Below, one piece after another: positions 1 to 64,000 of a stretch of 64,000 nucleotides of DNA; within the stretch, counting starts at the first letter, position 1, and each line of letters starts with the position of its first letter. The notes under the pieces are model-generated. The model had not been told where the DNA came from. It did no database searches and saw only the letters and a list, made by a program, of their open reading frames with translations. The stretch comes from Gemmatimonadaceae bacterium (GTDB taxonomy: Bacteria; Gemmatimonadota; Gemmatimonadetes; Gemmatimonadales; Gemmatimonadaceae): the NCBI GenBank assembly GCA_025934775.1, contig JAICWO010000001.1:248001-312000 (forward strand), given 5' to 3'. Both the position numbers and the translations under genes were made by a program.

Positions 1-1241
1 TGATCGTCGGCATGGTCTGCACGCTGACGATCATCAACTACATCGATCGGCAGACGCTGTCGGTGCTCGCGCCGACGATCCGCGACGCGTTCCACATGTC
101 GAACGTGAGCTACTCGCGGATCGTGACGATGTTCCTCATCGGCTACACGGTCTCGCAGGCGGTGTCGGGCAAGCTGCTCGACCGCATCGGCACGCGTGTG
201 GGGTTCATGCTGTTCGTCGGGATCTGGACCGTCGCCTCGATGCTGCACTCGATCGCGGCGAGCGCGTTCGCGCTCGGCTGCTTCCGGCTGCTGCTCGGCA
301 TCGGCGAGGCGGGAAACTGGCCGGGCGCGGCCAAGGTCGTCGCGGAGTGGTTCCCGGTGCGCGAACGCGCGTTCGCGATGGCGATCTTCAACAACGGCTC
401 GACGATCGGCGCGGTGCTCGCGCCGCCGGTGATCGTCTGGGTCGCGGTCACGTTTGGCTGGCGCTACGCGTTCTTCATCGGCGCGGGGCTCTCGCTTCTC
501 CTGATGATCGCGTGGTACTTCTATTATTACACTCCGGATAAACACCCCAAGCTCTCGGCCGCCGAGTACGAGTACATCCGCACCGGACAGAGCCCGGACG
601 ACGACGAGCACGGACGCCGCCGGCCGTGGGCGTCGCTGTTCACCTACCGGCAGGTCTGGGCGGTGATCGCGGCCCGGTTCTTCACCGACCCGATCTGGTG
701 GTTCCTGATCTCCTGGCTCCCGAACTACCTCAAAGCGGAGCGCGGGTTCACGCTCGAGCTCATCGGCCTGCTCGCCTGGATCCCATTCCTGTTTGCTGAT
801 ATAGGAACGCTCACCGGCGGCGCGGCGTCGAGCCTGCTGATCCGGCGCGGCTGGACGGTGGACGCGGCGCGCAAGATCGTGCTGATCGTGAGCGCGCTGA
901 TGGTGCCGGCCGGGGTCGTGGCGATCGTGACGACGGGGAGCAGCGCGGTGGCGATCGGGGGGATCAGCGTGATCGCGTTCGGCTTTCAGAGCTGGATCGC
1001 GAACATCCACACGATCCCGTCGGACTGCTTCCCCAAGCAGGACGTCGGCGCGGTGTTCGGGATCGGCGGGACGGCGGCGGGCATCGCGAGCGCGCTGTTC
1101 ACGCTGCTCGTCGGCTACATCGTCGATCACTTTTCCTACACGCCGGTCTACATCATGGTCGGTTTGATGGGGCCCATCGGGGCGGGGCTGTTCCTCCTGA
1201 TCATGCGGCGCATCGAGCGCGTGCCGGAGCTGCGTTCCTGA
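1..1241 (+). CDS. MFS transporter, hexuronate/ACS-type (5' partial)
   Basis: Inner-membrane secondary transporter of the anion:cation symporter branch of the major facilitator superfamily (ExuT/GudP-like). Members import hexuronates, glucarate or related organic anions with protons. The visible part opens with the family segment INYIDRQTLSVLAP of the first helix, followed by the loop-2 motif GKLLDRIGTR and the GEAGNWPGAAK stretch of helix 4, then about ten further hydrophobic helices. The frame stays open to the window edge (codons I-V-G precede the first ATG at 12). Homologues have roughly 10-20 residues before INYLDR, so the true start lies upstream and the ATG at 12 is probably internal. 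The substrate cannot be decided from sequence. The gene ends just before a promoter-like TTGACA upstream of pilB, so the two are probably not co-transcribed. Confidence 0.85.
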   Translation, partial: IVGMVCTLTIINYIDRQTLSVLAPTIRDAFHMSNVSYSRIVTMFLIGYTVSQAVSGKLLDRIGTRVGFMLFVGIWTVASMLHSIAASAFALGCFRLLLGIGEAGNWPGAAKVVAEWFPVRERAFAMAIFNNGSTIGAVLAPPVIVWVAVTFGWRYAFFIGAGLSLLLMIAWYFYYYTPDKHPKLSAAEYEYIRTGQSPDDDEHGRRRPWASLFTYRQVWAVIAARFFTDPIWWFLISWLPNYLKAERGFTLELIGLLAWIPFLFADIGTLTGGAASSLLIRRGWTVDAARKIVLIVSALMVPAGVVAIVTTGSSAVAIGGISVIAFGFQSWIANIHTIPSDCFPKQDVGAVFGIGGTAAGIASALFTLLVGYIVDHFSYTPVYIMVGLMGPIGAGLFLLIMRRIERVPELRS

Positions 1242-1252
1242 TCGTCCTTTTC

Positions 1253-1281
1253 TTGACACGCTCCGAGCCGTCCGTCAGCTT
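1253..1281 (+). promoter_or_regulatory. Possible sigma70 promoter for pilB
   Basis: A perfect -35 hexamer TTGACA (1253-1258) lies in the short gap between the MFS gene and pilB. At 17 bp the -10 position reads CAGCTT (1276-1281), which is weak. The location, 57 bp upstream of the pilB ATG, supports a promoter, but the poor -10 keeps confidence low. Confidence 0.3.
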
Positions 1282-1337
1282 GAGGCCTTGGGATCGGCCG
1301 CCCGCCGGCGCGTCCCGCTTCGTCTCCATCGACCTCC

Positions 1338-3176
1338 ATGGCCGCTCCCGTCGCATCCTCCGAACGCATCGGCGATCTCCTCTTTCGTGAGGGGCTGATC
1401 AGCGCCGAGCAGCTTGCCCAGGCGCTGCAGGAGCAGAAGCAGAACGGCACGCGGGTCGGGTACAACCTGATCAAGCTCGGCTTCATCAGCGAGATCGAGC
1501 TGACGAAGATGCTCGCCCGCCAGCACAAGATGCCGGCGGTGAACCTCGCGGGCTTCGACGTCGATCCCAAGATCGCGAAGATGATCCCGGCGGACCTGGC
1601 GCAGAAGAATCTCGTCATTCCGCTCAAGCGCGACGGCCGGGAGCTGATCGTCGCGATGGCCGATCCGACGAACCTCGGGATCCTCGAGGATCTCAAGTTC
1701 ATCACGCGCTACGACATCAAGCCGGTGATCGCCGGCGAGTACACGCTGCGCGGGATGATCGAGAAGTACTACGGCGCCACGGACGAGCAGCAGATGGCGT
1801 CGCTGATGGACACGATCACTGAGCTCGAGGCGGACATCGGCGGCGACGTCGAGGTGGTCGAGGAGAAGGAGGAGGACGTCTCGCAGGCGGCGCTCCAGGC
1901 GCAGATGGAAGACGCGCCGGTCGTCAAGCTGATCAACGCCATCCTCACCGACGCGGTGAAGCGCGGCGCGTCGGACATTCACTTCGAGTGCTTCGAGCAC
2001 GAGATCCGCGTGCGCTACCGCATCGACGGCGCGCTGATGGAAGTGATGAAGCCGCCGATGAAGCTCAAGGCGGCGCTGATCTCGCGGTTCAAGATCATGT
2101 CGCAGCTCAACATCGCCGAGCGCCGCGTGCCGCAGGACGGGCGCATCAAGCTGAAGATCGGCACCAAGGTGATCGACTTCCGCGTGTCGACGCTGCCGAC
2201 GATCTTCGGCGAGAAGATCGTGCTCCGCATTCTCGACAAGGGCAACCTGACGTTCGACCTCGCGAAGTTCGGCATCGAGCCGCGGGCCGAGCACGATCTG
2301 ATGGAGGCGGTGTCGAACCCGTACGGCATGGTGCTCGTGACCGGCCCCACGGGCTCCGGCAAGACGACGACGCTCTATTCGGCGCTATCCAAAGTCAATA
2401 ATATAGATGTCAATATCATGACCGCTGAAGATCCCGTGGAGTACAATCTCTTCGGGATCAATCAGGTGCTGGTGCGCAACGAGGTCGGCATGACGTTCGC
2501 CGCGGCGCTCAAGGCGTTCCTGCGGCAGGATCCGAACATCATCATGGTCGGCGAGGTTCGCGATCTCGAGACCGGCGGCATCGCGATCAAGGCGGCGCTC
2601 ACCGGCCACATGGTGCTCTCGACGCTGCACACCAACTCGGCGCCGGAAACGGTGACGCGTTTGCTGGACATGGGGCTCGAGCCGTTCAACGTCGCGTCGG
2701 CGCTCAACCTGATTCTCGCGCAGCGGCTCGTGCGCCGCATCTGCAGCAACTGCAAGGTGCAGTATCAGATCTCAAAAGAGGAGCTCGACGCCGCCAAGGT
2801 GACCCTCGACACGTCGATGCGCGATCTCCGGTTCACGGAAGAAGCGCTGCGCAACGCCAAGGCCAAGGCGACGAAGGAAGCGGCGCCGTTCCTCGAGACG
2901 TTGAGTCTCGACACGCAGGTCAAGGAGCTCGGCTTCTTCAAGGGCAAGGGCTGCGAGCAGTGCGGCGGCACGGGCATGAAGGGCCGGCAGGGCGTGTACG
3001 AGGTGATGGTGATGACGCCCAAGATGCGGAAGCTCGTGATGCAGAACGTGGGCGCGGCGGAGATCAAGGACGGCGCGATCGAAGAAGGGATGCTGACGCT
3101 GCGGATGGACGCGTGGCTCAAGGTGATGAAGGGGATCACGACGACGGAGCAGATGATCCGGGAGACGAGCGTGTAG
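1338..3176 (+). CDS. pilB: Type IV pilus assembly ATPase PilB (GspE family)
   Basis: Cytoplasmic hexameric ATPase that powers pilus extension (type IVa pilus machine). The 612-residue length is typical. The N-terminal MshEN-like region (about residues 5-150) begins IGDLLFREGLISAEQLAQAL. The GspE ATPase core follows with Walker A GPTGSGKTTT (from residue 336), an Asp box, Walker B (IIMVGEVRD) and the His box LTGHMVLSTLHTN. A C-terminal zinc-binding motif is formed by the pairs CSNC (RRICSNC) and CEQC (GCEQCGGTG), as in PilB and GspE. Partner genes pilT and pilC lie 10 kb downstream, separated by unrelated genes, so the pilus cluster is broken up here. No strong Shine-Dalgarno precedes the ATG, but homology begins immediately. 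Confidence 0.95.
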   Translation: MAAPVASSERIGDLLFREGLISAEQLAQALQEQKQNGTRVGYNLIKLGFISEIELTKMLARQHKMPAVNLAGFDVDPKIAKMIPADLAQKNLVIPLKRDGRELIVAMADPTNLGILEDLKFITRYDIKPVIAGEYTLRGMIEKYYGATDEQQMASLMDTITELEADIGGDVEVVEEKEEDVSQAALQAQMEDAPVVKLINAILTDAVKRGASDIHFECFEHEIRVRYRIDGALMEVMKPPMKLKAALISRFKIMSQLNIAERRVPQDGRIKLKIGTKVIDFRVSTLPTIFGEKIVLRILDKGNLTFDLAKFGIEPRAEHDLMEAVSNPYGMVLVTGPTGSGKTTTLYSALSKVNNIDVNIMTAEDPVEYNLFGINQVLVRNEVGMTFAAALKAFLRQDPNIIMVGEVRDLETGGIAIKAALTGHMVLSTLHTNSAPETVTRLLDMGLEPFNVASALNLILAQRLVRRICSNCKVQYQISKEELDAAKVTLDTSMRDLRFTEEALRNAKAKATKEAAPFLETLSLDTQVKELGFFKGKGCEQCGGTGMKGRQGVYEVMVMTPKMRKLVMQNVGAAEIKDGAIEEGMLTLRMDAWLKVMKGITTTEQMIRETSV

Positions 3177-3219
3177 GGTCGGCAGGCGAGCAGGTACGGT
3201 CGACGAACGCCGCCGACCC
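3176..3219 (+). terminator. Stem-loop after pilB
   Basis: Inverted repeat GGGTCGGC (3176-3183) and GCCGACCC (3212-3219) with a 28-nt loop, starting on the last base of the pilB stop codon. There is no U-tract, so it is at best a weak or Rho-assisted terminator or an RNA-stabilising structure. Confidence 0.25.
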
Positions 3220-3257
3220 GACAGCGAGCGGAGCGAGCGACCCTGCTATTTTCAAGC

Positions 3258-4928
3258 ATGCCCTCGGATTTCATCAGAGACAAAGTCGCCGCCGACGCCG
3301 AGTCCAACCGCTTCGGCCGTCAGATCGCCACGCGCTTCCCGCCCGAGCCTAACGGCTTCCCCCACATCGGGCACGTCAAGTCGATCTGTCTCAACTTCGG
3401 CATCAAGCAGGAATTCGCCGGCCGCTGCAATCTCCGCTTCGACGACACCAACCCGGCGACCGAGGACATCCGCTACGTCGAGGCGATCAAGAACGACGTC
3501 CGCTGGCTCGGGTTCGCGTGGGACGAGGAGCTCTACGCGAGCGACTATTTCGAGAAGTTTTATGAGATCGCGGAAGCGCTGATCCGGAAGGGCACGGCAT
3601 ACGTCGATTCGCAGAACGAGGAGGCGATTCGCGAAGGCCGCGGGACGGTGACGACGCCGGGCACCAACAGCCCGTTCCGCGACCGCACCGCCGGCGAGAA
3701 CCTCGACCTGCTGCGCCGCATGCGGGCCGGAGAATTTCCGGACGGCGCGCACGTGCTGCGCGCCAGGATCGACATGGCGCATCCCAACATGCTGATGCGC
3801 GACCCGATCCTGCTCCGGATCCGCCACGAACCGCACTACCGTCGCGGCGACGCCTGGTGCGTCTACCCGCTGTACGACTTCGCGCATCCCCTGTCCGACG
3901 CGATCGAGGGGATCACGCACTCGTTATGCACACTTGAATTCAAAGATAATAACGACATCTACAAGTGGCTCGTGCGCGAGGCGGGGTTCGACCGGCCGCC
4001 GGAGCAGACCGAGTTCGCGCGCCTCGAGCTCGATTACACCGTCCTCAGCAAGCGCAAGCTGCTGCGTCTCGTCAACGAAGGGCTCGTCGACGGATGGGAC
4101 GATCCGCGCATGCCCACCATCGCCGGGATGCGGCGGCGCGGCGTTACCCCGGAGGGACTCCGCCACTTTGCCGAAGGCGTCGGCGTCGCGCGGAAGCCCG
4201 CGCGCACCGAGCTCGCCACGTTCGAGCACTACATCCGCGACGACCTCAACATGCGCGTGCCGCGCGTGATGGCGGTGCTCAACCCGCTCAAGGTCGTGAT
4301 CACGAACTTCCCGGAACACGAAGTCGACGAGCTCGAGGCGTCGTACTATCCGCACGACGTGCCCAAGACCGGCTCGCGCAAGGTTCCGTTCACGCGCGAG
4401 CTGTACATCGAGCGCGAGGACTTCATGGAAGATCCGCCGAAGAAATTCTTCCGTCTCGCGCCGGGCCGCGAAGTGCGCCTCCGCTACGCGTACTTCGTCA
4501 CCTGCACCGACGTCGTGAAGGACGCGGCGGGCGAGATCATCGAGTTGCGCTGCACGTACGATCCCGCCACGCGCGGCGGCGATGCACCGGACGGCCGCAA
4601 GGTGCAGGGCACGATCCACTGGGTCTCGGCGTCGCACGCGATCGACGCCGAGGCGCGCCTGTATGACAAATTGTTCAACGTGCCCGATCCCGACGCCGTG
4701 CCGGAGGGTCAGGATTTTTTGTCGGCGCTGAATCCTAATTCCTTAGTCGTCGTGCCCGGCGCGAAGGTCGAGCGGAGCGTCGGGGAGGATCCGATTGGAA
4801 CGCGCTATCAGTTCGAGCGGACCGGCTACTTCATCAGCGATCCGGTGGATTCGACGCCTGGGCGGCTCGTGTTCAATCGCACGGTGACGCTCCGCGACAC
4901 GTGGGCGAAGGTGAAGGACAAAGCGTGA
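3258..4928 (+). CDS. glnS: Glutaminyl-tRNA synthetase
   Basis: Class I aminoacyl-tRNA synthetase charging tRNA(Gln) with glutamine in the cytoplasm. The 556-residue length matches bacterial GlnS. Visible motifs are RFPPEPNGFPHIGH, containing the HIGH signature (residues 36-39), the DDTNP substrate-binding stretch, the catalytic-domain segment LYDFAHPLSDAIEGITHSLC, and the KMSKS-loop variant VLSKRKLL. The C-terminal half carries the two beta-barrel anticodon-binding domains. The form NGFPHIGHVKSICLNFG distinguishes it from glutamyl-tRNA synthetase. It stands alone, with PilB upstream and a secreted protein downstream. Having GlnS implies direct Gln-tRNA(Gln) formation rather than complete dependence on the GatCAB amidation route. 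Confidence 0.95.
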   Translation: MPSDFIRDKVAADAESNRFGRQIATRFPPEPNGFPHIGHVKSICLNFGIKQEFAGRCNLRFDDTNPATEDIRYVEAIKNDVRWLGFAWDEELYASDYFEKFYEIAEALIRKGTAYVDSQNEEAIREGRGTVTTPGTNSPFRDRTAGENLDLLRRMRAGEFPDGAHVLRARIDMAHPNMLMRDPILLRIRHEPHYRRGDAWCVYPLYDFAHPLSDAIEGITHSLCTLEFKDNNDIYKWLVREAGFDRPPEQTEFARLELDYTVLSKRKLLRLVNEGLVDGWDDPRMPTIAGMRRRGVTPEGLRHFAEGVGVARKPARTELATFEHYIRDDLNMRVPRVMAVLNPLKVVITNFPEHEVDELEASYYPHDVPKTGSRKVPFTRELYIEREDFMEDPPKKFFRLAPGREVRLRYAYFVTCTDVVKDAAGEIIELRCTYDPATRGGDAPDGRKVQGTIHWVSASHAIDAEARLYDKLFNVPDPDAVPEGQDFLSALNPNSLVVVPGAKVERSVGEDPIGTRYQFERTGYFISDPVDSTPGRLVFNRTVTLRDTWAKVKDKA

Positions 4929-5034
4929 CGCGTCGATTGCTCGGCTAGCGCACGCATCCCGCCCGCGACATGTTCGTGCCGCGCCGGAGAGTTGCACGCG
5001 GCGCCAATCCCTCCTCACGAACAGGCGCAGGACC

Positions 5035-8000
5035 ATGACTCGATCCTTTGCTTCGGCGGCGATCGCGCTCGCCGCACTCGTCGCATTCTCGCCGCTCGCG
5101 GCCGCCCAGGGCCGCGGCCGCGGCGCGCAAGCGGCCGCCAACGGACCACTCGGCGCGCTCCACTTTCGCGCGCTGGGTCCTGAGGGCAATCGCACGGCCG
5201 CGATCATCGGTGAGCCGGGGAATTCCGAAGTCGTCTACGCCGGCGCGGCGAACGGCGGCATCTGGAAGACGACCGACGGCGGCGTGAACTGGGCGCCGAT
5301 CTTCGACAACGAGAACGTGTCCGCCGTCGGCGCGCTCGCGATGGCGCCGACCGACCACAATACGGTGTGGGCCGGAACCGGCGAGCCGTGGATCATTCGT
5401 CCGTACTACACGATGGGCGACGGCGTGTACAAGTCGACCAATGCCGGGCGCACGTGGCAGCACATGGGCCTCGACCAGACCGGCCGCATCGCGCGCATCA
5501 TCGTCGATCCGCACGACGCGAATACCGTCTACGTATGCGCGATCGGACAAGCGTACAAGCCGCAGCACGATCGCGGCGTCTTTCGCACAACCGACGGCGG
5601 CGCGACGTGGCAGCAGATTCTCTTCGTCAACGAGAACACCGGCTGCTCCGATCTCGCGCTCGATCCGAGCGACGGCAAGACGCTCTACGCCGGCATGTGG
5701 CAGCTCGAGGTGCATCGATGGAACCTCAATAGCGGCGGCCCGTCGAGCGGCGTCTACGTGACGCACGACGGCGGCGCGACGTGGAACAAGATCTCCGGCC
5801 ACGGGCTGCCCGCCGCCGACTACCCGCTCGGCAAGATCGCCGTCGGCATCGCGCCGAGTAACCCGAAGCGCGTCTACGCGCTCGTGCAGGACCTGCGGCC
5901 CGGGCTGTATCGCTCGGACGATCGCGGCGCGACGTGGGAGCTCGTCAACCAGCAGCACGAGATCGCCGAACGATCGCCGTACTACACGCGCTTCACGATC
6001 TCGCCCGACGATGAGAATTTGCTCTATTTCCCCTCGGTGTCGTTCAGCATGTCGCGCGACGGCGGCTCGACTGTCTTTCAGCCGGGCCGTGGCGGCGGAG
6101 CGGGCGGGCGGGGTGGACGCGGTGCAGGTCCGGGCGCCGGCCTCCAGGCGGCGGGCGGCGACAATCACGACGTCTGGATCGATCCCACGAACGCGAACCG
6201 CGTGCTCGTCGCGAACGACGCCGGCGTGAGCATGAGCCTCAATCGCGGCGCGACGTACGCGCGCTTCGTGCTGCCCATCTCCCAGGTCTATCACGTCACG
6301 GCGGACAACGACATTCCGTACCACGTGATGGGCAACATTCAGGACAAGTCATCGTTCCGCGGGCCGAGTCGCAATCTCTCGGGCGGCCGTGGCGGTGGCG
6401 GGCTCGCGTACTACGAAGGCGCGGGTGGATGCGAGGACGCGAACACCATCGCCGATCCGACCGACGCGAACATCGTGTGGTCGGGCTGCGACAACGGGCG
6501 CATCTACCGCATGGATTATCGCAACGGCGCGGTGCGCGACGTCTCGCCGTGGCCGATCACGAGCTACGGCTGGGCGCCGGCGAACATGAAGTACCGGTGG
6601 GACTGGGTCACGCCGATGACGATCTCGCCGCACGACCATAACAAAGTGTACGTCGGCGCGCAGGTGGTGTTCGAGACGGCGAACGGCGGCCAATCATGGA
6701 AGGTGATCAGCCCCGATCTCACGACCAACGACAAGTCGCACCAGCAGAACTCGGGCGGTCTCACCTCGGACAACCTCACGACGTACGACGGATCGACGCT
6801 GTATGCGATCTCTGAATCCCCGGCGACGGCCGGCGTGATCTGGACGGGGAGCGACGACGGTCAGATCAACGTGACCAGGGACGGCGGCCTGCACTGGACC
6901 AACGTCACGAAGAACGTCCCCGATCTGCCGCCGTGGGGCACCGTGTGGAGCATCGCGCCGTCGCACTTCGACGGCGGCACGGCGTACGCGGCGATCAACC
7001 TGATGCACGAGGGCGACTTCGACGCGCGGGTCTACAAGACGACGAACTTCGGCGCCACGTGGACGCTGATCACGCAGAGTGTGCCGAAGAGCGTGAACTC
7101 GAGCGCGCACAGCATCGTCGAGGATCCCGTGCGCAAGGGCATGCTCTACCTCGGCACCGACAACGCGCTCTACGTCACGCTCGATGACGGCGCGCACTGG
7201 ACGCATCTGCGGAACAACTTGCCGCCGGCGCCCGTGTACTGGATGCAGGTGCAGCCGACGTTCAACGACCTCGTGATCGGCACGCACGGCCGCGGCGTGT
7301 TCATCCTCGACGACGTGACGCCGCTCCGCGAGTGGGATGCGGCGCAGACGAAGGACTTCGATCTTGTGAAGCCGCGGCCGGCGTACCGCTTCCGGCAGAC
7401 CGGCGATTCGCGCGAGTCCGAGCCGGGCGGGCACGTGACGACGGAAAACCCGCCGTACGGCGCCGATCTCAACTTCTATTTAAAGAATCCTGCTGACGTG
7501 GAGATCACCATCACCGGCGACGCGGGCGGCGCGCCGATCCGCACGCTCAAGGAGAAGGGCCAAGCGGGGCTCAATCGCGTCTGGTGGGACCTGCGGTACG
7601 AGCCGGGGCTCTCGATCCAGATGCAGACGCCGCCGCTCGACGCGCCGTGGGCGCCGGCCAAGCGCAACTACGCCGCGTACGGCACGCGCATTCCGCCCGC
7701 CGGGCCGATCGTGCCACCCGGCACGTACATGGTGCACGTGAAGGCGGGCACGCACGAGGTGAGCGTGCCGCTCACCGTGCTGGCCGACCCGCATTCGCCC
7801 GGCACGCTCGCGAGCATTCGCGCGCAGGTGGCGTTCGCGCGCGGCGCGCAGGCCGAAGCGAACCAGGCCGCCGAGATGATCAATCACATCGAAGCGACTC
7901 GTCGTCAGGTCGAGGACGCCGAAGCGTCGCTCGGCGGCAACGCATCGGCCCTCCAAGCGGCCAAGGACTTTGACGCGAAGCTGAGCGCCGTCGAAGGAAA

Positions 8001-8286
8001 GCTGATCGACGTGCACAACACCGGGCCGAGCGAGGATGCGTTCCGCAACCCCGTACAACTCTACGAGCGGCTGAGCTGGATGATCGGACCGATGGTCGGC
8101 ACGCCGGGGAGCGGCAGCGGCGGCGCGGACATGGCGCCGACCGCGCAACAGATCGCGGTGAACGCGGAGTTCAAGAAGGAGCTCGCGCAGGTGTCGAACG
8201 AGGTGAAGCAGCTCCTCGCGCAGAGCACGCCGGCATTCAACAGTGTGCTGAAGCAGGCGGGCGTGGCGACTGAGATCAAACCGTAG
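5035..8286 (+). CDS. Exported BNR/sortilin-like beta-propeller protein
   Basis: A 1083-residue exported protein with a signal peptide (residues 1-25, ending in an AAAQ cleavage-type site). Beta-propeller repeats follow that carry Asp-box/BNR motifs of the type S-x-D-x-G-x-T-W: GGIWKTTDGGVNW, GVYKSTNAGRTW, GVFRTTDGGATW, GVYVTHDGGATW, and later copies to about residue 760. The propeller resembles the VPS10/sortilin and photosystem-stability (YCF48-like) folds. A Gly/Arg-rich linker near residue 350 and a C-terminal FlgD-like Ig segment (around residue 830) plus a helical tail complete it. Such proteins are abundant in Gemmatimonadota and Acidobacteria, usually without known function; sialidase or xyloglucanase activity is not supported by visible catalytic residues. 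Cell-surface or periplasmic location is inferred. Confidence 0.85.
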   Translation: MTRSFASAAIALAALVAFSPLAAAQGRGRGAQAAANGPLGALHFRALGPEGNRTAAIIGEPGNSEVVYAGAANGGIWKTTDGGVNWAPIFDNENVSAVGALAMAPTDHNTVWAGTGEPWIIRPYYTMGDGVYKSTNAGRTWQHMGLDQTGRIARIIVDPHDANTVYVCAIGQAYKPQHDRGVFRTTDGGATWQQILFVNENTGCSDLALDPSDGKTLYAGMWQLEVHRWNLNSGGPSSGVYVTHDGGATWNKISGHGLPAADYPLGKIAVGIAPSNPKRVYALVQDLRPGLYRSDDRGATWELVNQQHEIAERSPYYTRFTISPDDENLLYFPSVSFSMSRDGGSTVFQPGRGGGAGGRGGRGAGPGAGLQAAGGDNHDVWIDPTNANRVLVANDAGVSMSLNRGATYARFVLPISQVYHVTADNDIPYHVMGNIQDKSSFRGPSRNLSGGRGGGGLAYYEGAGGCEDANTIADPTDANIVWSGCDNGRIYRMDYRNGAVRDVSPWPITSYGWAPANMKYRWDWVTPMTISPHDHNKVYVGAQVVFETANGGQSWKVISPDLTTNDKSHQQNSGGLTSDNLTTYDGSTLYAISESPATAGVIWTGSDDGQINVTRDGGLHWTNVTKNVPDLPPWGTVWSIAPSHFDGGTAYAAINLMHEGDFDARVYKTTNFGATWTLITQSVPKSVNSSAHSIVEDPVRKGMLYLGTDNALYVTLDDGAHWTHLRNNLPPAPVYWMQVQPTFNDLVIGTHGRGVFILDDVTPLREWDAAQTKDFDLVKPRPAYRFRQTGDSRESEPGGHVTTENPPYGADLNFYLKNPADVEITITGDAGGAPIRTLKEKGQAGLNRVWWDLRYEPGLSIQMQTPPLDAPWAPAKRNYAAYGTRIPPAGPIVPPGTYMVHVKAGTHEVSVPLTVLADPHSPGTLASIRAQVAFARGAQAEANQAAEMINHIEATRRQVEDAEASLGGNASALQAAKDFDAKLSAVEGKLIDVHNTGPSEDAFRNPVQLYERLSWMIGPMVGTPGSGSGGADMAPTAQQIAVNAEFKKELAQVSNEVKQLLAQSTPAFNSVLKQAGVATEIKP

Positions 8287-8311
8287 CCGCCCACGCCCCT
8301 GCACCGCGGGC

Positions 8312-8560
8312 TCAGGAGTGACTCTTCGACTTCGACCGACTCGAGCGAGATTTCGAGCGGTGCGGATTCGGCGGCACCTCGTCGCCTTCGGCGCGGGCCT
8401 CGGAGAGTCCAATCGCGATCGCCTGCGCGCGACTCTTCGCTTTGGGGTGATGCCCGCTCCCCGCCTTGAGCTTGCCTTCTTTGTACTCGTGCATGACGCG
8501 CTCGACCTTCTTCTGCGTCTTCTTGCCGTACCGTCTGTGGCTTGCGTGCTTCGTTGCCAT
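8312..8560 (-). CDS. DUF6496 family small basic protein
   Basis: An 82-residue, strongly basic protein. The core HASHRRYGKKTQKKVERVMHEYKEG followed by SRAQAIAIGLSEAR is recognisable as the DUF6496 family, small proteins of unknown function common in soil and symbiotic bacteria. The C-terminal tail is a run of Ser, Lys and Arg, suggesting nucleic-acid contact or disorder. It lies 44 bp downstream of the start-proximal end of no other minus-strand gene and 44 bp from the end of the molybdenum hydroxylase operon, so read-through from that operon is possible. Function is unknown. Confidence 0.7.
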   Translation of the reverse strand: MATKHASHRRYGKKTQKKVERVMHEYKEGKLKAGSGHHPKAKSRAQAIAIGLSEARAEGDEVPPNPHRSKSRSSRSKSKSHS

Positions 8561-8604
8561 ACCCGCCCCCGGTCTCTACGCTCTCCCCTCGACGCTCCAC
8601 GCTC

Positions 8605-10776
8605 TTACAAGATCTTCTCGATCCGTATCGGCAAATCGCGCACCCGCTTGCCCGTCGCGTGATACACGGCGTTCGCGATCGAGGCCGCCACGCCCGTGAT
8701 CCCGATCTCGCCCGCGCCCTTGACGCCGATCGCGTTCACGTGCGGATCGTGCTCGTCGATGAAGTGCACGTCGATCGTTCCGACGTCGGCATTCACCGGC
8801 ACCTTGTACTCGGCGAGGTCGGCGTTGAGGTAGCGTCCGTTGTTGGGATCGATCTGCGTCTCCTCGAGGAGCGCCATGCCGATTCCCCAGATCACGCCGC
8901 CCTGAATCTGGCTCGTCGCGGTCTTGAGGTTGAGCACCTTGCCCACCGCGTGCGCCGTCACGATGCGCGGGATGCGCACCAGCGCGAGGTCGGGATCGAC
9001 GCGCACCTCGGTGAACACCGCGCCGAAGGAGTGCATCGAGTACTGCTGCTGCTCGGGGCCCGGCCGCGCGCTGATCGTCACCTCGATCGGCTGGCCTCCT
9101 GAGCGCTTTATGAAACTCTCATAAGACTCGCCCGGGCGCAGTCCCATGCTCACGACCTTCTGCTTGAGCGCGTTGGCTGCCTGATAGACGGCTGATCCGG
9201 TCGACGCCGCGGTCACCGAGCCGGTCGACGCCGGCGTCTCGGGCATCGTGGTCTCGCCGAGCTCGAACGTCACGCGATCGGGTGGGACGCCCAGCGCGTC
9301 GGCAGCGATCTGCGACATCACGGTGTACGTGCCGCATCCAATCTCCTGCGTGCCCGCCACGATCACGGCGCGTCCGTCCGGGAGCAGGCGCGCCGTGGTC
9401 GACGCAGGCGCCGTGCGCGCCGGATACGTCGCGGTCGCGAGCCCGTAGCCCACCAGCCACCTCCCGTCGCGCATCGTGCGCGGCGCCATGTTGCGCCTGC
9501 CCCAGCCAAACTTCTCCGCGCCCACGCGGTAGCATTCGCGCAGCGACTTGCTCGACCACGGGTGATTGTTTTCCGGATCGACCTCCGCGTAGTTCGCGAG
9601 CCGGAGCTGGATCGGGTCCATGCCCAGCGCGTATGCCAGCTCGTCCATCGCGCTCTCGAGCGCGAACGTGCCGGTCGACTCGCCGGGCGCGCGCATGAAC
9701 GTCGGCGAGCCCACGTTGATCCGCACGACGTCGTACTGCGTCTCGATGTTCGGCGACGCGTAGAGCATCCGCGTCTGCGACAGTGCGGGCTCGATCCAAT
9801 CCTCGAGCGTCGACGTGTTCGACGTGCTGTAGTGACGGATCGCGGTGAGCGTGCCGTCGCGTTTCGCGCCCAGGGTGACGTGCTGCACCGTGCGCGGCCG
9901 GCCGCCCGTGGGCCCGAACATCTGCCGCCGCGTGAGCATGAGCTTCACCGGCCTTCCGACGCGCTTGGCCGCCATCGCCGCGAGCGTCTCGTGCGACCAC
10001 GCGCCGCCCTTGCTGCCGAAGCCGCCGCCGGTGAAATGGGCGATCACGCGCACGTTCTCCGGCGCGATGCCGAACTGCCGCGCCACGGTGTTCCGCACGC
10101 TGAAGATGCCTTGCGTCGACTCGTATAGCGTGAGGCGGTCGCCCTCCCACGCGGCGAGCGTGTTGTGCACCTCCATCGGATTATGATTCTCTAATGGCGT
10201 CGTGTAGGTGTGATCGACCTTGACCTCGGCCGCGCCGAGGCCCGCGTCGACGTCGCCGAGCCGGAACGTGCGCGCGCCGCCGAGCGGGTGCACCGACTCC
10301 GGCGGATTCCTGGGCGCGGTGTCCATGTCCAGCACCGGGTGCTCGGCGGCGTAGTCCACCCGGATGACGTCGTGCGCCGCGAGCGCGTGGTCGAGCGTGT
10401 CGGCGACGATGAGGCCGATCGGCTGGCCGTTGTAGTGCACCTCGTCGTTCTGCAAAATCGTCGGCACGCGCATGCTCGCCGCGCCGCGCGCCGCGGGCCC
10501 GCGCGCACCGGTGTTGCCGGCCTGCACGCCCGGCAGCCGCGGCGCGTTCTGCGGTGTGAGAATCGCGAGGATGCCCGGGACACGTTCCGCGGCGGCGGTC
10601 TCGATCCGCCGCACGCGCCCTTTCGCGATGGAGCTCGTGATGAGCACCGCGTGCGCGACGTCGTGCAGCGGATACTCGGCGGCATACGTCGCGGCGCCGG
10701 TCACCTTGAGCCGTCCATCGACGCGATCGAGTGGCTCGCCGACGCTCTCGGCGCGGCGGGTGGTATCGATGCTCAT
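8605..10776 (-). CDS. Molybdopterin-binding subunit of PaoABC-type aldehyde/xanthine dehydrogenase
   Basis: Large catalytic subunit of the xanthine oxidase family, most like the E. coli PaoC/YagR branch, which oxidises aldehydes using molybdopterin-cytosine dinucleotide. The 723 residues begin with the family segment EPLDRVDGRLKVTGAATYAAEY. The Mo-cofactor motif GGGFGSKGG, the active-site loop RAPGESTGTFALESAMDELA and the C-terminal catalytic glutamate in KGAGEIG (about residue 690) are all present. Its start overlaps the stop of the FAD subunit by 4 nt (ATGA), so the three subunits form a translationally coupled operon transcribed leftward from about 12.9 kb. No accessory XdhC or cofactor-insertion gene is in the window. 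The substrate is unknown; a PaoABC-like periplasmic aldehyde detoxification role is an inference. Confidence 0.9.
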   Translation of the reverse strand: MSIDTTRRAESVGEPLDRVDGRLKVTGAATYAAEYPLHDVAHAVLITSSIAKGRVRRIETAAAERVPGILAILTPQNAPRLPGVQAGNTGARGPAARGAASMRVPTILQNDEVHYNGQPIGLIVADTLDHALAAHDVIRVDYAAEHPVLDMDTAPRNPPESVHPLGGARTFRLGDVDAGLGAAEVKVDHTYTTPLENHNPMEVHNTLAAWEGDRLTLYESTQGIFSVRNTVARQFGIAPENVRVIAHFTGGGFGSKGGAWSHETLAAMAAKRVGRPVKLMLTRRQMFGPTGGRPRTVQHVTLGAKRDGTLTAIRHYSTSNTSTLEDWIEPALSQTRMLYASPNIETQYDVVRINVGSPTFMRAPGESTGTFALESAMDELAYALGMDPIQLRLANYAEVDPENNHPWSSKSLRECYRVGAEKFGWGRRNMAPRTMRDGRWLVGYGLATATYPARTAPASTTARLLPDGRAVIVAGTQEIGCGTYTVMSQIAADALGVPPDRVTFELGETTMPETPASTGSVTAASTGSAVYQAANALKQKVVSMGLRPGESYESFIKRSGGQPIEVTISARPGPEQQQYSMHSFGAVFTEVRVDPDLALVRIPRIVTAHAVGKVLNLKTATSQIQGGVIWGIGMALLEETQIDPNNGRYLNADLAEYKVPVNADVGTIDVHFIDEHDPHVNAIGVKGAGEIGITGVAASIANAVYHATGKRVRDLPIRIEKIL

Positions 10777-11762
10777 GCCGAGACCTCCGTGAGCGCGCGG
10801 ACGAGCGTTCGCTTCGCCAGCTCGACCTTGAACGCGTTGTCGCGATGCGGCCGCGCTTCCGCGAGCGCCGCCTCCGCCGCGGCATGGAACGCGGCATCGT
10901 TCGCCGCTTTCCCGACCAGCGCGCGCTCGGCCTCAGGCGAGCGCCACGGCTTGGTGCCGACGCCGCCGAGTGCGACACGTGCGGCGCGAATCGTCCCGCC
11001 GCTCACGTCGAGCGCGACCGCTGCGGAGGCGAGCGCGAAGGCGAAGCTCGCCCGATCGCGCACCTTGAGATACGTGGAGCGCGCGGGGATGCCCGACGGC
11101 AGATCGATCGCCGTGATCACGTCTCCCGGCCGCAGCACCGTCTCGCGATCGGGATGCGCGTCGGGCACCACGTGCAACCGCGTGAATGGAATCACGCGTT
11201 CGCCCGACGTGCCGCGCACGTGGACGTGCGCGTCGAGCGCCGCGAGCGCCACGGCGAGATCCGACGGATGCGTCGCGATGCACTGTTCGCTCGTGCCGAG
11301 GATCGCCTGCTCGCGATTGCGACCCGCGATCGCGCCGCAGCCGCTGCCGGGCACGCGCTTGTTGCACGCCTGGGTGACGTCTCTGAAGTATGGGCAGCGC
11401 GTGCGTTGGAGCACGTTGCCGCCAATCGTCGCCATGTTGCGCACCTGACCCGACGCCGCGAGGAGCAGCGCTTCGCTGACGAGCGCGTATCGATCGCGCA
11501 CGCGCCGATCCCATGCGACATCACTCATGTGCGCCAGCGCGCCAAGTCGGAGGCGGCCGTCGGGGAGATCGCTGACCGCGGTGAGACTCGCGTCCTTTCG
11601 CGCGAGCACGTTGAGGTCGATCACCGTCGTCGGCCGCTCGACGCCGAGCCGCATGAGATCGACCAGCGTCGTGCCGCCGGCGATGAAACGCGTGTGCGCG
11701 TGCGCACCCGCCGCGCTCGCCGCGCGAAGATCGTCAACTGGTACGTAGTCGAACGAGATCAT
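10773..11762 (-). CDS. FAD-binding subunit with [4Fe-4S] insert (PaoB-like)
   Basis: Medium subunit of the molybdenum hydroxylase, binding FAD and passing electrons from the Fe/S subunit. The 329-residue protein has the FAD motifs AGGTTLVDLMRLG and ATIGGNVLQRTRCPY. A loop with four cysteines (C123, C133, C142, C161: RCPYF, ACNKR, SGCGA, EQCIA) matches the extra [4Fe-4S] site known in E. coli PaoB and absent from ordinary XdhB proteins. This is the strongest evidence that the operon is PaoABC-like. The start was chosen at the ATG that overlaps the upstream gene's stop by 4 nt; a longer open frame continues upstream in the same frame but only as antisense or shadow sequence of the neighbouring gene. 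Confidence 0.9.
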   Translation of the reverse strand: MISFDYVPVDDLRAASAAGAHAHTRFIAGGTTLVDLMRLGVERPTTVIDLNVLARKDASLTAVSDLPDGRLRLGALAHMSDVAWDRRVRDRYALVSEALLLAASGQVRNMATIGGNVLQRTRCPYFRDVTQACNKRVPGSGCGAIAGRNREQAILGTSEQCIATHPSDLAVALAALDAHVHVRGTSGERVIPFTRLHVVPDAHPDRETVLRPGDVITAIDLPSGIPARSTYLKVRDRASFAFALASAAVALDVSGGTIRAARVALGGVGTKPWRSPEAERALVGKAANDAAFHAAAEAALAEARPHRDNAFKVELAKRTLVRALTEVSA

Positions 11763-12871
11763 TGGCCATGCTCTCCGTCGGCTGCGTTGGCGCGCACCTC
11801 TTGAATCGCGGCGACGATTCCGGGATAGGCGCCGCACCGGCAGATGTTCCCGCTCATCGCCTCGCGCACGTCGCTGTCGGCCGCGCCCCACGGCTCGTGG
11901 ATCATGGCCGACGCGGACATGATCTGGCCCGGCGTGCAATAGCCGCATTGAAATCCGTCGTGCTTGATGAACGCCTGCTGCATGGGGTGCAGCGTGTTGC
12001 CGCTCGTGCCGGCGCTCGCCGCGAGTCCTTCGATCGTCGTGATCTGCTGGCCTTCGTGCATCATCGCGAACGTCAAGCACGAGAGCGTGCGTCGCCCGTC
12101 GACGTGTACCGTGCACGCGCCGCACTGCCCGTGATCGCACCCTTTCTTGGTGCCGGTGAGCCCGGCGTACTCTCTGAGCGCATCGAGCAGCGATACGCGC
12201 GGCTCGAGCGTGAGCCGGAGTTGGCGTCCGTTCACATTGAGCGTCACCGCGCGCGCTGCTCCGGGCGCCGTGCTCGCGGCGGCGATGCGCTCGGCCACGG
12301 CGAGTCGCGGCGAGATCGTGAGCGACGCGGCGACGCCGAGCACCGTCGCGATGAACTCGCGTCGATTCCACGAGGACGAGCGCGGCTCGTCGCGAGCCGC
12401 GAAGCTCGTGAGCGCCGCGATGATGTCGCCTTCCCTTGGCGGCGTGCGCCCCATGTGCGTCCAGCGCACGATGCCGCGTTCATCGATGACGAACACGGCC
12501 GGCGTGTCGTGGACGCCGTACGCCTGCGCGATCGAGCCGTCGTCGTCGCGGATCACGGGGAGCGCGACGCGGCTCGTGTCGAACTCCAGCTCGAGCCACG
12601 GGTGCGCGGCGCCTACGGTGATCAGCCGCTGCTCGGCGGCGGCGGGGAGGCTCGCCAGCAAACGGTTGAACGCGTCGATCTGCTCGCGCCGCGCGGGATC
12701 CCACTCGGGATTGTGGAGCACCAGCACGACCGGCGAGCCGCGAAGCGAGGAGAGGCGCGTGGCCGTCCCGTTCGCCACCAGCTCGAAATCCGGGGCCGGG
12801 TCGCCCGCGGTCGGTGGAGGCGGCGCGGCTGGGAATGGCGGGGTGGCTCCGGCAGTGCGGAGATCGTGCAT
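11759..12871 (-). CDS. Fusion: cysteine-free redoxin domain + Tat-like segment + [2Fe-2S] subunit (PaoA-like)
   Basis: First gene of the operon, 370 residues. Residues 22-155 are an AhpC/TSA-redoxin fold (AGDPAPDFELVANG at the start, DTPAVFVIDERGIVRWTH near the end). The peroxidatic motif is replaced: NPEWDPARREQ stands where WSPVCT is expected, and the domain has no cysteine at all. Residues 169-190 read NRREFIATVLGVAASLTI, a twin-arginine-like signal that in PaoA proteins is N-terminal. Residues 208-365 are the two [2Fe-2S] domains with C245, C250, C253, C265 and C309, C312, C344, C346. The start at 12871 has GGAGG 4 nt upstream. The redoxin part may be a regulatory or docking domain, or a cytoplasmic domain anchored by the internal hydrophobic segment; both are speculation. 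Confidence 0.88.
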   Translation of the reverse strand: MHDLRTAGATPPFPAAPPPPTAGDPAPDFELVANGTATRLSSLRGSPVVLVLHNPEWDPARREQIDAFNRLLASLPAAAEQRLITVGAAHPWLELEFDTSRVALPVIRDDDGSIAQAYGVHDTPAVFVIDERGIVRWTHMGRTPPREGDIIAALTSFAARDEPRSSSWNRREFIATVLGVAASLTISPRLAVAERIAAASTAPGAARAVTLNVNGRQLRLTLEPRVSLLDALREYAGLTGTKKGCDHGQCGACTVHVDGRRTLSCLTFAMMHEGQQITTIEGLAASAGTSGNTLHPMQQAFIKHDGFQCGYCTPGQIMSASAMIHEPWGAADSDVREAMSGNICRCGAYPGIVAAIQEVRANAADGEHGQ

Positions 12872-13009
12872 GGTGCCTCCGGTGGACGCGGATGAACGGC
12901 GACGGCTCCGCAGCGCCGCAAGAGCCGTGCAGCGCAACGTGTTGCCGGCTCGTTCGTCCATTGGAAGTGGCCTCCATTGGCCCGACGACCCGACGACGGG
13001 CGTCGACGG

Positions 13010-13038
13010 TTGCGCCCGCCCGAAGGCACGCGTATCTC
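13010..13038 (+). promoter_or_regulatory. Candidate promoter for pilT-pilC
   Basis: TTGCGC (13010-13015) and TATCTC (13033-13038) are separated by 17 bp and end 47 bp upstream of the pilT ATG, in the 214-bp divergent gap between the PaoA-like gene and pilT. The -35 matches four of six consensus bases and the -10 three of six. The rest of this gap shows nothing recognisable beyond the ribosome-binding site of the minus-strand gene. Confidence 0.35.
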
Positions 13039-13085
13039 TTGGCGATACAGTCAGTTATCGCCTCTGTCCCGCCCTTAGAAGATCC

Positions 13086-14252
13086 ATGACCGCACCCACC
13101 GCCACGCCCGCGAGCGCCGCTCCCCCCCAGACGCTCAACCTTCGCGTTCTGCTCGAGGAGATGATCGAGCGCGGCGCGTCCGACCTGCACATCACCGCGG
13201 GTGAGCGGCCCAAGCTTCGCGTCGACGGCGACATCACGAACTCGAACATCGATTACGTGATGCAGCCGAAGGACACGCTGCAGCTCGCCTATTCCGTCCT
13301 CACCGAGAACCAGAAGAAGCGGTTCGAGATGGAGGACGAGCTCGATTTCTCGTTCGGCATCCAGAACCTCGCGCGCTTCCGCGGGAACTGCTTCAAGCAG
13401 CGCGGCTGCGTCTCGATGGTGATCCGGCAGATCCCCTTCAACATCAAGACCTTCGAGCAGCTCGGCCTGCCCAAGGTGATCGCCGACCTCGCGGACCGTC
13501 CGCGCGGTCTGGTGCTCGTGACCGGCCCCACCGGCTCCGGCAAGTCGACCACGCTCGCCGCGATGCTCGACAAGATCAACAAGGAGTTGAAGGGGCACAT
13601 GATCACGATCGAGGATCCGATCGAGTTCATCCACAAGCACCAGAACTGCATCGTCAACCAGCGCGAGGTCGGCAGCGACACGAAGAGCTTCGGCGCCGCG
13701 CTGAAGTACGCGCTGCGGCAGGACCCCGACGTCGTGCTGATCGGCGAAATGAGAGATCTCGAAACCATTCAGGCCGGCCTCACGATCGCCGAGACCGGCC
13801 ACCTCGCGTTCGCGACGCTGCACACGAACAGCGCCGCCGAGGCGATCAACCGCATCATCGACGTCTTTCCGAGCCACCAGCAGTCGCAGGTGCGGGCGCA
13901 GCTCGCGTTCTGTCTCGAGGGGATCGTCACGCAGACGCTGCTGCCGAAGATCGGCGGCAAGGGCCGCGCGATGGCGGCGGAGATTCTCGTCGTGACGCCG
14001 GCGATCCGCGCGCTCATCCGCGACGACAAGATCCACCAGATCTACTCGATGATGCAGTCGGGCAAGAAGTACGGCATGCAGACGATGAACGACGGACTAT
14101 ACAATCTGTACATGAGCAAGACCGTGGCGCTCGACGAAGTGCTCCGCGCGAGCCACGACCAGTCCGAGCTGATGCGCATGATCGGCATCAGCCCCGAAGG
14201 CGACGGCGCCGGAAAAGGCACGCCGGCTGGTCCGATGGCGGGGAAGAGATAA
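13086..14252 (+). CDS. pilT: Type IV pilus retraction ATPase PilT
   Basis: Cytoplasmic hexameric ATPase driving pilus retraction (twitching, DNA uptake). The 388 residues begin at the ATG at 13086; upstream codons in the same frame are not homologous. The PAS-like N-terminal domain includes LLEEMIERGASDLHI (PilT hallmark). Walker A GPTGSGKSTT starts at residue 147. Walker B DPDVVLIGEMRDLET and the His box TGHLAFATLHTNSA follow. The C-terminal AIRALIRDDKIHQIYSMMQ matches the AIRNLIRE motif of PilT. Together with pilC 88 bp downstream it probably forms a two-gene transcript. PilU-type paralogues are less likely given the AIRALIR motif. Confidence 0.95.
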   Translation: MTAPTATPASAAPPQTLNLRVLLEEMIERGASDLHITAGERPKLRVDGDITNSNIDYVMQPKDTLQLAYSVLTENQKKRFEMEDELDFSFGIQNLARFRGNCFKQRGCVSMVIRQIPFNIKTFEQLGLPKVIADLADRPRGLVLVTGPTGSGKSTTLAAMLDKINKELKGHMITIEDPIEFIHKHQNCIVNQREVGSDTKSFGAALKYALRQDPDVVLIGEMRDLETIQAGLTIAETGHLAFATLHTNSAAEAINRIIDVFPSHQQSQVRAQLAFCLEGIVTQTLLPKIGGKGRAMAAEILVVTPAIRALIRDDKIHQIYSMMQSGKKYGMQTMNDGLYNLYMSKTVALDEVLRASHDQSELMRMIGISPEGDGAGKGTPAGPMAGKR

Positions 14253-14275
14253 CAACAACGTGTCCGCGGTTGGTG

Positions 14276-14328
14276 GTCCGTAGTCCGTGGTTGAGGGACC
14301 ACGGATCCAGCGCCCACGGACCACGGAC
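14276..14328. repeat. Nested inverted repeat between pilT and pilC
   Basis: The 87-bp gap holds a 15-bp inverted repeat with one mismatch: arms GTCCGTAGTCCGTGG (14276-14290) and CCACGGACCACGGAC (14314-14328). Inside it lies a perfect 8-bp hairpin, TCCGTGGT (14284-14291) with ACCACGGA (14298-14305). The left arm can pair with either partner, so two mutually exclusive RNA structures are possible immediately upstream of pilC. There is no U-tract. It may be a copy of a dispersed intergenic repeat or a differential-expression element. Confidence 0.55.
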
Positions 14329-14339
14329 TCCGGACTCAG

Positions 14340-15536
14340 ATGCCCCAATTCACGTACACCGCCCGCGCCGTCAACGGCGAGCTGAAACAGGCGACGATCG
14401 ACGCGCCGAGCCGCGACGAAGTCATCAAGCAGCTGCGGCAGCAGAAGCTGAACGTCATCAAGATCGACGAAGGGTCCGCGCAGAAGAAGAAGCGCGGCGG
14501 CGCGATCAAGATGCGCGACATCGTCATCTTCACGCGCCAGTTCTCGACGATGATCAACTCGGGACTGCCGCTGGTGCAGGCGCTGGACATCCTCGCGCAG
14601 CAGAGCGAGAACCCCGCGCTCAAGGACGTGACGCGCCAGGTCGTGTTCGACGTCGAGTCGGGCAACACCGTCGCTGACGCGCTGCGCAAGCATCCCAAGG
14701 CGTTCACCGATCTCTATGTGAACATGGTCGCGGCGGGCGAGGCGGGCGGCATTCTCGACACCATCCTCATGCGCCTCGCGGTGTTCATGGAGAAGAACGA
14801 CGCCCTCGTGCGCAAGGTGAAGGGCGCGATGATCTATCCGGCGGTGATCATGAGCGTGGCGGGCATCGCGATCACCGTCTTGCTCGTGTTCGTGATCCCG
14901 ACCTTCCAGACGATGTTCTCGAGCGCCGGCATCGCGCTGCCGCTGCCGACGCGCATCGTGATCGGATTGAGCCACGGCCTCAAGACGTACTGGTATCTCC
15001 TCGTGGCCGCGGTCGTGGGCGGCGCGAGCATGCTGCGCCGCTACTACGCCACGCCGAACGGCAAGCTCAACGTCGACCGCACGATGCTCAAGGCGCCCGT
15101 GCTGGGCGACGTGCTCCGCAAATCCGCCGTGTCGCGCTTCACGCGCACGCTCGGCACGCTGATCTCGTCCGGCGTGAGCATCCTCGATGGATTAGAGATC
15201 ACGGCTAAGACTTCTGGTAACCGCGTGATCCAGGACGCGATCATGGAATCGCGGGCGAGCATCGCGGGCGGCGAGACGATTGCCGCGCCGCTCAAGAAAT
15301 CGCAGGTCTTCCCGCCGATGGTGATCTCGATGATCTCGGTCGGCGAGCAGACGGGCGGGCTCGATGAGATGCTGACGAAGATCGCGGACTTCTACGACGA
15401 GGAAGTGGACGCGGCGGTGAGCGGGCTGCTCTCGCTGATGGAGCCGGTGATGATCGTGTTCCTCGGCGTGGTGGTGGGCGGGATGGTGGTGGCGATGTAT
15501 CTGCCGATCTTTGATATGGTGAATGCGGCGGGGTAA
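14340..15536 (+). CDS. pilC: Type IV pilus inner-membrane platform protein PilC (GspF family)
   Basis: Inner-membrane platform protein coupling PilB and PilT to pilus assembly. The 398 residues contain two T2SSF domains. Typical family segments are seen: ARAVNGELKQATIDAPSRDEVIKQLRQQ at the N-terminus, VFTRQFSTMI-like IFTRQFSTMINSGLPLVQALDIL, the AGEAGGILDTIL motif, the second copy FTRTLGTLISSGVSILDGLEIT, and VGEQTGGLDEMLTKIADFYDEEVD. Three membrane helices lie near residues 170-195, 215-240 and 365-390. There is no obvious Shine-Dalgarno; the start follows the inverted-repeat region directly and coincides with the beginning of homology. Confidence 0.95.
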   Translation: MPQFTYTARAVNGELKQATIDAPSRDEVIKQLRQQKLNVIKIDEGSAQKKKRGGAIKMRDIVIFTRQFSTMINSGLPLVQALDILAQQSENPALKDVTRQVVFDVESGNTVADALRKHPKAFTDLYVNMVAAGEAGGILDTILMRLAVFMEKNDALVRKVKGAMIYPAVIMSVAGIAITVLLVFVIPTFQTMFSSAGIALPLPTRIVIGLSHGLKTYWYLLVAAVVGGASMLRRYYATPNGKLNVDRTMLKAPVLGDVLRKSAVSRFTRTLGTLISSGVSILDGLEITAKTSGNRVIQDAIMESRASIAGGETIAAPLKKSQVFPPMVISMISVGEQTGGLDEMLTKIADFYDEEVDAAVSGLLSLMEPVMIVFLGVVVGGMVVAMYLPIFDMVNAAG

Positions 15537-15619
15537 GTTGCGGCGGCCCCGCTCTTGCCGCATCGCGGTCGTTCGAGCACAGCCACCACCGTCTGTCCGC
15601 AACGGGCGGGAGGGAGTTC

Positions 15620-16291
15620 GTGGAGAGCGATCAGGCAGCGCCGATGGACGTCATATCCGCTGGTGCGACCTCTACTGGCCGTACGACCGTTGGGCGCACC
15701 GCTCCGTCGCCATTGGACGCGACCGGCAACGAGGCGATCACGTCGTGGATGCACACGTCGCTCGACACCCTCATCAGGTTGATCGAACGCGTCGCGCCCG
15801 GTATGCGGGGGTCGGTCCTCCTGCTGGATGATGATGGCGTCACCCTTCGGCACGGCGCCGCGCCGCACTTGCCGAAGGACTACACGAAGTTGATCGACGG
15901 CGAACCCATTGGCCCAGCGGCCGGATCGTGCGGAACGGCGGTGTATCGCCGCGAACGCGTCATCGTGCGTGACATCGCCTCCGATCCACTGTGGGAGAAC
16001 TACCGGAAGTTCGCGGAGCCGTTTGGTCTCGCCGCGTGTTGGTCCACGCCGATCATCGACGCGGAGGGACGCGTCCTCGGCTCCTTCGCGATGTATTACA
16101 ACGAGCCGCGCGATCCCGCCGCCGCGGACATCGAGCTCACGGAAACCGCGACGCTGCTGTCGGCCAACATCATCACCCGAGCACGCGCCGCGACCGCGCT
16201 TCGTGCGCGAACGGGCGGGGATCTCGACGTGACGAGCGTCGTCTCCCAGGGGACGACGTTCACGTTCAGTCTCCCGCGAGGCTCGGGTTAG
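15620..16291 (+). CDS. GAF-domain protein with histidine-kinase C-terminal remnant
   Basis: A 223-residue protein starting at GTG (GGGAGG upstream). Residues about 45-190 form a GAF domain (LDTLIRLIERVAPGM, then SCGTAVYRRERVIVRDIASDPLW and the ACWSTPIIDAEGRVLGSFAMYY strand pair), as found in sensor kinases and diguanylate cyclases. The last 25 residues, containing VTSVVSQGTTFTFSLPR, match the very end of a HATPase_c domain (typically SxxGxGTTFTFxLP). The HisKA helices and the ATP-binding N, G1 and G2 boxes are missing. The simplest reading is an internal deletion of a GAF sensor kinase, leaving a protein that may still sense but cannot phosphorylate. Confidence 0.7.
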   Translation: MESDQAAPMDVISAGATSTGRTTVGRTAPSPLDATGNEAITSWMHTSLDTLIRLIERVAPGMRGSVLLLDDDGVTLRHGAAPHLPKDYTKLIDGEPIGPAAGSCGTAVYRRERVIVRDIASDPLWENYRKFAEPFGLAACWSTPIIDAEGRVLGSFAMYYNEPRDPAAADIELTETATLLSANIITRARAATALRARTGGDLDVTSVVSQGTTFTFSLPRGSG

Positions 16292-16340
16292 CGCGCGGGT
16301 TGGACAGTAGTTTCATGGCGATCATGCTCGATCTGGCAAT

Positions 16341-16695
16341 TCAGTCCGACGCATGGACCGCTGATTGACCCGAGCCGCTCGAGAGTGTGCCCGGTACCCC
16401 CAACACCTCTCGCAGCCGCTGAATCTGCGAGATCGACAACCGCCGCTTCCCCGCGAAAGACTCCGACATCCGTGCGCGCCCGCCCATGAGCGGCGCCAGC
16501 TCGGCGCGCGTCATCCGCGTTGATCGAGCATGAAGTCCACGATGCTCTGCGGCGTCCCGCTGTCGTCGAGTGGGTCGTGCCGATCTTCGTAGTCCGCGTC
16601 CAGGACCGAGAGGAACTCCAGCCGATCGTACGCCTCGCCCCGCGCGCCGAATCGCGATCGAGCAGACGGTCGATCTCCGCGCCGCCGCCCGCGCT
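16341..16695 (-). pseudogene. HigA-type antitoxin (COG5499 HTH) pseudogene, two frameshifts
   Basis: Read on the minus strand in three successive frames this region spells a COG5499/HigA-like antitoxin. AEIDRLLDR is in the first frame, FGARGEAYDRLEFLSVLDADYEDRH to FMLDQRG in the second, and MTRAELAPLMGGRARMSESF followed by KRRLSISQIQRLREVLGVP in the third. The second break is exact: the second frame stops at a TGA that overlaps the ATG of the third, and one inserted base would restore homology. No HigB-like toxin reading frame is adjacent; a lipoprotein gene occupies the upstream position. The reading is a decayed remnant rather than a functional toxin-antitoxin unit. Confidence 0.7.
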
Positions 16696-16696
16696 C

Positions 16697-17575
16697 TCAC
16701 TCGCGCCCGGGCAGCAGCACCATCCGATCGCCGACGATGCGCACCACGTACCCGCCTGGAACCTCTTGGTCGTCGCCGTCCAGCCGCGACAGCGCGAGGC
16801 GAAAATGGAGCGCGACGCCGTCGACCGGCAGCGTGTCCTTCTTCGCGCCGCCGACCGCGACGTTGTTGCAGCAACTGCGCCCCGGCCCATCGATGCGCAT
16901 CGAGTCGACGAGGACGATTGCTCCGCGCATCGTGGAGTCGCGCGGGATCGCGAGTCGCTGGAGCACTGTTCTGCCGGTGGCGTACGCGACCACCGCCGCC
17001 GTATCACCCTGGCTGGTGCCGGCGACGCCCAGATACCGGCGAACACCATTGGCCTGGAACGTGACCGCCGGGAGCTGGCTCGAGAACAGCGCTCGGCTGT
17101 TTTCAATACTATAATAATAATATTCAGATTCATCGGCCATGGACTCGCCACCCACGACGAGCTCACCGCCCACGGTGTGGAGCGACTCGCCGATCACGTG
17201 AATCGTGTCGGGCGGCGCCGTGTACTTGCCATCGCGCCACACGAGCGCCAGCGGCCGCGAGCGCACTCCTTCGGTGCACTGCAGCTGCGAGTTGTCCTCG
17301 GTGAGCTGAACCAGCCCGGCGTCCGTCTGCTCGAACCGGCTCGTGACCACGCGTTCCCCGGGACACGTGTCATTCTCGATCGCGATGTACCGCGACTCGG
17401 CGCGCTCCACGATTCGCCCCTGCGTCAACTTGTCCCACGCCGCGATCTGGCGTGCCGCCTGGGAGCTGTCGGCGGACTTCGCGACGGGCGACTCCCGCTC
17501 CTTCGAGCAACACGCCAGTAGCAGGCACGATGCGGCGCCCACCGCCAGCCGGGCGCAATGCGAGGAACAGTGCAC
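16697..17575 (-). CDS. Hypothetical lipoprotein
   Basis: A 292-residue protein starting with GTG. Its signal peptide ends in a lipobox (CLLLACC, cysteine near residue 22), so it is probably a lipid-anchored envelope protein. No known domain is recognised. Notable features are a four-tyrosine run (EYYYYSIEN, encoded entirely by TAT codons in an AT-rich island at about 17098-17131) and a Cys pair in GRSCCNNVAVGG. It is divergent from the DUF318-type permease and directly followed by the HigA remnant, whose first codons begin within a few bases of its stop. Function unknown. Confidence 0.6.
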   Translation of the reverse strand: MHCSSHCARLAVGAASCLLLACCSKERESPVAKSADSSQAARQIAAWDKLTQGRIVERAESRYIAIENDTCPGERVVTSRFEQTDAGLVQLTEDNSQLQCTEGVRSRPLALVWRDGKYTAPPDTIHVIGESLHTVGGELVVGGESMADESEYYYYSIENSRALFSSQLPAVTFQANGVRRYLGVAGTSQGDTAAVVAYATGRTVLQRLAIPRDSTMRGAIVLVDSMRIDGPGRSCCNNVAVGGAKKDTLPVDGVALHFRLALSRLDGDDQEVPGGYVVRIVGDRMVLLPGRE

Positions 17576-17696
17576 GGGCTAACTCTACCGCCGCGCGCGA
17601 GGCCGTCAACGGCGTGAAATCGGTCGAGAACCATGTGGCCCGAGCGCGCGTTAGTTTGCTGATGTTCGCGCAGGCACTCGCTTCCGCACGGTAACG

Positions 17697-18728
17697 ATGT
17701 CCACCCCGACCACCACCACCACCGCCCCGCGCTCGCTCCCGCGCATTCGACCGGAGAGCCTGCTCGTCCTCGCGGCCTCGCTCTTCGGACTCGCCTACTA
17801 CAAATGGAGCGGTGCGGCAACCGCCATTGCCGGCGTTCGTCGGACCGGCGCGTGGACTCGTTCGGCTGACGCACTGATCCACGCCGCCACGGTCCCCTCG
17901 GCGGAATTCTACATAGAGCGCATCGCCGTCGCGCTCGTCTTCGGTGTGCTGCTCGGCGCGGGCCTGCGCCTGTGCGCGTCACCCGCCATCATCGAGCGCC
18001 TGACTGCCGGCGGCTCGCTCGCGCAGCGGCAGCTCGTCGCGGCGGGGAGCGGCGTGCCGCTGATGCTCTGCTCGTGCTGCATCACGCCGGTGTTCAGCGC
18101 GGCGGACGAAGCCGGCGCGCCCGTGGCCAGCTCGCTCGCGCTCATGCTGGCGTCGCCCGCGCTCAACCCCGCGGCGCTCGTGCTCACCGCCATGCTCTTC
18201 CCGGCGCGTATCGCCGTGGCGCGACTCCTCGGCGCACTCATCATCGTGTTGGCGGTGCCGCTCCTCGCCGAGCGGATCGTTGGGCAGCGGCGCGCGGCGT
18301 CGCGCGATGTTCGTGTGACGCCGCTCGCGCCGGGCACGGGCACGCGGTTCGTCGCCGCGTATCTGCGCTCGCTCTGGCGGACGGCGATCGAGTCGCTGCC
18401 GATCATCATCGCCGGCGTGCTCGCGTCCGCGCTCCTCATTCAGCGCGGCGCGCAGCTCGGCGTGGCGCAGCGGTCCGACGCACTGGTGCTCGCCGCGGCG
18501 TTGATGACGCTCGTGGCGCTCCCCACGTACTTCGAGATTCCGATCGCGCTGCTCGCCGCGAGTGCCGGCGCGCCGGCGCTTGCCGCGGTGATCCTCATCG
18601 CCGGGCCCGCGGTGAATCTGCCGTCGATCCTCACCGTGTGGCGGCGGATCGGCATGAAGGCCGCGATCGTGCTCGCGACTGGCGTGTGGCTCGTCGCGCT
18701 CATGGCCGGTCTCGCGGTCCGCGCCTGA
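17697..18728 (+). CDS. DUF318-type multi-helix permease with CSCC motif
   Basis: A 343-residue inner-membrane protein with about eight to ten helices. The repeated element VPLMLCSCCITPVFSAADEAG followed by LALMLASPALNPAALVLTAML matches the permease family Pfam DUF318/ArsP_1, whose members (ArsP, predicted permeases next to thioredoxins or metal regulators) carry a conserved CSCG/CSCC motif. Characterised ArsP exports trivalent organoarsenicals; other clades are of unknown substrate. The motif is repeated without cysteines in the second half (ILIAGPAVNLPSILTVW). It is divergent from the lipoprotein gene and followed by a hairpin (18741-18769). Export of a metal or metalloid is a guess from family. 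Confidence 0.75.
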   Translation: MSTPTTTTTAPRSLPRIRPESLLVLAASLFGLAYYKWSGAATAIAGVRRTGAWTRSADALIHAATVPSAEFYIERIAVALVFGVLLGAGLRLCASPAIIERLTAGGSLAQRQLVAAGSGVPLMLCSCCITPVFSAADEAGAPVASSLALMLASPALNPAALVLTAMLFPARIAVARLLGALIIVLAVPLLAERIVGQRRAASRDVRVTPLAPGTGTRFVAAYLRSLWRTAIESLPIIIAGVLASALLIQRGAQLGVAQRSDALVLAAALMTLVALPTYFEIPIALLAASAGAPALAAVILIAGPAVNLPSILTVWRRIGMKAAIVLATGVWLVALMAGLAVRA

Positions 18729-18740
18729 GGCGGGCAGGCT

Positions 18741-18769
18741 GGATCGGGCGCGTCGAGGCGCGCCGATCC
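18741..18769 (+). terminator. Stem-loop after the DUF318-type permease
   Basis: GGATCGG and CGCG on the left pair with CGCG and CCGATCC on the right, an 11-bp stem with a single bulged G, 12 bp past the permease stop. There is no U-tract. It probably separates the permease from the padR-permease operon. Confidence 0.45.
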
Positions 18770-18811
18770 GCCAGCGCTGCCGCCAACCTTTTCCGCGAGT
18801 CCATTGTCCCA

Positions 18812-18830
18812 CCTTCAGACCATCTGAAGG
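18812..18830. promoter_or_regulatory. Candidate PadR operator overlapping the padR ribosome-binding site
   Basis: Dyad CCTTCAG-accat-CTGAAGG, 7-bp arms with a 5-bp spacer, ending 10 bp before the padR GTG. Its right arm contains the first bases of the Shine-Dalgarno AAGGAGG. The geometry (arms around a 5-bp spacer) is the same as in the dyads upstream of the other intact padR gene (38474-38494 and 38524-38544), though the arm sequence differs. Autorepression is inferred. Confidence 0.5.
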
Positions 18831-18840
18831 AGGCGCCCGC

Positions 18841-19206
18841 GTGCCCAACGAACACCTCGATCTGCTCCAGGGCACCCTGGAGATGCTCGTGCTCAAGACG
18901 CTCGCCCTCGAGCCCATGCACGGCTGGGGCATCGCGCACCGCATCCAGTGGATGTCCAAGGATGTGTTCCTCGTTACGCAAGGCTCGCTCTACCCCGCGC
19001 TCGTCCGCATCCGGCGGCGCGGGTGGGTGAAGACGAGCTGGCGCACCACGGAGAACAGCCGCCGCGCGCGGTACTACGAGCTCACCACCGCCGGCCGGCG
19101 ACAACTCGCCCAGCAGCACACCGCATGGGCGCGCGCGTCCGCGGCGGTCGACCAAATCATGCACGTCCGCGTCTGGACGCCCGCAAGCGACGGAGGCGCC
19201 GCATGA
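18841..19206 (+). CDS. PadR-family transcriptional regulator
   Basis: A 121-residue winged-helix DNA-binding protein. The family core is clear: LLQGTLEMLVLKTLALEPMHGWGIAHRI, then GSLYPALVRIRRRGWVKTSW, NSRRARYYELTTAGRRQL and a C-terminal dimerisation helix. It starts at GTG with AAGGAGG 8 nt upstream. Its stop overlaps the ATG of the following ADOP permease by 4 nt (ATGA), so the two are translationally coupled, the standard padR-ADOP arrangement. It probably represses this operon through the dyad at 18812-18830. PadR ligands are unpredictable from sequence. Confidence 0.92.
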   Translation: MPNEHLDLLQGTLEMLVLKTLALEPMHGWGIAHRIQWMSKDVFLVTQGSLYPALVRIRRRGWVKTSWRTTENSRRARYYELTTAGRRQLAQQHTAWARASAAVDQIMHVRVWTPASDGGAA

Positions 19207-21863
19207 GCGTTCTATCAGATCTGCTGGTGCGCCTGCGGTCGCTCCTTTTCCGCCGCACGGAAGAGCGCGAGCTCGACGAGGAGCTGCGGTTCCATGTCGA
19301 GATGGAGAACGCGTTCCGCCGCCGCGCCGGCGCGAGCGCGGACGACGCGGCACGCGAGACGATGATTGCGCTCGGCGGCATCGAGCGCGTCAAGGAGGAC
19401 GTGCGCGACGCGAGAGGAACGCGCGTGCTCGAGGATGTCGGCGGCGACGTTCGCTTCGCGCTGCGCACGCTCCGCCGCTCGCCAGGCTTCACGATCGTTG
19501 CGGCGCTCACGCTCGCCGTCGGCATCGGCGGCACGACGGCGGTGTTCAGCGCCGTGGACCGCGTGCTGCTCGCACCATTGCCGTACCGGGAGCCCGGGCG
19601 CCTCGTTCGCCTGTACAACACGACTCTCGGCTTTCCGAACGATCGCGGCTTCGTCACGCCGGTGCACTACCTCGAGTATCGCGACCGCCTGTCATCATTC
19701 TCGGCGCTCGCCGCGGTGGCGACGTATGACGCCGTCGGCGCGGACATCGGCTTCGGCGATCGCGCCGAGCGCATTCGGGTCCTGCCCGTCAGCTCCGACT
19801 ATTTCGATGTCGTCGCGGTGCATCCCGCGATCGGCGCGCCATTCTCGCGCGACGATGAACATGGCGGTCCGGGCGATCACACCGCTGCGGGGCTCGCCGT
19901 CGTCATGGGTGACGCGCTCTGGAAGCGAGAGTTTCACGGTGATCGGTCCGCGATCGGCCGCACGCTGATCATGAACGGCAAGCCGTACCGCGTGCTCGGC
20001 GTCATGCCGCCGGGGTTCAGAGACCCGATCGTGCCGCAGGCCGAGGCGTGGACGCCGATCAATCTCGATCCCGGCCGCGATGCGTCGAACGCGGACAATC
20101 ACTATCTCGGCGTGATCGGCCGTCTACGTCCGGGTGTGACGATCGCGACGGCACAGGCCGAGCTCGCGGCGCTCGGGGTCAAGCTCGCCGAGAAGTATCC
20201 GAATGCGCGCGATACTCGCGCGCGGCTCGAGCCGCTCAAGGACGACATCGTCGGCCCGACCGCCCCTGCGTTGGAGATCATGCTCGGCGCCGTCGCGCTG
20301 GTGCTGCTGATCGTGTGCGTGAATATCGCGACGCTCATGCTAGTCCGCGCATCGGACCGCCAGCGCGAGTTCGCCGTGCGGGCGGCGCTCGGCGGACGGC
20401 GCTCGCGCATCGTTCGGCAAATGCTCGTCGAGAGCATCGTGCTCGCGCTCATCGGCGATGCGGCGGGGCTGGCGATCGCGCGGGGCGGCATGGCGGCGAT
20501 CGTGGCCCTCGGGCGCGGCAGCATTCCGAGACTGCAGAGTCTCACGCTCGATCCACGCCTGCTCGCATTCTCCATCGCCGTCGCGACGGCGAGCGCGTTG
20601 ATGTTCGGCATCGCGCCGGCGTTGCGCGTCGCGCGCGTTCGCCCGGGCGAGGTGCTCCGCACGGAGAGCAGGGGAGGCACCGGTTCGGGTGCGCAGGTGC
20701 GGCTTCGGACGGTGCTCGTGGCCGCTCAAGTCGCGCTCGCGTTCGTGCTCGTCGTCGGTGCCGGCTTACTGTTGTCGAGTTTCGCGAAGCTCGGCAGGGT
20801 GGACCTCGGATTTCGATCGACGAGCGTCCTCACGTTCGAGGCGCATCTTCCCGACGGCCGTTATGACTCGACGGCCCGTGCGGCATTCTACGATGATCTC
20901 GATGCGCGCCTCGCGCGCGCGCCGGGGATTCGCGCCGTGGGTGGCACGTCCAAGCTGCCGGCGACAGGACGATACAATTCGTGGGGCACGCAACCGCTCA
21001 CCGGGCCAATGGTGAATGCAAAGCTGTCTGTAGGATCGATCGATCAGCGCGTGATCTCGGGCCAGTACTTCAAGGCCCTCGGCATTCCGCGGCTCGCGGG
21101 CCGCGTGTTCGACGACCGCGATGCCGCGAATGCGCCGCTCCGAGTGGTACTGAGCAAGTCCGCCGCCGACGTGCTCTTTCCCGGTGTTGCCGCGGTGGGA
21201 CAGCGGCTGAACACGGGCGGCCGCGACTGGGACGTCATCGGCGTCGTGGGTGACGTCTCGCGCGACGTCGAAGGTGATCCCGCGCCAGTGGTGTATCACG
21301 CCCACCGGCAGTTCGCCGGCGATCGGAACTGGTCGCTCACGCAGGTTGTGGCGACCACGGGCAGCGTCGACGCGGCGCTTGCAACGGCGCGCCGAACGTT
21401 GGCGGCGATGGATCCTCAACTCGTGCTCTACCGGCCGGCGTCGCTCGACGACGTGCTCGGTCGCGGCAACGCAACGCGCGCGTTCACCCTTCGACTGCTC
21501 CTCGCGTTCGCGGGCGTGGCGGTCGCGCTCGCGGTGCTCGGGCTGTACGGCGTATTGGCGTACGGCGTGCGGTTGCGCACGCGCGAGTTCGGCATTCGCA
21601 TGGCGCTCGGCGCGGCTCCGCGGTCGATCCGCTCGATGGTGCTGCGGCAAGGATTCGTCGTGATGCTGGCGGGGCTCGCGGCGGGCATTCTTGGCGCGGC
21701 GGCGTTGTCGCGCGTCATGGCGGCGCTCCTGTTCCACGTCACACCCATGGACCCGCTGGTGATCGCGGGCGCGGCCGCGCTCCTCGGTGCGATCGGACTG
21801 CTCGCCGCGTACGTTCCCGCACGGCGAGCCACGGCGGTCGATCCGCGGTCCGCGCTCTCGTGA
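19203..21863 (+). CDS. ADOP-class FtsX/MacB-like ABC permease 1
   Basis: An 886-residue membrane protein of the acidobacterial duplicated orphan permease class. Residues 1-80 form the prefix domain (RRTEERELDEELRFHVEME, then RVKEDVRDARGTR). Two copies of a MacB periplasmic core plus FtsX-type membrane domain follow. The first begins at RFALRTLRRSPGFTIVAALTLAVGIG. The last helices end with LAAYVPARRATAVDP near the C-terminus. MacB and FtsX relatives work with an ATPase in envelope stress, lipoprotein or peptide export, but no cognate ATPase is nearby, hence 'orphan'. The start is the ATG overlapping the padR stop; earlier codons in frame belong to padR's shadow. A terminator-like hairpin follows at 21889-21926. 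Confidence 0.9.
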   Translation: MSVLSDLLVRLRSLLFRRTEERELDEELRFHVEMENAFRRRAGASADDAARETMIALGGIERVKEDVRDARGTRVLEDVGGDVRFALRTLRRSPGFTIVAALTLAVGIGGTTAVFSAVDRVLLAPLPYREPGRLVRLYNTTLGFPNDRGFVTPVHYLEYRDRLSSFSALAAVATYDAVGADIGFGDRAERIRVLPVSSDYFDVVAVHPAIGAPFSRDDEHGGPGDHTAAGLAVVMGDALWKREFHGDRSAIGRTLIMNGKPYRVLGVMPPGFRDPIVPQAEAWTPINLDPGRDASNADNHYLGVIGRLRPGVTIATAQAELAALGVKLAEKYPNARDTRARLEPLKDDIVGPTAPALEIMLGAVALVLLIVCVNIATLMLVRASDRQREFAVRAALGGRRSRIVRQMLVESIVLALIGDAAGLAIARGGMAAIVALGRGSIPRLQSLTLDPRLLAFSIAVATASALMFGIAPALRVARVRPGEVLRTESRGGTGSGAQVRLRTVLVAAQVALAFVLVVGAGLLLSSFAKLGRVDLGFRSTSVLTFEAHLPDGRYDSTARAAFYDDLDARLARAPGIRAVGGTSKLPATGRYNSWGTQPLTGPMVNAKLSVGSIDQRVISGQYFKALGIPRLAGRVFDDRDAANAPLRVVLSKSAADVLFPGVAAVGQRLNTGGRDWDVIGVVGDVSRDVEGDPAPVVYHAHRQFAGDRNWSLTQVVATTGSVDAALATARRTLAAMDPQLVLYRPASLDDVLGRGNATRAFTLRLLLAFAGVAVALAVLGLYGVLAYGVRLRTREFGIRMALGAAPRSIRSMVLRQGFVVMLAGLAAGILGAAALSRVMAALLFHVTPMDPLVIAGAAALLGAIGLLAAYVPARRATAVDPRSALS

Positions 21864-21888
21864 GCCAGCGGCTCGACGCGGCGATGTG

Positions 21889-21926
21889 AAACGGCACTCC
21901 CGGCATTTCCGCGCCGGGTGCCGTTT
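21889..21926 (+). terminator. Intrinsic terminator-like hairpin after ADOP 1
   Basis: Left arm AAACGGCACTCCCGGC (21889-21904) pairs with GCCGGGTGCCGTTT (21913-21926), an 8 + 6 bp stem with a 2-nt bulge and an 8-nt loop, ending in TTT. It lies 26 bp after the permease stop and before the next gene. Confidence 0.6.
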
Positions 21927-21973
21927 CGTCGTCATCGATCGTCGATCTCGAAGAACAAAACTTTGAAACGCGC

Positions 21974-22579
21974 GTGCAACGAATGACCACAGCGGGTGCA
22001 GCTCGACAACCGTGGCCGCGGCTCGTCGCCGTTTTCATCCTCGCCTGGATCGCCCGCTCCGCCTTCGCCGACCAGTACGGCTACGTGCCGCTCCTCGGCG
22101 ACGTCGACACCGCGATCCACGAGTTCGGGCACATGCTGTTCATGCCATTCGGGATCGAGTTCCTCGGCGACACGATGATGATCCTCGGCGGCTCGCTCGT
22201 TCAAGTCGTATTCCCGCTGATTTTTGTTGCCTATTTTCTGATGCGCGATGAGCGCGGCGCGCGGCGCGATCCCTTCGCGGCGATGCTCTGCCTGTGGTGG
22301 AGCTCGATCAACCTGCTCGGCGTCGCGATCTACTGCGCCGACTCGCGCGCGGGGCAGCTCATGCTCATCAATGGATCGACGGGGCAGGAGAGCGACGCGC
22401 ACGATTGGAACAATCTGCTCACGCGCTGGCACCTGCTCGACCGCGACACGGTCATCGCGGGCCGCATGCGCGCGGCGGCGGTGCTGTTGTGCACGGGCAG
22501 TCTCGCGGCTGCGGCGTGGTTGGCGTTCGCGCGACGCTCGGTGGCGCCGGTGGCCGCCGGCGGCGAGCGTGTTGCGTAA
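21974..22579 (+). CDS. Membrane protein with HEFGH metalloprotease-like motif
   Basis: A 201-residue protein with four or five predicted helices and an HExxH motif at residues 49-53 (AIHEFGHMLFMPFG) at the start of a helix. This is the zinc-binding arrangement of membrane-embedded M50/site-2-like proteases and some DUF families. A second-ligand NPDG/LDG motif is not obvious; a candidate later acidic site is ESDAHDWNNLL. It could be a divergent intramembrane metallopeptidase or only a structural homologue. The start is GTG at 21974 or ATG at 21983, not separable. It precedes, with its own gap, the fic gene. Function unknown. Confidence 0.6.
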   Translation: MQRMTTAGAARQPWPRLVAVFILAWIARSAFADQYGYVPLLGDVDTAIHEFGHMLFMPFGIEFLGDTMMILGGSLVQVVFPLIFVAYFLMRDERGARRDPFAAMLCLWWSSINLLGVAIYCADSRAGQLMLINGSTGQESDAHDWNNLLTRWHLLDRDTVIAGRMRAAAVLLCTGSLAAAAWLAFARRSVAPVAAGGERVA

Positions 22580-22598
22580 GCTGAACCCGGGCGGTATC

Positions 22599-22631
22599 CT
22601 TAGTACAGGATAGCGCCTATCCTGTACTAAG
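22599..22631. promoter_or_regulatory. Perfect 15-bp-arm palindrome upstream of fic
   Basis: CTTAGTACAGGATAG (22599-22613), a 3-nt spacer CGC, and CTATCCTGTACTAAG (22617-22631): every base of the arms is complementary. It sits 26 bp before the fic ATG. Within it TTAGTA and TGTACT are 17 bp apart and could serve as promoter hexamers. It is most likely an operator, perhaps for the Fic protein's own C-terminal winged helix. Confidence 0.65.
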
Positions 22632-22657
22632 AACGGCTTCCTCGTCCAGGTTCGGAT

Positions 22658-23860
22658 ATGCCAGGCAGGTGGGTCAAACGCACGTGGCAATCGAACCCGT
22701 GGCTGGATGCCCCGGCCAAGTACCGCCGGGCGTGTCACTACCAGGCATTCATCCCGACCACGCTCGACGCGCTCTCGTTGACGGTTTCCGTCGAGCTGGC
22801 GGGCGTCGTGTCGGATGCCGAGGCGTTCGTGCGCCGGCTGAACGACACATCGGCCGCGGCGCTCGCTCCGCTCGCGCACCTGCTGTTGCGCACGGAATCC
22901 ATCGCCTCCTCCAAGATCGAAGGCCTGCAGGTTGGCGCGCGTCAACTCGCTCGCGCAGAAGCGCTGCGCGATGACGGCGGGGCCGCGCCCGCGACGGCGG
23001 CGGAGCTCATCGACAACATCAATGCCATGGAGCTCGCGGTCGACGACGCGGCGAAGGCAAAGCGGTTCGCCGGGCGCGATATCGTGGCGATCCATCGACG
23101 CCTCATGCGGCATGCCCCGAACGCGCGCATCGCCGGACGCATGCGCACGGAGCAGAACTGGATCGGCGGCAACGACTACACTCCCTGCGGCGCGGATTTC
23201 GTCCCGCCGCCGCCGGAAGACATCGCTCATTTGATCGGCGATCTCTGCGCCGCCGTCAACGATGATCTCCTGCCGCCGCTCATTCAGGCCGCGCTCGTGC
23301 ACGCGCAGTTCGAAACGATCCATCCATTCGCCGACGGGAATGGCCGCATGGGGCGCGCGTTGATTCACGTCGTGCTGCGCCGCCGCGGCGTCGCGCCGCG
23401 CTTCGTGCCGCCGATCAGCGTCGTGTTCGCGGCTGCACGCGACCGGTACATCAAGGGACTCAGCGCATTTCGTGCCGACGGCGTCGTCGAATGGCTCGAG
23501 CAATTCGCGGTCGCCACCGCTCGCGCCGCGTCATTGGCCGAGGGGTACCTGCGGGAAGTCGAGGCGCTTCGTGAGACGTGGCGGCGCAAACTGCGCGAGA
23601 GCGACGGCGCGCCGCGACAGGGCGCCGCCGCGTGGGCTATCATCGACGAACTGCCGGGAGCTCCGGTGATCACCGCGCAGCGCGCAGAAGCGGCTACGGG
23701 TCGCGCGAAGGCGGCGATCTATCCAGGAATCGAGCAGCTCGTGCGCGCAAAGGTGTTGGCGCCGATCTCAGAGTCTAAACGCAATCGCGCATGGGAAGCG
23801 GTCGGACTGCTGTCGATCGTCGAGCGCTTCGAGGCGGGCGAGCGGCCGCGAACGCGCTAA
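22658..23860 (+). CDS. Fic family AMP-transferase with autoinhibitory motif and C-terminal winged helix
   Basis: A 400-residue Fic-domain protein. The catalytic loop HPFADGNGRMGR starts at His222 and is complete (His base, Asp/Asn for metal and phosphate, two Arg), so it should transfer AMP or another NMP moiety from a nucleotide to protein hydroxyls. The N-terminal half carries the class II inhibitory helix SSKIEG (residues 84-89, pattern [S/T]xxxE[G/N]) preceded by the Fic_N segment. Residues about 325-390 resemble a winged helix-turn-helix (QRAEAATGRAKAAIYPGIEQLV), common in this stand-alone type. There is no toxin-antitoxin partner gene. A strong palindrome lies just upstream, suggesting autoregulation. 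Confidence 0.92.
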   Translation: MPGRWVKRTWQSNPWLDAPAKYRRACHYQAFIPTTLDALSLTVSVELAGVVSDAEAFVRRLNDTSAAALAPLAHLLLRTESIASSKIEGLQVGARQLARAEALRDDGGAAPATAAELIDNINAMELAVDDAAKAKRFAGRDIVAIHRRLMRHAPNARIAGRMRTEQNWIGGNDYTPCGADFVPPPPEDIAHLIGDLCAAVNDDLLPPLIQAALVHAQFETIHPFADGNGRMGRALIHVVLRRRGVAPRFVPPISVVFAAARDRYIKGLSAFRADGVVEWLEQFAVATARAASLAEGYLREVEALRETWRRKLRESDGAPRQGAAAWAIIDELPGAPVITAQRAEAATGRAKAAIYPGIEQLVRAKVLAPISESKRNRAWEAVGLLSIVERFEAGERPRTR

Positions 23861-23913
23861 GTCGCAAGCCTCACTCGCCGCCCCGCCGCCCCGCCGCCCC
23901 GCCGCTCAGCCGC

Positions 23914-24522
23914 TCAGCCGCCTCTCGCCGCAGCTCCGTCCTCGCCGCCGCGATTCACGATCGCCGGCACGAGGTCGCCCTTCGCCGACTCTTCCACCGT
24001 GGTCTGAATCCCTTTCTCGAGATCCGTCCACGCGGTGCGCACCGCATCGCGCGCGGTGTGCGTCGTGAGCTCCGGCACGGGCGGCTGCGCGCGCACGCCA
24101 TCCGCGGCTTCGACGCCGACGCCGCGCTGATACACCATCGAGCCGCCGAGGTACGCCGAGTAGTTCAGCACGGCGAGACTCGCGAGGCCCGCCAGCAGAT
24201 AGCCAAGCCCCGGCTTCTCGGTGCGCGCGCGATAGGCGGCCATCGCTGTCGCGGCGATCACGAGCCCGAGATTCAGCGTGCGATGTGTCTTCAGCTGCTC
24301 GAGCGCCTTGCCCTCGGCCTGCACCTGCGATTGGGCCATGAGGCCGGCGACGCCCGCGACCAGTCCGCCGGCGACGGCGAGCGGCATCGTGCGTTTTCCA
24401 AGATTCATCAATGCATCGCTGTCCGTCGTTCGGCCGACGAGATCGGCGCCGATCGAAAGCGGCATCAGCGCGAGCGGAAAGTGCACGAGCGCGGGATGAA
24501 CTTCCTGCAGACGCATGGCCAC
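23914..24522 (-). CDS. DUF2231 membrane protein
   Basis: A 202-residue inner-membrane protein with four helices. The N-terminal signature LQEVHPALVHFPLALMPLSIGADLVG is the DUF2231 family (predicted membrane proteins often near cytochrome or metal genes). Helices lie near residues 13-30, 45-65, 85-100 and 108-125, followed by a C-terminal hydrophilic tail with a VYQRGVGV motif typical of the family. Start at GTG (24522) with GAGGAG 7 nt upstream, or ATG at 24516. Function is unknown; the conserved HP-x-x-VHFP histidines suggest heme or metal contact, which is inference. Confidence 0.8.
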   Translation of the reverse strand: MAMRLQEVHPALVHFPLALMPLSIGADLVGRTTDSDALMNLGKRTMPLAVAGGLVAGVAGLMAQSQVQAEGKALEQLKTHRTLNLGLVIAATAMAAYRARTEKPGLGYLLAGLASLAVLNYSAYLGGSMVYQRGVGVEAADGVRAQPPVPELTTHTARDAVRTAWTDLEKGIQTTVEESAKGDLVPAIVNRGGEDGAAARGG

Positions 24523-24603
24523 GGAGCAACTCCTCGCAGAATCTTTGCTGCGACAGGTGCGAACTGTATGCCCGCGACCATTGCCACCGCCGTGGAACCG
24601 GGT

Positions 24604-24640
24604 GCTCGGCGGGCGCGTCCTGATCGAGCGCCCGCCGAGC
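24604..24640 (-). terminator. 13-bp perfect stem-loop between lipoprotein and DUF2231 genes
   Basis: GCTCGGCGGGCGC (24604-24616) and GCGCCCGCCGAGC (24628-24640) with an 11-nt loop, 18 bp past the stop of the minus-strand lipoprotein gene. The stem is very stable but no U-run follows, so termination is plausible rather than certain. Confidence 0.5.
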
Positions 24641-24657
24641 TCGCCGAGCGGAGATGC

Positions 24658-25005
24658 TCAGACGATGATGTTGCAGTTGAGATCCAGTCCCTTGGGCGCG
24701 ATCGCGAACGCCGCCGCGTTGAGCGGACGATAAATGCACGCACCGATGAACGTGCATGCCTTGCTGAATTGCGCGCCGTGCGAGAGCGTCACGAGCGGCT
24801 GACCACAGTTGGCCGCGCCACCACCGCCGCCGCCCCCACCTGCCGCGCCACCGCCGCCATTGCCACCGGCACCCGGGTTCCGTCCGAATGATGCGTTCGC
24901 GATCACCGGATGACTGTTCGGCGCCGTGGGCGCGGCGGTGCTGCAGGCCGCCGCGAGCGCCGCGAAGGCGGTGAGGCCGATCAGGAACTTGGTCGATGGG
25001 ATCAT
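24658..25005 (-). CDS. Small Gly-rich lipoprotein with C-terminal cysteines
   Basis: A 115-residue protein. Signal peptide MIPSTKFLIGLTAFAALAAAC ends in a lipobox with the modified cysteine at residue 21. A glycine/alanine-rich spacer (about residues 48-65) leads to a compact C-terminal module with four cysteines: ANCGQP, KACTF, GACIY and LNCNI. This pattern suggests two disulphides in an exported domain. The start at 25005 has GGAG 6 nt upstream; the frame is open further upstream but without a signal peptide. No known family is recognised. Confidence 0.6.
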   Translation of the reverse strand: MIPSTKFLIGLTAFAALAAACSTAAPTAPNSHPVIANASFGRNPGAGGNGGGGAAGGGGGGGGAANCGQPLVTLSHGAQFSKACTFIGACIYRPLNAAAFAIAPKGLDLNCNIIV

Positions 25006-25194
25006 CGCGTGCTCCGTGATGAGAGAATGTGTATGCCGCTGAGATAGCTGGCCGAATCCATGGCCGGAGGGCCGAGTTCCGTGTTCCGCGCGTGCTGCGC
25101 GAGTTCGGCGAAAACCCGGCTCCTTGCTGTATCGGATCGAGCCAATAGCTTCGGAGACTTCGCGTCGTCCCCCACCTTTTCCTCGGAGGATCGG

Positions 25195-25581
25195 ATGCGG
25201 TACGTCGTTGCGTTGGTCGCGTCGGTGGTGGTCATCTCGTTCAGCGACTGGCTGCTCTTCGGTGTCGTGTTCCACGCACGGTACGACAAGACGCCCGCGA
25301 TATGGCGCCAACTCCCGGAAGGCCAGCGGATCGCCGGATCGATGCTGTTCGCGCTCATTGGTACGGCCGCGTTATTCCGCCTCGCGGATCACGCCGGAGC
25401 GCACTCGGTCCGCGGGCTGTGCGCGCTGACGGTGCTGGTCTGGCTGGCCGCGTCGCTGCCGCAAACGGTCACGAACACGCTCTACGTGAACTACGACAAG
25501 TCGCTCGTCGTGAGCCACGCCGTCGGCTGGCTCGCGCGGATCGCGATCGCGAGCGCGGCGTACGGGCTGATCGTGCGGTAG
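25195..25581 (+). CDS. Small membrane protein (DUF1761-like)
   Basis: A 128-residue protein with four hydrophobic helices: residues 4-25 (VVALVASVVVISFSDWLLFGVVF), 45-62, 73-92 and 105-125. The start at 25195 has GGAGGA 4 nt upstream. The N-terminus followed by a short polar loop recalls DUF1761-type four-helix membrane proteins, but this is a weak resemblance. Divergent from the Gly-rich lipoprotein gene; the 189-bp gap between them shows TTGCTG and TAGCTT 16 bp apart at about 25120-25150 as the only promoter-like element. Function unknown. Confidence 0.55.
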   Translation: MRYVVALVASVVVISFSDWLLFGVVFHARYDKTPAIWRQLPEGQRIAGSMLFALIGTAALFRLADHAGAHSVRGLCALTVLVWLAASLPQTVTNTLYVNYDKSLVVSHAVGWLARIAIASAAYGLIVR

Positions 25582-25599
25582 CCCGCGCGGGGCACGTTC

Positions 25600-25657
25600 C
25601 TCTTGCGCTTCTACAAGAAGCAGTGTATTCATCCAGCGTCTTGTAGAAGGGCAAGAG
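25600..25657 (+). promoter_or_regulatory. Promoter with paired dyad operators upstream of ADOP 2
   Basis: Two arms CTCTTGCGCTTCTACAAGA (25600-25618) and TCTTGTAGAAGGGCAAGAG (25639-25657) are inverted copies over 19 bp with one mismatch, 20 bp apart. Each is itself a dyad TCTTG-N8-CAAGA. A promoter fits between them: -35 TTGCGC (25603-25608), 17-bp spacer, -10 TATTCA (25626-25631), with the predicted +1 near 25638. The left dyad therefore covers the -35 and the right one the transcription start. This permease has no adjacent padR, so regulation in trans is implied. Confidence 0.6.
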
Positions 25658-25667
25658 GAGAGGCGCC

Positions 25668-28367
25668 ATGCTGACCGAGTTGTGGAGCGACATCCGCTAT
25701 CGCGTGCGCGCCCTCGTCCGGCGCGCCGACGTGGAGCGCGAGCTCGACGACGAGCTGCGCTTCCACCTCGAGCGCGAAGCCGAGAAGTACCAGCGCGGCG
25801 GCCTCTCGCGCGCCGAGTCGGTGCGGCGGGCGCGCATCGCGTTTGGCGGCACCGAGCGGGCGAAGGAAGCGAGCCGCGACGGGCGCGGGACCGTGCTGCT
25901 CGAGACGGTCGTTCAAGATCTCTTATACGCCCTGCGGGGCCTCCGGGCGCGGCCGGGCTTCACCGCCGGCGTGGTGCTCACGCTCGCGCTCGGACTCGGC
26001 GCGAACGCGGCGATGTTCGGCATCCTCGACCGGCTGCTGTTCCGCGCGCCGGCCTACCGGCACGACGCCGGCCGAGTGCACTGGCTCTACCTCGCGCGCA
26101 CCCGCGACGGCAAGGAGCGCATCAGCGACGGCGAGGAGATCGGCCGGCTGCTCGACTTTCGCCGCTTCACGCACACGCTGTCGAACATTTCGGCGTTCAC
26201 GACGTTTCACATCGCGGTCGGCGAGGGCCAAGCGGCGCGCGCGATTCCCGTCGCGGGCGTGAGCGCTTCCTATTTCAATCTCTTTGACGCGCGTCCCGCG
26301 ATCGGGCGCTTTTTCTCCGCGGATGACGACCGCATGCCCACGGGGGCGCCGGTCGCGATCCTCAGCTACGCGTATTGGCGATCCGCGTTCGGCGGCCGTG
26401 CGGACGTCCTCGGCACGCGGCTGCGCGTTGGACGCGGCGTGTTCACTGTCGTCGGCGTCGCGCCTCGCGACTTCGTGGGGCTCGATCAGTCGATGGTGCC
26501 CGCGATCTATCTGCCGTTCACCGCGTTCGCGTGGAACATGCGGCCCGAAGACCACACACACGACTATCATTGGGGCTTCTTCGAGATCGCCGTGCGGCGC
26601 GCCGCGGGTGTGAGCGTCGCGGCGGCGACGGCGGATCTGTCGCACGCGTTCGTGCTGAGCATTTTCGCGCAGAAGCCTGGCGACGCGGCGTCGGCGCGTC
26701 AGGTCGCGGCCCAACGGCCGCACGCGATCCTCGGGCCCGTGCAGCCATCGCGCGGTCCGAACGCGGGACCCGAAGTGAAGGTCGTGACCTGGGTGAGCGG
26801 CGTCGCGCTGCTCGTGCTGCTCATCGCGTGCGCGAACGTCGCCAATCTCCTGCTGGGCCGTGCGCTCGCGCGCCGGCGCGAGATCGCGCTCCGGCTCGCG
26901 CTCGGCGTGAGCCGCGGCCGGCTCGTGCGGCAGTTGCTCACCGAGAGCGTGCTGCTCGCCGTCATCGGGGGCGCCGCGGGCTTGGTCGTCGCGGAGTGGG
27001 GAGGCGCGTTGCTGCGCCGCTTGATGCTGCCGCCCGGGGCGGACACCGGCGTCGCGATCGATGTGCGCACGCTCCTCGTGACGGCGGCCTTCGTGCTCGT
27101 CGCCGCGGTGCTCACCGGCCTCGGGCCGATCGCGCACGCGCTGCGGTCGAACGTTTCGAGTTCTCTCATGTTCGGCTCGCGAAGCGCCACCGCCCGGTCG
27201 TCACGCGTGCGCGCCGTGCTGCTGCTCTTCCAGGCGACGCTGTCGGTCGTGCTGCTGGTGGGCGCCGGCATCTTCGTGCGCAGCCTCGCCAACGTGCGGC
27301 ACCTGCATCTGGGCTACGACGTCGACCCCGTGCTCACCGTCACGGAGAACATGCGCGGCGTGACGCTGTCGAACGCCGAACGCGCCGCGCTCGAGCGCCG
27401 GCTCGCCGATGCGGCCACCACCGTGCCCGGCGTCGTCGCCGCCACACCGGCGCCGACGATTCCGTTCTGGGCGATGGAGGGACGCGACCTGTTCGTCACG
27501 GGGATCGACAGCGTGTCACGGCTTGGCAATTTCATCATGCAGGCCGGGAATCCAGACTATTTCCGCGTAATGGGGACGCGCATCCTTCGCGGCCGCGGCT
27601 TCACGAGCTCCGACCGCGCGACCACGGAGCGCGTGACTGTCGTGAGCGACGGCATGGCGCGAGCGCTCTGGCCCGGCCAGAGCGCGATCGGGAAGTGCAT
27701 TCGCATCCGCGCCGATACCGTGCCGTGCACGCGCGTGGTCGGTGTCGCGGAGGATCTGCACGCCATGTCGTTCGCCGATTCGCGCGAGTACCAGTACTAC
27801 GTTCCGCTCGAGCAGTTCGACGACACCGTGACGAGCATGCTGCTCGTTCGCGTGCGGGGCAACGCCGCCGATTTCGAGGAGCCGGTGCGCCGTGCCTTGC
27901 AGCAATTGATGCCGGGCGCCGCGTACGTGTCGACGATGCCGCTCCGCGATGCGATCGATCCCGGCATGAAAAGTTGGCAGCTCGGCGCCACGATGTTCGT
28001 CGCGTTTGGACTGCTGGCGCTGGCGCTCGCGGCGGTCGGCCTCTACGGCGTGATCGCGTACGGCGTCGCCGAGCGCCGGCGCGAGATTGGCGTCCGGATC
28101 GCGCTCGGCGCGACGCGCCCGCACGTGCTCGGGCTCATCGTGCGGCAGGGCGTGCGCCTCGTCCTCGCGGGCGTCGTTCTCGGGAGCGTCATCGCGATCG
28201 TCGCCGGGCGATGGGCGGCGCCGCTGCTGTTCGACGAGTCGCCGCGCGATCCTCTGGTGTACGGCGTCGTCGCGGCGGTGCTGGTGCTCGTCTCACTCGC
28301 CGCGACGGCACTGCCGGCGATGGCCGCGGCGCGCGTCGATCCGAACATCACGCTGCGGGCGGAGTAG
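25668..28367 (+). CDS. ADOP-class FtsX/MacB-like ABC permease 2
   Basis: An 899-residue full-length ADOP permease. Prefix domain: RRADVERELDDELRFHLERE, then AFGGTERAKEASRDGRGT. First MacB-core/FtsX unit from LRGLRARPGFTAGVVLTLALGLGANAAMF, membrane part with LLVLLIACANVANLLLGRALARRREIALRLALG. The second unit ends with YGVAERRREIGVRIALGATRPHVLGLIVRQGVRL. The start has a purine-rich Shine-Dalgarno (GAGGAGAGG) that overlaps the right operator arm. Unlike ADOP 1 and 4 no padR gene is attached. No ATPase gene is adjacent. The natural substrate is unknown. Confidence 0.9.
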   Translation: MLTELWSDIRYRVRALVRRADVERELDDELRFHLEREAEKYQRGGLSRAESVRRARIAFGGTERAKEASRDGRGTVLLETVVQDLLYALRGLRARPGFTAGVVLTLALGLGANAAMFGILDRLLFRAPAYRHDAGRVHWLYLARTRDGKERISDGEEIGRLLDFRRFTHTLSNISAFTTFHIAVGEGQAARAIPVAGVSASYFNLFDARPAIGRFFSADDDRMPTGAPVAILSYAYWRSAFGGRADVLGTRLRVGRGVFTVVGVAPRDFVGLDQSMVPAIYLPFTAFAWNMRPEDHTHDYHWGFFEIAVRRAAGVSVAAATADLSHAFVLSIFAQKPGDAASARQVAAQRPHAILGPVQPSRGPNAGPEVKVVTWVSGVALLVLLIACANVANLLLGRALARRREIALRLALGVSRGRLVRQLLTESVLLAVIGGAAGLVVAEWGGALLRRLMLPPGADTGVAIDVRTLLVTAAFVLVAAVLTGLGPIAHALRSNVSSSLMFGSRSATARSSRVRAVLLLFQATLSVVLLVGAGIFVRSLANVRHLHLGYDVDPVLTVTENMRGVTLSNAERAALERRLADAATTVPGVVAATPAPTIPFWAMEGRDLFVTGIDSVSRLGNFIMQAGNPDYFRVMGTRILRGRGFTSSDRATTERVTVVSDGMARALWPGQSAIGKCIRIRADTVPCTRVVGVAEDLHAMSFADSREYQYYVPLEQFDDTVTSMLLVRVRGNAADFEEPVRRALQQLMPGAAYVSTMPLRDAIDPGMKSWQLGATMFVAFGLLALALAAVGLYGVIAYGVAERRREIGVRIALGATRPHVLGLIVRQGVRLVLAGVVLGSVIAIVAGRWAAPLLFDESPRDPLVYGVVAAVLVLVSLAATALPAMAAARVDPNITLRAE

Positions 28368-28375
28368 CGGCGTGT

Positions 28376-28954
28376 CTACGCGAGCGGCGCGATCGCCGTC
28401 GGCGCCTCGCCGCGGCGCAGCCGTTCCCAGTTCTCGCGCAGCTCCTCGCGGTGCAGCTCCCGCCACTCGAACACGAGCGGTAGTCGGTTCGGCGGAAAGC
28501 TGCCGCGAATGCCACTCCCGTCGATCTCGATCGCGATGGACTCGGCGCCGGATCGGGCGTGGAAATGCGGTCGAGCATGATCCGCATAGAACATGCTGAT
28601 GACGATACCATAAAATCGGCTGAGCTCGGGCACCCGGCGAGAGTGTGCCGCCGAGCCGAACAACGCGTCACCGCCGTGACTCGCCCGCAATGATTTTCCC
28701 GCGAGCACTCGCGCGTGCAGCGACTCCGGTGCCAAGTCGGCGCCATTCGGCCACTCGATGGTCTCGACGCCAAGGCTCACACGGGCGAACTCGCGCGGAT
28801 CGTGCAGTGGCTCGAACATCGGGCCGACGAGCCAATCCGAAAGATCCGCCTCGCCCGCGAGGCCGTCGCTGAACGCGAGCCAGAGCACGTGATCGTGGAG
28901 GTGTCGCACCGCGGTCACGCGAACCAGCTCGAACGAGGATCGCGGAATGGTCAT
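28376..28954 (-). CDS. DUF2442-DUF4160 fusion protein
   Basis: A 192-residue protein joining two small domains normally encoded by neighbouring genes. Residues about 10-85 are DUF2442 (VRVTAVRHLHDHVLWLAFSDG, DLSDWLVGPMFEPLHDP, then ETIEWPNGADLAPESL). Residues about 108-186 are DUF4160 (VPELSRFYGIVISMFYADH, RPHFHARSG, and LVFEWRELHREELRENWER). Separate DUF4160/DUF2442 pairs are widespread, often on mobile elements, and have been considered toxin-antitoxin-like without firm proof. It converges on ADOP 2, only 8 bp between stops. The 20-residue linker contains no recognisable domain. Confidence 0.85.
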   Translation of the reverse strand: MTIPRSSFELVRVTAVRHLHDHVLWLAFSDGLAGEADLSDWLVGPMFEPLHDPREFARVSLGVETIEWPNGADLAPESLHARVLAGKSLRASHGGDALFGSAAHSRRVPELSRFYGIVISMFYADHARPHFHARSGAESIAIEIDGSGIRGSFPPNRLPLVFEWRELHREELRENWERLRRGEAPTAIAPLA

Positions 28955-28996
28955 ACCGCCGAGCCTACGCTCGGCGGATGCGCCGAGTCAAGAGGG

Positions 28997-29839
28997 TCAG
29001 GCGGTGGCGTCGAACGTGATCACCTTCTGCACGTGATCGAGCGGCGTCCGCACCGCGCCGTTGCCGATCGGGACCACCGCGGTGCCCACCGCGAAGAACT
29101 CGATCGCGTTGGCGCCCCAGCCCCAGTTCGACTCCTCCACCCGCGCGCCCACCACGCCCGCTCCGCCGCGCTCCTGCGCCTCGCGCTGCATCCGCTCGAG
29201 CGCCAGCTCGCGCGCGGCGTAGGTGGCCTCGGTGTAGATGGTCATCTCCTGATTCCGGCCGACCTGCTTCAGGGCCTGCATGAAACTCAAATGAGCGATG
29301 TGATACACGCAGGCGCCCATCGCGAGGCTCACCGGGCGATAGCCGCCCTGCATCAGCTTCCAGAGGTCCTGCCCGCTGAGATCGGAGGTGAACGGCCGAT
29401 TGTCCTTCGTGCGCAGCGAGCCGGTCTTCTCGCGATGGCGGATCGCCGTGCCGATCGCCTGGAACTCGAGGACGTTCTCGTCCATGGCGTACTGCTTGAA
29501 CACGAGCCGCACGCCCACGACGCCGTCGGCGCCGAGGAGATCGGCCTCTTCCTCCATGCGGGTCATCGCCAGCTCCCGCGCGTCGTACATGGCGCGCGTG
29601 AGCACGGGCAGCTCCTGGCTGACGCTCCACTTCTGCCACTGGAATCCGACGTGGTAGATGCACGAGCCGAGCACGAGGCCGAGCGCCTCGAAGCCGGCAT
29701 GCTCGACGAGCAGGAACTCGTCGACCGAGAGGTCGCTCGTGAAGAAGGCCGGCTGCTCGCCGGCGCCGCGCATCGCGCGAAGGCGGGTCGCGGCGCCCGC
29801 GGGCAAATTCGCGGCGGATCCAGGCGTGTATTCCGGCAT
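28997..29839 (-). CDS. Duplicated YbjQ/UPF0145 heavy-metal-binding domain protein
   Basis: A 280-residue cytoplasmic protein with two YbjQ (UPF0145) domains in tandem. Copy 1: LVLGSCIYHVGF, YDARELAMTRMEEEADLLGADGVVGVRL (to about residue 140). Copy 2: LAMGACVYHIAHL, YAARELALERMQREAQERGGAGVVGARVEE. Each is preceded by the same TSDLS segment. YbjQ folds as a homopentamer in single-domain relatives and is annotated as possibly metal-binding without biochemical proof. An AGGAG Shine-Dalgarno lies 8 nt upstream. It forms an apparent operon with the small gene upstream (29875-30267, 35-bp gap). Confidence 0.85.
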   Translation of the reverse strand: MPEYTPGSAANLPAGAATRLRAMRGAGEQPAFFTSDLSVDEFLLVEHAGFEALGLVLGSCIYHVGFQWQKWSVSQELPVLTRAMYDARELAMTRMEEEADLLGADGVVGVRLVFKQYAMDENVLEFQAIGTAIRHREKTGSLRTKDNRPFTSDLSGQDLWKLMQGGYRPVSLAMGACVYHIAHLSFMQALKQVGRNQEMTIYTEATYAARELALERMQREAQERGGAGVVGARVEESNWGWGANAIEFFAVGTAVVPIGNGAVRTPLDHVQKVITFDATA

Positions 29840-29874
29840 GCGCGCTCCTGTGTCGGGGGGTAAGTGAATTGATA

Positions 29875-30267
29875 TTATAGACTAGTAGTATCCAGCCACG
29901 AACGCAACGCGGTGCGCATCCGTTCGTTCCGCTGCACCTCGGCGTCGATCGCCGCGCCGAGCTCGGAGAGAAACGCATCGACCTCCAGCGGGTCGGTCCG
30001 GATGACGACGCCGCGGACTTCCTGTTGACGCAGGGTCGCGTACCCGCCGTCCGGCCGGCGTTCCAGCGTGTACACGTTGCCGCCGAGCGGCAGGCGGACG
30101 CTCGCGATCTGGCGGCGGAGGAGGGTGCGCTTCACGCGCGCGCCGGGAACGATCGCCGAGAGCATGGCCGCGAGGTCGCCGACGAGCTCCGCGACGTCCT
30201 CGCGGCCCCGGCGCGCGAGAACGGCGGCCACGCTGGTGGATTCCCACGAAGAGGTCGAATCAGCCAT
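29875..30267 (-). CDS. Hypothetical protein in operon with YbjQ duplicate
   Basis: A 130-residue soluble protein, probably alpha/beta. The start was taken at the ATG at 30267, where the sequence becomes protein-like (MADSTSSWESTSVAAVL); upstream codons are low-complexity. The middle is VKRTLLRRQIASVRLPLGGNVYTLERRPDGG and the C-terminal half is helical (EVDAFLSELGAAIDAEVQRNERMRTALRSWL). No family is recognised. The short distance to the YbjQ-type gene suggests a shared transcript and perhaps a shared task. No convincing Shine-Dalgarno was seen, so the start is uncertain. Confidence 0.55.
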   Translation of the reverse strand: MADSTSSWESTSVAAVLARRGREDVAELVGDLAAMLSAIVPGARVKRTLLRRQIASVRLPLGGNVYTLERRPDGGYATLRQQEVRGVVIRTDPLEVDAFLSELGAAIDAEVQRNERMRTALRSWLDTTSL

Positions 30268-30389
30268 GGAGGAGGAGGCGCGAAGTCGAGAGGAAGCTAA
30301 TCCGAGTCCGCGCGCGGTGCGAGCGTGCGGGTTGCGCGGCGAGAGGCGTGTCGTACGTTCGGAATCCTGTGAGCGGGAGGAAGGTGCGC

Positions 30390-32816
30390 ATGCTGACAAC
30401 ATGGCGAGGGCATCTCCGCGACGTGACGTTCGCCGTTCGGACGCTGCGTCGTGCGCGTGGCTGGACGTTCGGCGTCGTGCTCACGCTCGCACTCGGCATC
30501 GGCCTCGCCACGGCCGTGTTCGCGATCGCGAACGCTCTATTGATCCGCCCACTCCCGGTGCGCGCGCAGGACCGGCTCGTCGTCCTCTGGGGGATGACAC
30601 GCGACGGCCGCACCGATCACTTCCCGCTGCTATATAAGGACGCTCAATCGTACACCAGGCAGACACACGCGCTCGAGCAGGTGGCGTTCTTCGCGTACGG
30701 TGGCGCACAGGCAGTGCCGATCGACTTCGAGAACGGCGTGGCGCAGCTCCGGCGATCGCTCGTTTCCGGCAATTACTTCGACGTTCTTGGCGCGCGTGCG
30801 CTGCTCGGTCGTGCGCTGCGCCCGAACGACGACGTGCGCGGCGCGGCTCCGGTCGCGGTCCTCAGCTACGGCGGCTGGCAGCTCTTCTTCGGCGGCGACT
30901 CGAACGTCGTCGGCCGCCGCATGACGCTGCACTTCAACGGTACGGTGTACACCGTCGTGGGCGTCATGCCGCGCGGCCTGGATTACCCGCGTGGCGTCGA
31001 GTTCTGGTCCGCCGTCGTGCCGAACTCCGGGCCGCTCGGCGATCAGCCTGTGTATGCGGAGCTCAACGTCATCGGGCGACTACGGCCTGGCGCATCGATC
31101 GCCGGGGCGCGTAATGAGCTCACGCGCTTCTTCGCAGCGGTCGGGCCGAAGTGGAACGTCATCGGCGTGGCGCGTTCGTTTGCCGAGGACGTGCTCGGTG
31201 ACGTACGTCCCGCGGTGCTCGCATTCGCCGCCGCGGCGGGCTTGCTGCTCCTCATCACCTGTATCAACGTCGCGAATCTGCTGCTCGTGCGCGGACTCGC
31301 TCGTACGCGCGAGCTTGCCGTGCGGACGGCGATCGGGGCGCCGCGAGCCCGGCTCGTCGGACAGTTGCTGGTAGAGAGTGGGCTGCTCTCGGTCGTCGGA
31401 GGAGCGATTGGCGCGGTGCTCGCCGCATTCGGGATTCGCGCGTTCGTGCTGCTCGCGCCGGCGGGCACACCGCGTCTCAACGAGATTCACATCGGCGCTC
31501 CTGTGATATTGGGGGCGATTCTCGTCACCGCGAGCGCGACGCTGCTCTTCGCCGTCGCGCCGGCGCTGATCGGTTCACGCGTCGACGCGCTGGAGGCGCT
31601 CCGCTCCGGAACGCGTCAGGGCGGCGCGAGCAGGCGAATTCGCGTCGCCACACAGTCGCTCGTCGTCGGCCAGATGGCGCTCGCGGTCCTCGTGCTATCC
31701 GCCGCGGGCGTGCTCGTTCGCAGTGTGCGCGCGCTCGAGCACGTGCCCGTCGCCGTCGATCCCGCGCGCCTGCTCGTCGTCGATCTCGCGCTGCCGCCGT
31801 CAGACATGGGAAACGCCCCGAGAGTTGCCGCGACGATCGAGCAGCTCACGACGCGACTCGAGCACGTGCCCGGCATTCGATCAGTCGCGCCGACGTTCAC
31901 GGCGCCGATGGCGGCAAGTGGTGGGATTTTCGGCCGGATCGCCGCGGAAGGCCAGTCGGCGGAAGCAGCGGCGACAAACCCGTTGGTCGATTACGAGCTC
32001 ACGACACCGGACTACTTCGCGACGTTCGGCATTCGGCTCGTCGGCGGTCGCATGTTCGCGACCAGCGATCGAGACGGAGCGCTGCCGGTGGCGATCGTCA
32101 GCGAGTCGCTCGCGCGACAGTATTGGCCACACGAGAGCGCGATCGGCAAGCGCCTCGTGCGCGGACCGGCGGACCTCGTGACGATCGTCGGCGTCGTCGC
32201 GGATACTCATTACAGAGATCTGAAAAGCCCGCGGCCCCGGGTGTATTTCCCGCTCCGACAATCGCCGTTCCCGTTCGCCCCGACGACGATCGCGATCGCG
32301 ACGCGGGGCGAGGCGGCTCCGCTCGCGGCGACGATCCGGCGAGTCGTCGCCGAGACTGTGCCCGGGGTGGAGGTGGCGGGCATCGGGACGGTCGAAGACT
32401 ACGTGGACACCGCCATCGCGCAGCCGAGACTCAATGCGTTGTTGCTCGCACTCTTCGCGGGCGCGGCATTGGCGCTCGCCGCCGTCGGCCTGTTCGGCGT
32501 GATGGCGACGACCGTCCGACATCGAACGAAAGAGCTTGGAGTACGCGCGGCGCTCGGCGCGGCGCCATCGGACGTCCGCCGCATCATCCTCGGTCAGGCG
32601 CTGTCGCTCGCTGGCGCCGGGCTCGCCGTCGGACTCGCCTTGTCCGCACTCGTGATTCGCGCGCTCCGCGGCCTGCTCTTTGGCGTGAGCCCGACCGACG
32701 CGCTCTCGCTGGCGGTGGCCAGCGTCGTCCTCCTCGTCGTCGCCATCGCGGCGGCGTACGTCCCTGCCTGGCGGGCGCAGCACATCGACCCGGTCATCGC
32801 CCTCCGAATGGAGTGA
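30390..32816 (+). CDS. ADOP-class FtsX/MacB-like ABC permease 3 (no prefix domain)
   Basis: An 808-residue permease starting at an ATG with GGGAGGAAGG 5 nt upstream. It lacks the 80-residue prefix domain and opens directly with DVTFAVRTLRRARGWTFGVVLTLALGIGLATAVF. Both MacB-core/FtsX units are otherwise intact (LLLITCINVANLLLVRGLARTRELAVRTAIG; and ATTVRHRTKELGVRAALGAAPSDVRRIILGQAL). The final PAWRAQHIDPVIAL matches other copies. The gene is divergent from the YbjQ operon, sharing a 122-bp upstream region in which no clear promoter or PadR-type dyad was found. A long open frame antisense to it is only a high-GC shadow. Confidence 0.9.
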   Translation: MLTTWRGHLRDVTFAVRTLRRARGWTFGVVLTLALGIGLATAVFAIANALLIRPLPVRAQDRLVVLWGMTRDGRTDHFPLLYKDAQSYTRQTHALEQVAFFAYGGAQAVPIDFENGVAQLRRSLVSGNYFDVLGARALLGRALRPNDDVRGAAPVAVLSYGGWQLFFGGDSNVVGRRMTLHFNGTVYTVVGVMPRGLDYPRGVEFWSAVVPNSGPLGDQPVYAELNVIGRLRPGASIAGARNELTRFFAAVGPKWNVIGVARSFAEDVLGDVRPAVLAFAAAAGLLLLITCINVANLLLVRGLARTRELAVRTAIGAPRARLVGQLLVESGLLSVVGGAIGAVLAAFGIRAFVLLAPAGTPRLNEIHIGAPVILGAILVTASATLLFAVAPALIGSRVDALEALRSGTRQGGASRRIRVATQSLVVGQMALAVLVLSAAGVLVRSVRALEHVPVAVDPARLLVVDLALPPSDMGNAPRVAATIEQLTTRLEHVPGIRSVAPTFTAPMAASGGIFGRIAAEGQSAEAAATNPLVDYELTTPDYFATFGIRLVGGRMFATSDRDGALPVAIVSESLARQYWPHESAIGKRLVRGPADLVTIVGVVADTHYRDLKSPRPRVYFPLRQSPFPFAPTTIAIATRGEAAPLAATIRRVVAETVPGVEVAGIGTVEDYVDTAIAQPRLNALLLALFAGAALALAAVGLFGVMATTVRHRTKELGVRAALGAAPSDVRRIILGQALSLAGAGLAVGLALSALVIRALRGLLFGVSPTDALSLAVASVVLLVVAIAAAYVPAWRAQHIDPVIALRME

Positions 32817-32873
32817 CGGGGATGCGGCCGCCACGCCGCCGCGTAGATTCGACTCGCCCCAATGGGAGATTCC

Positions 32874-34334
32874 ATGCGCCGTTCCGTCCGATCGACATTC
32901 ATCGCGCGCTCGCTGCGGTGCGCGCTCGTTCTCTCCGCCGCGCTCACGCTCCCCGCCGCCGCGCAGGAGCCCGTCGTCAGCGCTGATTCGCTGCCGTCCG
33001 CGCTCTCGGCGAAGGTGCGCGCGGCGATCACCGACGTCATGCACCGCACCGGCGTTCCGAGCGCGTCGGTCGGCATCGTGCGCAACGGGCACGTCGCGTA
33101 CGTCGCGGCCTTCGGCGCCGCACGTCTCTCGCCGCCCATGCCCGCGACGCCGGCGATGCACTACGCGATCGGGTCGATCAGCAAGCAGTTCACCGTTGCC
33201 GCCGTGATGCTCCTCCAGCAGGAAGGCAAGCTCTCGATCGACGATCCGGTGTCGCGCTGGTTCCCCGAGCTCACGCGCGCGAACGAGGTCACGCTCCGCA
33301 ACCTCATGTCGCACACGTCGGGCTACGAGGACTACGCACCGCAGGACTATACGATTCCGGCGTGGACGCATCCGTCGTCGGCCGAGAAGATCGTGCACGA
33401 GTGGGCCACGAAGCCGCTCGACTTTGACCCCGGAACGCAATACCAATACAGTAATACTAATTTCAACATCGTCGGCCTGATCGTGCAGAAGGCGAGCGGC
33501 CAGCCGTTCTGGACCTTCCTCAAGTCGCGCGTGCTCGACCCGGTGGGGCTGTCCGGAGCGATCGATCTCGACACGCAGCACAACCTGCTCGAGCCGACCG
33601 GGTACTTCCGCCATGCGCTCGGCCCGCTCCGGCCGGCGCTCATGGAGGCGCCGGGCTGGTACTTCGCCGACGGCGAGCTGGCGATGCCGGTGGGCGATCT
33701 CCTCCGCTGGGACGTCTCGGTCATGAACAAGACGCTCCTCTCGCCCGCATCGTACGCCGCGATGGAGGCGCCGACGCGGCTCAAGGACGGTTTGTACAGC
33801 AACTATGGGCTGGGCGTCAGCGTCGGTGCGCTCGACGGGCATCGCGCGTTCTCGCACGGCGGCGAAGTCGGCGGCTTCGTGGCGTCGAATACGGTATTCC
33901 CGGACGATAAAATCGCCGTCGCAGTGCTCACCAATCAGGAGGCGAGTCCAGCGGCCGGCGCGATTGGGCGCGCGCTGTCGCAACTGCTCATCGCGCCGCC
34001 TACGACCGCCGCCGTGTCTGATGATGCCGCGTCGGCGGAGCAGCTCGCGCGCACCGTGTTGGCTGGACTGCAGCACGGCAAGATCGACCGCAGCCAGTTC
34101 ACCGCCAACGCGAATTTCTACTTCGATGCCGCCGCGCTCGCCGACTACGCGTCGAGCCTTGGGCCGCTCGGCGCGATCAAGATGCTGCGCCAGACGTCGA
34201 CGGCACTCCGCGGCGGGATGACGTACCGCGGCTTCGCCGTGCAGTTCGCGAACGGAAGCACGGCGACGCTGTCGACGTACACTGTGCCCGGCGGAAAGTA
34301 CGAGCAGTTCCTCGTCGAGCCGGGCGGGATGTAG
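32874..34334 (+). CDS. Exported serine hydrolase, beta-lactamase/PBP fold
   Basis: A 486-residue protein with a signal peptide (to about residue 33, LTLPAAAQ). The class C beta-lactamase/DD-peptidase fold shows the catalytic SxxK in GSISKQFTVAAVM, the Tyr motif YSNTNFN (YxN) and the HGG triad replacing KTG (FSHGGEVGG). Such proteins (EstB, LpqL-like, D-aminopeptidases) are mostly esterases or peptidases rather than antibiotic resistance enzymes. The C-terminal 120 residues are a lipocalin-like or DUF3471-type beta extension. ATG at 32874 was preferred because GGGAG lies 5 nt upstream; ATG at 32862 is the alternative. It follows ADOP 3 after 57 bp. Confidence 0.85.
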   Translation: MRRSVRSTFIARSLRCALVLSAALTLPAAAQEPVVSADSLPSALSAKVRAAITDVMHRTGVPSASVGIVRNGHVAYVAAFGAARLSPPMPATPAMHYAIGSISKQFTVAAVMLLQQEGKLSIDDPVSRWFPELTRANEVTLRNLMSHTSGYEDYAPQDYTIPAWTHPSSAEKIVHEWATKPLDFDPGTQYQYSNTNFNIVGLIVQKASGQPFWTFLKSRVLDPVGLSGAIDLDTQHNLLEPTGYFRHALGPLRPALMEAPGWYFADGELAMPVGDLLRWDVSVMNKTLLSPASYAAMEAPTRLKDGLYSNYGLGVSVGALDGHRAFSHGGEVGGFVASNTVFPDDKIAVAVLTNQEASPAAGAIGRALSQLLIAPPTTAAVSDDAASAEQLARTVLAGLQHGKIDRSQFTANANFYFDAAALADYASSLGPLGAIKMLRQTSTALRGGMTYRGFAVQFANGSTATLSTYTVPGGKYEQFLVEPGGM

Positions 34335-34373
34335 CGCCGCCGTGCGCTTGGCCTCCGCGTTCGAGTGAGCGAT

Positions 34374-35366
34374 TTATTGTTTCATGATCGTGAAGTTCGC
34401 CGCCAAACTCACGGGGTACGCGACACCACTGTCGTCGTGCAGCGTCTCCGAGATCGTGCCTTTGCCGGTGATGGTCGACCCACTCCGCGTCGCGGTGATC
34501 GGCCAGCGGAAATTGACGCCGTCCGAGAGGGTGGCCGTCAAGTTCGCGTCGATTCCGGTGATCGCGCCGGACGGGTTCGTATTGAATGGTTGTGATGTGC
34601 ACCTGACGCCAGCCGGGCTGCCGGTGACGTCGATCTTCACGGTAGCGGCGAGCGACGCCATCCCAGTAACCGTGAAATCCGAATTTTCGGTGAGCTGGAT
34701 CGTCAATGGCCCGGAAACGCTCACGCTATATCGGCAGCCGAGCGAGGTCGCCAGCGCTGCCGAGCCGGATGTCATTGCCCCGGAGAAATTCTCGACCAGC
34801 GCGAACGTGCCCGTCACCGCGGCATCGACATTCATGAGCAGTTGGCACTTCGGATTCGCACCGAGTGGCGCGCACGCGCCGCCCCATCCCGTGAACGTCG
34901 AGCCATTGAGCGGTGTCGCGGTGAGCGTCACGACCGTGCCTTGATCGTACGTCGGTCCGATTGGATCGGCGAAGATCGATCCGGCCGCGCCAAGTTTAGT
35001 GATGGTGAGTGTTACGAGCCTTGGGCGAACGGTGATCGTCGTCGTCGTGACCACGCCGCCGCACGTCACGGTGATGACCGTGTTCCCGGGACTGAGTGCG
35101 GCAACGGTGCCGTTCGTGGAATCCACCGTGGCAATGCCTGGCGAGCCGGATGCGAACCGGCAGGGCACATTGAGAATGCGACCGTTCTTGTCGACTGGCG
35201 TTGCGCCGACGTGCGCCGTCTCGCCGACCCGCGGGTTACTCGTCACCACCTCGAGCGTGATCGACGCGACCGGAGGCGGTGCGGTCGAATCGCCTGCGCA
35301 CGACGTGGCTAGCGCGAGAATCGTCGAGAGTAACAGTGTGACGCGGGCGGGACGGCGGCGATGCAT
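34374..35366 (-). CDS. Lipoprotein with BIG2-like and InlB-repeat-like domains
   Basis: A 330-residue exported lipoprotein. The signal peptide ends in ILALATSCAG with the lipobox cysteine at residue 23. Residues about 33-115 form a bacterial Ig-like (BIG2) domain (GIATVDSTNGTVAALSPGNTVITVTC). Residues about 115-190 include an InlB-B-repeat-like strand set (GTVVTLTATPLNGSTFTGWGGAC). The C-terminal 130 residues form a beta-rich domain of unknown family. AGGAG lies 5 nt upstream of the ATG. Surface or periplasmic adhesive or scaffolding role is a guess. Confidence 0.75.
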   Translation of the reverse strand: MHRRRPARVTLLLSTILALATSCAGDSTAPPPVASITLEVVTSNPRVGETAHVGATPVDKNGRILNVPCRFASGSPGIATVDSTNGTVAALSPGNTVITVTCGGVVTTTTITVRPRLVTLTITKLGAAGSIFADPIGPTYDQGTVVTLTATPLNGSTFTGWGGACAPLGANPKCQLLMNVDAAVTGTFALVENFSGAMTSGSAALATSLGCRYSVSVSGPLTIQLTENSDFTVTGMASLAATVKIDVTGSPAGVRCTSQPFNTNPSGAITGIDANLTATLSDGVNFRWPITATRSGSTITGKGTISETLHDDSGVAYPVSLAANFTIMKQ

Positions 35367-35439
35367 GCGCTCTCCTGAAGCGGGCTTCTTTCATGTCGGA
35401 GGAGAGCGCGAATCGTGACATGCTTCGGCGTGAAGTCGA

Positions 35440-38133
35440 TCACTCCGCCCTGAGCGCCACCAGCGGATCGATCCTCAGCGCCCGCCGCACGGGCACGAGC
35501 GTCGCCACGATTGCGACGACCACGAGAGCGCCCGCCGCGATCGCCAACGCACTCGGGCTGTATGGCGCGACACCGTACAATTGCGACGATACCGCCCGCC
35601 CCGCGAGCAGCGCGAGCGGAAATCCGGCAAGCACCCCGACGCCGACGATCGACAGCGACTGCCGGATGACGAGCCCCACGATGCTTCGCGCGTTCGCGCC
35701 GAGCGCCATGCGAATACCCAGCTCCGGCGTGCGCGCGGTCACCTGATAGAGCATCACACCGTAGAGTCCCACCGCGACGAGCGCGAGCGCCACCGCGCCG
35801 AACAGCGTCGCGAGCGCCGCCGAGATCCGTTCGCGAATCAGCGCATCGTCGATCGACACCGAGAGGAGATCGGCGCCGCCCACTCTCAGCCCCGGCACGG
35901 CGTCGGCGACGGCACGCGCGACCGTGCGGGCGACGGCATCGGCGCGGCCGGCCGGGCGCGCGACGAGAATGAGATATGGCCAATCGCCGTCCGCGATTGG
36001 TACGTAGTACGTCGCGGGCGCGGGCGCGCGAAGGCTCGTGTACTTCGTGTCCGCGACCACGCCGACGATCCGGTCCTGGGTCGCGAGCGAATCGCCTTCA
36101 TCAGAGTCTTCGAACAGCCGGCCGATCGGATTGCCGACGGGGAAGAATCGCTTTACGAACGCCTCGTTCACCACGACGTCGCGCGACCTCGGAACCCCGA
36201 AGCTCGCGCGCGGCGCAGGCACATCGTGGCCTGCTCGGAAGCGAATGCCGAGCGCCGCGAAGAATCCCGGTGTCACGCCGATGAAGTTCGTCTCCACCTC
36301 GCTCGACGTCGCCGCGCCGCGAACCGTGACATTGTCGTACGAGCTTCTGCCGCCTGAGATCGGGATCAGCGAAGCCAGCGCGGCGTCCTTCACGCCGGGG
36401 ACCGCGCGGACGCGGGCCAGCACGTCGTTCGCCAGACGCGCGGTCATTCCCTGGTGCTCGTACGCCGTGTGACGCGTCTCGGAGGTCACCAGAATTCGCT
36501 GCGTTGGATCGAAGCCAAGATCGGCGTCCTTCAAGTTCCGCAGAGTTTCCACGAGCAGCATCGCGCCGCTCACGAGCAGCAGTGCGAGCGCCATCTGCAG
36601 CGCGATGAGCCCGCGGTCGAGCAACCCGCGCTGCGCTCGCGCCGCACGGCGACCGCTTTGCGACAGCGGCGTCACGAGGTCGGAGCGCAGCACGCGCATC
36701 GCGGGCAGCACCCCAAAAATCAGGCCCGACACCAGACTGACCACGATCGCGAACGCGAGCACCGACGACCCGAGTGTGGGCGCGATCACGCCGCCGAGAT
36801 CGCCGATGTTCGCGCGGGCGAGCACACCCGTGGCCCACCGCGCGAGCGCGACGCCGGCGATCGCGCCGAGCATCGACAACTGCACGCTCTCCATCGCGAG
36901 ATGCATCACGAGCCGCCTGCGCGACGCGCCGAGCGCAAGCCGCACCGCCAGCTCGCCGACGCGCGCGCTCCCGCGCGCGAGCAGCAGACTCGCGACGTTG
37001 GCGCACGCCGCGAGCAGCAGAATGGCGACCCCCGCCATCAGCGCGAGCAGGATCCGCCCGTAGCGCCCGCGGAGATCGATCTTTATCTCCGGAATGCCGC
37101 GACTCGCGTCCTCGATCGCGAGCGTGGAGCGCTCGGCCGATTGACCGCGTGATGCCGCAACGAGCTGACCCGCCGCGCAGCAATGATTCCAGATCACTCG
37201 CAGCGTGTTGCGCGCGTCGTCCATCGACTCGTGCGCGCCGCGCCGGCCGACGATCGTCAGGATCGGCGCCTGCGTGTTCGTCGCGCGCACGATGCCGAGC
37301 GCGGTCGCGCTGCGAAACGGGATCATCACGTCGTCGAGCGCGGGGAAGTGCAGTCCCGCGAAGCCTGGCGTCGTGATGCCGACGATCGTGAACGCGTGGC
37401 CGTCGATCGTGAGCACGCGGCCGAGCGCCGCCGAGTCGGTGTTGAGATAGCCGCGCCAGAATCGGTCGGTGATGACGGCGACCGGCGCGGCGGTCGAGTC
37501 GTCGCGCGGCGAGAGCACGCGCCCGCGCGCCGCGCGCACGCCCACGACGTTGAAGTACGATCCGTCGACGATGTCGAGCCAGCCGCTCGCCGACACGCCG
37601 TCGGTCTCGAGGACCGCCGACGCCGACGAGACCATCGTCAGGTGCAGCGGCCCCGACGCGAGCGCGCGGTACTCGTCGAGCGAGAAGCGGTCGTCGACGC
37701 CGCGCGCGCCGAGGTCGCGCTGCGCCGCGATCAGCTCCGTTGCGGCCGGAATCGGCAGCCGCGCCAGCAGCACAGAGTGGATCAGGCTGAAAATCGCCGC
37801 GTTCGCGCCAATCCCCAGTGCGAGCGACGCGACCGCGACCACGGTGAGACCCGGCGAGCGTCGCAATCCACGCCACGCGTATCGCCAGTCCTGGACGACG
37901 GCCTCGAGCGGCGGCGGCACCCACACCGAGCGCGCTTCCTCGCGCATGTACGTCTCGTTGCCCATCGCGCGTCGCGCCGCGACGTGCGCGTCGGCGGCGG
38001 ACAGTCCGCGCCGGCCGAGCTCCTCCGCGACTCGCGCCTGATGAAACTCGAGCTCCTCGCGCAGGTCGTCGGTGCGCGAGCGCGAGTGCATCCAGTACAC
38101 GAGCCGCCGGAGCCAACGCATGAGCGATGTCAT
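35440..38133 (-). CDS. ADOP-class FtsX/MacB-like ABC permease 4
   Basis: An 897-residue full-length ADOP permease. Prefix domain: RSRTDDLREELEFHQARVAEEL, then GNETYMREEARSVW. First unit from RYAWRGLRRSPGLTVVAVASLALGIGANAAIF; membrane part with LLAACANVASLLLARGSARVGELAVRLALG. Second unit includes YQVTARTPELGIRMALGANARSIVGLVIRQSL and ends PVRRALRIDPLVALRAE. The ATG at 38133 overlaps the padR stop by 4 nt, so padR and permease are translationally coupled. Codons further upstream in the same frame belong to padR. It is expected to be controlled by the twin dyads at 38474-38544. Confidence 0.92.
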   Translation of the reverse strand: MTSLMRWLRRLVYWMHSRSRTDDLREELEFHQARVAEELGRRGLSAADAHVAARRAMGNETYMREEARSVWVPPPLEAVVQDWRYAWRGLRRSPGLTVVAVASLALGIGANAAIFSLIHSVLLARLPIPAATELIAAQRDLGARGVDDRFSLDEYRALASGPLHLTMVSSASAVLETDGVSASGWLDIVDGSYFNVVGVRAARGRVLSPRDDSTAAPVAVITDRFWRGYLNTDSAALGRVLTIDGHAFTIVGITTPGFAGLHFPALDDVMIPFRSATALGIVRATNTQAPILTIVGRRGAHESMDDARNTLRVIWNHCCAAGQLVAASRGQSAERSTLAIEDASRGIPEIKIDLRGRYGRILLALMAGVAILLLAACANVASLLLARGSARVGELAVRLALGASRRRLVMHLAMESVQLSMLGAIAGVALARWATGVLARANIGDLGGVIAPTLGSSVLAFAIVVSLVSGLIFGVLPAMRVLRSDLVTPLSQSGRRAARAQRGLLDRGLIALQMALALLLVSGAMLLVETLRNLKDADLGFDPTQRILVTSETRHTAYEHQGMTARLANDVLARVRAVPGVKDAALASLIPISGGRSSYDNVTVRGAATSSEVETNFIGVTPGFFAALGIRFRAGHDVPAPRASFGVPRSRDVVVNEAFVKRFFPVGNPIGRLFEDSDEGDSLATQDRIVGVVADTKYTSLRAPAPATYYVPIADGDWPYLILVARPAGRADAVARTVARAVADAVPGLRVGGADLLSVSIDDALIRERISAALATLFGAVALALVAVGLYGVMLYQVTARTPELGIRMALGANARSIVGLVIRQSLSIVGVGVLAGFPLALLAGRAVSSQLYGVAPYSPSALAIAAGALVVVAIVATLVPVRRALRIDPLVALRAE

Positions 38134-38468
38134 GCGAAGCGCAGCACGGCGTGGATCGCCCCGATCATTCGCTCGAAGGCTTCGTGTTCGGCGGCGAGCT
38201 GCTTGCGGCCGGCGGCGGTCAGGGTGTAGTAGCGCGCGCGGCGGTTGTTGTCCGACACGCCCCACTCGGCGCGGACGTATCCATCGAGCAGCAGGCGCTG
38301 GAGCGCGGGGTAGAGCGAGCTCTCGCCCACTTGCAGCACGTCCTTCGACACCTGCCGCAGCCGCTCGGCGATGCCGTAGCCGTGCATCGAGCCGCTCTGC
38401 AGGGCGCGGAGGACGAGCAGGTCGAGTGTTCCGGGGAGGAGCTCGGGGGGCTTGGCGGCGCGCGGCAT
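38130..38468 (-). CDS. PadR-family transcriptional regulator
   Basis: A 112-residue winged-helix regulator. Core: ELLPGTLDLLVLRALQSGSMHGYGIAERLRQ, SSLYPALQRLLLDGYVRAEWGVSDNNRRARYY and the C-terminal helix AGRKQLAAEHEAFERMIGAIHAVL. GGGAG lies 4 nt upstream of the ATG. It is the first gene of a two-gene operon with ADOP 4. The upstream region contains one promoter framed by two nearly identical dyads, the arrangement expected for an autorepressor with cooperative binding. Confidence 0.93.
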   Translation of the reverse strand: MPRAAKPPELLPGTLDLLVLRALQSGSMHGYGIAERLRQVSKDVLQVGESSLYPALQRLLLDGYVRAEWGVSDNNRRARYYTLTAAGRKQLAAEHEAFERMIGAIHAVLRFA

Positions 38469-38473
38469 GTCAC

Positions 38474-38494
38474 TCCCATCGATGGACGATGGGA
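38474..38494. promoter_or_regulatory. Operator 1 (proximal), PadR-type dyad
   Basis: TCCCATCG-atgga-CGATGGGA: 8-bp perfect arms, 5-bp spacer. It covers about -7 to +14 of the predicted padR transcript. Confidence 0.7.
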
Positions 38495-38522
38495 AGATTG
38501 ATCATGCCGGCGAATCCGTCAA
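38494..38522 (-). promoter_or_regulatory. Promoter of the padR-ADOP 4 operon
   Basis: On the minus strand, -35 TTGACG (38522-38517), a 17-bp spacer and -10 AATCTT (38499-38494). The predicted start is near 38487, giving a 19-nt leader with a GGGAG ribosome-binding site. It lies exactly between the two dyads. Confidence 0.6.
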
Positions 38523-38523
38523 G

Positions 38524-38544
38524 CCCCATCGATAGACGATGGGA
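38524..38544. promoter_or_regulatory. Operator 2 (distal), PadR-type dyad
   Basis: CCCATCG-ataga-CGATGGG (38525-38543), differing from operator 1 by one spacer base and the outermost pair. Its start is 50 bp from operator 1. It lies just upstream of the -35 box. Confidence 0.7.
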
Positions 38545-38783
38545 GCGACGATCTACGAATGCTTCCGTTGGTCGGGTAGAAGTCCGACCGATCGCCCTCG
38601 CGCCAACAGTGTCCGCTTTCGGGACGCGGAGTCCCACCCGCGCGCATGGCGCCGAGTCCGATGCCGCCCGACCGATGGCCCAACTCCTTGCGCCGGCGCG
38701 ATCTAGCATTCATGTCCTCACGGCATGGAGCTTACCTATGACGGATGCCGCTGCGTGCCGTCCGACCGCTCTCCGGAACTTCC
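38545..38783. other. Intergenic stretch upstream of ADOP 5
   Basis: Part of the 315-bp non-coding gap between padR and ADOP 5. Beyond the operators it holds only short hairpins, such as GGTCGG/CCGACC near 38570-38600 and GGGAC/GTCCC near 38615-38635. No convincing promoter for the rightward permease was identified; TAGCAT near 38704 is a possible -10 without a -35. Confidence 0.4.
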
Positions 38784-41222
38784 ATGCTCGCTGACTTTCG
38801 CCTCGCCGCCCGCGGTCTGATCCGCGCGAAAGGCCTCGCCGCCGCCGCCGTGCTTTGCCTCGCGCTCGGCATCGCCGGCACCACGATCGTGTACAGCGTG
38901 ACCAACGCGATCGTGCTGCATCCCGTGCCGACCCCCGATCCAACGGGACTGGTGATGGTCACGGAGGTGCCGCCGAGGACCCCGAGCCCGGACTTCTCCG
39001 CGATGGCGCCGGCCAACTATGTAGATCTTGCCCGGCGCAATCACAGTTTCAGCGAGCTCGCGGCGTTCCGGGGACTCGACGCCAATCTTACCGGCATCGA
39101 GGACCCGGAGCGTGTGAACGGCTACCGCGTCACGCCCAGCTACTTCCACGTGCTCGGCGTTCGTGCCGCGATCGGGCGCGTTTTCACACCAGAGGATGCG
39201 CGCTACACGGAATCGCCCAACGTCGTCATTCTCAGCGACGGTCTGTGGCGGCGGCACTTCGGCGCCGACTCGAGCGTCATCGGCCGCGTGGTGCGCATCA
39301 ATGACGTACCGCGCACGATCGTCGGCGTCATGCCTCCCGGCTTCGTGTTTCCGACTGGCGCCGAGCTTTGGACGCCTCAATCGCTGGACGGAGCGTTCGG
39401 CCGCGAGCGCGATGGACGCTTCTTCACGGGCGCGCTCGCGCGCTTGCGCCCGGGCGTGTCGCTCGGGCGCGCCAACGCCGACGTGCACGCGATCATGCAG
39501 CAGTTGGCGCACGATTATCCCGAGGACGACGGCAAGTGGGACATGCGCGTGGAGTCGGCGAACGCGTTCTACGGCCAGCATCCGCGGCCATTCATGCTCG
39601 CGCAGCTCGCGGCCGTCGTCCTCGTGCTGCTTCTCGCGTGCGCGAACGTGGCGAATCTCCTCCTCGCTCGCGCCACGACGCGGACGCGAGAGATCGCGGT
39701 GCGCGTCGCGCTCGGCGCATCGCGCGGCCGCATCGTGCGCCAGCAGCTCGCGGAATCCTTTCTGTTGGCCGCGGTGAGCGGGGTCGTTGGGGTCCTGCTC
39801 GCCACGTGGGGCGTGGCCGGCGCTCGCGCGATGCTCCCGCCCGAGCTCGTGAGCTTCAATCCGGGGTGGACGCGAATGGACGTGAGCGGCGCCGTGCTCG
39901 CCTTCACCGCCGCGATCTCGCTCGGTACGGCGCTGCTCGTGGGCGCGGTGCCCGCGTTGGTCGCGAGCGGCGCCGATCCGCAGTATGCGCTCAACGATGC
40001 CGGCCGCAGCGGATCGGAGGGCAAGGGACGGCACCGGCTGCGCGGATTGCTCGTGGCGTCGGAGATGGCGCTCGCGATCACGATGCTCGCCGGAACCATC
40101 CTGACGGTGCGCGGCTTCGCGCGGCTCGCGCGGCAGGCGCCCGGCTACCGCGTCGACCACGCGCTCACGATGCAGCTCACCATGCCGATCGCGCGCTATC
40201 CCAGCGACTCCGAAGCCGAAGTCATGTACGATCGCCTCCTCGATCGCCTGCGCGCCGAGCCCGGTGTGGTCGACGCGGCGCTCACGACGGCGCTGCCGGC
40301 GGAATATGCCGATCATTCCGACCGCATCTTCCTCGAGGGGGAGGCGCGCCCCATGCGCGGAGATCCGGCTCGCGCGCCGCGGTCGCGGATCGTCTCGCCG
40401 ACGTATTTCGCGGCGATGGGCATTCCGGTGATTAGTGGACGCATATTCACGAATCATGATGATGCGCGATCGCCGGCGGTGATCGTGGTGAGCGAGGCCA
40501 TGGCGCGCGCCTATTGGCCGGGACAGAATCCGATTGGCAAGCGCATCGGCTCGCCGGGCAACGATACGACGATGGCGACCGTGGTCGGCGTCGTCGGCGA
40601 CGTGCGGTTCAACCCCAACCTCGGCGCGCCCGAAATCACACCAACCTATTACGTGCCGATGGCCCGCGCGCACCCGTGGCGCACGATGTCGCTGGTCGTT
40701 CGCACGAGGGACGATCCCGAGGCGGCCACGCGCCGGATCGAGCGCGCGCTCGAGAGCGTGGCGCCGACCGTGGCGCCCGGGAGCGTGGCCACGCTCGAGC
40801 ATCAGTACGCCGCGTCGCTCTCGCCGCAGCAGATCACGAGCGAGATGATGGCCGCGTTCGCGTTCGTCGCGCTACTGCTCGCGGCACTCGGCATTCATGG
40901 CGTGATGTCGTACAGCGTCGCGCAGCGCACGCACGATATCGGCGTACGCGCGGCACTCGGCGCACGGCCCGCGGACATACTCCATGCCGTGCTCGGCACG
41001 GCAATCCGTCCGGTGGGCGCCGGCATCGCGGTCGGACTGCTCGGTGCCGTGCTCATGACGCGCGGACTCGCGCATCTGCTGACGCAACTCTCATCGAGCG
41101 ATCCGCTCGCGTTGGCGGCCGCGGTGCTGGTGCTCGTCGCCGCCGCGCTAGCAGGGAGCTACCTCCCCGCGCGGCGTGCGACGCGGGTGGATCCCATGGT
41201 GGCATTGCGAAGCGACGGATAA
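38784..41222 (+). CDS. ADOP-class FtsX/MacB-like ABC permease 5 (no prefix domain)
   Basis: An 812-residue permease lacking the prefix domain: it begins MLADFRLAARGLIRAKGLAAAAVLCLALGIAGTTIVY. Two MacB-core/FtsX units follow (VLLLACANVANLLLARATTRTREIAVRVALGASRGRIVRQQL; and YSVAQRTHDIGVRAALGARPADILHAVLG), ending YLPARRATRVDPMVALRSDG. ATG at 38784 was preferred; an in-frame ATG at 38745 would add 13 residues with no homology. It is divergent from padR-ADOP 4, so the paired operators could in principle affect both. No adjacent ATPase. Confidence 0.9.
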   Translation: MLADFRLAARGLIRAKGLAAAAVLCLALGIAGTTIVYSVTNAIVLHPVPTPDPTGLVMVTEVPPRTPSPDFSAMAPANYVDLARRNHSFSELAAFRGLDANLTGIEDPERVNGYRVTPSYFHVLGVRAAIGRVFTPEDARYTESPNVVILSDGLWRRHFGADSSVIGRVVRINDVPRTIVGVMPPGFVFPTGAELWTPQSLDGAFGRERDGRFFTGALARLRPGVSLGRANADVHAIMQQLAHDYPEDDGKWDMRVESANAFYGQHPRPFMLAQLAAVVLVLLLACANVANLLLARATTRTREIAVRVALGASRGRIVRQQLAESFLLAAVSGVVGVLLATWGVAGARAMLPPELVSFNPGWTRMDVSGAVLAFTAAISLGTALLVGAVPALVASGADPQYALNDAGRSGSEGKGRHRLRGLLVASEMALAITMLAGTILTVRGFARLARQAPGYRVDHALTMQLTMPIARYPSDSEAEVMYDRLLDRLRAEPGVVDAALTTALPAEYADHSDRIFLEGEARPMRGDPARAPRSRIVSPTYFAAMGIPVISGRIFTNHDDARSPAVIVVSEAMARAYWPGQNPIGKRIGSPGNDTTMATVVGVVGDVRFNPNLGAPEITPTYYVPMARAHPWRTMSLVVRTRDDPEAATRRIERALESVAPTVAPGSVATLEHQYAASLSPQQITSEMMAAFAFVALLLAALGIHGVMSYSVAQRTHDIGVRAALGARPADILHAVLGTAIRPVGAGIAVGLLGAVLMTRGLAHLLTQLSSSDPLALAAAVLVLVAAALAGSYLPARRATRVDPMVALRSDG

Positions 41223-41237
41223 GGGCAACGCGAGCGG

Positions 41238-41268
41238 GGGTCCGCTACGGCGCGGGGATTGCGGACCC
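41238..41268 (+). terminator. Stem-loop between ADOP 5 and the APC permease
   Basis: GGGTCCGC (41238-41245) and GCGGACCC (41261-41268), 8-bp perfect stem and 15-nt loop, 16 bp after the ADOP stop. There is no U-tract. Confidence 0.35.
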
Positions 41269-41324
41269 GACTGGAACCGCGTAATGGGTGTGTGGCGAAT
41301 GCGACCCCCTTCACCCCGGGCCTG

Positions 41325-42725
41325 ATGAACCAGAGCACCCCGCTGGACGCCGCCACAGAGCCGCATCTCGTCCGCCGCTTCGGCCTTCTTCCGGCGACGG
41401 CGCTCAACATGACGAACATGATCGGCGTGGGACCGTTCATCACGATCCCGCTCCTGATGTCCGCGCTCGGGGGGCCGCAGGCGATGCTCGGCTGGGTCGT
41501 CGCGCTCATCATCGTCATCTGCGACGGCATGGTGTGGAGCGAGCTCGGCGCCGCGATGCCCGGATCGGGCGGGTCGTTCCAGTATCTGCGCGAGGCGTTC
41601 GGGAGTGCGCGCATCGGCCGACTGATGGCGTTCCTGTTCGTCTGGCAATTCGTGCTCAGCGGCCCCCTCGAGATCGCGTCCGGGTACATCGGCTTCTCGG
41701 ACTACACGAGCTATCTCTGGAAGGGGATGACGCGTCCCGACGCGATCGCGCTGATCACGGCGATCGGCGTGATCAACATCGCGCTGCTCTACCGGCGCAT
41801 CAACTCGATCGCCAAGCTGACGATCACGCTCTGGATCGGGACGCTCATCACAGTGCTCGCGGTGATCATCACCGGCGCGATGCACTTCTCGTCGCACGTC
41901 GCATTCGACTTCCCGCCGGGCGCGTTCAACTTCTCGCTCGGCTTCTTCCTCGGCGTCGGCGCCGCGTCGCGGATCGGCATCTACGACTACCTCGGGTACT
42001 ACGACGTCTGCTACATCGGCGACGAGGTGCGCGATCCCGGGCGCGTGATTCCGCGGTCGATCCTCATCAGCACCGCGGCGGTCGCGGTGATCTACTTCGG
42101 CATCAACCTCTCGATCATCGGCGTGGTGCCGTGGCGGGAGTTCGTGCCGGCCGCGCAGCACGTCGAGTCCAACTTCATCGTCTCGATCTTCATGCAGAAG
42201 ATCTACGGGACGACGGTCGCCACCGTCTTCACGCTGCTCGTACTCTGGACCGCGTTCGGCTCCGTGTTCGCGCTCCTGCTCGGCTACTCGCGCATTCCGT
42301 ACGCGGCGGCCGAGCGCGGCTATTTCTTCCGGGTATTCGGGCGGCTGCACCCGACGAAGGGTTTTCCGCACGTGTCGCTGCTCGTGCTCGGCGTGATCTC
42401 GATCGGCGCGGGCTTCTTCTCGCTCGGCACCGTGATCGACGCGCTCATCGTCACGCGGATCCTGGTGCAGTTCATGGGGCAGATCGTGGGCCTCATGCTG
42501 CTTCGCCGCCGGGCGCCGGACCTGCCGCGGCCGTACCGCATGTGGCTGTATCCGGTTCCGGCGCTCGTCGCGCTGCTCGGCTGGGTGTTCGTGTTCGCGA
42601 CGACCGAGGCGCGCGTGATCCTGTTCGGGGTCGGCGCGCTAGCCGTGGGAGGCATCATATTTCTGTACTGGTCGTGGCGGAGCAGGGCGTGGCCGTTCGG
42701 ATACGAAGTCGCCGAGGCGAAATAA
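41325..42725 (+). CDS. APC-family amino acid/polyamine permease
   Basis: A 466-residue inner-membrane transporter with 12 predicted helices. Family landmarks: FGLLPATALNMTNMIGVGPFITIPLLM in helix 1 (unwound GxGxF), then AAMPGSGGSFQYLREAFG after helix 2. Helix 6 onward carries the YDVCYIGDEVRDPGRVIPRSI loop characteristic of APC permeases. The substrate is unknown. The ATG at 41325 was preferred on homology; TTG at 41259 and GTG codons between would extend it. Its stop overlaps the start of the GH2 gene (TAATG), so uptake and glycan hydrolysis are translationally coupled, suggesting an amino-sugar or related substrate. Confidence 0.85.
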   Translation: MNQSTPLDAATEPHLVRRFGLLPATALNMTNMIGVGPFITIPLLMSALGGPQAMLGWVVALIIVICDGMVWSELGAAMPGSGGSFQYLREAFGSARIGRLMAFLFVWQFVLSGPLEIASGYIGFSDYTSYLWKGMTRPDAIALITAIGVINIALLYRRINSIAKLTITLWIGTLITVLAVIITGAMHFSSHVAFDFPPGAFNFSLGFFLGVGAASRIGIYDYLGYYDVCYIGDEVRDPGRVIPRSILISTAAVAVIYFGINLSIIGVVPWREFVPAAQHVESNFIVSIFMQKIYGTTVATVFTLLVLWTAFGSVFALLLGYSRIPYAAAERGYFFRVFGRLHPTKGFPHVSLLVLGVISIGAGFFSLGTVIDALIVTRILVQFMGQIVGLMLLRRRAPDLPRPYRMWLYPVPALVALLGWVFVFATTEARVILFGVGALAVGGIIFLYWSWRSRAWPFGYEVAEAK

Positions 42726-45343
42726 TGAAAAGAATCATTACTGTTTGCATATTGTTGAGTTCGGCCGCCGCCGCCGTCCAGGGGCAGACGCGGCGGGCGC
42801 TGCACGACGGCTGGCAAGTCCAGACGTCCGAGAAGGCGGGGCGCGACGGCGCGGCGATCTCGTCGCCGTCGTACCGCGCGACGGGGTGGTACCGCGCCAC
42901 CGTCCCGTCCACCGTCGTCGGGACGCTCGTCGAGGACGGCGTGTTCAAGAATCCGTTCTACGGGATGAATCTCCGCGACATGCCGGGGATGTCGTACAAG
43001 ATCGGCCAGAACTTCGTGCACTTGCCGATGGACTCGACGAGTCCGTACGCCAAGCCGTGGTGGTATCGCACGACATTTCGCGCGGCGCCCGCGCGCGGCA
43101 AGCACGTGCTGCTCCAGTTCGATGGCATCAACTATCGCGCGAACATCTGGGTGAACGGTCATCGCGTCGCTGATTCGTCCACCGTCGCCGGCACGTATCG
43201 GCGGTTCGAGCTCGACGTCACCGACGAGCTAGCGAAGAGCGGCAACAACGCGGTTGCCGTCGAGATCTACGCGCCGGGGACCGCGGACCTCCAGACGACG
43301 TGGGTCGACTGGAACCCGTCGCCGCCCGACAAGGACATGGGGCTCTGGCAGCCCGTCTGGCTCTCGACGACAGGCGACGTCGTCGTGCGCTACCCCCAGG
43401 TGGTGAGCCACGTTGATACGACTTCGCTAAAGAGCGCTGACCTGACGATCGGCGCGGACGTCAAGAATCTCTCGTCACGTTCGGTGCGCGGCGTGCTCGT
43501 CGCGTCGATTCGCGGCATCACCGGCGCTCGCGTCGAGCGGCGTTTCACGCTCGGGCCTCGCGACAGCGCGTATCTCGAGCTCGCGCCGGACTCGTTCCCC
43601 GTGCTGCACGTGCGGAATCCGCGGCTCTGGTGGCCGGCCCAGCTCGGGACGCCGGCGCTGTACGACCTGGCCGTGCGCGTGAACGCCGGCGGCGCCGCGT
43701 CCGATGCGCAGCACGTGCCGTTCGGCATTCGAGAAGTCACATCGGAGATGACGCCCAAGGGCGCGAAGCTCTTTCGCATCAACGGCAAGCGCATTCTGAT
43801 CCGCGGGGGCGGGTGGGCGCCGGACATGTTCTTCCGCCCGCAGCCGGAGCGGCAGGACGCCCAACTCCGCTACGCGCTCGACATGCACCTGAACGCGCTC
43901 CGTCTCGAGGGCAACTACGAGAACGATCGCTTCTTCGCGCGCGCCGACACGCTCGGCCTGTTCGTGATGACGGGCTGGGTGTGTTGCAGCCCGTGGGAAG
44001 AGTGGCCCAAGTGGGGACCAGAGCAGTACACCGTTGCCGCGGCGTCGCTGCGCGATCAGATCCGCCGGCTCCGCGCGCATCCGAGCGTGTTCGTCTGGCT
44101 CAATGGCAGCGACAATCCGCCGCCGGCGAACGTCGAGCAGAGGTATCTCGACATCGAGCGCACGCAGCACTGGCCGAATCCCACGATCTCCTCGGCGAGC
44201 GCGAAGCCGGCGCAGTTCTCGGGCGCGAGCGGCGTGAAGATGACCGGCCCGTACGATTGGGTGCCGCCATCGTACTGGCTGCAGGACTCCACGCACGGCG
44301 GCGCGTGGAGCTACAACACGGAGACGAGTCCCGGCGCCGCGGTGCCGCCGATCGAGAGCATCCGTCGCATGATGCCGGAGCGCGACATCAAGTGGCCGCT
44401 CGACAGCGTCTGGCTCTTTCACGCCGCGGGGGGGCAGTTCACCCATCTGCTCGATCGATTCGACACCGCGATGACGGTCCGCTTCGGCGCGCCCAAGACC
44501 GCCGAGGATTACACGAAGACGTCGCAGCTCATGACGTACGAGGGTGAGCGCGCAATGTTCGAGGCGTACCGGCGCAACAAGTACACGTCGACCGGCATCA
44601 TTCAGTGGATGTTCGACAACGCGTGGCCGTCGATTTACTGGCACCTCTTCGATTGGTACCTGCGGCCCGCGGGCGGCTACTTCGGCACCAAGAAGGCGAA
44701 CGAGCCCGTCCACGTGCTCTACTCCTACGACGATCACACGGTCGCGGTGGTGAACGGCTCGCGCGACGCGCTTCACGGCGTCCGCCTGCGTGCGCGCCTC
44801 GTCTCGACGAGCGGGGCGAGTCTCGGCTCGCGCGACACGACGCTCGAGCTCCCGGCGGACAGCAGCATGCGCCTCTTCGTGCTGCCGGAGCCCAGGGGCG
44901 TGTCGGGCGCGTACTTCGCCGATCTGCGGCTCACCGCGGCGGACGGGCGCGCGCTGAGCACGAACTTCTACTGGCTCTCGACCACACCCGACGTGCTCGC
45001 CGATACGTCGACGTGGTACATGACGCCGGTCAAGTCGTTCGCCGACTACACCGCGCTCCGGCGGATGCCCGCGAGCACGGTGCGTGTGGCCGCGGCATTC
45101 ACGAGCGGTCACGCGCGCGTGACGCTCACGAACACCGGCAAGGCGGTCGCGTTCTTCCTCCGGCTCCGCGTGGTCGGCGGCGACGGCGCCGAGGCGCTGC
45201 CGGTATTATGGGACGATAATTACATATCGCTCATGCCCGGCGAGTCGCGCTCGCTCTCGGCGAGCTACCGCGCCGCGGATGTCCACGGCGCGCCGCACGT
45301 CGAGATCACCGGCTGGAACGTGGGGCGGGTGGTGGCGCGCTGA
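42725..45343 (+). CDS. Glycoside hydrolase family 2, exo-beta-D-glucosaminidase-like
   Basis: An 872-residue secreted enzyme (signal peptide 1-21). Sugar-binding, Ig-like and TIM-barrel domains of GH2 are in order. The segment MTGWVCCSPWEEWPKWG plus LRAHPSVFVWLNGSDNPPP and the later WSYNTETSPG closely resemble the exo-beta-D-glucosaminidase CsxA. There the acid/base Asp lies in NGSD and the nucleophile Glu in NTETS; the equivalents here are Asp463 and Glu533, the same spacing within two residues. It probably removes terminal glucosamine from chitosan oligomers; beta-mannosidase-type activity is the alternative. The first 15 codons are strikingly AT-rich. Overlap with the permease stop indicates an operon. 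Confidence 0.85.
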   Translation: MKRIITVCILLSSAAAAVQGQTRRALHDGWQVQTSEKAGRDGAAISSPSYRATGWYRATVPSTVVGTLVEDGVFKNPFYGMNLRDMPGMSYKIGQNFVHLPMDSTSPYAKPWWYRTTFRAAPARGKHVLLQFDGINYRANIWVNGHRVADSSTVAGTYRRFELDVTDELAKSGNNAVAVEIYAPGTADLQTTWVDWNPSPPDKDMGLWQPVWLSTTGDVVVRYPQVVSHVDTTSLKSADLTIGADVKNLSSRSVRGVLVASIRGITGARVERRFTLGPRDSAYLELAPDSFPVLHVRNPRLWWPAQLGTPALYDLAVRVNAGGAASDAQHVPFGIREVTSEMTPKGAKLFRINGKRILIRGGGWAPDMFFRPQPERQDAQLRYALDMHLNALRLEGNYENDRFFARADTLGLFVMTGWVCCSPWEEWPKWGPEQYTVAAASLRDQIRRLRAHPSVFVWLNGSDNPPPANVEQRYLDIERTQHWPNPTISSASAKPAQFSGASGVKMTGPYDWVPPSYWLQDSTHGGAWSYNTETSPGAAVPPIESIRRMMPERDIKWPLDSVWLFHAAGGQFTHLLDRFDTAMTVRFGAPKTAEDYTKTSQLMTYEGERAMFEAYRRNKYTSTGIIQWMFDNAWPSIYWHLFDWYLRPAGGYFGTKKANEPVHVLYSYDDHTVAVVNGSRDALHGVRLRARLVSTSGASLGSRDTTLELPADSSMRLFVLPEPRGVSGAYFADLRLTAADGRALSTNFYWLSTTPDVLADTSTWYMTPVKSFADYTALRRMPASTVRVAAAFTSGHARVTLTNTGKAVAFFLRLRVVGGDGAEALPVLWDDNYISLMPGESRSLSASYRAADVHGAPHVEITGWNVGRVVAR

Positions 45344-45372
45344 GCGGCGGGACAGTGCGTCGATTCGATGCA

Positions 45373-45393
45373 GCCTCTGCCGGACGCAGAGGC
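45373..45393 (+). terminator. Stem-loop after the GH2 gene
   Basis: GCCTCTGC (45373-45380) and GCAGAGGC (45386-45393) with a 5-nt loop, 30 bp past the GH2 stop. No U-run follows; termination is plausible. Confidence 0.45.
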
Positions 45394-45478
45394 GAGCGTC
45401 GAAATCCATTTGTCCAACAGGTGTTTGGTATATCGCTTGCCGCGCCCGGCTCCCGAATCACCAATACGGGAGGCACGA

Positions 45479-46114
45479 ATGGGCACCCAGCTCATCGCAC
45501 TGTCACTTGGAGTCGCGCTCGCCGGCTGCTCGACCATGAATTCCGCCGCGGGCTCGCTCGGCACGATGCCCGCGCCGGCGAGGGCGGCGGCGCTCCACCA
45601 GGACATGCGCCGGCTCTGGTCCGATCACGTCGTGTGGACGCGGCAGTACATCGTCGCGGCGGTGGCCGGCACGCCCGATGCTCCGGTCGCGCTCGCGCGC
45701 TTGATGCGCAACCAAGATGACATCGGCAACGCGATCAAGCCGTACTACGGCGACGCGGCCGGCGCAAAGCTGACCGATCTCCTGAAACAGCACATCAGCC
45801 TCGCGGGCGAGGTCGTCGCGGCGGCGAAGGCGGGGGATCAGGCAAAGCTCCAGGACGCGGATCGCCGTTGGCACGACAACGCCGGCGAGATCGCAACGTT
45901 CCTGTCCAGCGCGAACCCGAACAACTGGCCGCACGACGCGGTGCTCTCGATGCTGAACAACCACCTCGCGCTGACGACGCGCGAAGCGACGGACCGCATC
46001 AAGGCCAACTGGAGCGACGACCAGCAAGCGTTCGACGCGGTGTACACGCAGATCATGGGCATGGCCGATACGTTGGCCGACGGCATCATCAAGCAATTCC
46101 CGACGAAGGTGTGA
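45479..46114 (+). CDS. Conserved helical lipoprotein
   Basis: A 211-residue protein with a lipobox signal peptide (LGVALAGC, Cys17). GGGAGG lies 7 nt upstream of the ATG. The conserved pattern LHQDMRRLWSDHVVWTRQYIV, RLMRNQDDIGNAIKPYYGDAAG and NPNNWPHDAVLSML belongs to a widespread family in soil bacteria of unknown function. It is all-alpha and likely a four-helix bundle; the aromatic and histidine positions could bind metal or heme. It is 46 bp upstream of the cytochrome gene, so the two may share a transcript. Confidence 0.7.
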   Translation: MGTQLIALSLGVALAGCSTMNSAAGSLGTMPAPARAAALHQDMRRLWSDHVVWTRQYIVAAVAGTPDAPVALARLMRNQDDIGNAIKPYYGDAAGAKLTDLLKQHISLAGEVVAAAKAGDQAKLQDADRRWHDNAGEIATFLSSANPNNWPHDAVLSMLNNHLALTTREATDRIKANWSDDQQAFDAVYTQIMGMADTLADGIIKQFPTKV

Positions 46115-46160
46115 TGATCGGAGCGAACGTCTCACGAAGCCTGCTCAGCGGGAGGTGCTG

Positions 46161-46673
46161 ATGCGACGGAATGGTGTGCTCATTGGTGTGATACTGAGCA
46201 TTGGCGCGCAGGTGAGCTGCGCGCACGGGGCGTCCATGACCGCATCCAGCACCCCCGCTCCCTCGCGCTCGGAGTCGATGGGCGCGAGCATGTCGACCGA
46301 CACGCTCGGCCCGCTCCGTCAGCGCGCCGTCGCCGCGGTGCTCCAACGGATCGCCGGACGTGAGAACGCGCCGGCGGACAGCGTCTTTCAGAACGTGCGC
46401 GTACTGCGCGGCCTGTCCGCGCGCCAGTTGCTGAACGTCATGAACGATGGCTTCGGCCACGGACTCGGCGTGAGCTGCGGGTTCTGTCACGTACCTGGCC
46501 AGTTCGCGAGCGACCAGAAGCCGAACAAGAACACCGCGCGCGACATGCTGCGCATGGTGAGCACGATCAACGCCGATCTCCGCACGATGCCGAATCTTCC
46601 CGATTCGAACGCGCGCGTGGGCTGCATCACCTGCCACCGGATGGCGCCCAAGCCGATGCTGATCGGCCGCTAG
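46161..46673 (+). CDS. Diheme c-type cytochrome lipoprotein (reaction-centre cytochrome subunit-like)
   Basis: A 170-residue exported protein starting at ATG with GGGAGG 5 nt upstream. The signal peptide ends QVSCAH, a lipobox. Two heme-binding motifs are present, CGFCH and CITCH. The surrounding sequence (VLRGLSARQLLNVMNDGFG, then VGCITCHRM) resembles the photosynthetic reaction-centre cytochrome c family, members of which occur in many non-phototrophs. It probably acts in periplasmic electron transfer. Its stop overlaps the stop of the convergent dinB-like gene by 4 bp. Confidence 0.85.
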   Translation: MRRNGVLIGVILSIGAQVSCAHGASMTASSTPAPSRSESMGASMSTDTLGPLRQRAVAAVLQRIAGRENAPADSVFQNVRVLRGLSARQLLNVMNDGFGHGLGVSCGFCHVPGQFASDQKPNKNTARDMLRMVSTINADLRTMPNLPDSNARVGCITCHRMAPKPMLIGR

Positions 46674-47284
46674 CGTCTGCTCGCCGGAGGCACGATGCCG
46701 TTCATGCGCAGGTATTCCACCATCTGCCCGTAATGATCGTACGTATGGACCATCGCCTCGGTGATCAGCGCGATGCGCGTCGCCGTGCCGCCCTGAAACG
46801 GCGAGATCGGCGATGAGCGTACGGGAATACGTGTATTCCCAATCGCGTCGATCGCGCGGTCGAGCGCGTCGAACGAGCCGTCGAGATACGCGATCCACTG
46901 CCGCTTCGTGACGATCGTGTCCGGTCCCGCTTCGTCGCCGGCGTCGGCTGGGGGGTTCTGCCCGAGCGCGGCGGCGGCGAGAATGTAGTTGGTCGCCGCC
47001 AGGTGGCCGATCTCCCGGCTGAACGTGCGGACGTTCGCGAACTCGCCGGCGGCCGGCGCGAAGCCGTACTTGTCGGCGGGCATGGCCTCCGCGGCGGAGA
47101 CCACGTTCTTCCGGAGCGCGCCCTTGATCATGAGGTGAAAGTTCGCGCGTTCCTGCGCGAACGCGGTGTCGGCGCCCGACGAGCCGGCTTGGTCGTGGCC
47201 GCGGCTGACGCGCTGCGCGAATACGTTCGGCACCGGCAGCGCGCACGCGAGGCATGCGAGCGCCTCGATCATTCTGAGATACAT
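46670..47284 (-). CDS. Exported DinB-family protein
   Basis: A 204-residue protein of the DinB/YfiT four-helix superfamily, unusual in having a signal peptide (residues 1-24, VFAQ). The metal-binding histidine triad is visible: His in REIGHLAATN and His-x3-His in MVHTYDHYGQM. Cytoplasmic relatives include DNA-damage-induced proteins and thiol-dependent S-transferases (bacillithiol, mycothiol). Its promoter has a MerR-type 19-bp spacer (47313-47343) overlapping the merR stop codon, so MerR should control it. GGAG lies about 8 nt upstream of the start. Confidence 0.85.
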   Translation of the reverse strand: MYLRMIEALACLACALPVPNVFAQRVSRGHDQAGSSGADTAFAQERANFHLMIKGALRKNVVSAAEAMPADKYGFAPAAGEFANVRTFSREIGHLAATNYILAAAALGQNPPADAGDEAGPDTIVTKRQWIAYLDGSFDALDRAIDAIGNTRIPVRSSPISPFQGGTATRIALITEAMVHTYDHYGQMVEYLRMNGIVPPASRR

Positions 47285-47291
47285 ACGAGAG

Positions 47292-47311
47292 CTCCGTGAA
47301 GGTTCACGGAG
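47292..47311. promoter_or_regulatory. Palindrome at the dinB transcription start
   Basis: CTCCGTGAA-gg-TTCACGGAG, 9-bp perfect arms. The predicted +1 is near 47306, inside the palindrome. A full RNA hairpin therefore cannot form, and a DNA operator is more likely. The left arm supplies the dinB ribosome-binding site. Confidence 0.5.
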
Positions 47312-47312
47312 G

Positions 47313-47343
47313 AGCGTACCACTTCAAGCGTGCTCGAAGTCAA
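47313..47343 (-). promoter_or_regulatory. MerR-type promoter/operator of dinB
   Basis: On the minus strand, -35 TTGACT (47343-47338), a 19-bp spacer, and -10 TACGCT (47318-47313). The spacer is filled by the dyad ACTTCAAGC-gt-GCTCGAAGT (47321-47340, one mismatch). The elongated spacer is the hallmark of MerR-family activation. It has the same spacing and dyad offset as the promoter at 48126-48156. The -35 overlaps the merR stop codon. Confidence 0.75.
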
Positions 47344-47768
47344 GACGTCGTTCGCGGCGGCGCGTTGTCGAGCATCGCGGCCGTCCGGCGACGGACGCAC
47401 TGGCCGAGCGTCTCACACTGACACCGGAGCAGCCGCGCGAGCAGCTCGCGCATCTCCTCGGCGCGCGCGATGCGCTCCTCGATCTCCTCGAGCTTGCGCT
47501 TCGCGAGCGCCTGCCAGCGCGCCGACGCCGGCGTGGCGCGGTCGAATCCGTTGAGGAGCGTCTTGATCTCGCGCATGGTGAAGCCCGCGTCGTGCGCGAG
47601 TTGGATCAGCGCGAGCGACTCGAACACGGAGCGATCGTACATGCGGCGGCCGCTCACGCGGCGCGGCGGGTGCAGCAAGCCGGCGTCCTCGTAGTACCGA
47701 ATCGCCGACGTGTTGATGCGCGCGATCCGCGCCACTTCGCCAATCGGAAGGCCGCTCGCGTGGTCCAT
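47340..47768 (-). CDS. MerR-family regulator with C-x-C-x5-C sensor motif
   Basis: A 142-residue regulator. N-terminal winged helix: LPIGEVARIARINTSAIRYYEDAGLL and SGRRMYDRSVFESLALIQLAHDAGFTMREIKTLL. A dimerisation coiled coil spans about residues 82-112. The C-terminal sensor has C116, C118 and C124 (RCQCETLGQC). SoxR carries C-x2-C-x-C-x5-C for its [2Fe-2S] cluster; here the last three cysteines are conserved and the first position is Leu. The operator core TCAAGT-N2-ACTTGA equals the SoxR half-sites. It may sense redox, a thiol or a metal ion. GGAG lies 4 nt upstream of the start. Confidence 0.92.
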   Translation of the reverse strand: MDHASGLPIGEVARIARINTSAIRYYEDAGLLHPPRRVSGRRMYDRSVFESLALIQLAHDAGFTMREIKTLLNGFDRATPASARWQALAKRKLEEIEERIARAEEMRELLARLLRCQCETLGQCVRRRTAAMLDNAPPRTTS

Positions 47769-47789
47769 CGCTCCACCTCGAAGGAATGA

Positions 47790-48119
47790 TCAGTCGTGAT
47801 CGATGCCGAGGTAGAGTATGCGCAAATCGTCCAGGTCGCGAGCGTCGGCGGTCACCTCGAGGACGAGCGGCGCTCGCGCCACATCGACGACGCGGTACTG
47901 GAATCGCGCGCAGCACCGGCGTTCAACGCGTACGAACGCGTGCACGACGAACCGATTCGCGATCGTGCGCGGGAGCTCGAGCCGGACGCCGCGGTCCGTG
48001 GCGCCGCGCGACGTGGCACGGCTCAAGAGGGAGCGGAAGCGCCGGATGCCGAGCGAGCGGCCGCCCGCCGGCAGCGTGCAGACGCGGCCGACCGCGTCGA
48101 GCAGAGGAAGTTCTTTCAT
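47790..48119 (-). CDS. Small protein co-transcribed with merR, CC motif
   Basis: A 109-residue protein, first gene of the merR operon (21-bp gap to merR). A vicinal cysteine pair sits at residues 69-70 (VERRCCARFQYRVV), followed by APLVLEVTAD. This arrangement faintly recalls small ECC-x-F proteins found beside MerR regulators, not enough to name a family. The predicted transcription start coincides with the A of its ATG, making it a leaderless message. The N-terminal half is basic. Function unknown; metal or thiol sensing with MerR is a guess. Confidence 0.6.
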   Translation of the reverse strand: MKELPLLDAVGRVCTLPAGGRSLGIRRFRSLLSRATSRGATDRGVRLELPRTIANRFVVHAFVRVERRCCARFQYRVVDVARAPLVLEVTADARDLDDLRILYLGIDHD

Positions 48120-48125
48120 GCGCGA

Positions 48126-48156
48126 ACGCTAGCACTTCAAGTGTACTTGAAGTCAA
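48126..48156 (-). promoter_or_regulatory. MerR-type promoter/operator of the merR operon
   Basis: On the minus strand, -35 TTGACT (48156-48151), 19-bp spacer, -10 TAGCGT (48131-48126). The spacer carries a perfect dyad ACTTCAAGT-gt-ACTTGAAGT (48134-48153). Six bases separate the -10 from the ATG at 48119, so +1 is the A of the start codon. The last base of the dyad is the last base of the upstream lipoprotein's stop. Confidence 0.8.
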
Positions 48157-49214
48157 GGCACCCCGGCGACGGTCTTCGGCCGCAACGCCGCGAGATCGGG
48201 CATGAAGACGAGCAGCCCGTCGTCCGCTGTGGTCCGATGATAGCCGGCCACGAGCTGCGCCTGGTACTGCCGGATGTCGAAATCGAAGCGATCGCTTGGC
48301 GCGAGATCGATCACTTGCATGTCGGCGTGAACCATGAACAGCTTGCCGAACTGCAGCGTGCCGCCGCGAAAGAGCATGTAATTCGGCGCCGCGGTGTCCG
48401 GCTGGAGCGCGGCGAGCGTGCCGGGCTTCGCGCCGCCGAAGTACTGCACGAGCGTGTCGGGCGCGAGCCGCACCGCGACGAGCCGTCCCGAGATCGCCGG
48501 CGGCGGCATCAGGTTCGTCGGATCGATCAAAAGATCGTTGCCCTCGACGCGGACGCCCCGCGCTTTGCGCAGATCGAGGAGCTTGGCGAGCGTGACGCCA
48601 AGTGCATCCATGAGCCCCTTGCCCGGGATGGAGCAGATCTTCATCGCGATCGGATGGACGCGAAGCTCACCGCGGTCGGTGACGCTCACCTCGCCAGTCA
48701 TCTCGAACGGAATGTCGACGACCTTGTGCAGCACGCCGCGCTGAATGAGATGCCCGTTCTCGACCTGAAAGCTGAGCGCGCGGAGCGGCGCGCCCGGGTA
48801 CGCGAAGACGTACGTGTTCATCAAGCGCGAGAGATCGGCCGTCGGGAAGCCGACCGTGCCGGTGTCGATGTCCAGGACGAAGGAGCGCGGGTCGTCGAAC
48901 GACACCACGCCGTCGCCGCGCCGGCTGCGCATACGGCCGCGCAACTGATCGAGGTCGAGCGCAACCCCGGGCCACATGTGAAAGCGCACGTGCTGGAAGC
49001 GCGCGTTCACGATCGTGTCGCCGCTCTCGGCGCGCGCGACCGCGGAGGTGACGGGATATCCCGCGCCGGGTTGAGGCTCGATCAGCGTCACCGTTGGCGC
49101 GGCGCGGCAGGAGCCGGCGAAGATCCCGAACAATCCAAGCGCAAGGGCGCGCCAGCGCGCGGCCGGTCGGCCATCAGTGTTTCGTTCGCGTCCCTCCCGA
49201 CCCGTCACCACCAC
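48153..49214 (-). CDS. Hypothetical lipoprotein
   Basis: A 353-residue exported protein. The N-terminus has a positively charged stretch, a hydrophobic helix and a lipobox (GIFAGSC). The body is beta-rich with repeated VRFHMWPGVALDLDQLRGRM and KLLDLRKARGVRVEGNDLLID-type strands, reminiscent of lipid-binding AsmA-like or BPI-like proteins, though no family can be assigned. Start is one of three consecutive GTG codons (49214, 49211, 49208). Its stop abuts the merR-operon operator. Function unknown. Confidence 0.6.
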   Translation of the reverse strand: MVVTGREGRERNTDGRPAARWRALALGLFGIFAGSCRAAPTVTLIEPQPGAGYPVTSAVARAESGDTIVNARFQHVRFHMWPGVALDLDQLRGRMRSRRGDGVVSFDDPRSFVLDIDTGTVGFPTADLSRLMNTYVFAYPGAPLRALSFQVENGHLIQRGVLHKVVDIPFEMTGEVSVTDRGELRVHPIAMKICSIPGKGLMDALGVTLAKLLDLRKARGVRVEGNDLLIDPTNLMPPPAISGRLVAVRLAPDTLVQYFGGAKPGTLAALQPDTAAPNYMLFRGGTLQFGKLFMVHADMQVIDLAPSDRFDFDIRQYQAQLVAGYHRTTADDGLLVFMPDLAALRPKTVAGVP

Positions 49215-49284
49215 CTCGCGCGTGATCTCTCGTCAGGCAATCCATCGCCGCGGTGGTGCGTTCCTCCGGCCGAGTCTGTTTGCG

Positions 49285-51390
49285 CTACGGCGCGCCGGGG
49301 TGATACCGCCGAATCGTCTCCCGTTCGATGTCCGCCTCGCTCCACGCGACCGGTTTGAGCTCGCCCGCGGCGAACATCGCCGCTTGATCGCTGAAATACG
49401 GCGAGCTTGGCCGCGGGCTTTCGCCGTACGCCAGCACGGAATACGCGCGCGGCTGATCGCCGAATTCGACGGCGAGAATCCAGCCGTCGCTGCCCGTCGC
49501 CTCGAGCTTGCCGTCGCGATCTGGCTTGTAGGTGAGCACGCGGAAGCAGCCGTCATCACTCGCACAGCCGCCGACCGGCACGTCCACGTCGCCGCGGCGA
49601 ACGCGATGCACCTCGCCCCAGGCAACGTCGAACGACCCATATCGGCGCGCGGTCTCGGCGACGGCCCACGAGAACGCCGTCGCGGCACGCGCGGGATCGC
49701 GCAGACCGTGCGGTGTCGAGCGCGGCGCCGCGGCGCTCCACGCCACGGCGAACGGGTCGCCGGTGCCGCGGACCGCGTAGCGGCGCCACCAGATGTCGAA
49801 CAGCACGCTGCCGCTCGAGCTTGGCGAGACTGTCTCATCCCACGCCGCGACGAGATCGATCGCGCGCGCGACGTCACCCGTCGGATTCGTCGCGCGCACC
49901 GCGGAGACGAGATCGTCGCGAACGCGCTCGGCGAGGAGCATGCGGTACGAGTGCTTGAGCTTCACCACGTCCTCGAGGCTCAATTTGCGATCGTTGTCGA
50001 TGAGATCGATCGCGAGCTGACTCCGAAGCCCGAGGCGGGGCGGCGGGAAGTACGGCGGATACGCCGACGGGTCGAGCGGGCGGCGCATGTTCGTGTAGTA
50101 CGGCGCGTCGTTCTCGTTGTGCACGTAGCCGCCCGGCGGATCGAGAAACTGGGGCAGCGAGTCGAACGGCACGTAGTGCGACCACGCATCCGACGTGCGG
50201 TGCGCCGGCACGCCGAGGCTGTCCGGACGATGCGGCAGCGACGGGAGCGATGCATTCCACAAATAGTAAATGTGTCCCGCGCGATCGGCGTAGGTGAAGC
50301 TCGAGTTGATGCGCGCGCGCATCTTCATCGCGTCCTGCCACTCGGCGAGCGAATGCGCGCGCATCATGCGCAGAAACTGCTCGCCGCCGCGGTACTCGAG
50401 ATCGTTCGACGCTTTGAGGACGTAGATCTTCGCGCCTTCGCGCGCGACGACGGGGCCGAGCGACGTGCGCCAGAAGTCCCGCGACTCGCTCGAAAGACCG
50501 GCGCCGTCCTTGTACTGCACGACGACCGTTTGCCTGGCGAGCGCGTGCGACGCGCCGTCGAGCAGGTAGTGGTCGGGCTGCGTGGTGTCCGCGTCGACGA
50601 TGTAGATCTGGCCGAGGATGGGATCGTTGTTCGTCGTCGCCCAGCCGAGGTCGCGGTTGAAGCCGCCGACGACGCTGAACGGTCCGCCGATGCGCAGATC
50701 GCCGTAGAAATCGAGCACGCCCGGAACGACGATGTGAGCTTCGTAATAACCGGCGGTCCACGCGAGATGTGGATTGCGCAGCAGGATCGCGTGGCCCGAC
50801 GTCGTTCGGCTGGGCGCGAACGCCCACGCGTTGGAGCCGTCGTTCGGGTCGGCGGGCGCGGCATGCGCGTTCCGTTCAATGAGCGCCGCGGCCTGCGCCG
50901 TTTGTGGGACCTCGACGTCCTCCGCGGCGACGTCGTAGCCGGTGAAGCGCGGCGCGAAGCCGGGCGGGAACTCATCGGGGTGCAGCTCGACGTAGCGATT
51001 CACGCCGGCGGCAAACCCTTCGTATATGTCGCGCGTGTCGCGATCGATCCGGTCGTAGATCTGGACGGCGCGCGCGTGCGCGATGCGTCCATTGAAGTCG
51101 CGCCGGATGCTGTCGCGGCCGAACCAGAGTCCCATCTCGCCGCGGGCGGCGAGGAGGCTGAGCGCGACGCGCGCGCCGTAGTCCTCGCACTGCACGTACG
51201 CTTCGCCGTATCCGGCGGCCGCGAGATTCCGCGCGATAATGTGCGGCACGCCGTGTGTCGTCCGGCGAACCTCGACCATGCTGCTCAACGCGGCGGGGGA
51301 GAGCGGCGCGGGGGGCCGGTGACATCCCGCCGCGAGGATCGAAATCGCGGCGGCGCTCCAGCGAATCCGGTGGTTCTTCTGGTTCGTCAT
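49285..51390 (-). CDS. Penicillin/acyl-homoserine-lactone acylase family protein
   Basis: A 701-residue Ntn-hydrolase precursor. Lipoprotein signal (ISILAAGC). The alpha-chain region contains VRRTTHGVPHIIARN and YGEAYVQCEDYGARV, as in PvdQ and penicillin amidases. Autocleavage would expose Ser186 in DPNDGSNAWAFAPSRT as the catalytic N-terminal nucleophile of the beta chain. Later motifs include GATLPGVP-like VVPGVLDFYGD and GFNRDLGWATTNND. The protein should hydrolyse an amide in a periplasmic substrate: acyl-homoserine lactone, beta-lactam or a peptide-like compound. It is divergent from the broken padR gene. Confidence 0.88.
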   Translation of the reverse strand: MTNQKNHRIRWSAAAISILAAGCHRPPAPLSPAALSSMVEVRRTTHGVPHIIARNLAAAGYGEAYVQCEDYGARVALSLLAARGEMGLWFGRDSIRRDFNGRIAHARAVQIYDRIDRDTRDIYEGFAAGVNRYVELHPDEFPPGFAPRFTGYDVAAEDVEVPQTAQAAALIERNAHAAPADPNDGSNAWAFAPSRTTSGHAILLRNPHLAWTAGYYEAHIVVPGVLDFYGDLRIGGPFSVVGGFNRDLGWATTNNDPILGQIYIVDADTTQPDHYLLDGASHALARQTVVVQYKDGAGLSSESRDFWRTSLGPVVAREGAKIYVLKASNDLEYRGGEQFLRMMRAHSLAEWQDAMKMRARINSSFTYADRAGHIYYLWNASLPSLPHRPDSLGVPAHRTSDAWSHYVPFDSLPQFLDPPGGYVHNENDAPYYTNMRRPLDPSAYPPYFPPPRLGLRSQLAIDLIDNDRKLSLEDVVKLKHSYRMLLAERVRDDLVSAVRATNPTGDVARAIDLVAAWDETVSPSSSGSVLFDIWWRRYAVRGTGDPFAVAWSAAAPRSTPHGLRDPARAATAFSWAVAETARRYGSFDVAWGEVHRVRRGDVDVPVGGCASDDGCFRVLTYKPDRDGKLEATGSDGWILAVEFGDQPRAYSVLAYGESPRPSSPYFSDQAAMFAAGELKPVAWSEADIERETIRRYHPGAP

Positions 51391-51488
51391 GCGGCGAAGC
51401 TACCACGCGGCGGAGCGCCGCGGAATCTGACTTGCGCTGCACGGCGCCGGGCATCGCTTCCCATAGACGTGACGGGGAGAGGATCGAC

Positions 51489-51770
51489 ATGCCCCTCGGG
51501 TCGTCCGAGCTGCTGCAGGGCACACTGCAAGTGCTCATTCTCAAGGCGCTGTACGCCGAGCCCGCGCACGGCTACGGCATCGCGCGGTGGATCGAAGCGA
51601 CCACGAACGACGTGCTGCGCGTCGAGGAAGGCTCGCTCTATCCCGCGCTGCGGCGCCTCGAGACAAGGGCTACGTCGCCGCGGAGTGGGGATTCCCCGAG
51701 AACAATCGCCGCGCGAAGTTCTATGCGTTGACCGCCGCGGGCCGAGCGCATCTGCGAAACGAGGACCTGG
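51489..51770 (+). pseudogene. PadR-family regulator, frameshifted
   Basis: Begins as a normal PadR (GSSELLQGTLQVLILKALYAEPAHGYGIARWI, then EEGSLYPALRRLE) with a good GGGGAGAGG ribosome-binding site. At about 51660 one base is missing: the frame continues as TRATSPRSG and stops at 51731, whereas the next frame carries DKGYVAAEWGFPENNRRAKFYALTAAGRAHL. Restoring one G after CTCGAG would repair it. The PadR tail then runs directly into the ADOP permease in the same frame, without a stop. Confidence 0.85.
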
Positions 51771-51772
51771 GA

Positions 51773-54265
51773 ATGACGCGTGACGAAGCGGAGCGCGCGG
51801 CGCGCGAGCGCGGCCGCGCTTGGCACGAGTGGCTGGATCGCGCACGGACGGACGTGCGCATCGCGGTGAGATCGCTTCGGCGCTCGCCGGGATTTGTCAT
51901 CGGAGTTTGTGCGATTCTCGCGATCGGCATCGGCATGACCGCGACGATGTACACCGTCTACAAAGTCGTGCTCATCGATCGCCTGCCGATCGAGACGCAG
52001 GACCGGCTCGTCGTCATGCACCCGATCGACCACCATGGCACGCATCTCGACGCGCCGCTGCCGTATCTGGCCGAGATCGCGCGCGATTCCGCGCTCTTCA
52101 GCGGCGTCGCGGGAACATACCATCCCGGCGCGCAGCCGTTGCCGTTGATGGACGGCACGACGCCGATCGAGCTCCGCGAGGCTGCCGCGACCGCGAACTA
52201 TTTCGACGTGCTCGGCATGCGAGCCGAACGCGGGCGGTTGTTCGCGCCGGCGGACGGAAAGCGTGGCGCGGCACCGGTGATCGTGCTGAGTCACGCGGCG
52301 TGGCAACAACGATTCGGCGGAGATCCGAACGTCATCGGCCGCACGCTCGTGATCCCGTACACGGAGCAACGGGCGCGCATCGTCGGGATCGCGCCCCCGG
52401 GCTTCGCCTATCCAGTCGGCGCCGAGGCGTGGGTGCAGCTCGCGCCCGACGGCACCGAACAGGTGGACGTGATCGCGCGCCTCGCGCGCGGCGTCACCGT
52501 CGACGCGGCGCGCGCGGGTTTGCTCGCGCTCGCGCATCGCGTGAATCCGTTCGCCAGCACAAGCCCCGGCAACGGCAAACCACCCGTGACCGTCGAGGTT
52601 GACGACGTCGAAGCGCATCCCCTCACGGATACGCTGCTCGGCGGCATACGTCCGGCGCTCGTCGCGCTGACGCTCGCGGTGGGGCTGCTCCTGCTCATCG
52701 CTTGCGTGAACGTCGGCAGCCTGATGCTCGGCCGCTTCCTGGCGCGCCGTCGAGAAATCGTGGTGCGCCGCGCTATCGGCGCGAGTCAAGGCGACGTGGC
52801 GCGGCTGCTGCTCGTGGAGAGCGCGCTGCTCGCCATCGCCGGCGGCGCGCTTGGGACGACATTCTCGATCGCCGCCATTCGCGTCATCGCGCGCCTTGCA
52901 CCGACCGCGCTGCCGCGCGTCGATGCGCTCGCGCACGTCGACGCGCCGCTCGGCGTTGCCGCGATCATCAGCGTCGTCGCCGTGCTCGTGTTTGGCGTGG
53001 TGCCGAGCATCGCGGCGTCGCGCGTGAGCTCGTACGCGCTGTTGCGGGCGGATGCGCGCGCCGGCGTCGAGGGCCGTTCTTCGCGGCGCGCGCGTCGCTG
53101 GCTCGTCGCGACGCAAATGGCCCTCGCCGTCGTGCTGATCACGGGCGCCGGACTCCTCGTCCGCACGCTCGTGCAATTGGAATCGCAGGATCTCGGCTAT
53201 CAGCCCGAGCACCTCTCGATGCTCAGCTTCACGGGTCCGCAGTCCGACCTGCCGAATCCGGATCGCATCTACCAGGCGGCGCGCCAACTCACCGCGCGCA
53301 TCGAAGCCACTCCCGGCATCGTCGCGGCGACGCCGATCGAGAGCCCGCCGTTCAAGGGGCAATCGTTCTTCATCATGCCGCTCGTGCCCGCGAGCGCGAC
53401 GGCGGACGAGCGCGATCACGCGCCGTATGTACCGTTCGAGTTCGTCGGGTCGGGATACTTCCGCACCTTCGGCGTTCCGATCCGCGAGGGGCGTGGACTG
53501 CTGCCGTCGGACACCAAGACGGCGGAGAAGGTCGTGGTTCTCAGCGAGACGATGGCCAAGCGGTTGTTTCCGCACGAGAGCGCCGTCGGCAAGCAACTGA
53601 TGAACGCGAAGGACGCATCGAAGGTGTTGTGGACGGTCGTGGGCGTCGCGAGCGACACACACTTTCGTGATCTCAAAAACACCGGGCCCGTGGCCTACTT
53701 CAATTCGGACCAGGTCGAGCCATTCTGGAACGGCTACATCGCCGTGCGGACGAGGGGGTCGCTGGCGGCGATGCTGCCGGCGATTCGCGCGGCGGCGCAC
53801 GACGCGAATCCGCATCTCGTGATGTACGATGCCACGACGATGGACGCCCTTCTCGATGGGCCGATGGCCCAGCCGCGCCTCGACGCGCTCCTGCTCACCG
53901 GTTTCGCACTCGTCGCGCTACTGCTTTCGGCCATCGGGTTGTACGGCGTCATGTCCGGCGCCGTGCGCCAGCAAACGCGCGACATTGGCGTCCGGGTCGC
54001 GCTCGGGGCGACGCCGCATGATGTGCGCCGCCTCGTGCTCGGCGACGCGCTCGCCGTGATCGGTGCCGGCGCCGTCGCGGGTCTGGGTGTCGCGATGTTC
54101 GCCAGCCGATTCCTCGCTTCGCAGTTGTTCGGCGTCACTCCGCTCGATCCGGTATCGCTCGCGGGAGCCGCGGCGCTCCTCGTCGCGTTGGGACTGATCG
54201 CCGCGTACCTGCCAGCCCGCCGCGCCACGCGCATCGATCCGGCGCAAGCGCTGCGGGGCGATTGA
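51773..54265 (+). CDS. ADOP-class FtsX/MacB-like ABC permease 6 (truncated prefix, fused to padR tail)
   Basis: An 830-residue permease if started at ATG 51773 (MTRDEAERAARERGRAWHEW). The prefix domain is reduced to its last ~25 residues, after which DVRIAVRSLRRSPGFVIGVCAILAIGIGMTATMY begins the first MacB-core/FtsX unit. The second unit ends with VRQQTRDIGVRVALGATPHDVRRLVLGDAL and LPARRATRIDPAQALRGD. Upstream codons in the same frame are the PadR C-terminal half, so a deletion appears to have joined padR to the permease. Whether any fused product is made depends on initiation inside padR. No ATPase nearby. Confidence 0.88.
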   Translation: MTRDEAERAARERGRAWHEWLDRARTDVRIAVRSLRRSPGFVIGVCAILAIGIGMTATMYTVYKVVLIDRLPIETQDRLVVMHPIDHHGTHLDAPLPYLAEIARDSALFSGVAGTYHPGAQPLPLMDGTTPIELREAAATANYFDVLGMRAERGRLFAPADGKRGAAPVIVLSHAAWQQRFGGDPNVIGRTLVIPYTEQRARIVGIAPPGFAYPVGAEAWVQLAPDGTEQVDVIARLARGVTVDAARAGLLALAHRVNPFASTSPGNGKPPVTVEVDDVEAHPLTDTLLGGIRPALVALTLAVGLLLLIACVNVGSLMLGRFLARRREIVVRRAIGASQGDVARLLLVESALLAIAGGALGTTFSIAAIRVIARLAPTALPRVDALAHVDAPLGVAAIISVVAVLVFGVVPSIAASRVSSYALLRADARAGVEGRSSRRARRWLVATQMALAVVLITGAGLLVRTLVQLESQDLGYQPEHLSMLSFTGPQSDLPNPDRIYQAARQLTARIEATPGIVAATPIESPPFKGQSFFIMPLVPASATADERDHAPYVPFEFVGSGYFRTFGVPIREGRGLLPSDTKTAEKVVVLSETMAKRLFPHESAVGKQLMNAKDASKVLWTVVGVASDTHFRDLKNTGPVAYFNSDQVEPFWNGYIAVRTRGSLAAMLPAIRAAAHDANPHLVMYDATTMDALLDGPMAQPRLDALLLTGFALVALLLSAIGLYGVMSGAVRQQTRDIGVRVALGATPHDVRRLVLGDALAVIGAGAVAGLGVAMFASRFLASQLFGVTPLDPVSLAGAAALLVALGLIAAYLPARRATRIDPAQALRGD

Positions 54266-54327
54266 CGATGTGGTAAGCGGCGCGACGGGCTAGGGTTTCC
54301 TCACGATGCGGTTCGCCACGAGGGTCG

Positions 54328-55443
54328 TCACGCATCGACGACGAGCAGCCCCATGGCGCCTTTCTGACCGTGGCCGAATCCGTGGTTCACGAACGGGAAC
54401 TCGCCGGCCACGTCGCACACGAGCTCGAAGATGCTGCCGCCGCCCGGCGCGACGCTGAACGTCTGGACGCCGGTGATCGCGTTCGCCGGCGGCGTGCCGA
54501 GATAGATCTTGTCGAACTGTTCGCCGACGACGTGGAAGTGACACGGGTGCGATGGTCCGGCACTCACGACCCAGAAGCGGACGCGATCGCCGAGCTTCAC
54601 GTGAATCGGCGCGTCGAGGTATTGATTGGGCCGGCCGTTGAAGCACACGAGGTCCGGAATCATGTTGAGCATTTTCTGATAATCCGACGCTCGGACCGCG
54701 GCCGGGACGCCGGCCGCCTCGGCGAGATAGAACTCGTTCTGGATCAGGACGAAGTCCTTCGCCGCCGGCAGTGGTTCGCGCGGCGACACGATCAGCGCGC
54801 CGAACATCCCCGAGCCGATGTGCATCAAGACCGGCGACGTGCCGCAGTGATACATGAAGGCGCCGGCGTACTTCGGTTTGAAGGTGCACGTCACCGACTG
54901 ACCCTTGGGCACGGACTTGAACGCCTGCTTGGGGTCGAGCTGCGCCGCGTGAAAGTCGATCGAGTGCGGGATGTCCGCGTCGTTGGTGAGCGTGAACTCG
55001 ACGGTGTCGCCGACGCGGCAGTGCACGAGCGGCCCGGGGATGTCGCCCTCGAAGGTCCAGCCCGCGACGACGGTGTCGGCGGAGAGCCGGACCGGGGCCT
55101 CGTGCGCGTGCCAGTGCAGTTGGACGTGCCCGCTCGCCGACGGCGGCGGCAGCGTCGGGTCCCAGCGGTGATACGCGACGCTCTGCGCGCCCTGCGTCGC
55201 GGTGCCGGTCGCCGACGTTCCGCCGTGCCGCTGACCTTTGAGCAGCGTCGAATCGAGGCGGCTGTCCGAGTTGTGCGTCGGTCGGACGTTGGTCGTCGCG
55301 CCCGCGCGCGGCGGCTGCTCCGAGTTGGAGCACGCGGTGGCGGCGATGCCAGGAATGACGAGCGAGAGCGCCGCGGCGCGTCCAAGGAACGTGCGGCGGT
55401 CGGTCGCCGACTCGTTCGCATCCACCGGGGTTGAGTCGTGCAC
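54328..55443 (-). CDS. NirK-like two-domain copper oxidoreductase with Tat signal
   Basis: A 371-residue protein from GTG at 55443 (GAGG 8 nt upstream; GTG at 55488 is an alternative). A twin-arginine signal DRRTFLGRAAALSL targets it to the periplasm. Two cupredoxin domains carry the full ligand set of copper nitrite reductase. Type 1: His160, Cys200, His208, Met213 (HSIDFH, MYHCGTSPVLMH, GSGM). Type 2: His165, His199 and His354 (VNH). The catalytic Asp163 and a second-domain His (His302/304) are also present. Spacing agrees with NirK, so nitrite reduction to NO is plausible. A two-domain laccase-like oxidase is the alternative. Confidence 0.82.
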   Translation of the reverse strand: MHDSTPVDANESATDRRTFLGRAAALSLVIPGIAATACSNSEQPPRAGATTNVRPTHNSDSRLDSTLLKGQRHGGTSATGTATQGAQSVAYHRWDPTLPPPSASGHVQLHWHAHEAPVRLSADTVVAGWTFEGDIPGPLVHCRVGDTVEFTLTNDADIPHSIDFHAAQLDPKQAFKSVPKGQSVTCTFKPKYAGAFMYHCGTSPVLMHIGSGMFGALIVSPREPLPAAKDFVLIQNEFYLAEAAGVPAAVRASDYQKMLNMIPDLVCFNGRPNQYLDAPIHVKLGDRVRFWVVSAGPSHPCHFHVVGEQFDKIYLGTPPANAITGVQTFSVAPGGGSIFELVCDVAGEFPFVNHGFGHGQKGAMGLLVVDA

Positions 55444-55512
55444 GTGCGATCCTCGCGGTGAGTGGTTGAGGTGCTGCTCGCGCGGCACAGCGCGCGCCGT
55501 CCCCTCAATGGA

Positions 55513-55547
55513 GAAGGCGGCCCGCTCGACTCGAGCGAACCGCCTTC
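55513..55547 (-). terminator. Long hairpin upstream of the NirK-like gene
   Basis: GAAGGCGG-cc-CGCTCGA, a single central base, then TCGAGCG-aa-CCGCCTTC: a 15-bp stem interrupted by one 2 x 2 internal loop. It lies 82 bp past the stop of the upstream minus-strand gene and 70 bp before the chosen nirK-like start. It could terminate the former or structure the leader of the latter; no U-tract. Confidence 0.5.
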
Positions 55548-55572
55548 ACACGCTACGGCCGATCGGCCGCGA

Positions 55573-55645
55573 GCGCCACATCACTCACGCCACGTCACTC
55601 AGCGCCACGTCACTCAGCGCCACGTCACTCAGCGCCACATCACGT
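55573..55645. repeat. 15-bp tandem repeat spanning a stop codon
   Basis: About five units of GCGCCACGTCACTCA (one 14-bp, first and last with CACAT). On the minus strand the unit matches the last codons and stop of the gene at 55629-56348 (GTGATGTGGCGCTGA), so the gene end appears to have been duplicated by slippage. Confidence 0.75.
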
Positions 55646-56348
55646 CGAACGCGTAGCGCCCGTATCCGGACTGCGGATCCTGCACGCGAATGAGCGCCGT
55701 GTAGCCGTTCGCGGCGGATGGCTGCTGGGCAACGAACACGTTGCCGCGCCCCTGGGTGAGCGAGACGTTCACCGACGTCGCGGTCGAGGGCAGACCACTG
55801 AACGACGCCTGCACGCCACGCGGTGCGTCGCCGCTCACCGTGCGATAGCTCACGCCGCCGGGGCGCAACACGATGAGCAGATTGTCATCGACGTTTCCGC
55901 TCCACTGGAGCGCGGTGCGCGCGCGTCCGAAGCCGCGCCCGAACGGCCGTCCGAGCTCGCCGGCCGCGGCCGGCTGCCAGTACGCGTTGAGCGTGTAACT
56001 GCCGGTACCGCTCTGCGGATCGCGGATGCGAACCACCGCCGTGTAGCCGTTCTGAGCCGACGGTTGCTGAATCACGTCGACGGAGCCGCGCCCGTTGACG
56101 AGCTGCACGTTGAGCTGACCGTCGGTGCGCGGAAGCGGGCTCATTACGTTGGCTCGCCGCTGGCCCGGCTCGCGCGGCCCGACGTTGCTCGCCGACAGTT
56201 GCCGGCCCGTCATCGTGAGTTGGATCTCCTGATCCACTCGACCCGACCAACGAAAGAGCTCGCGCTGCTGCGCGTGCGCTGGTATGGCGCCCGCCGCGAC
56301 CAGGGCCGCGGCCGCCAGAATGCCTTTGTAGCTGCTGCGTGTTGACAT
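55629..56348 (-). CDS. Secreted protein with two internal repeats
   Basis: A 239-residue secreted protein. Signal peptide 1-26 (AIPAHAQ). Two ~95-residue repeats follow: LFRWSGRVDQEIQLTMTG to AYW, and LQWSGNVDDNLLIVLRPG to MWR. Each contains GRGSVDVIQQPSAQNGYTAVVRIRDPQSG-type strands. No known domain is recognised; the W-S-G-x-V-D start recalls sugar- or membrane-binding jelly rolls. GGAGGGAGG is upstream of the ATG at 56348. Divergent from the cold-shock gene across a 226-bp gap in which no other feature was seen. Confidence 0.65.
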   Translation of the reverse strand: MSTRSSYKGILAAAALVAAGAIPAHAQQRELFRWSGRVDQEIQLTMTGRQLSASNVGPREPGQRRANVMSPLPRTDGQLNVQLVNGRGSVDVIQQPSAQNGYTAVVRIRDPQSGTGSYTLNAYWQPAAAGELGRPFGRGFGRARTALQWSGNVDDNLLIVLRPGGVSYRTVSGDAPRGVQASFSGLPSTATSVNVSLTQGRGNVFVAQQPSAANGYTALIRVQDPQSGYGRYAFDVMWR

Positions 56349-56574
56349 CGTGCTGCCTCCCTCCGGAAAAAACGATACGGCGCACGATCTCGCCAATTTC
56401 GAGCCGTGTCGGCGAGCGGAAGACGGTGACCGCCGTTGTTTTCTCTGAAGGCTGCGAGGTCGACGACGTCGTATCGAGACTTGCGCGATGGTTCAGCTCG
56501 GGCGTTCCGTCCATGGGATACGAAGGCACCCGATATGCCGATTACACGGGCCTGGTCCGCAGCCTCGAGGAGAC

Positions 56575-57024
56575 ATGCCAACCGGACGCGTGAAGTGGTT
56601 CAACGCCGAAAAAGGATTCGGGTTCATCGCGCCCGATGACGGCTCCGAAGATCTGTTCGTGCACTACTCGGGAATTCGCGGCAGCGGCTTCCGCGCGCTG
56701 GACGAGGGCGCGCAGGTGCAGTTCGAAGTAGGCCCGGGCGCGAAGCGCCCGCAGGCGCGCGACGTCGTGCGACTCGACGCCGGCGAGCCTGGCGAGGGCA
56801 GTGCGCCGAGCGTGCCGGCGCGCGCCGAGAGTCCCGCCGTTCCACGTTCGCTTCCGCGTTGGCGCGCCGGTTCGATCGGTCACGCACCGCGCGTGCTCGC
56901 CGACGCACCGCCCGCCATCCCGTTCGACGGCGGCTACGGCCGCAACGACGATCGGCGGAAAACGAGTCGGCGGCGCGAACGGACGGACCGCCACGAGCGG
57001 AAGCACTGGGCGGACGACGAGTAG
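56575..57024 (+). CDS. Cold-shock-domain protein with long charged tail
   Basis: A 149-residue protein. Residues 1-65 are a CspA-type cold-shock domain ([24 protein letters not shown]1 KGFGFI; RNP2 LFVHY), binding single-stranded RNA or DNA. The remaining 85 residues are Pro/Arg/Asp-rich and probably disordered, ending [17 protein letters not shown]. This is twice the length of a typical CSP. GAGGAG lies 5 nt upstream of the ATG. A role as RNA chaperone is expected; the tail could mediate condensation or partner binding. Confidence 0.88.
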
Positions 57025-57057
57025 CGCGCGACGCCGCGCGCGGGGACGCGCGCCGGG

Positions 57058-57858
57058 CTAGGGCACCGGCACCTGCGCGGAATCGGGGAGCGCGCGCACC
57101 CAGATATTTCGAAAGCTGATCGGCGCGCTCGGGTCGCCGTGCGCCTGGAGCTTGATCGGCTCCGGGCCGTGCGCGTGGTACGCGGGCTTGCCGATGTACA
57201 GCGTCGGGCCGGTGAGCGCGACGTGATTCTGTACGAGCACGCCGTTGTGGAACGCGGTGACGTACGCCGGCGTCGCGAGCGCGCCGCCCTTGAAGGTGGG
57301 CGCGGTCCAGATCACGTCGTAGACGTTCCACTCGCCGGGCGGCCGCGTGGCATTCACGAGGGGCGGATACTGCTTGTAGATCGCCGCGGCCTGGCCGTTC
57401 ACGTAGGTCGCGTTGTTATAGGAATCTAGTATTTGAATTTCGTAACCGTCGTCGCCCGGGCCGGTGGAGGCGAGGAACACGCCGCTGTTCCCGCGCGCCT
57501 GTCCCGAGCCGGTGATCCCCGCCGGCACCTGCCACTCGAGATGCAATTGATAGTTGGTGAACGCGCGCTTGGTCTCGATGTTGCCGGCCTTCTTGTTCAC
57601 CGTGAGCACGCCGTCGTGCACCAGCCACTGCGCCGGCCCATGATCCCGCACGGAAAGCCACTCGCTCTCGTTCGTGCCGTCGAACAGCACGATCGCATCG
57701 GAGGGTGCGTCGACGTCGGAGCGGCCCGGCGTGACGACGCGCGGCACCGGCTTCCAAATTTCGGTGTCCTCGGGCCGTGGTTTGGCGGCCTGCGCGCATG
57801 CGGCGGACGCGCCGATCGAGGCGGCGGCGAGCGCACACAAGAATGAATGCACGTGCAC
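57058..57858 (-). CDS. DUF1080 (3-keto-disaccharide hydrolase) protein
   Basis: A 266-residue exported protein (signal peptide 1-23, ending SAACAQ). The jelly-roll DUF1080 fold is clear: IVLFDGTNESEWLSV, VNKKAGNIETKRAFTNYQLHLEW, RGNSGVFLAS, YEIQILDSYNN and PPGEWNVYDVIW. Characterised relatives hydrolyse 3-keto-glycosides, and many others are uncharacterised in Planctomycetes and Gemmatimonadota. No oxidoreductase of the GFO/IDH family, its usual partner, is within the window. An AT-rich codon island lies in the YNNATY region (57411-57443). Confidence 0.88.
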   Translation of the reverse strand: MHVHSFLCALAAASIGASAACAQAAKPRPEDTEIWKPVPRVVTPGRSDVDAPSDAIVLFDGTNESEWLSVRDHGPAQWLVHDGVLTVNKKAGNIETKRAFTNYQLHLEWQVPAGITGSGQARGNSGVFLASTGPGDDGYEIQILDSYNNATYVNGQAAAIYKQYPPLVNATRPPGEWNVYDVIWTAPTFKGGALATPAYVTAFHNGVLVQNHVALTGPTLYIGKPAYHAHGPEPIKLQAHGDPSAPISFRNIWVRALPDSAQVPVP

Positions 57859-57934
57859 GGCGAGTTCTCCTCAGCGATGATGCGAGTCGGTAGAGCGAGG
57901 GGTCGATGTGAACATACAACTGCATCGAGTCATA

Positions 57935-59410
57935 CTACGACCTGCGCGGCAAACGTACGGTGAACGTGCTCCCGCGACCGACGGCGCTTTCGACGGTGAG
58001 ATCACCCTGCATCGCGCGCGAGAGCTGCCGGCTGATCGAGAGCCCCAGGCCGATCCCGTGCTGCTCGCGCGGCCGCTTGCGCCGGTCGGCCTGAACGAAG
58101 GGAGCGAAGACCGCCTCGAGCTGCTCGGGCGCGATCCCCTCGCCCGTGTCGCGCACCTCGATCCGGGCCCACTCCTCGCCGGCGCGACAGTTGATCTCCA
58201 CCCGCCCGCCGCTGCTCGTGAACTTGATCGCGTTGCCGACCAGATTGACGAGAATCTGATCCAACTTCTCTCGATCGGCACGCACGCGCATGCCGCTGTC
58301 GCAGTGACTCTGGAATTCGAGCTGCTTCGATCGCACCTGCGGCTCCAGTAACGGCCGCAGCTCCGACAACACCGTGCCGAGATCGAGATCCTCGATCCGC
58401 AATGTGAGCTGGCCCGCCTCGAGCTTGGCGAAGTCGAGCACGTCATTGACCAGCGCCAGGAGATGCGCCGCGCCGCGTTTGATCCGCCGCACGTCCTCGC
58501 GCTGCTCGGGCCCGAGAGGCCCGCGAATGCCAAGCTCGAGCAGGTCGACGTAGCCGATGATCGCGTTCAGCGGCGTTCGCAGATCGTGGCTCATGTTCGC
58601 CAGGAACTCGGCCTTCGCCCTATTGGCCTGCTCGGCGTCCGCCGTGCGCGCCGCGAGCTCTTCGTTCAGCCTGTCCAGCGCTTGCGCCCGCGCTTGTACG
58701 TCGTTCGCGAGCGCGGTCTGTGTGGCGGCGGCGCGCGACAGCGCGACGGTGATCGCGAGCGCGAGCAGCGTGGCGAGAATCGTCCCCGCGGCCACGACCC
58801 ATATCGTGACACGTTCGCGCGCCGTGAGCGCCGCTTGACGCGTCGCGAGCAGCGACTGTTCTTGCGTCTCGATCATGCCGCTCACCGAGCGCGCCGAATC
58901 CATCACGGCCCTGCCACCGCCGAGGATCGCGAAGTCGGCGCGCGTCGGCTCGAAGCCGCGCGCGATGCGCGACACCACACGGCTGTCGAGCGTGCTGAGC
59001 CGGCGTCGAGCCAGCGACGCGAGGGTGTCGATGCGCGGCTGCTGCGCGTCGTCGTCCACCGTGAGCCGCCGCAGGCTGTCGATCGCGTGGCTCAGATCCG
59101 TCTCGGCGCCGTGGTATGGCGCGAGATACGACGAGTCGCCGGTGATGATGAAGCCGCGTTCGCCAGTTTCCGCGTCGACCAGGCGCGCGAGTACCGCTCG
59201 ATTGATCTCGATCACGGCGTGCGTGTGCGCGACGAGCGCGCCGGCCCGGTCCTCGCGCCGCGTGCTCGCATACGCGCTCAAGCCTAGGATCAGCACGATG
59301 AGGGCCGAGGCGATTGGCGCGGCGAGCAGTAGCGGCGTGAGCCTGTCCGAGTGATGCGGCTCGCCTCCGGCGTCGCTCGGCCGGCGCGCGGACTGGCTGC
59401 GCTTGCCCAT
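57935..59410 (-). CDS. CHASE3 sensor histidine kinase
   Basis: A 491-residue membrane kinase. TM helix 1 at residues 24-46, a CHASE3 extracytoplasmic sensor (about 50-195; LVDAETGERGFIITGDSSYL), and TM helix 2 at about 203-222. A coiled-coil linker leads to HisKA with phospho-acceptor His275 (ANMSHDLRTPLNAIIGY) and to HATPase_c (N box LVNLVGNAIKFT, G1 DTGEGIA, F box FAPFVQAD, G2 GIGLGLSI). No response regulator gene is adjacent; the OmpR-type regulator at the window end is 4 kb away and on the other strand. The start at 59410 gives the TM helix at a usual position. Confidence 0.92.
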   Translation of the reverse strand: MGKRSQSARRPSDAGGEPHHSDRLTPLLLAAPIASALIVLILGLSAYASTRREDRAGALVAHTHAVIEINRAVLARLVDAETGERGFIITGDSSYLAPYHGAETDLSHAIDSLRRLTVDDDAQQPRIDTLASLARRRLSTLDSRVVSRIARGFEPTRADFAILGGGRAVMDSARSVSGMIETQEQSLLATRQAALTARERVTIWVVAAGTILATLLALAITVALSRAAATQTALANDVQARAQALDRLNEELAARTADAEQANRAKAEFLANMSHDLRTPLNAIIGYVDLLELGIRGPLGPEQREDVRRIKRGAAHLLALVNDVLDFAKLEAGQLTLRIEDLDLGTVLSELRPLLEPQVRSKQLEFQSHCDSGMRVRADREKLDQILVNLVGNAIKFTSSGGRVEINCRAGEEWARIEVRDTGEGIAPEQLEAVFAPFVQADRRKRPREQHGIGLGLSISRQLSRAMQGDLTVESAVGRGSTFTVRLPRRS

Positions 59411-59457
59411 GACGGCGTAAGCGTATGCCGCGAGGCGACGGCTCGCAAGCGAGCCGG

Positions 59458-60756
59458 CTACTCGGAGTTGTCGCCCGCCCCGATCGGCTCCGCGCTCCGC
59501 TCCGGCGCGTGCGCGACGCGCGTGAACACCTCCTCGCGCAGCTCGTCGAGCGATGGCGGATGCTTCACGTCGTACGAGCGGTTGGAGAGGATCACCGTCC
59601 ACACGCCGCGCGCGGGATCGATCCAGAGCGAGGTTCCGGTCCATCCCGTGTGGCCGTACGCGATCGGATGCGTGCACGCGTCCTGCTGCGTGGGATGCTC
59701 GGCGGGACAGAACGCCTCCCAGCCGAGCGTGCGATGCGCCGCGTGGGGCTGCTGCACGAAGAGCGCGCGCACCAGATCGGCGCGCAGAATGCGCCGGCCG
59801 TCGATCACGCCGCCGTTCGCGATCATCGCCGCGAAACGCGCGAGATCCTGCGCCGACGAGAACAACCCGGCGTTCCCGCTCGGCGCGCCGAGGGCGTGCG
59901 CGATCGGGTCTGACGGCTTGCCGCGGTAGGGGGCGCCGGAGGTCAGCGTCATGGTCGGCGCGCAATCGGTGCACCCCTCGCCCGGCCAGATGGCCGTGTG
60001 CTTCATACCGAGCGGACCCCAGACGCGCCGTGCGAGGAACTGCTGGAGTGGTTCGCCCGCGACGCGCTGCGCGGCGGTCCAGAGCACGATGAAGCTGAGG
60101 TCGGAATACTGCACGTGCGTGCCGGGCGGACTTTCGAGTTTCGTACGCAGTAAACTGTGAAGTCGCGCGGCCGGTGTGCTCCCGCGCATGTGGCCGGCGG
60201 GCGGCAGCCCCGACGAGTGCGTGAGCAGATGCCGCCAGGTCACCGAATCCTTCCACCGCCCCTCGAAGCCGGGCACCCACGGCTGCACCGGGTCGTCGAG
60301 GTGGATCTTGCCGTCCTGCGCCAGGAGGAGCACGGCCGTCGTCGTCGCGACGGCTTTGGTGAGCGACGCGAGATCGTACATCGTCGAGTCCGTGACCGCG
60401 GCATCGCGCGCGTGCCAGCCGATGCGGCCAAAGCTCCGGATGGCGAGAATGCGCGAGCGGTCACCGATCGCGACGGCGGCGCCGGGCACCACGCGAGCCT
60501 GCACCGCCTGCTCGACGGCGTCGATGGCGGAGTCCATGCGATCCGGTGGTATTAAAAAATCATTATGCGCGGCGGCGTGGCGCGGTGCCCCCGTGCGCGC
60601 TCCGTGCGCGGTGAACACGGCCGCCGCGGTGATCGCGGTCTCCGCCACCATGCCCACCATCCCGGCGGCGGCGAGCGCACCGAGCAGCCAGACGAACAGC
60701 CATCCCCCCGCTCGCCGGGGCGCGCTCGCCTTCTGTGACGCGATCGCTTGCCCCAT
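59458..60756 (-). CDS. Membrane-anchored serine hydrolase, beta-lactamase/PBP fold
   Basis: A 432-residue protein with an N-terminal membrane anchor or signal (about residues 16-40). Class C-like catalytic motifs: SLTK in DLASLTKAVATT, the Tyr motif YSD (QYSDLSF) and HTG in YGHTGWTGTSLWIDP, the counterpart of KTG. Likely an esterase, D-amino peptidase or muropeptide-processing enzyme. The start at 60756 precedes the anchor; further upstream codons are antisense to hmuT. It is divergent from hmuT across 157 bp. Ala-His-Asn-Asp-Phe-Leu-Ile near residue 65 is encoded by an AT-rich island. Confidence 0.85.
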   Translation of the reverse strand: MGQAIASQKASAPRRAGGWLFVWLLGALAAAGMVGMVAETAITAAAVFTAHGARTGAPRHAAAHNDFLIPPDRMDSAIDAVEQAVQARVVPGAAVAIGDRSRILAIRSFGRIGWHARDAAVTDSTMYDLASLTKAVATTTAVLLLAQDGKIHLDDPVQPWVPGFEGRWKDSVTWRHLLTHSSGLPPAGHMRGSTPAARLHSLLRTKLESPPGTHVQYSDLSFIVLWTAAQRVAGEPLQQFLARRVWGPLGMKHTAIWPGEGCTDCAPTMTLTSGAPYRGKPSDPIAHALGAPSGNAGLFSSAQDLARFAAMIANGGVIDGRRILRADLVRALFVQQPHAAHRTLGWEAFCPAEHPTQQDACTHPIAYGHTGWTGTSLWIDPARGVWTVILSNRSYDVKHPPSLDELREEVFTRVAHAPERSAEPIGAGDNSE

Positions 60757-60913
60757 ATCCAAGTCCTTCGTGGAATTCCCGTTGGGATTGAAGGGCAAGA
60801 GCAGCGCCAAGGGTCCTTGTTCGCTGGGACGTCGAGGTCGACGCGAACGGGCTCGCGGTGTAGGATAGAGGAGCGCCGCACGGCGCGTTTCGATCCTCCC
60901 GTCCCATCGCCTC

Positions 60914-61783
60914 ATGCTCGTCCCATCTCTGACACGCCGCGCGATCGGCGTGCTCTCCCTCGTCGCGCTCATCGCCGGCTGCGCCCGGCACGATGCCGGC
61001 GCCGGCGAGCGCGTGGTCTGCGTCTCGAAACAGATCAACGAATTTCTCTACGACATTCACGCCGAGTCCGTGCTCGTCGCGCGCGATCTCACGTCGATCT
61101 ACCCGCCGCAGATCACGAAGCTCACCTCGGTCGGCTACCACCGCGCGCTGAGTGCCGAAGGCATCATCTCGATGCGGCCGACAATGCTCCTGACGGACGG
61201 GAACTTCGGGCCGGACGCGGTGGCGGCGCAGGTCAAGAAAGTTGGTATTCCAATTGTCACATTGACGCCGGGCTCCACGCCCGACAGCGCGCAGGTGCTG
61301 ATGCGCGACCTCGGCCAGCGATTCCATCACGAGCGCCAGGCCGACAGCGTGATCGCGACGTGGAACGCCGACATGGCCGCCGCGCTCGCCGACACGGTGC
61401 GATGGGATAAGGGTCCCAAGCCGCGCGTGCTCGTGATGCACATGGGCCAGATCGCGAACAACTATCTCGCGCTCAAGCGCGGCACGCCGGCCGATCAACT
61501 GATCCGCTGGGCTGGCGGCGAGAACGCGGTCGACTCGGTGGGCGGCATGATGCGCCTCACGCCGGAGCTCATCGCCAAGGCCGCGCCGGACATCATCATC
61601 GCGACCGACGTCGGGTTCGACCGGCTCGGCAGCGCGGACAAGTTCGCCGCGATGCCCGGCGTCGCCGAGACGCCGGCCGGAAAGAACAAGCGCATCCACC
61701 GCATCGACGAGACGGAGCTGATGTACTTCGGGCCGCGCACCGCCGCGAGCCTGAAGAAGATCGCCGGCTGGCTGCACCCGTGA
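60914..61783 (+). CDS. hmuT: Heme-type ABC transporter substrate-binding lipoprotein
   Basis: A 289-residue lipoprotein (lipobox LIAGC, Cys23) of the class III periplasmic binding protein family. The segments VGYHRALSAEGIISMRPTMLL, KVGIPIVTL and RWAGGENAV match HmuT (heme) and BtuF (cobalamin)-type binders. Tyr and His residues at HmuT-like positions (GYHR) favour heme. No cobalamin riboswitch precedes it. First gene of an operon with permease and ATPase. It captures ligand at the outer face of the inner membrane. Confidence 0.82.
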   Translation: MLVPSLTRRAIGVLSLVALIAGCARHDAGAGERVVCVSKQINEFLYDIHAESVLVARDLTSIYPPQITKLTSVGYHRALSAEGIISMRPTMLLTDGNFGPDAVAAQVKKVGIPIVTLTPGSTPDSAQVLMRDLGQRFHHERQADSVIATWNADMAAALADTVRWDKGPKPRVLVMHMGQIANNYLALKRGTPADQLIRWAGGENAVDSVGGMMRLTPELIAKAAPDIIIATDVGFDRLGSADKFAAMPGVAETPAGKNKRIHRIDETELMYFGPRTAASLKKIAGWLHP

Positions 61784-61793
61784 CGCGCCGGTC

Positions 61794-62858
61794 GTGACCT
61801 CGCGCCGGTCGTTCGCGTTCAGCTACATCGTGCTCGCCATTCTGCTCGCCGCCGCCGTTGGGGCGTCGGCGGGCATCGGCGCGTTCACGTTCACGCCCCC
61901 GCAGATGGTGCGTTACCTCGGCGAGGCCGCGGGCTGGATCCCGGACCGCGCCGCGGACACGCTCGGCCGCAACGTGTTCCTCGAGCTGCGGCTTCCGCGC
62001 GTCTGCATGTCCGCGCTCACCGGCGCGGTGCTCGGTGTTTCCGGAACTCTCATGCAAGGATTGTTTCGGAATCCGATCGTCGAGCCCGGGCTCGCCGGCA
62101 CGTCGGCGGGCGCCGCGTTCGGCGCCGCGCTCATTTTCGTGCTCGGCAGCGGCACGATGCTGTCGTTCACGACGATCGTGGGCGGCCTCGCCGTGCCCCT
62201 GCTCGCATTCCTCGGCGCGTTCGCGGCGACGATGCTCGTTTATCGCGTGTCGACCTCGTTCGGCAAAGTGAACGTGTTCACGCTGCTGCTCGCGGGCATC
62301 GCGGTGAACGCGGTCTGCGGCGCCGGCACCGGTTTCCTTTCGTACATCGCGCGCGACCCGCAGGCGCGAAACATCACGTTCTGGAACCTCGGCACGTTCA
62401 CGACTGCCGACTGGCGCGGGGTGGCGTTGGTCGCCGTGTGCTTCGCGGCTTGCTACGCGTGGGCGGGTCGATCGGGCAAGGCGCTCAACGCACTCATGCT
62501 CGGCGAGGACGAAGCGGCGCTGCTCGGCATCGATCCGGAGAAGCTGATCTTCCGGCTGCTCCTCGTGAACACCGTGATGGTCGCCGCGGCGACGGCGATG
62601 GTCGGCGTGATCGCGTTCGTCGGGCTGGTGGTCCCGCACGTGCTCCGCATGCTGCGATCGTCGGACTACACTTTTCTCCTGCCGGCGTCGGCATTGCTCG
62701 GCGCGCTCTCGATGGAAGTGGTCGACATCGTCGCGCGCATCGTGATTCCGCCCGCCGAGCTGCCGGTGGGGATCATCACGGCGGTGGTCGGCGCGCCCGT
62801 GTTCCTGTGGATTCTGCTGCGCGACTCGCGGCAGGGCAGCTCGGGATTCTATGGTTGA
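61794..62858 (+). CDS. hmuU: FecCD-family ABC permease
   Basis: A 354-residue inner-membrane permease of the FecCD/BtuC family, ten helices expected. Diagnostic stretches: RLPRVCMSALTGAVLGVSGTLMQGLFRNPIVEPGLAGTSAGAAFGA, and VGVIAFVGLVVPHVLRMLRSSDYTFLLPASALLGA. Starts at GTG 10 bp after the hmuT stop and overlaps hmuV by 8 nt. Two copies would form the translocation pathway of the heme-type importer. No Fur-type box was seen upstream of hmuT. Confidence 0.93.
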   Translation: MTSRRSFAFSYIVLAILLAAAVGASAGIGAFTFTPPQMVRYLGEAAGWIPDRAADTLGRNVFLELRLPRVCMSALTGAVLGVSGTLMQGLFRNPIVEPGLAGTSAGAAFGAALIFVLGSGTMLSFTTIVGGLAVPLLAFLGAFAATMLVYRVSTSFGKVNVFTLLLAGIAVNAVCGAGTGFLSYIARDPQARNITFWNLGTFTTADWRGVALVAVCFAACYAWAGRSGKALNALMLGEDEAALLGIDPEKLIFRLLLVNTVMVAAATAMVGVIAFVGLVVPHVLRMLRSSDYTFLLPASALLGALSMEVVDIVARIVIPPAELPVGIITAVVGAPVFLWILLRDSRQGSSGFYG

Positions 62859-63645
62859 GCTCCGCGACGTCTCGTATCGCGCGGGGAGCACGCTCATTCT
62901 CCAAGACGTGAGCGTGCGGTTCCGCGCCGGTCGCTTCAACGTGATTCTCGGTCCCAACGGCGCGGGCAAATCGACGCTGCTCCGACTCGCGACGGGACTC
63001 GCGAAGCCGACACACGGCCAGGTGCTCTACGATGATCGGCCGCTCGACGCGTTCGACGCGAGCGAGCTCGCGCGGATGCGCGCCGTGCTCTCGCAGCACG
63101 TCGATCTCGCGTTTCCGCTGCCGACGATCGACGTCGCGATGATGGGCCGGTATCCGCACTACAACCGCGTCCCGACCTCGCACGATCGCGACATCGTTCG
63201 CCGTGCACTGGAGATGGTGGGGATGCGCGAGAAAGCGCAGCAGCCGTATCCCACCCTCTCCGGCGGCGAGCAGCAGAAGGTGCAGCTCGCCCGCGTGCTC
63301 GCGCAGATCTGGAATTATGACGAGCCGCCGCCCGGCGCCTCGCGGCCGCATCGTTTTCTCTTTCTCGACGAGCCGACGAGCAGCCTCGACGTGCACTATC
63401 AGATCCACCTGCTCGACGTCGCGAAATCGCTGCTGGATTTCGACTGCACGGTGGTCGCGATCCTGCACGATCTCAACGTGGCGCTCGAGTACGGCGGACA
63501 TTTCGTGCTGCTCGAGCGAGGCCGCATCGCGCTCGAAGCCGAGTCGCCCGACGCGATCGGCCAGGCGGATCTCGAGCGGATTTTCCAGGTGCGGGCGCGG
63601 CGGCTCGATGACAACGGCCGCGCGTTCTGGCGGTTCGGGCTCTGA
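62851..63645 (+). CDS. hmuV: Heme-type ABC importer ATP-binding protein
   Basis: A 264-residue ATPase. Walker A GPNGAGKST, Q loop (RAVLSQHV), signature LSGGEQQKVQLARVLAQ, Walker B FLFLDEPTSSLD, H loop HDLN. The phrase MMGRYPHYNRVPTSHDRDI is characteristic of HmuV. It completes hmuTUV and is the only ABC ATPase in the window, so the six ADOP permeases have no local ATPase partner. An ExbB/TonB or outer-membrane receptor gene was not seen here. Confidence 0.93.
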   Translation: MVELRDVSYRAGSTLILQDVSVRFRAGRFNVILGPNGAGKSTLLRLATGLAKPTHGQVLYDDRPLDAFDASELARMRAVLSQHVDLAFPLPTIDVAMMGRYPHYNRVPTSHDRDIVRRALEMVGMREKAQQPYPTLSGGEQQKVQLARVLAQIWNYDEPPPGASRPHRFLFLDEPTSSLDVHYQIHLLDVAKSLLDFDCTVVAILHDLNVALEYGGHFVLLERGRIALEAESPDAIGQADLERIFQVRARRLDDNGRAFWRFGL

Positions 63646-63667
63646 GCAGGCGAGCGCTGAGCAGCGC

Positions 63668-63758
63668 GTCATTCCGAGCGTAGGGCGGAATCCCGTGTCA
63701 CGGTCGAGCTCTCGACCTGAAAGAAGATCCCTCGGTCGCGCTGCTCCCTCGGGATGAC
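63668..63758. repeat. Intergenic repeat with imperfect terminal inverted ends
   Basis: GTCATTCCGAGCG at the left and CCCTCGGGATGAC at the right are inverted matches at 11 of 13 positions. In between are blocks such as GGAATCCC and GAAGATCCCTCGG. The pattern 'TCATyCCGAGsG ... GAAGATyCCTCGs' is familiar from dispersed non-coding elements in many environmental bacteria. It lies in the 191-bp gap between hmuV and the regulator; the rest of that gap shows nothing else. Confidence 0.5.
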
Positions 63759-63836
63759 ATCCCGCTCATCTCCTTGGTTCCCTCAGGCCTTTGTCCACGA
63801 CTGGCGCCGCACCACACCGCCAATCACCTTACCGCC

Positions 63837-64000
63837 ATGCGCATTCTCTTCGCCGAGGACGATCGGCAGCTGCGGACGTCGATGCTGCGCGGGCTGCGCG
63901 AGGCGGAGTACGACGTGGATCAGGCGAGCACCGGCACGCAGGCGGAGTCGCTCGCGCGCGCGAATGCGTACGATCTCGTGATTCTCGACGTGCTGCTGCC
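63837..64000 (+). CDS. OmpR-type response regulator (3' truncated by window edge)
   Basis: The first 54 codons of a receiver domain: MRILFAEDDRQLRTSMLRGL, with the acidic pair (EDD) and the phospho-acceptor Asp in LVILDVLLP. The effector domain is beyond the window, so DNA-binding class is inferred from the N-terminus, which is typical of the OmpR/PhoB type. A cognate kinase would be expected just downstream. Located 191 bp after hmuV. Confidence 0.85.
   Translation, partial: MRILFAEDDRQLRTSMLRGLREAEYDVDQASTGTQAESLARANAYDLVILDVLL

Follow-up and report, generated by a model that had tools for sequence, protein, structure and literature searches.

In this part of a Gemmatimonadaceae genome, a small MerR-family regulator with three cysteines is accompanied by two near-identical promoters, each with an operator-like dyad in a 19-bp spacer, one ahead of its own operon (p109-merR) and the other ahead of dinB, and the same arrangement of dyad and spacing recurs at each of the 18 loci that represent this merR clade in the phylum. 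We consider it quite probable that the regulator, by way of its CxCx5C motif, activates both promoters by distorting their DNA in response to a soft-metal(loid) or thiol inducer, the outputs being the small protein p109 and an exported DinB protein. We found no paper in the open-licence literature describing a circuit of MerR plus DinB.

The two promoters lie on the minus strand of the window, by which we mean the whole 64,000-nucleotide stretch analysed, and share the layout TTGACT-N19-TA(G/C)(C/G)(G/C)T, with a ACTTCAAGTNNACTTGAAGT-type dyad that starts in both cases at the fourth base of the -35 hexamer (Table 1). An earlier note, made from the DNA letters alone, had described just such a pair, and both were confirmed; it had also placed the dinB -35 on the merR stop codon, which is correct, having missed that the -35 of p109-merR coincides in the same way with the end of a gene, namely the stop codon of the 353-aa gene upstream. 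As each -35 contains the TGA of the preceding gene, both promoters of the circuit begin on a stop codon. Just 6 nt separate the -10 from the ATG of p109 (48119-48131, minus strand), so that a near-leaderless p109-merR transcript is predicted, and the spacing is the same for the p109 gene of a relative (G003). The dinB leader is predicted to start with a hairpin of 8 bp that spans its GGAG ribosome-binding site; the first leader bases pair in a similar way with the Shine–Dalgarno sequence in G004:C26 (7 bp), in G153 (5 bp) and at the p109 gene of G386, and some translational control of dinB through this pairing is possible. On the far side of dinB, a plus-strand gene for a PF02276 protein converges on it, with a 4-bp overlap at the dinB end.

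Table 1. Features of the p109-merR and dinB locus in window coordinates; the last line refers to a contig of a relative
Feature	Position	Strand	Description
PF02276 gene	46155-46673	+	Photosynthetic reaction-centre cytochrome c subunit family; small, apparently exported, CxxCH motifs
dinB	46670-47284	-	204-aa DinB_2 (STL superfamily) protein; apparent signal peptide; H94/H180/H184
Leader hairpin	47292-47311	-	CTCCGTGA-ACCT-TCACGGAG, at predicted start of dinB leader
Promoter/operator 2	47313-47343	-	TTGACT-N19-TACGCT, ahead of dinB
Promoter 2, -35	47343-47338	-	TTGACT
Promoter 2, spacer		-	19 bp, TCGAGCACGCTTGAAGTGG
Promoter 2, -10	47318-47313	-	TACGCT
Operator dyad 2	47321-47340		ACTTCGAGC-AC-GCTTGAAGT; one mismatched pair
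merR	47340-47768	-	142-aa MerR-family regulator; CxCx5C (C116, C118, C124)
p109	47790-48119	-	109 aa, unnamed family with homologues; invariant Cys14 and E66-R67-x-C69-C70
Promoter/operator 1	48126-48156	-	TTGACT-N19-TAGCGT, ahead of p109-merR
Promoter 1, -35	48156-48151	-	TTGACT; contains TGA of 353-aa gene
Promoter 1, spacer		-	19 bp, TCAAGTACACTTGAAGTGC
Promoter 1, -10	48131-48126	-	TAGCGT
Operator dyad 1	48153-48134		ACTTCAAGTACACTTGAAGT; arms ACTTCAAGT-AC-ACTTGAAGT, perfect 9 bp (9/9 pairs)
353-aa gene	48153-49214	-	No known family; upstream of p109
Unlinked dinB-like gene (L156, G021:C20)	1501-1964		Seemingly decayed gene for an exported DinB; retains a 19-bp-spaced operator-promoter; distant from merR

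How exceptional are these sites? In the whole host assembly (G000, 4.88 Mb, 99% complete), the pattern TTGNNNTCNAGNNNNCTTGAANNNNTANNNT has two perfect matches, which are the two window promoters, and the next-best sites have three mismatches, a level also reached by the reversed control. The dyad alone, at one mismatch or fewer, occurs at one further place in the genome. A dyad site (L002) was rejected as a third member of the regulon, since it falls where a coding region ends and has no reported -35/19/-10 match.

The earlier note had staked its claim on conservation of the dyads in orthologous loci, and here the result is clear. A profile built from eight MerR homologues (alignment A3) delimits a clade of 18 loci scoring above 150 bits in the phylum, all others scoring 117 bits or less. 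The search at each locus was for a dyad together with TTG and TANNNT separated by 15 to 23 bp; 16 of the 18 had the complete element at 19 bp and none had it at any other spacing. In the remaining two, TTGACT with its dyad is followed at 19 bp by CAGCGT or CATGCT. A dyad inside the promoter spacer, for which MerR-family activators use 19-20 bp, is present at both window promoters and at every clade locus. Shuffling (200 dinucleotide shuffles) gave a mean of 0.01 loci when dyads were judged by symmetry and none when judged by consensus, and the reversed sequences gave none (versus 18). The window's two-promoter layout, before merR and before dinB, is repeated in G153, again with the dinB -35 on the merR stop codon, and G004:C26 is similar as regards dinB. 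A scan of eight further genomes with the DNA pattern alone returned 12 sites, with no matches in the control, and 10 of these adjoin merR genes of the clade. Another, on a separate contig of G021, lies 46 bp ahead of the start codon for an exported-DinB-like protein, so that a search using DNA only leads back to the same protein family. A site in G004 (L157) was dismissed as a coding coincidence, lying antisense within another DinB coding sequence and having a poor -10.

The genes behind the clade promoter (assigned at all clade loci except the second G319 locus) are more varied than the window alone would have suggested. The p109 family is the commonest target, present at 8 of the 18 loci (G000, G003, G021, G060, G114, G166, G319 and G386); DinB, whose role as a target is local, accounts for six (G000, G005, G153 and three loci in G004); and thioredoxin is a third target, at G019, G020 and G141, and as the second gene at G114. 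At G258 the downstream gene, judged by eye, is SRPBCC-like. That four relatives have thioredoxin as a target would agree equally well with a response to thiol or redox stress. The earlier idea of autoregulation plus dinB as one target keeps the support of the anatomy, and of the finding that this is the only clade MerR in its genome, but a single target was too narrow a view, p109 being the commonest; in the same way, the circuit deserves to be called self-contained in the host genome, but not in relatives that have exchanged the target for thioredoxin or an SRPBCC-like gene.

The dinB product scores 42.4 bits against PF12867 (cut-off 24.8), and so has a DinB_2 domain. Its histidine triad (H, HxxxH; H94, H180 and H184) is invariant in five members and is found also in the G153 protein, and an apparent signal peptide, read by eye from the N-termini, suggests export. 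Across 395 genomes of the phylum, the subgroup scoring above 230 bits comprises six proteins, all encoded next to a clade merR, in the orders merR>dinB, dinB>merR or divergently, and always with the promoter directly before dinB; at distant DinB paralogues lacking linkage to merR, the element was found at 0 of 17 loci. What remains of the unlinked G021 gene is an N-terminus resembling a signal peptide plus the first half of a window-type DinB; as the second half is gone, it looks decayed. A scan of viral contigs with the window DinB found nothing, the PDB held no sequence relatives of the subgroup, and a single-sequence structure model (pLDDT 44) was too poor for use.

The regulator itself has the MerR-family helix-turn-helix and the long DNA-binding/dimerization helix (PF13411, 65.4 bits; PF09278, 51.9 bits; both above cut-off). 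C116, C118 and C124 are its only cysteines, and they are invariant across the clade. Profile alignments match C116 and C124 to C112 and C120 of CueR, and the three together to C122, C124 and C130 of SoxR, leaving the first SoxR cysteine with no counterpart. No named NCBIfam equivalog cut-off is reached: the scores are 63 for MerR (cut-off 150.85), 77.7 for CueR (147.4) and 69.2 for SoxR (116.9). A MerR scan of the named genomes brought up distant relatives alone, chiefly of other MerR subfamilies. Three thiolates would suit As(III), Sb(III) or Hg(II), and are no proof of a ligand, which is not fixed by the cysteine count.

The other product of the presumably autoregulated operon, p109, can be regarded as a real protein because homologues occur at seven further clade loci. 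Invariant in their alignment (A4, and in its numbering) are C19, P25, G53, V70, E73, R74, C76 and C77. No Pfam or NCBIfam model scored above its cut-off for any p109 member tried, and p109 had no sequence relatives in the PDB. A moderate structural model (pLDDT 73.7, core 24-105) gave best neighbours at Z 7.1 (the C-terminal domain of ArgR) and Foldseek E 0.19, none of them trustworthy, the Z 7 match to ArgR standing at background level. Plasmids from other phyla carry the family beside arsenic or mercury genes, or as a fusion to MerR. In Cupriavidus, Cytobacillus, Peribacillus, Adhaeribacter, Halorussus and Halomarina, p109 genes occur alongside arsenic-resistance genes, SBF permeases, merB or merA, and the neighbours of the family at large are merB, arsC/arsD, arsN, ACR3/SBF permeases and merA. 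Three Bacillota loci encode a CxCx5C MerR and have a 19-bp dyad promoter ahead of MerT-like and p109 genes, or ahead of p109. Three actinobacterial MerR proteins (L089, L091 and L038) carry p109 as a C-terminal domain, and on two plasmids, of Streptomyces and Rhodococcus, such fusions are followed by genes for a MerT-like membrane protein and an SBF-type permease. The association of p109 with ars and mer genes, the MerR fusions and the Bacillota CxCx5C loci are what chiefly leads us to propose that the inducer is a soft metal(loid), the window locus itself having no ars or mer genes.

Might the regulator instead be a redox sensor of the SoxR type, in which the three cysteines and some other ligand hold an Fe-S cluster, and which answers to redox-cycling compounds and not to metal(loid)s? 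The alignment of CxCx5C with three of the four cluster cysteines would accord with this, as would the invariant R84-W85 near the SoxR tryptophan position and the thioredoxin target in relatives. Moreover, genuine four-cysteine SoxR proteins of other Gemmatimonadota (L107-L117) have TTGACTTCAAGTTNACTTGAACTTG-type promoters, always with 19 bp; as this operator is nearly that of the clade MerR, the operator sequence alone cannot name its regulator, and crosstalk between the two is conceivable in genomes with both. However, these SoxR proteins retain CIGCGCLSLxxC, whereas the first cluster cysteine is absent from 18 of 18 clade members and from the three Bacillota relatives, leaving CxCx5C in place of CxxCxCx5C; the NCBIfam SoxR score falls below its cut-off; and the p109 partner keeps company with ars and mer genes in other phyla. 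On balance we regard a SoxR-like sensor as unlikely.

It is also rather doubtful that DinB is a passenger, captured through a copy of the operator and standing outside a response whose real business is p109 (or thioredoxin). The distribution could be read in that way, as p109 is found at more of the clade loci than DinB (eight against six) and DinB at high similarity is confined to two genera, but the pairing has been kept through three gene orders, in the G004 paralogues and in the unlinked G021 copy, each with its own promoter. That some different regulator binds the dyads, or that they serve the upstream genes as terminators, seems very improbable indeed. Each dyad does begin on the preceding gene's stop codon, but throughout the clade a constant 19-bp spacing to the -10 is kept, even in divergent intergenic positions, and the stems are A+T-rich and lack a U-run, all of which speaks against this reading; nor does the genome encode any other MerR of the clade.

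Returning to the reading that we prefer, in which a clade MerR controls both promoters, how might the circuit operate? Ordinary promoter recognition calls for a spacer shorter than 19 bp. In the mer system, shortening the spacer makes the promoter constitutive, and MerR with mercury effectively achieves such shortening by distortion (PMC11049809). Applying the same logic to both window promoters, we propose that dinB is co-induced with an autoregulated p109-merR operon. The three-cysteine MerR would bind the two near-identical operators, that of promoter 1 governing its own operon and that of promoter 2 governing dinB, and would lock both in an inactive geometry until an inducer arrives; it would then kink the spacer and untwist it, making the -35 and -10 usable by RNA polymerase. 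The likely inducer would be a thiol-reactive agent captured by the three cysteines, either thiol stress or a soft metal(loid), for instance As(III), Sb(III), Hg(II), organomercury or Cu(I), and the output would be cytoplasmic p109, with its Cys-Cys pair, together with an exported DinB/STL protein having a three-histidine metal site.

More tentatively, the CxCx5C MerRs of Gemmatimonadota and Bacillota may conceivably form a separate class of soft metal(loid)/organometal sensors, with p109 as a new metal(loid)-binding or organometal-handling partner that Actinobacteria have fused to MerR, and with exported DinB as a periplasmic arm of detoxification. The mechanism envisaged is a textbook one, and it is the parts that are new: an exported STL/DinB protein under putative MerR control, and an unnamed family (invariant C ... 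ERxCC) that accompanies arsenic and mercury resistance genes in both bacteria and archaea. The conserved promoter offers a ready reporter with which to search for the inducer, and a first handle on the p109 and DinB families.

Among known systems, mer of Tn501 and Tn21 resembles the present circuit in its dyad-filled 19-bp spacer and control of its own operon, and MerR proper resembles the window protein in its helix-turn-helix and long dimerization helix. The window MerR differs in lacking the Cys at the start of that helix (the third Hg ligand of MerR proper), and its apparent targets are p109 and dinB, not merTPA. CueR comes close in its cysteine pair, C116-x7-C124 corresponding to the Cu(I)-binding C112-x7-C120, and it too has no Cys at the helix start, but the window protein has the additional invariant C118 and scores below the CueR cut-off, and there are no copper genes at the locus. 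With SoxR the likeness lies in the CTTCAAGTNNACTTGAAG-type operator and in three of the four cluster cysteines, and the differences in the fourth cysteine, missing clade-wide, and in the targets. As to the apparently exported product, some members of the DinB/STL superfamily are thiol transferases that depend on a metal and have a three-histidine site (BstA-H); these share the DinB_2 domain and the metal triad with the window DinB (PMC5815605); the latter is set apart by its apparent signal peptide and by its proposed MerR-type control.
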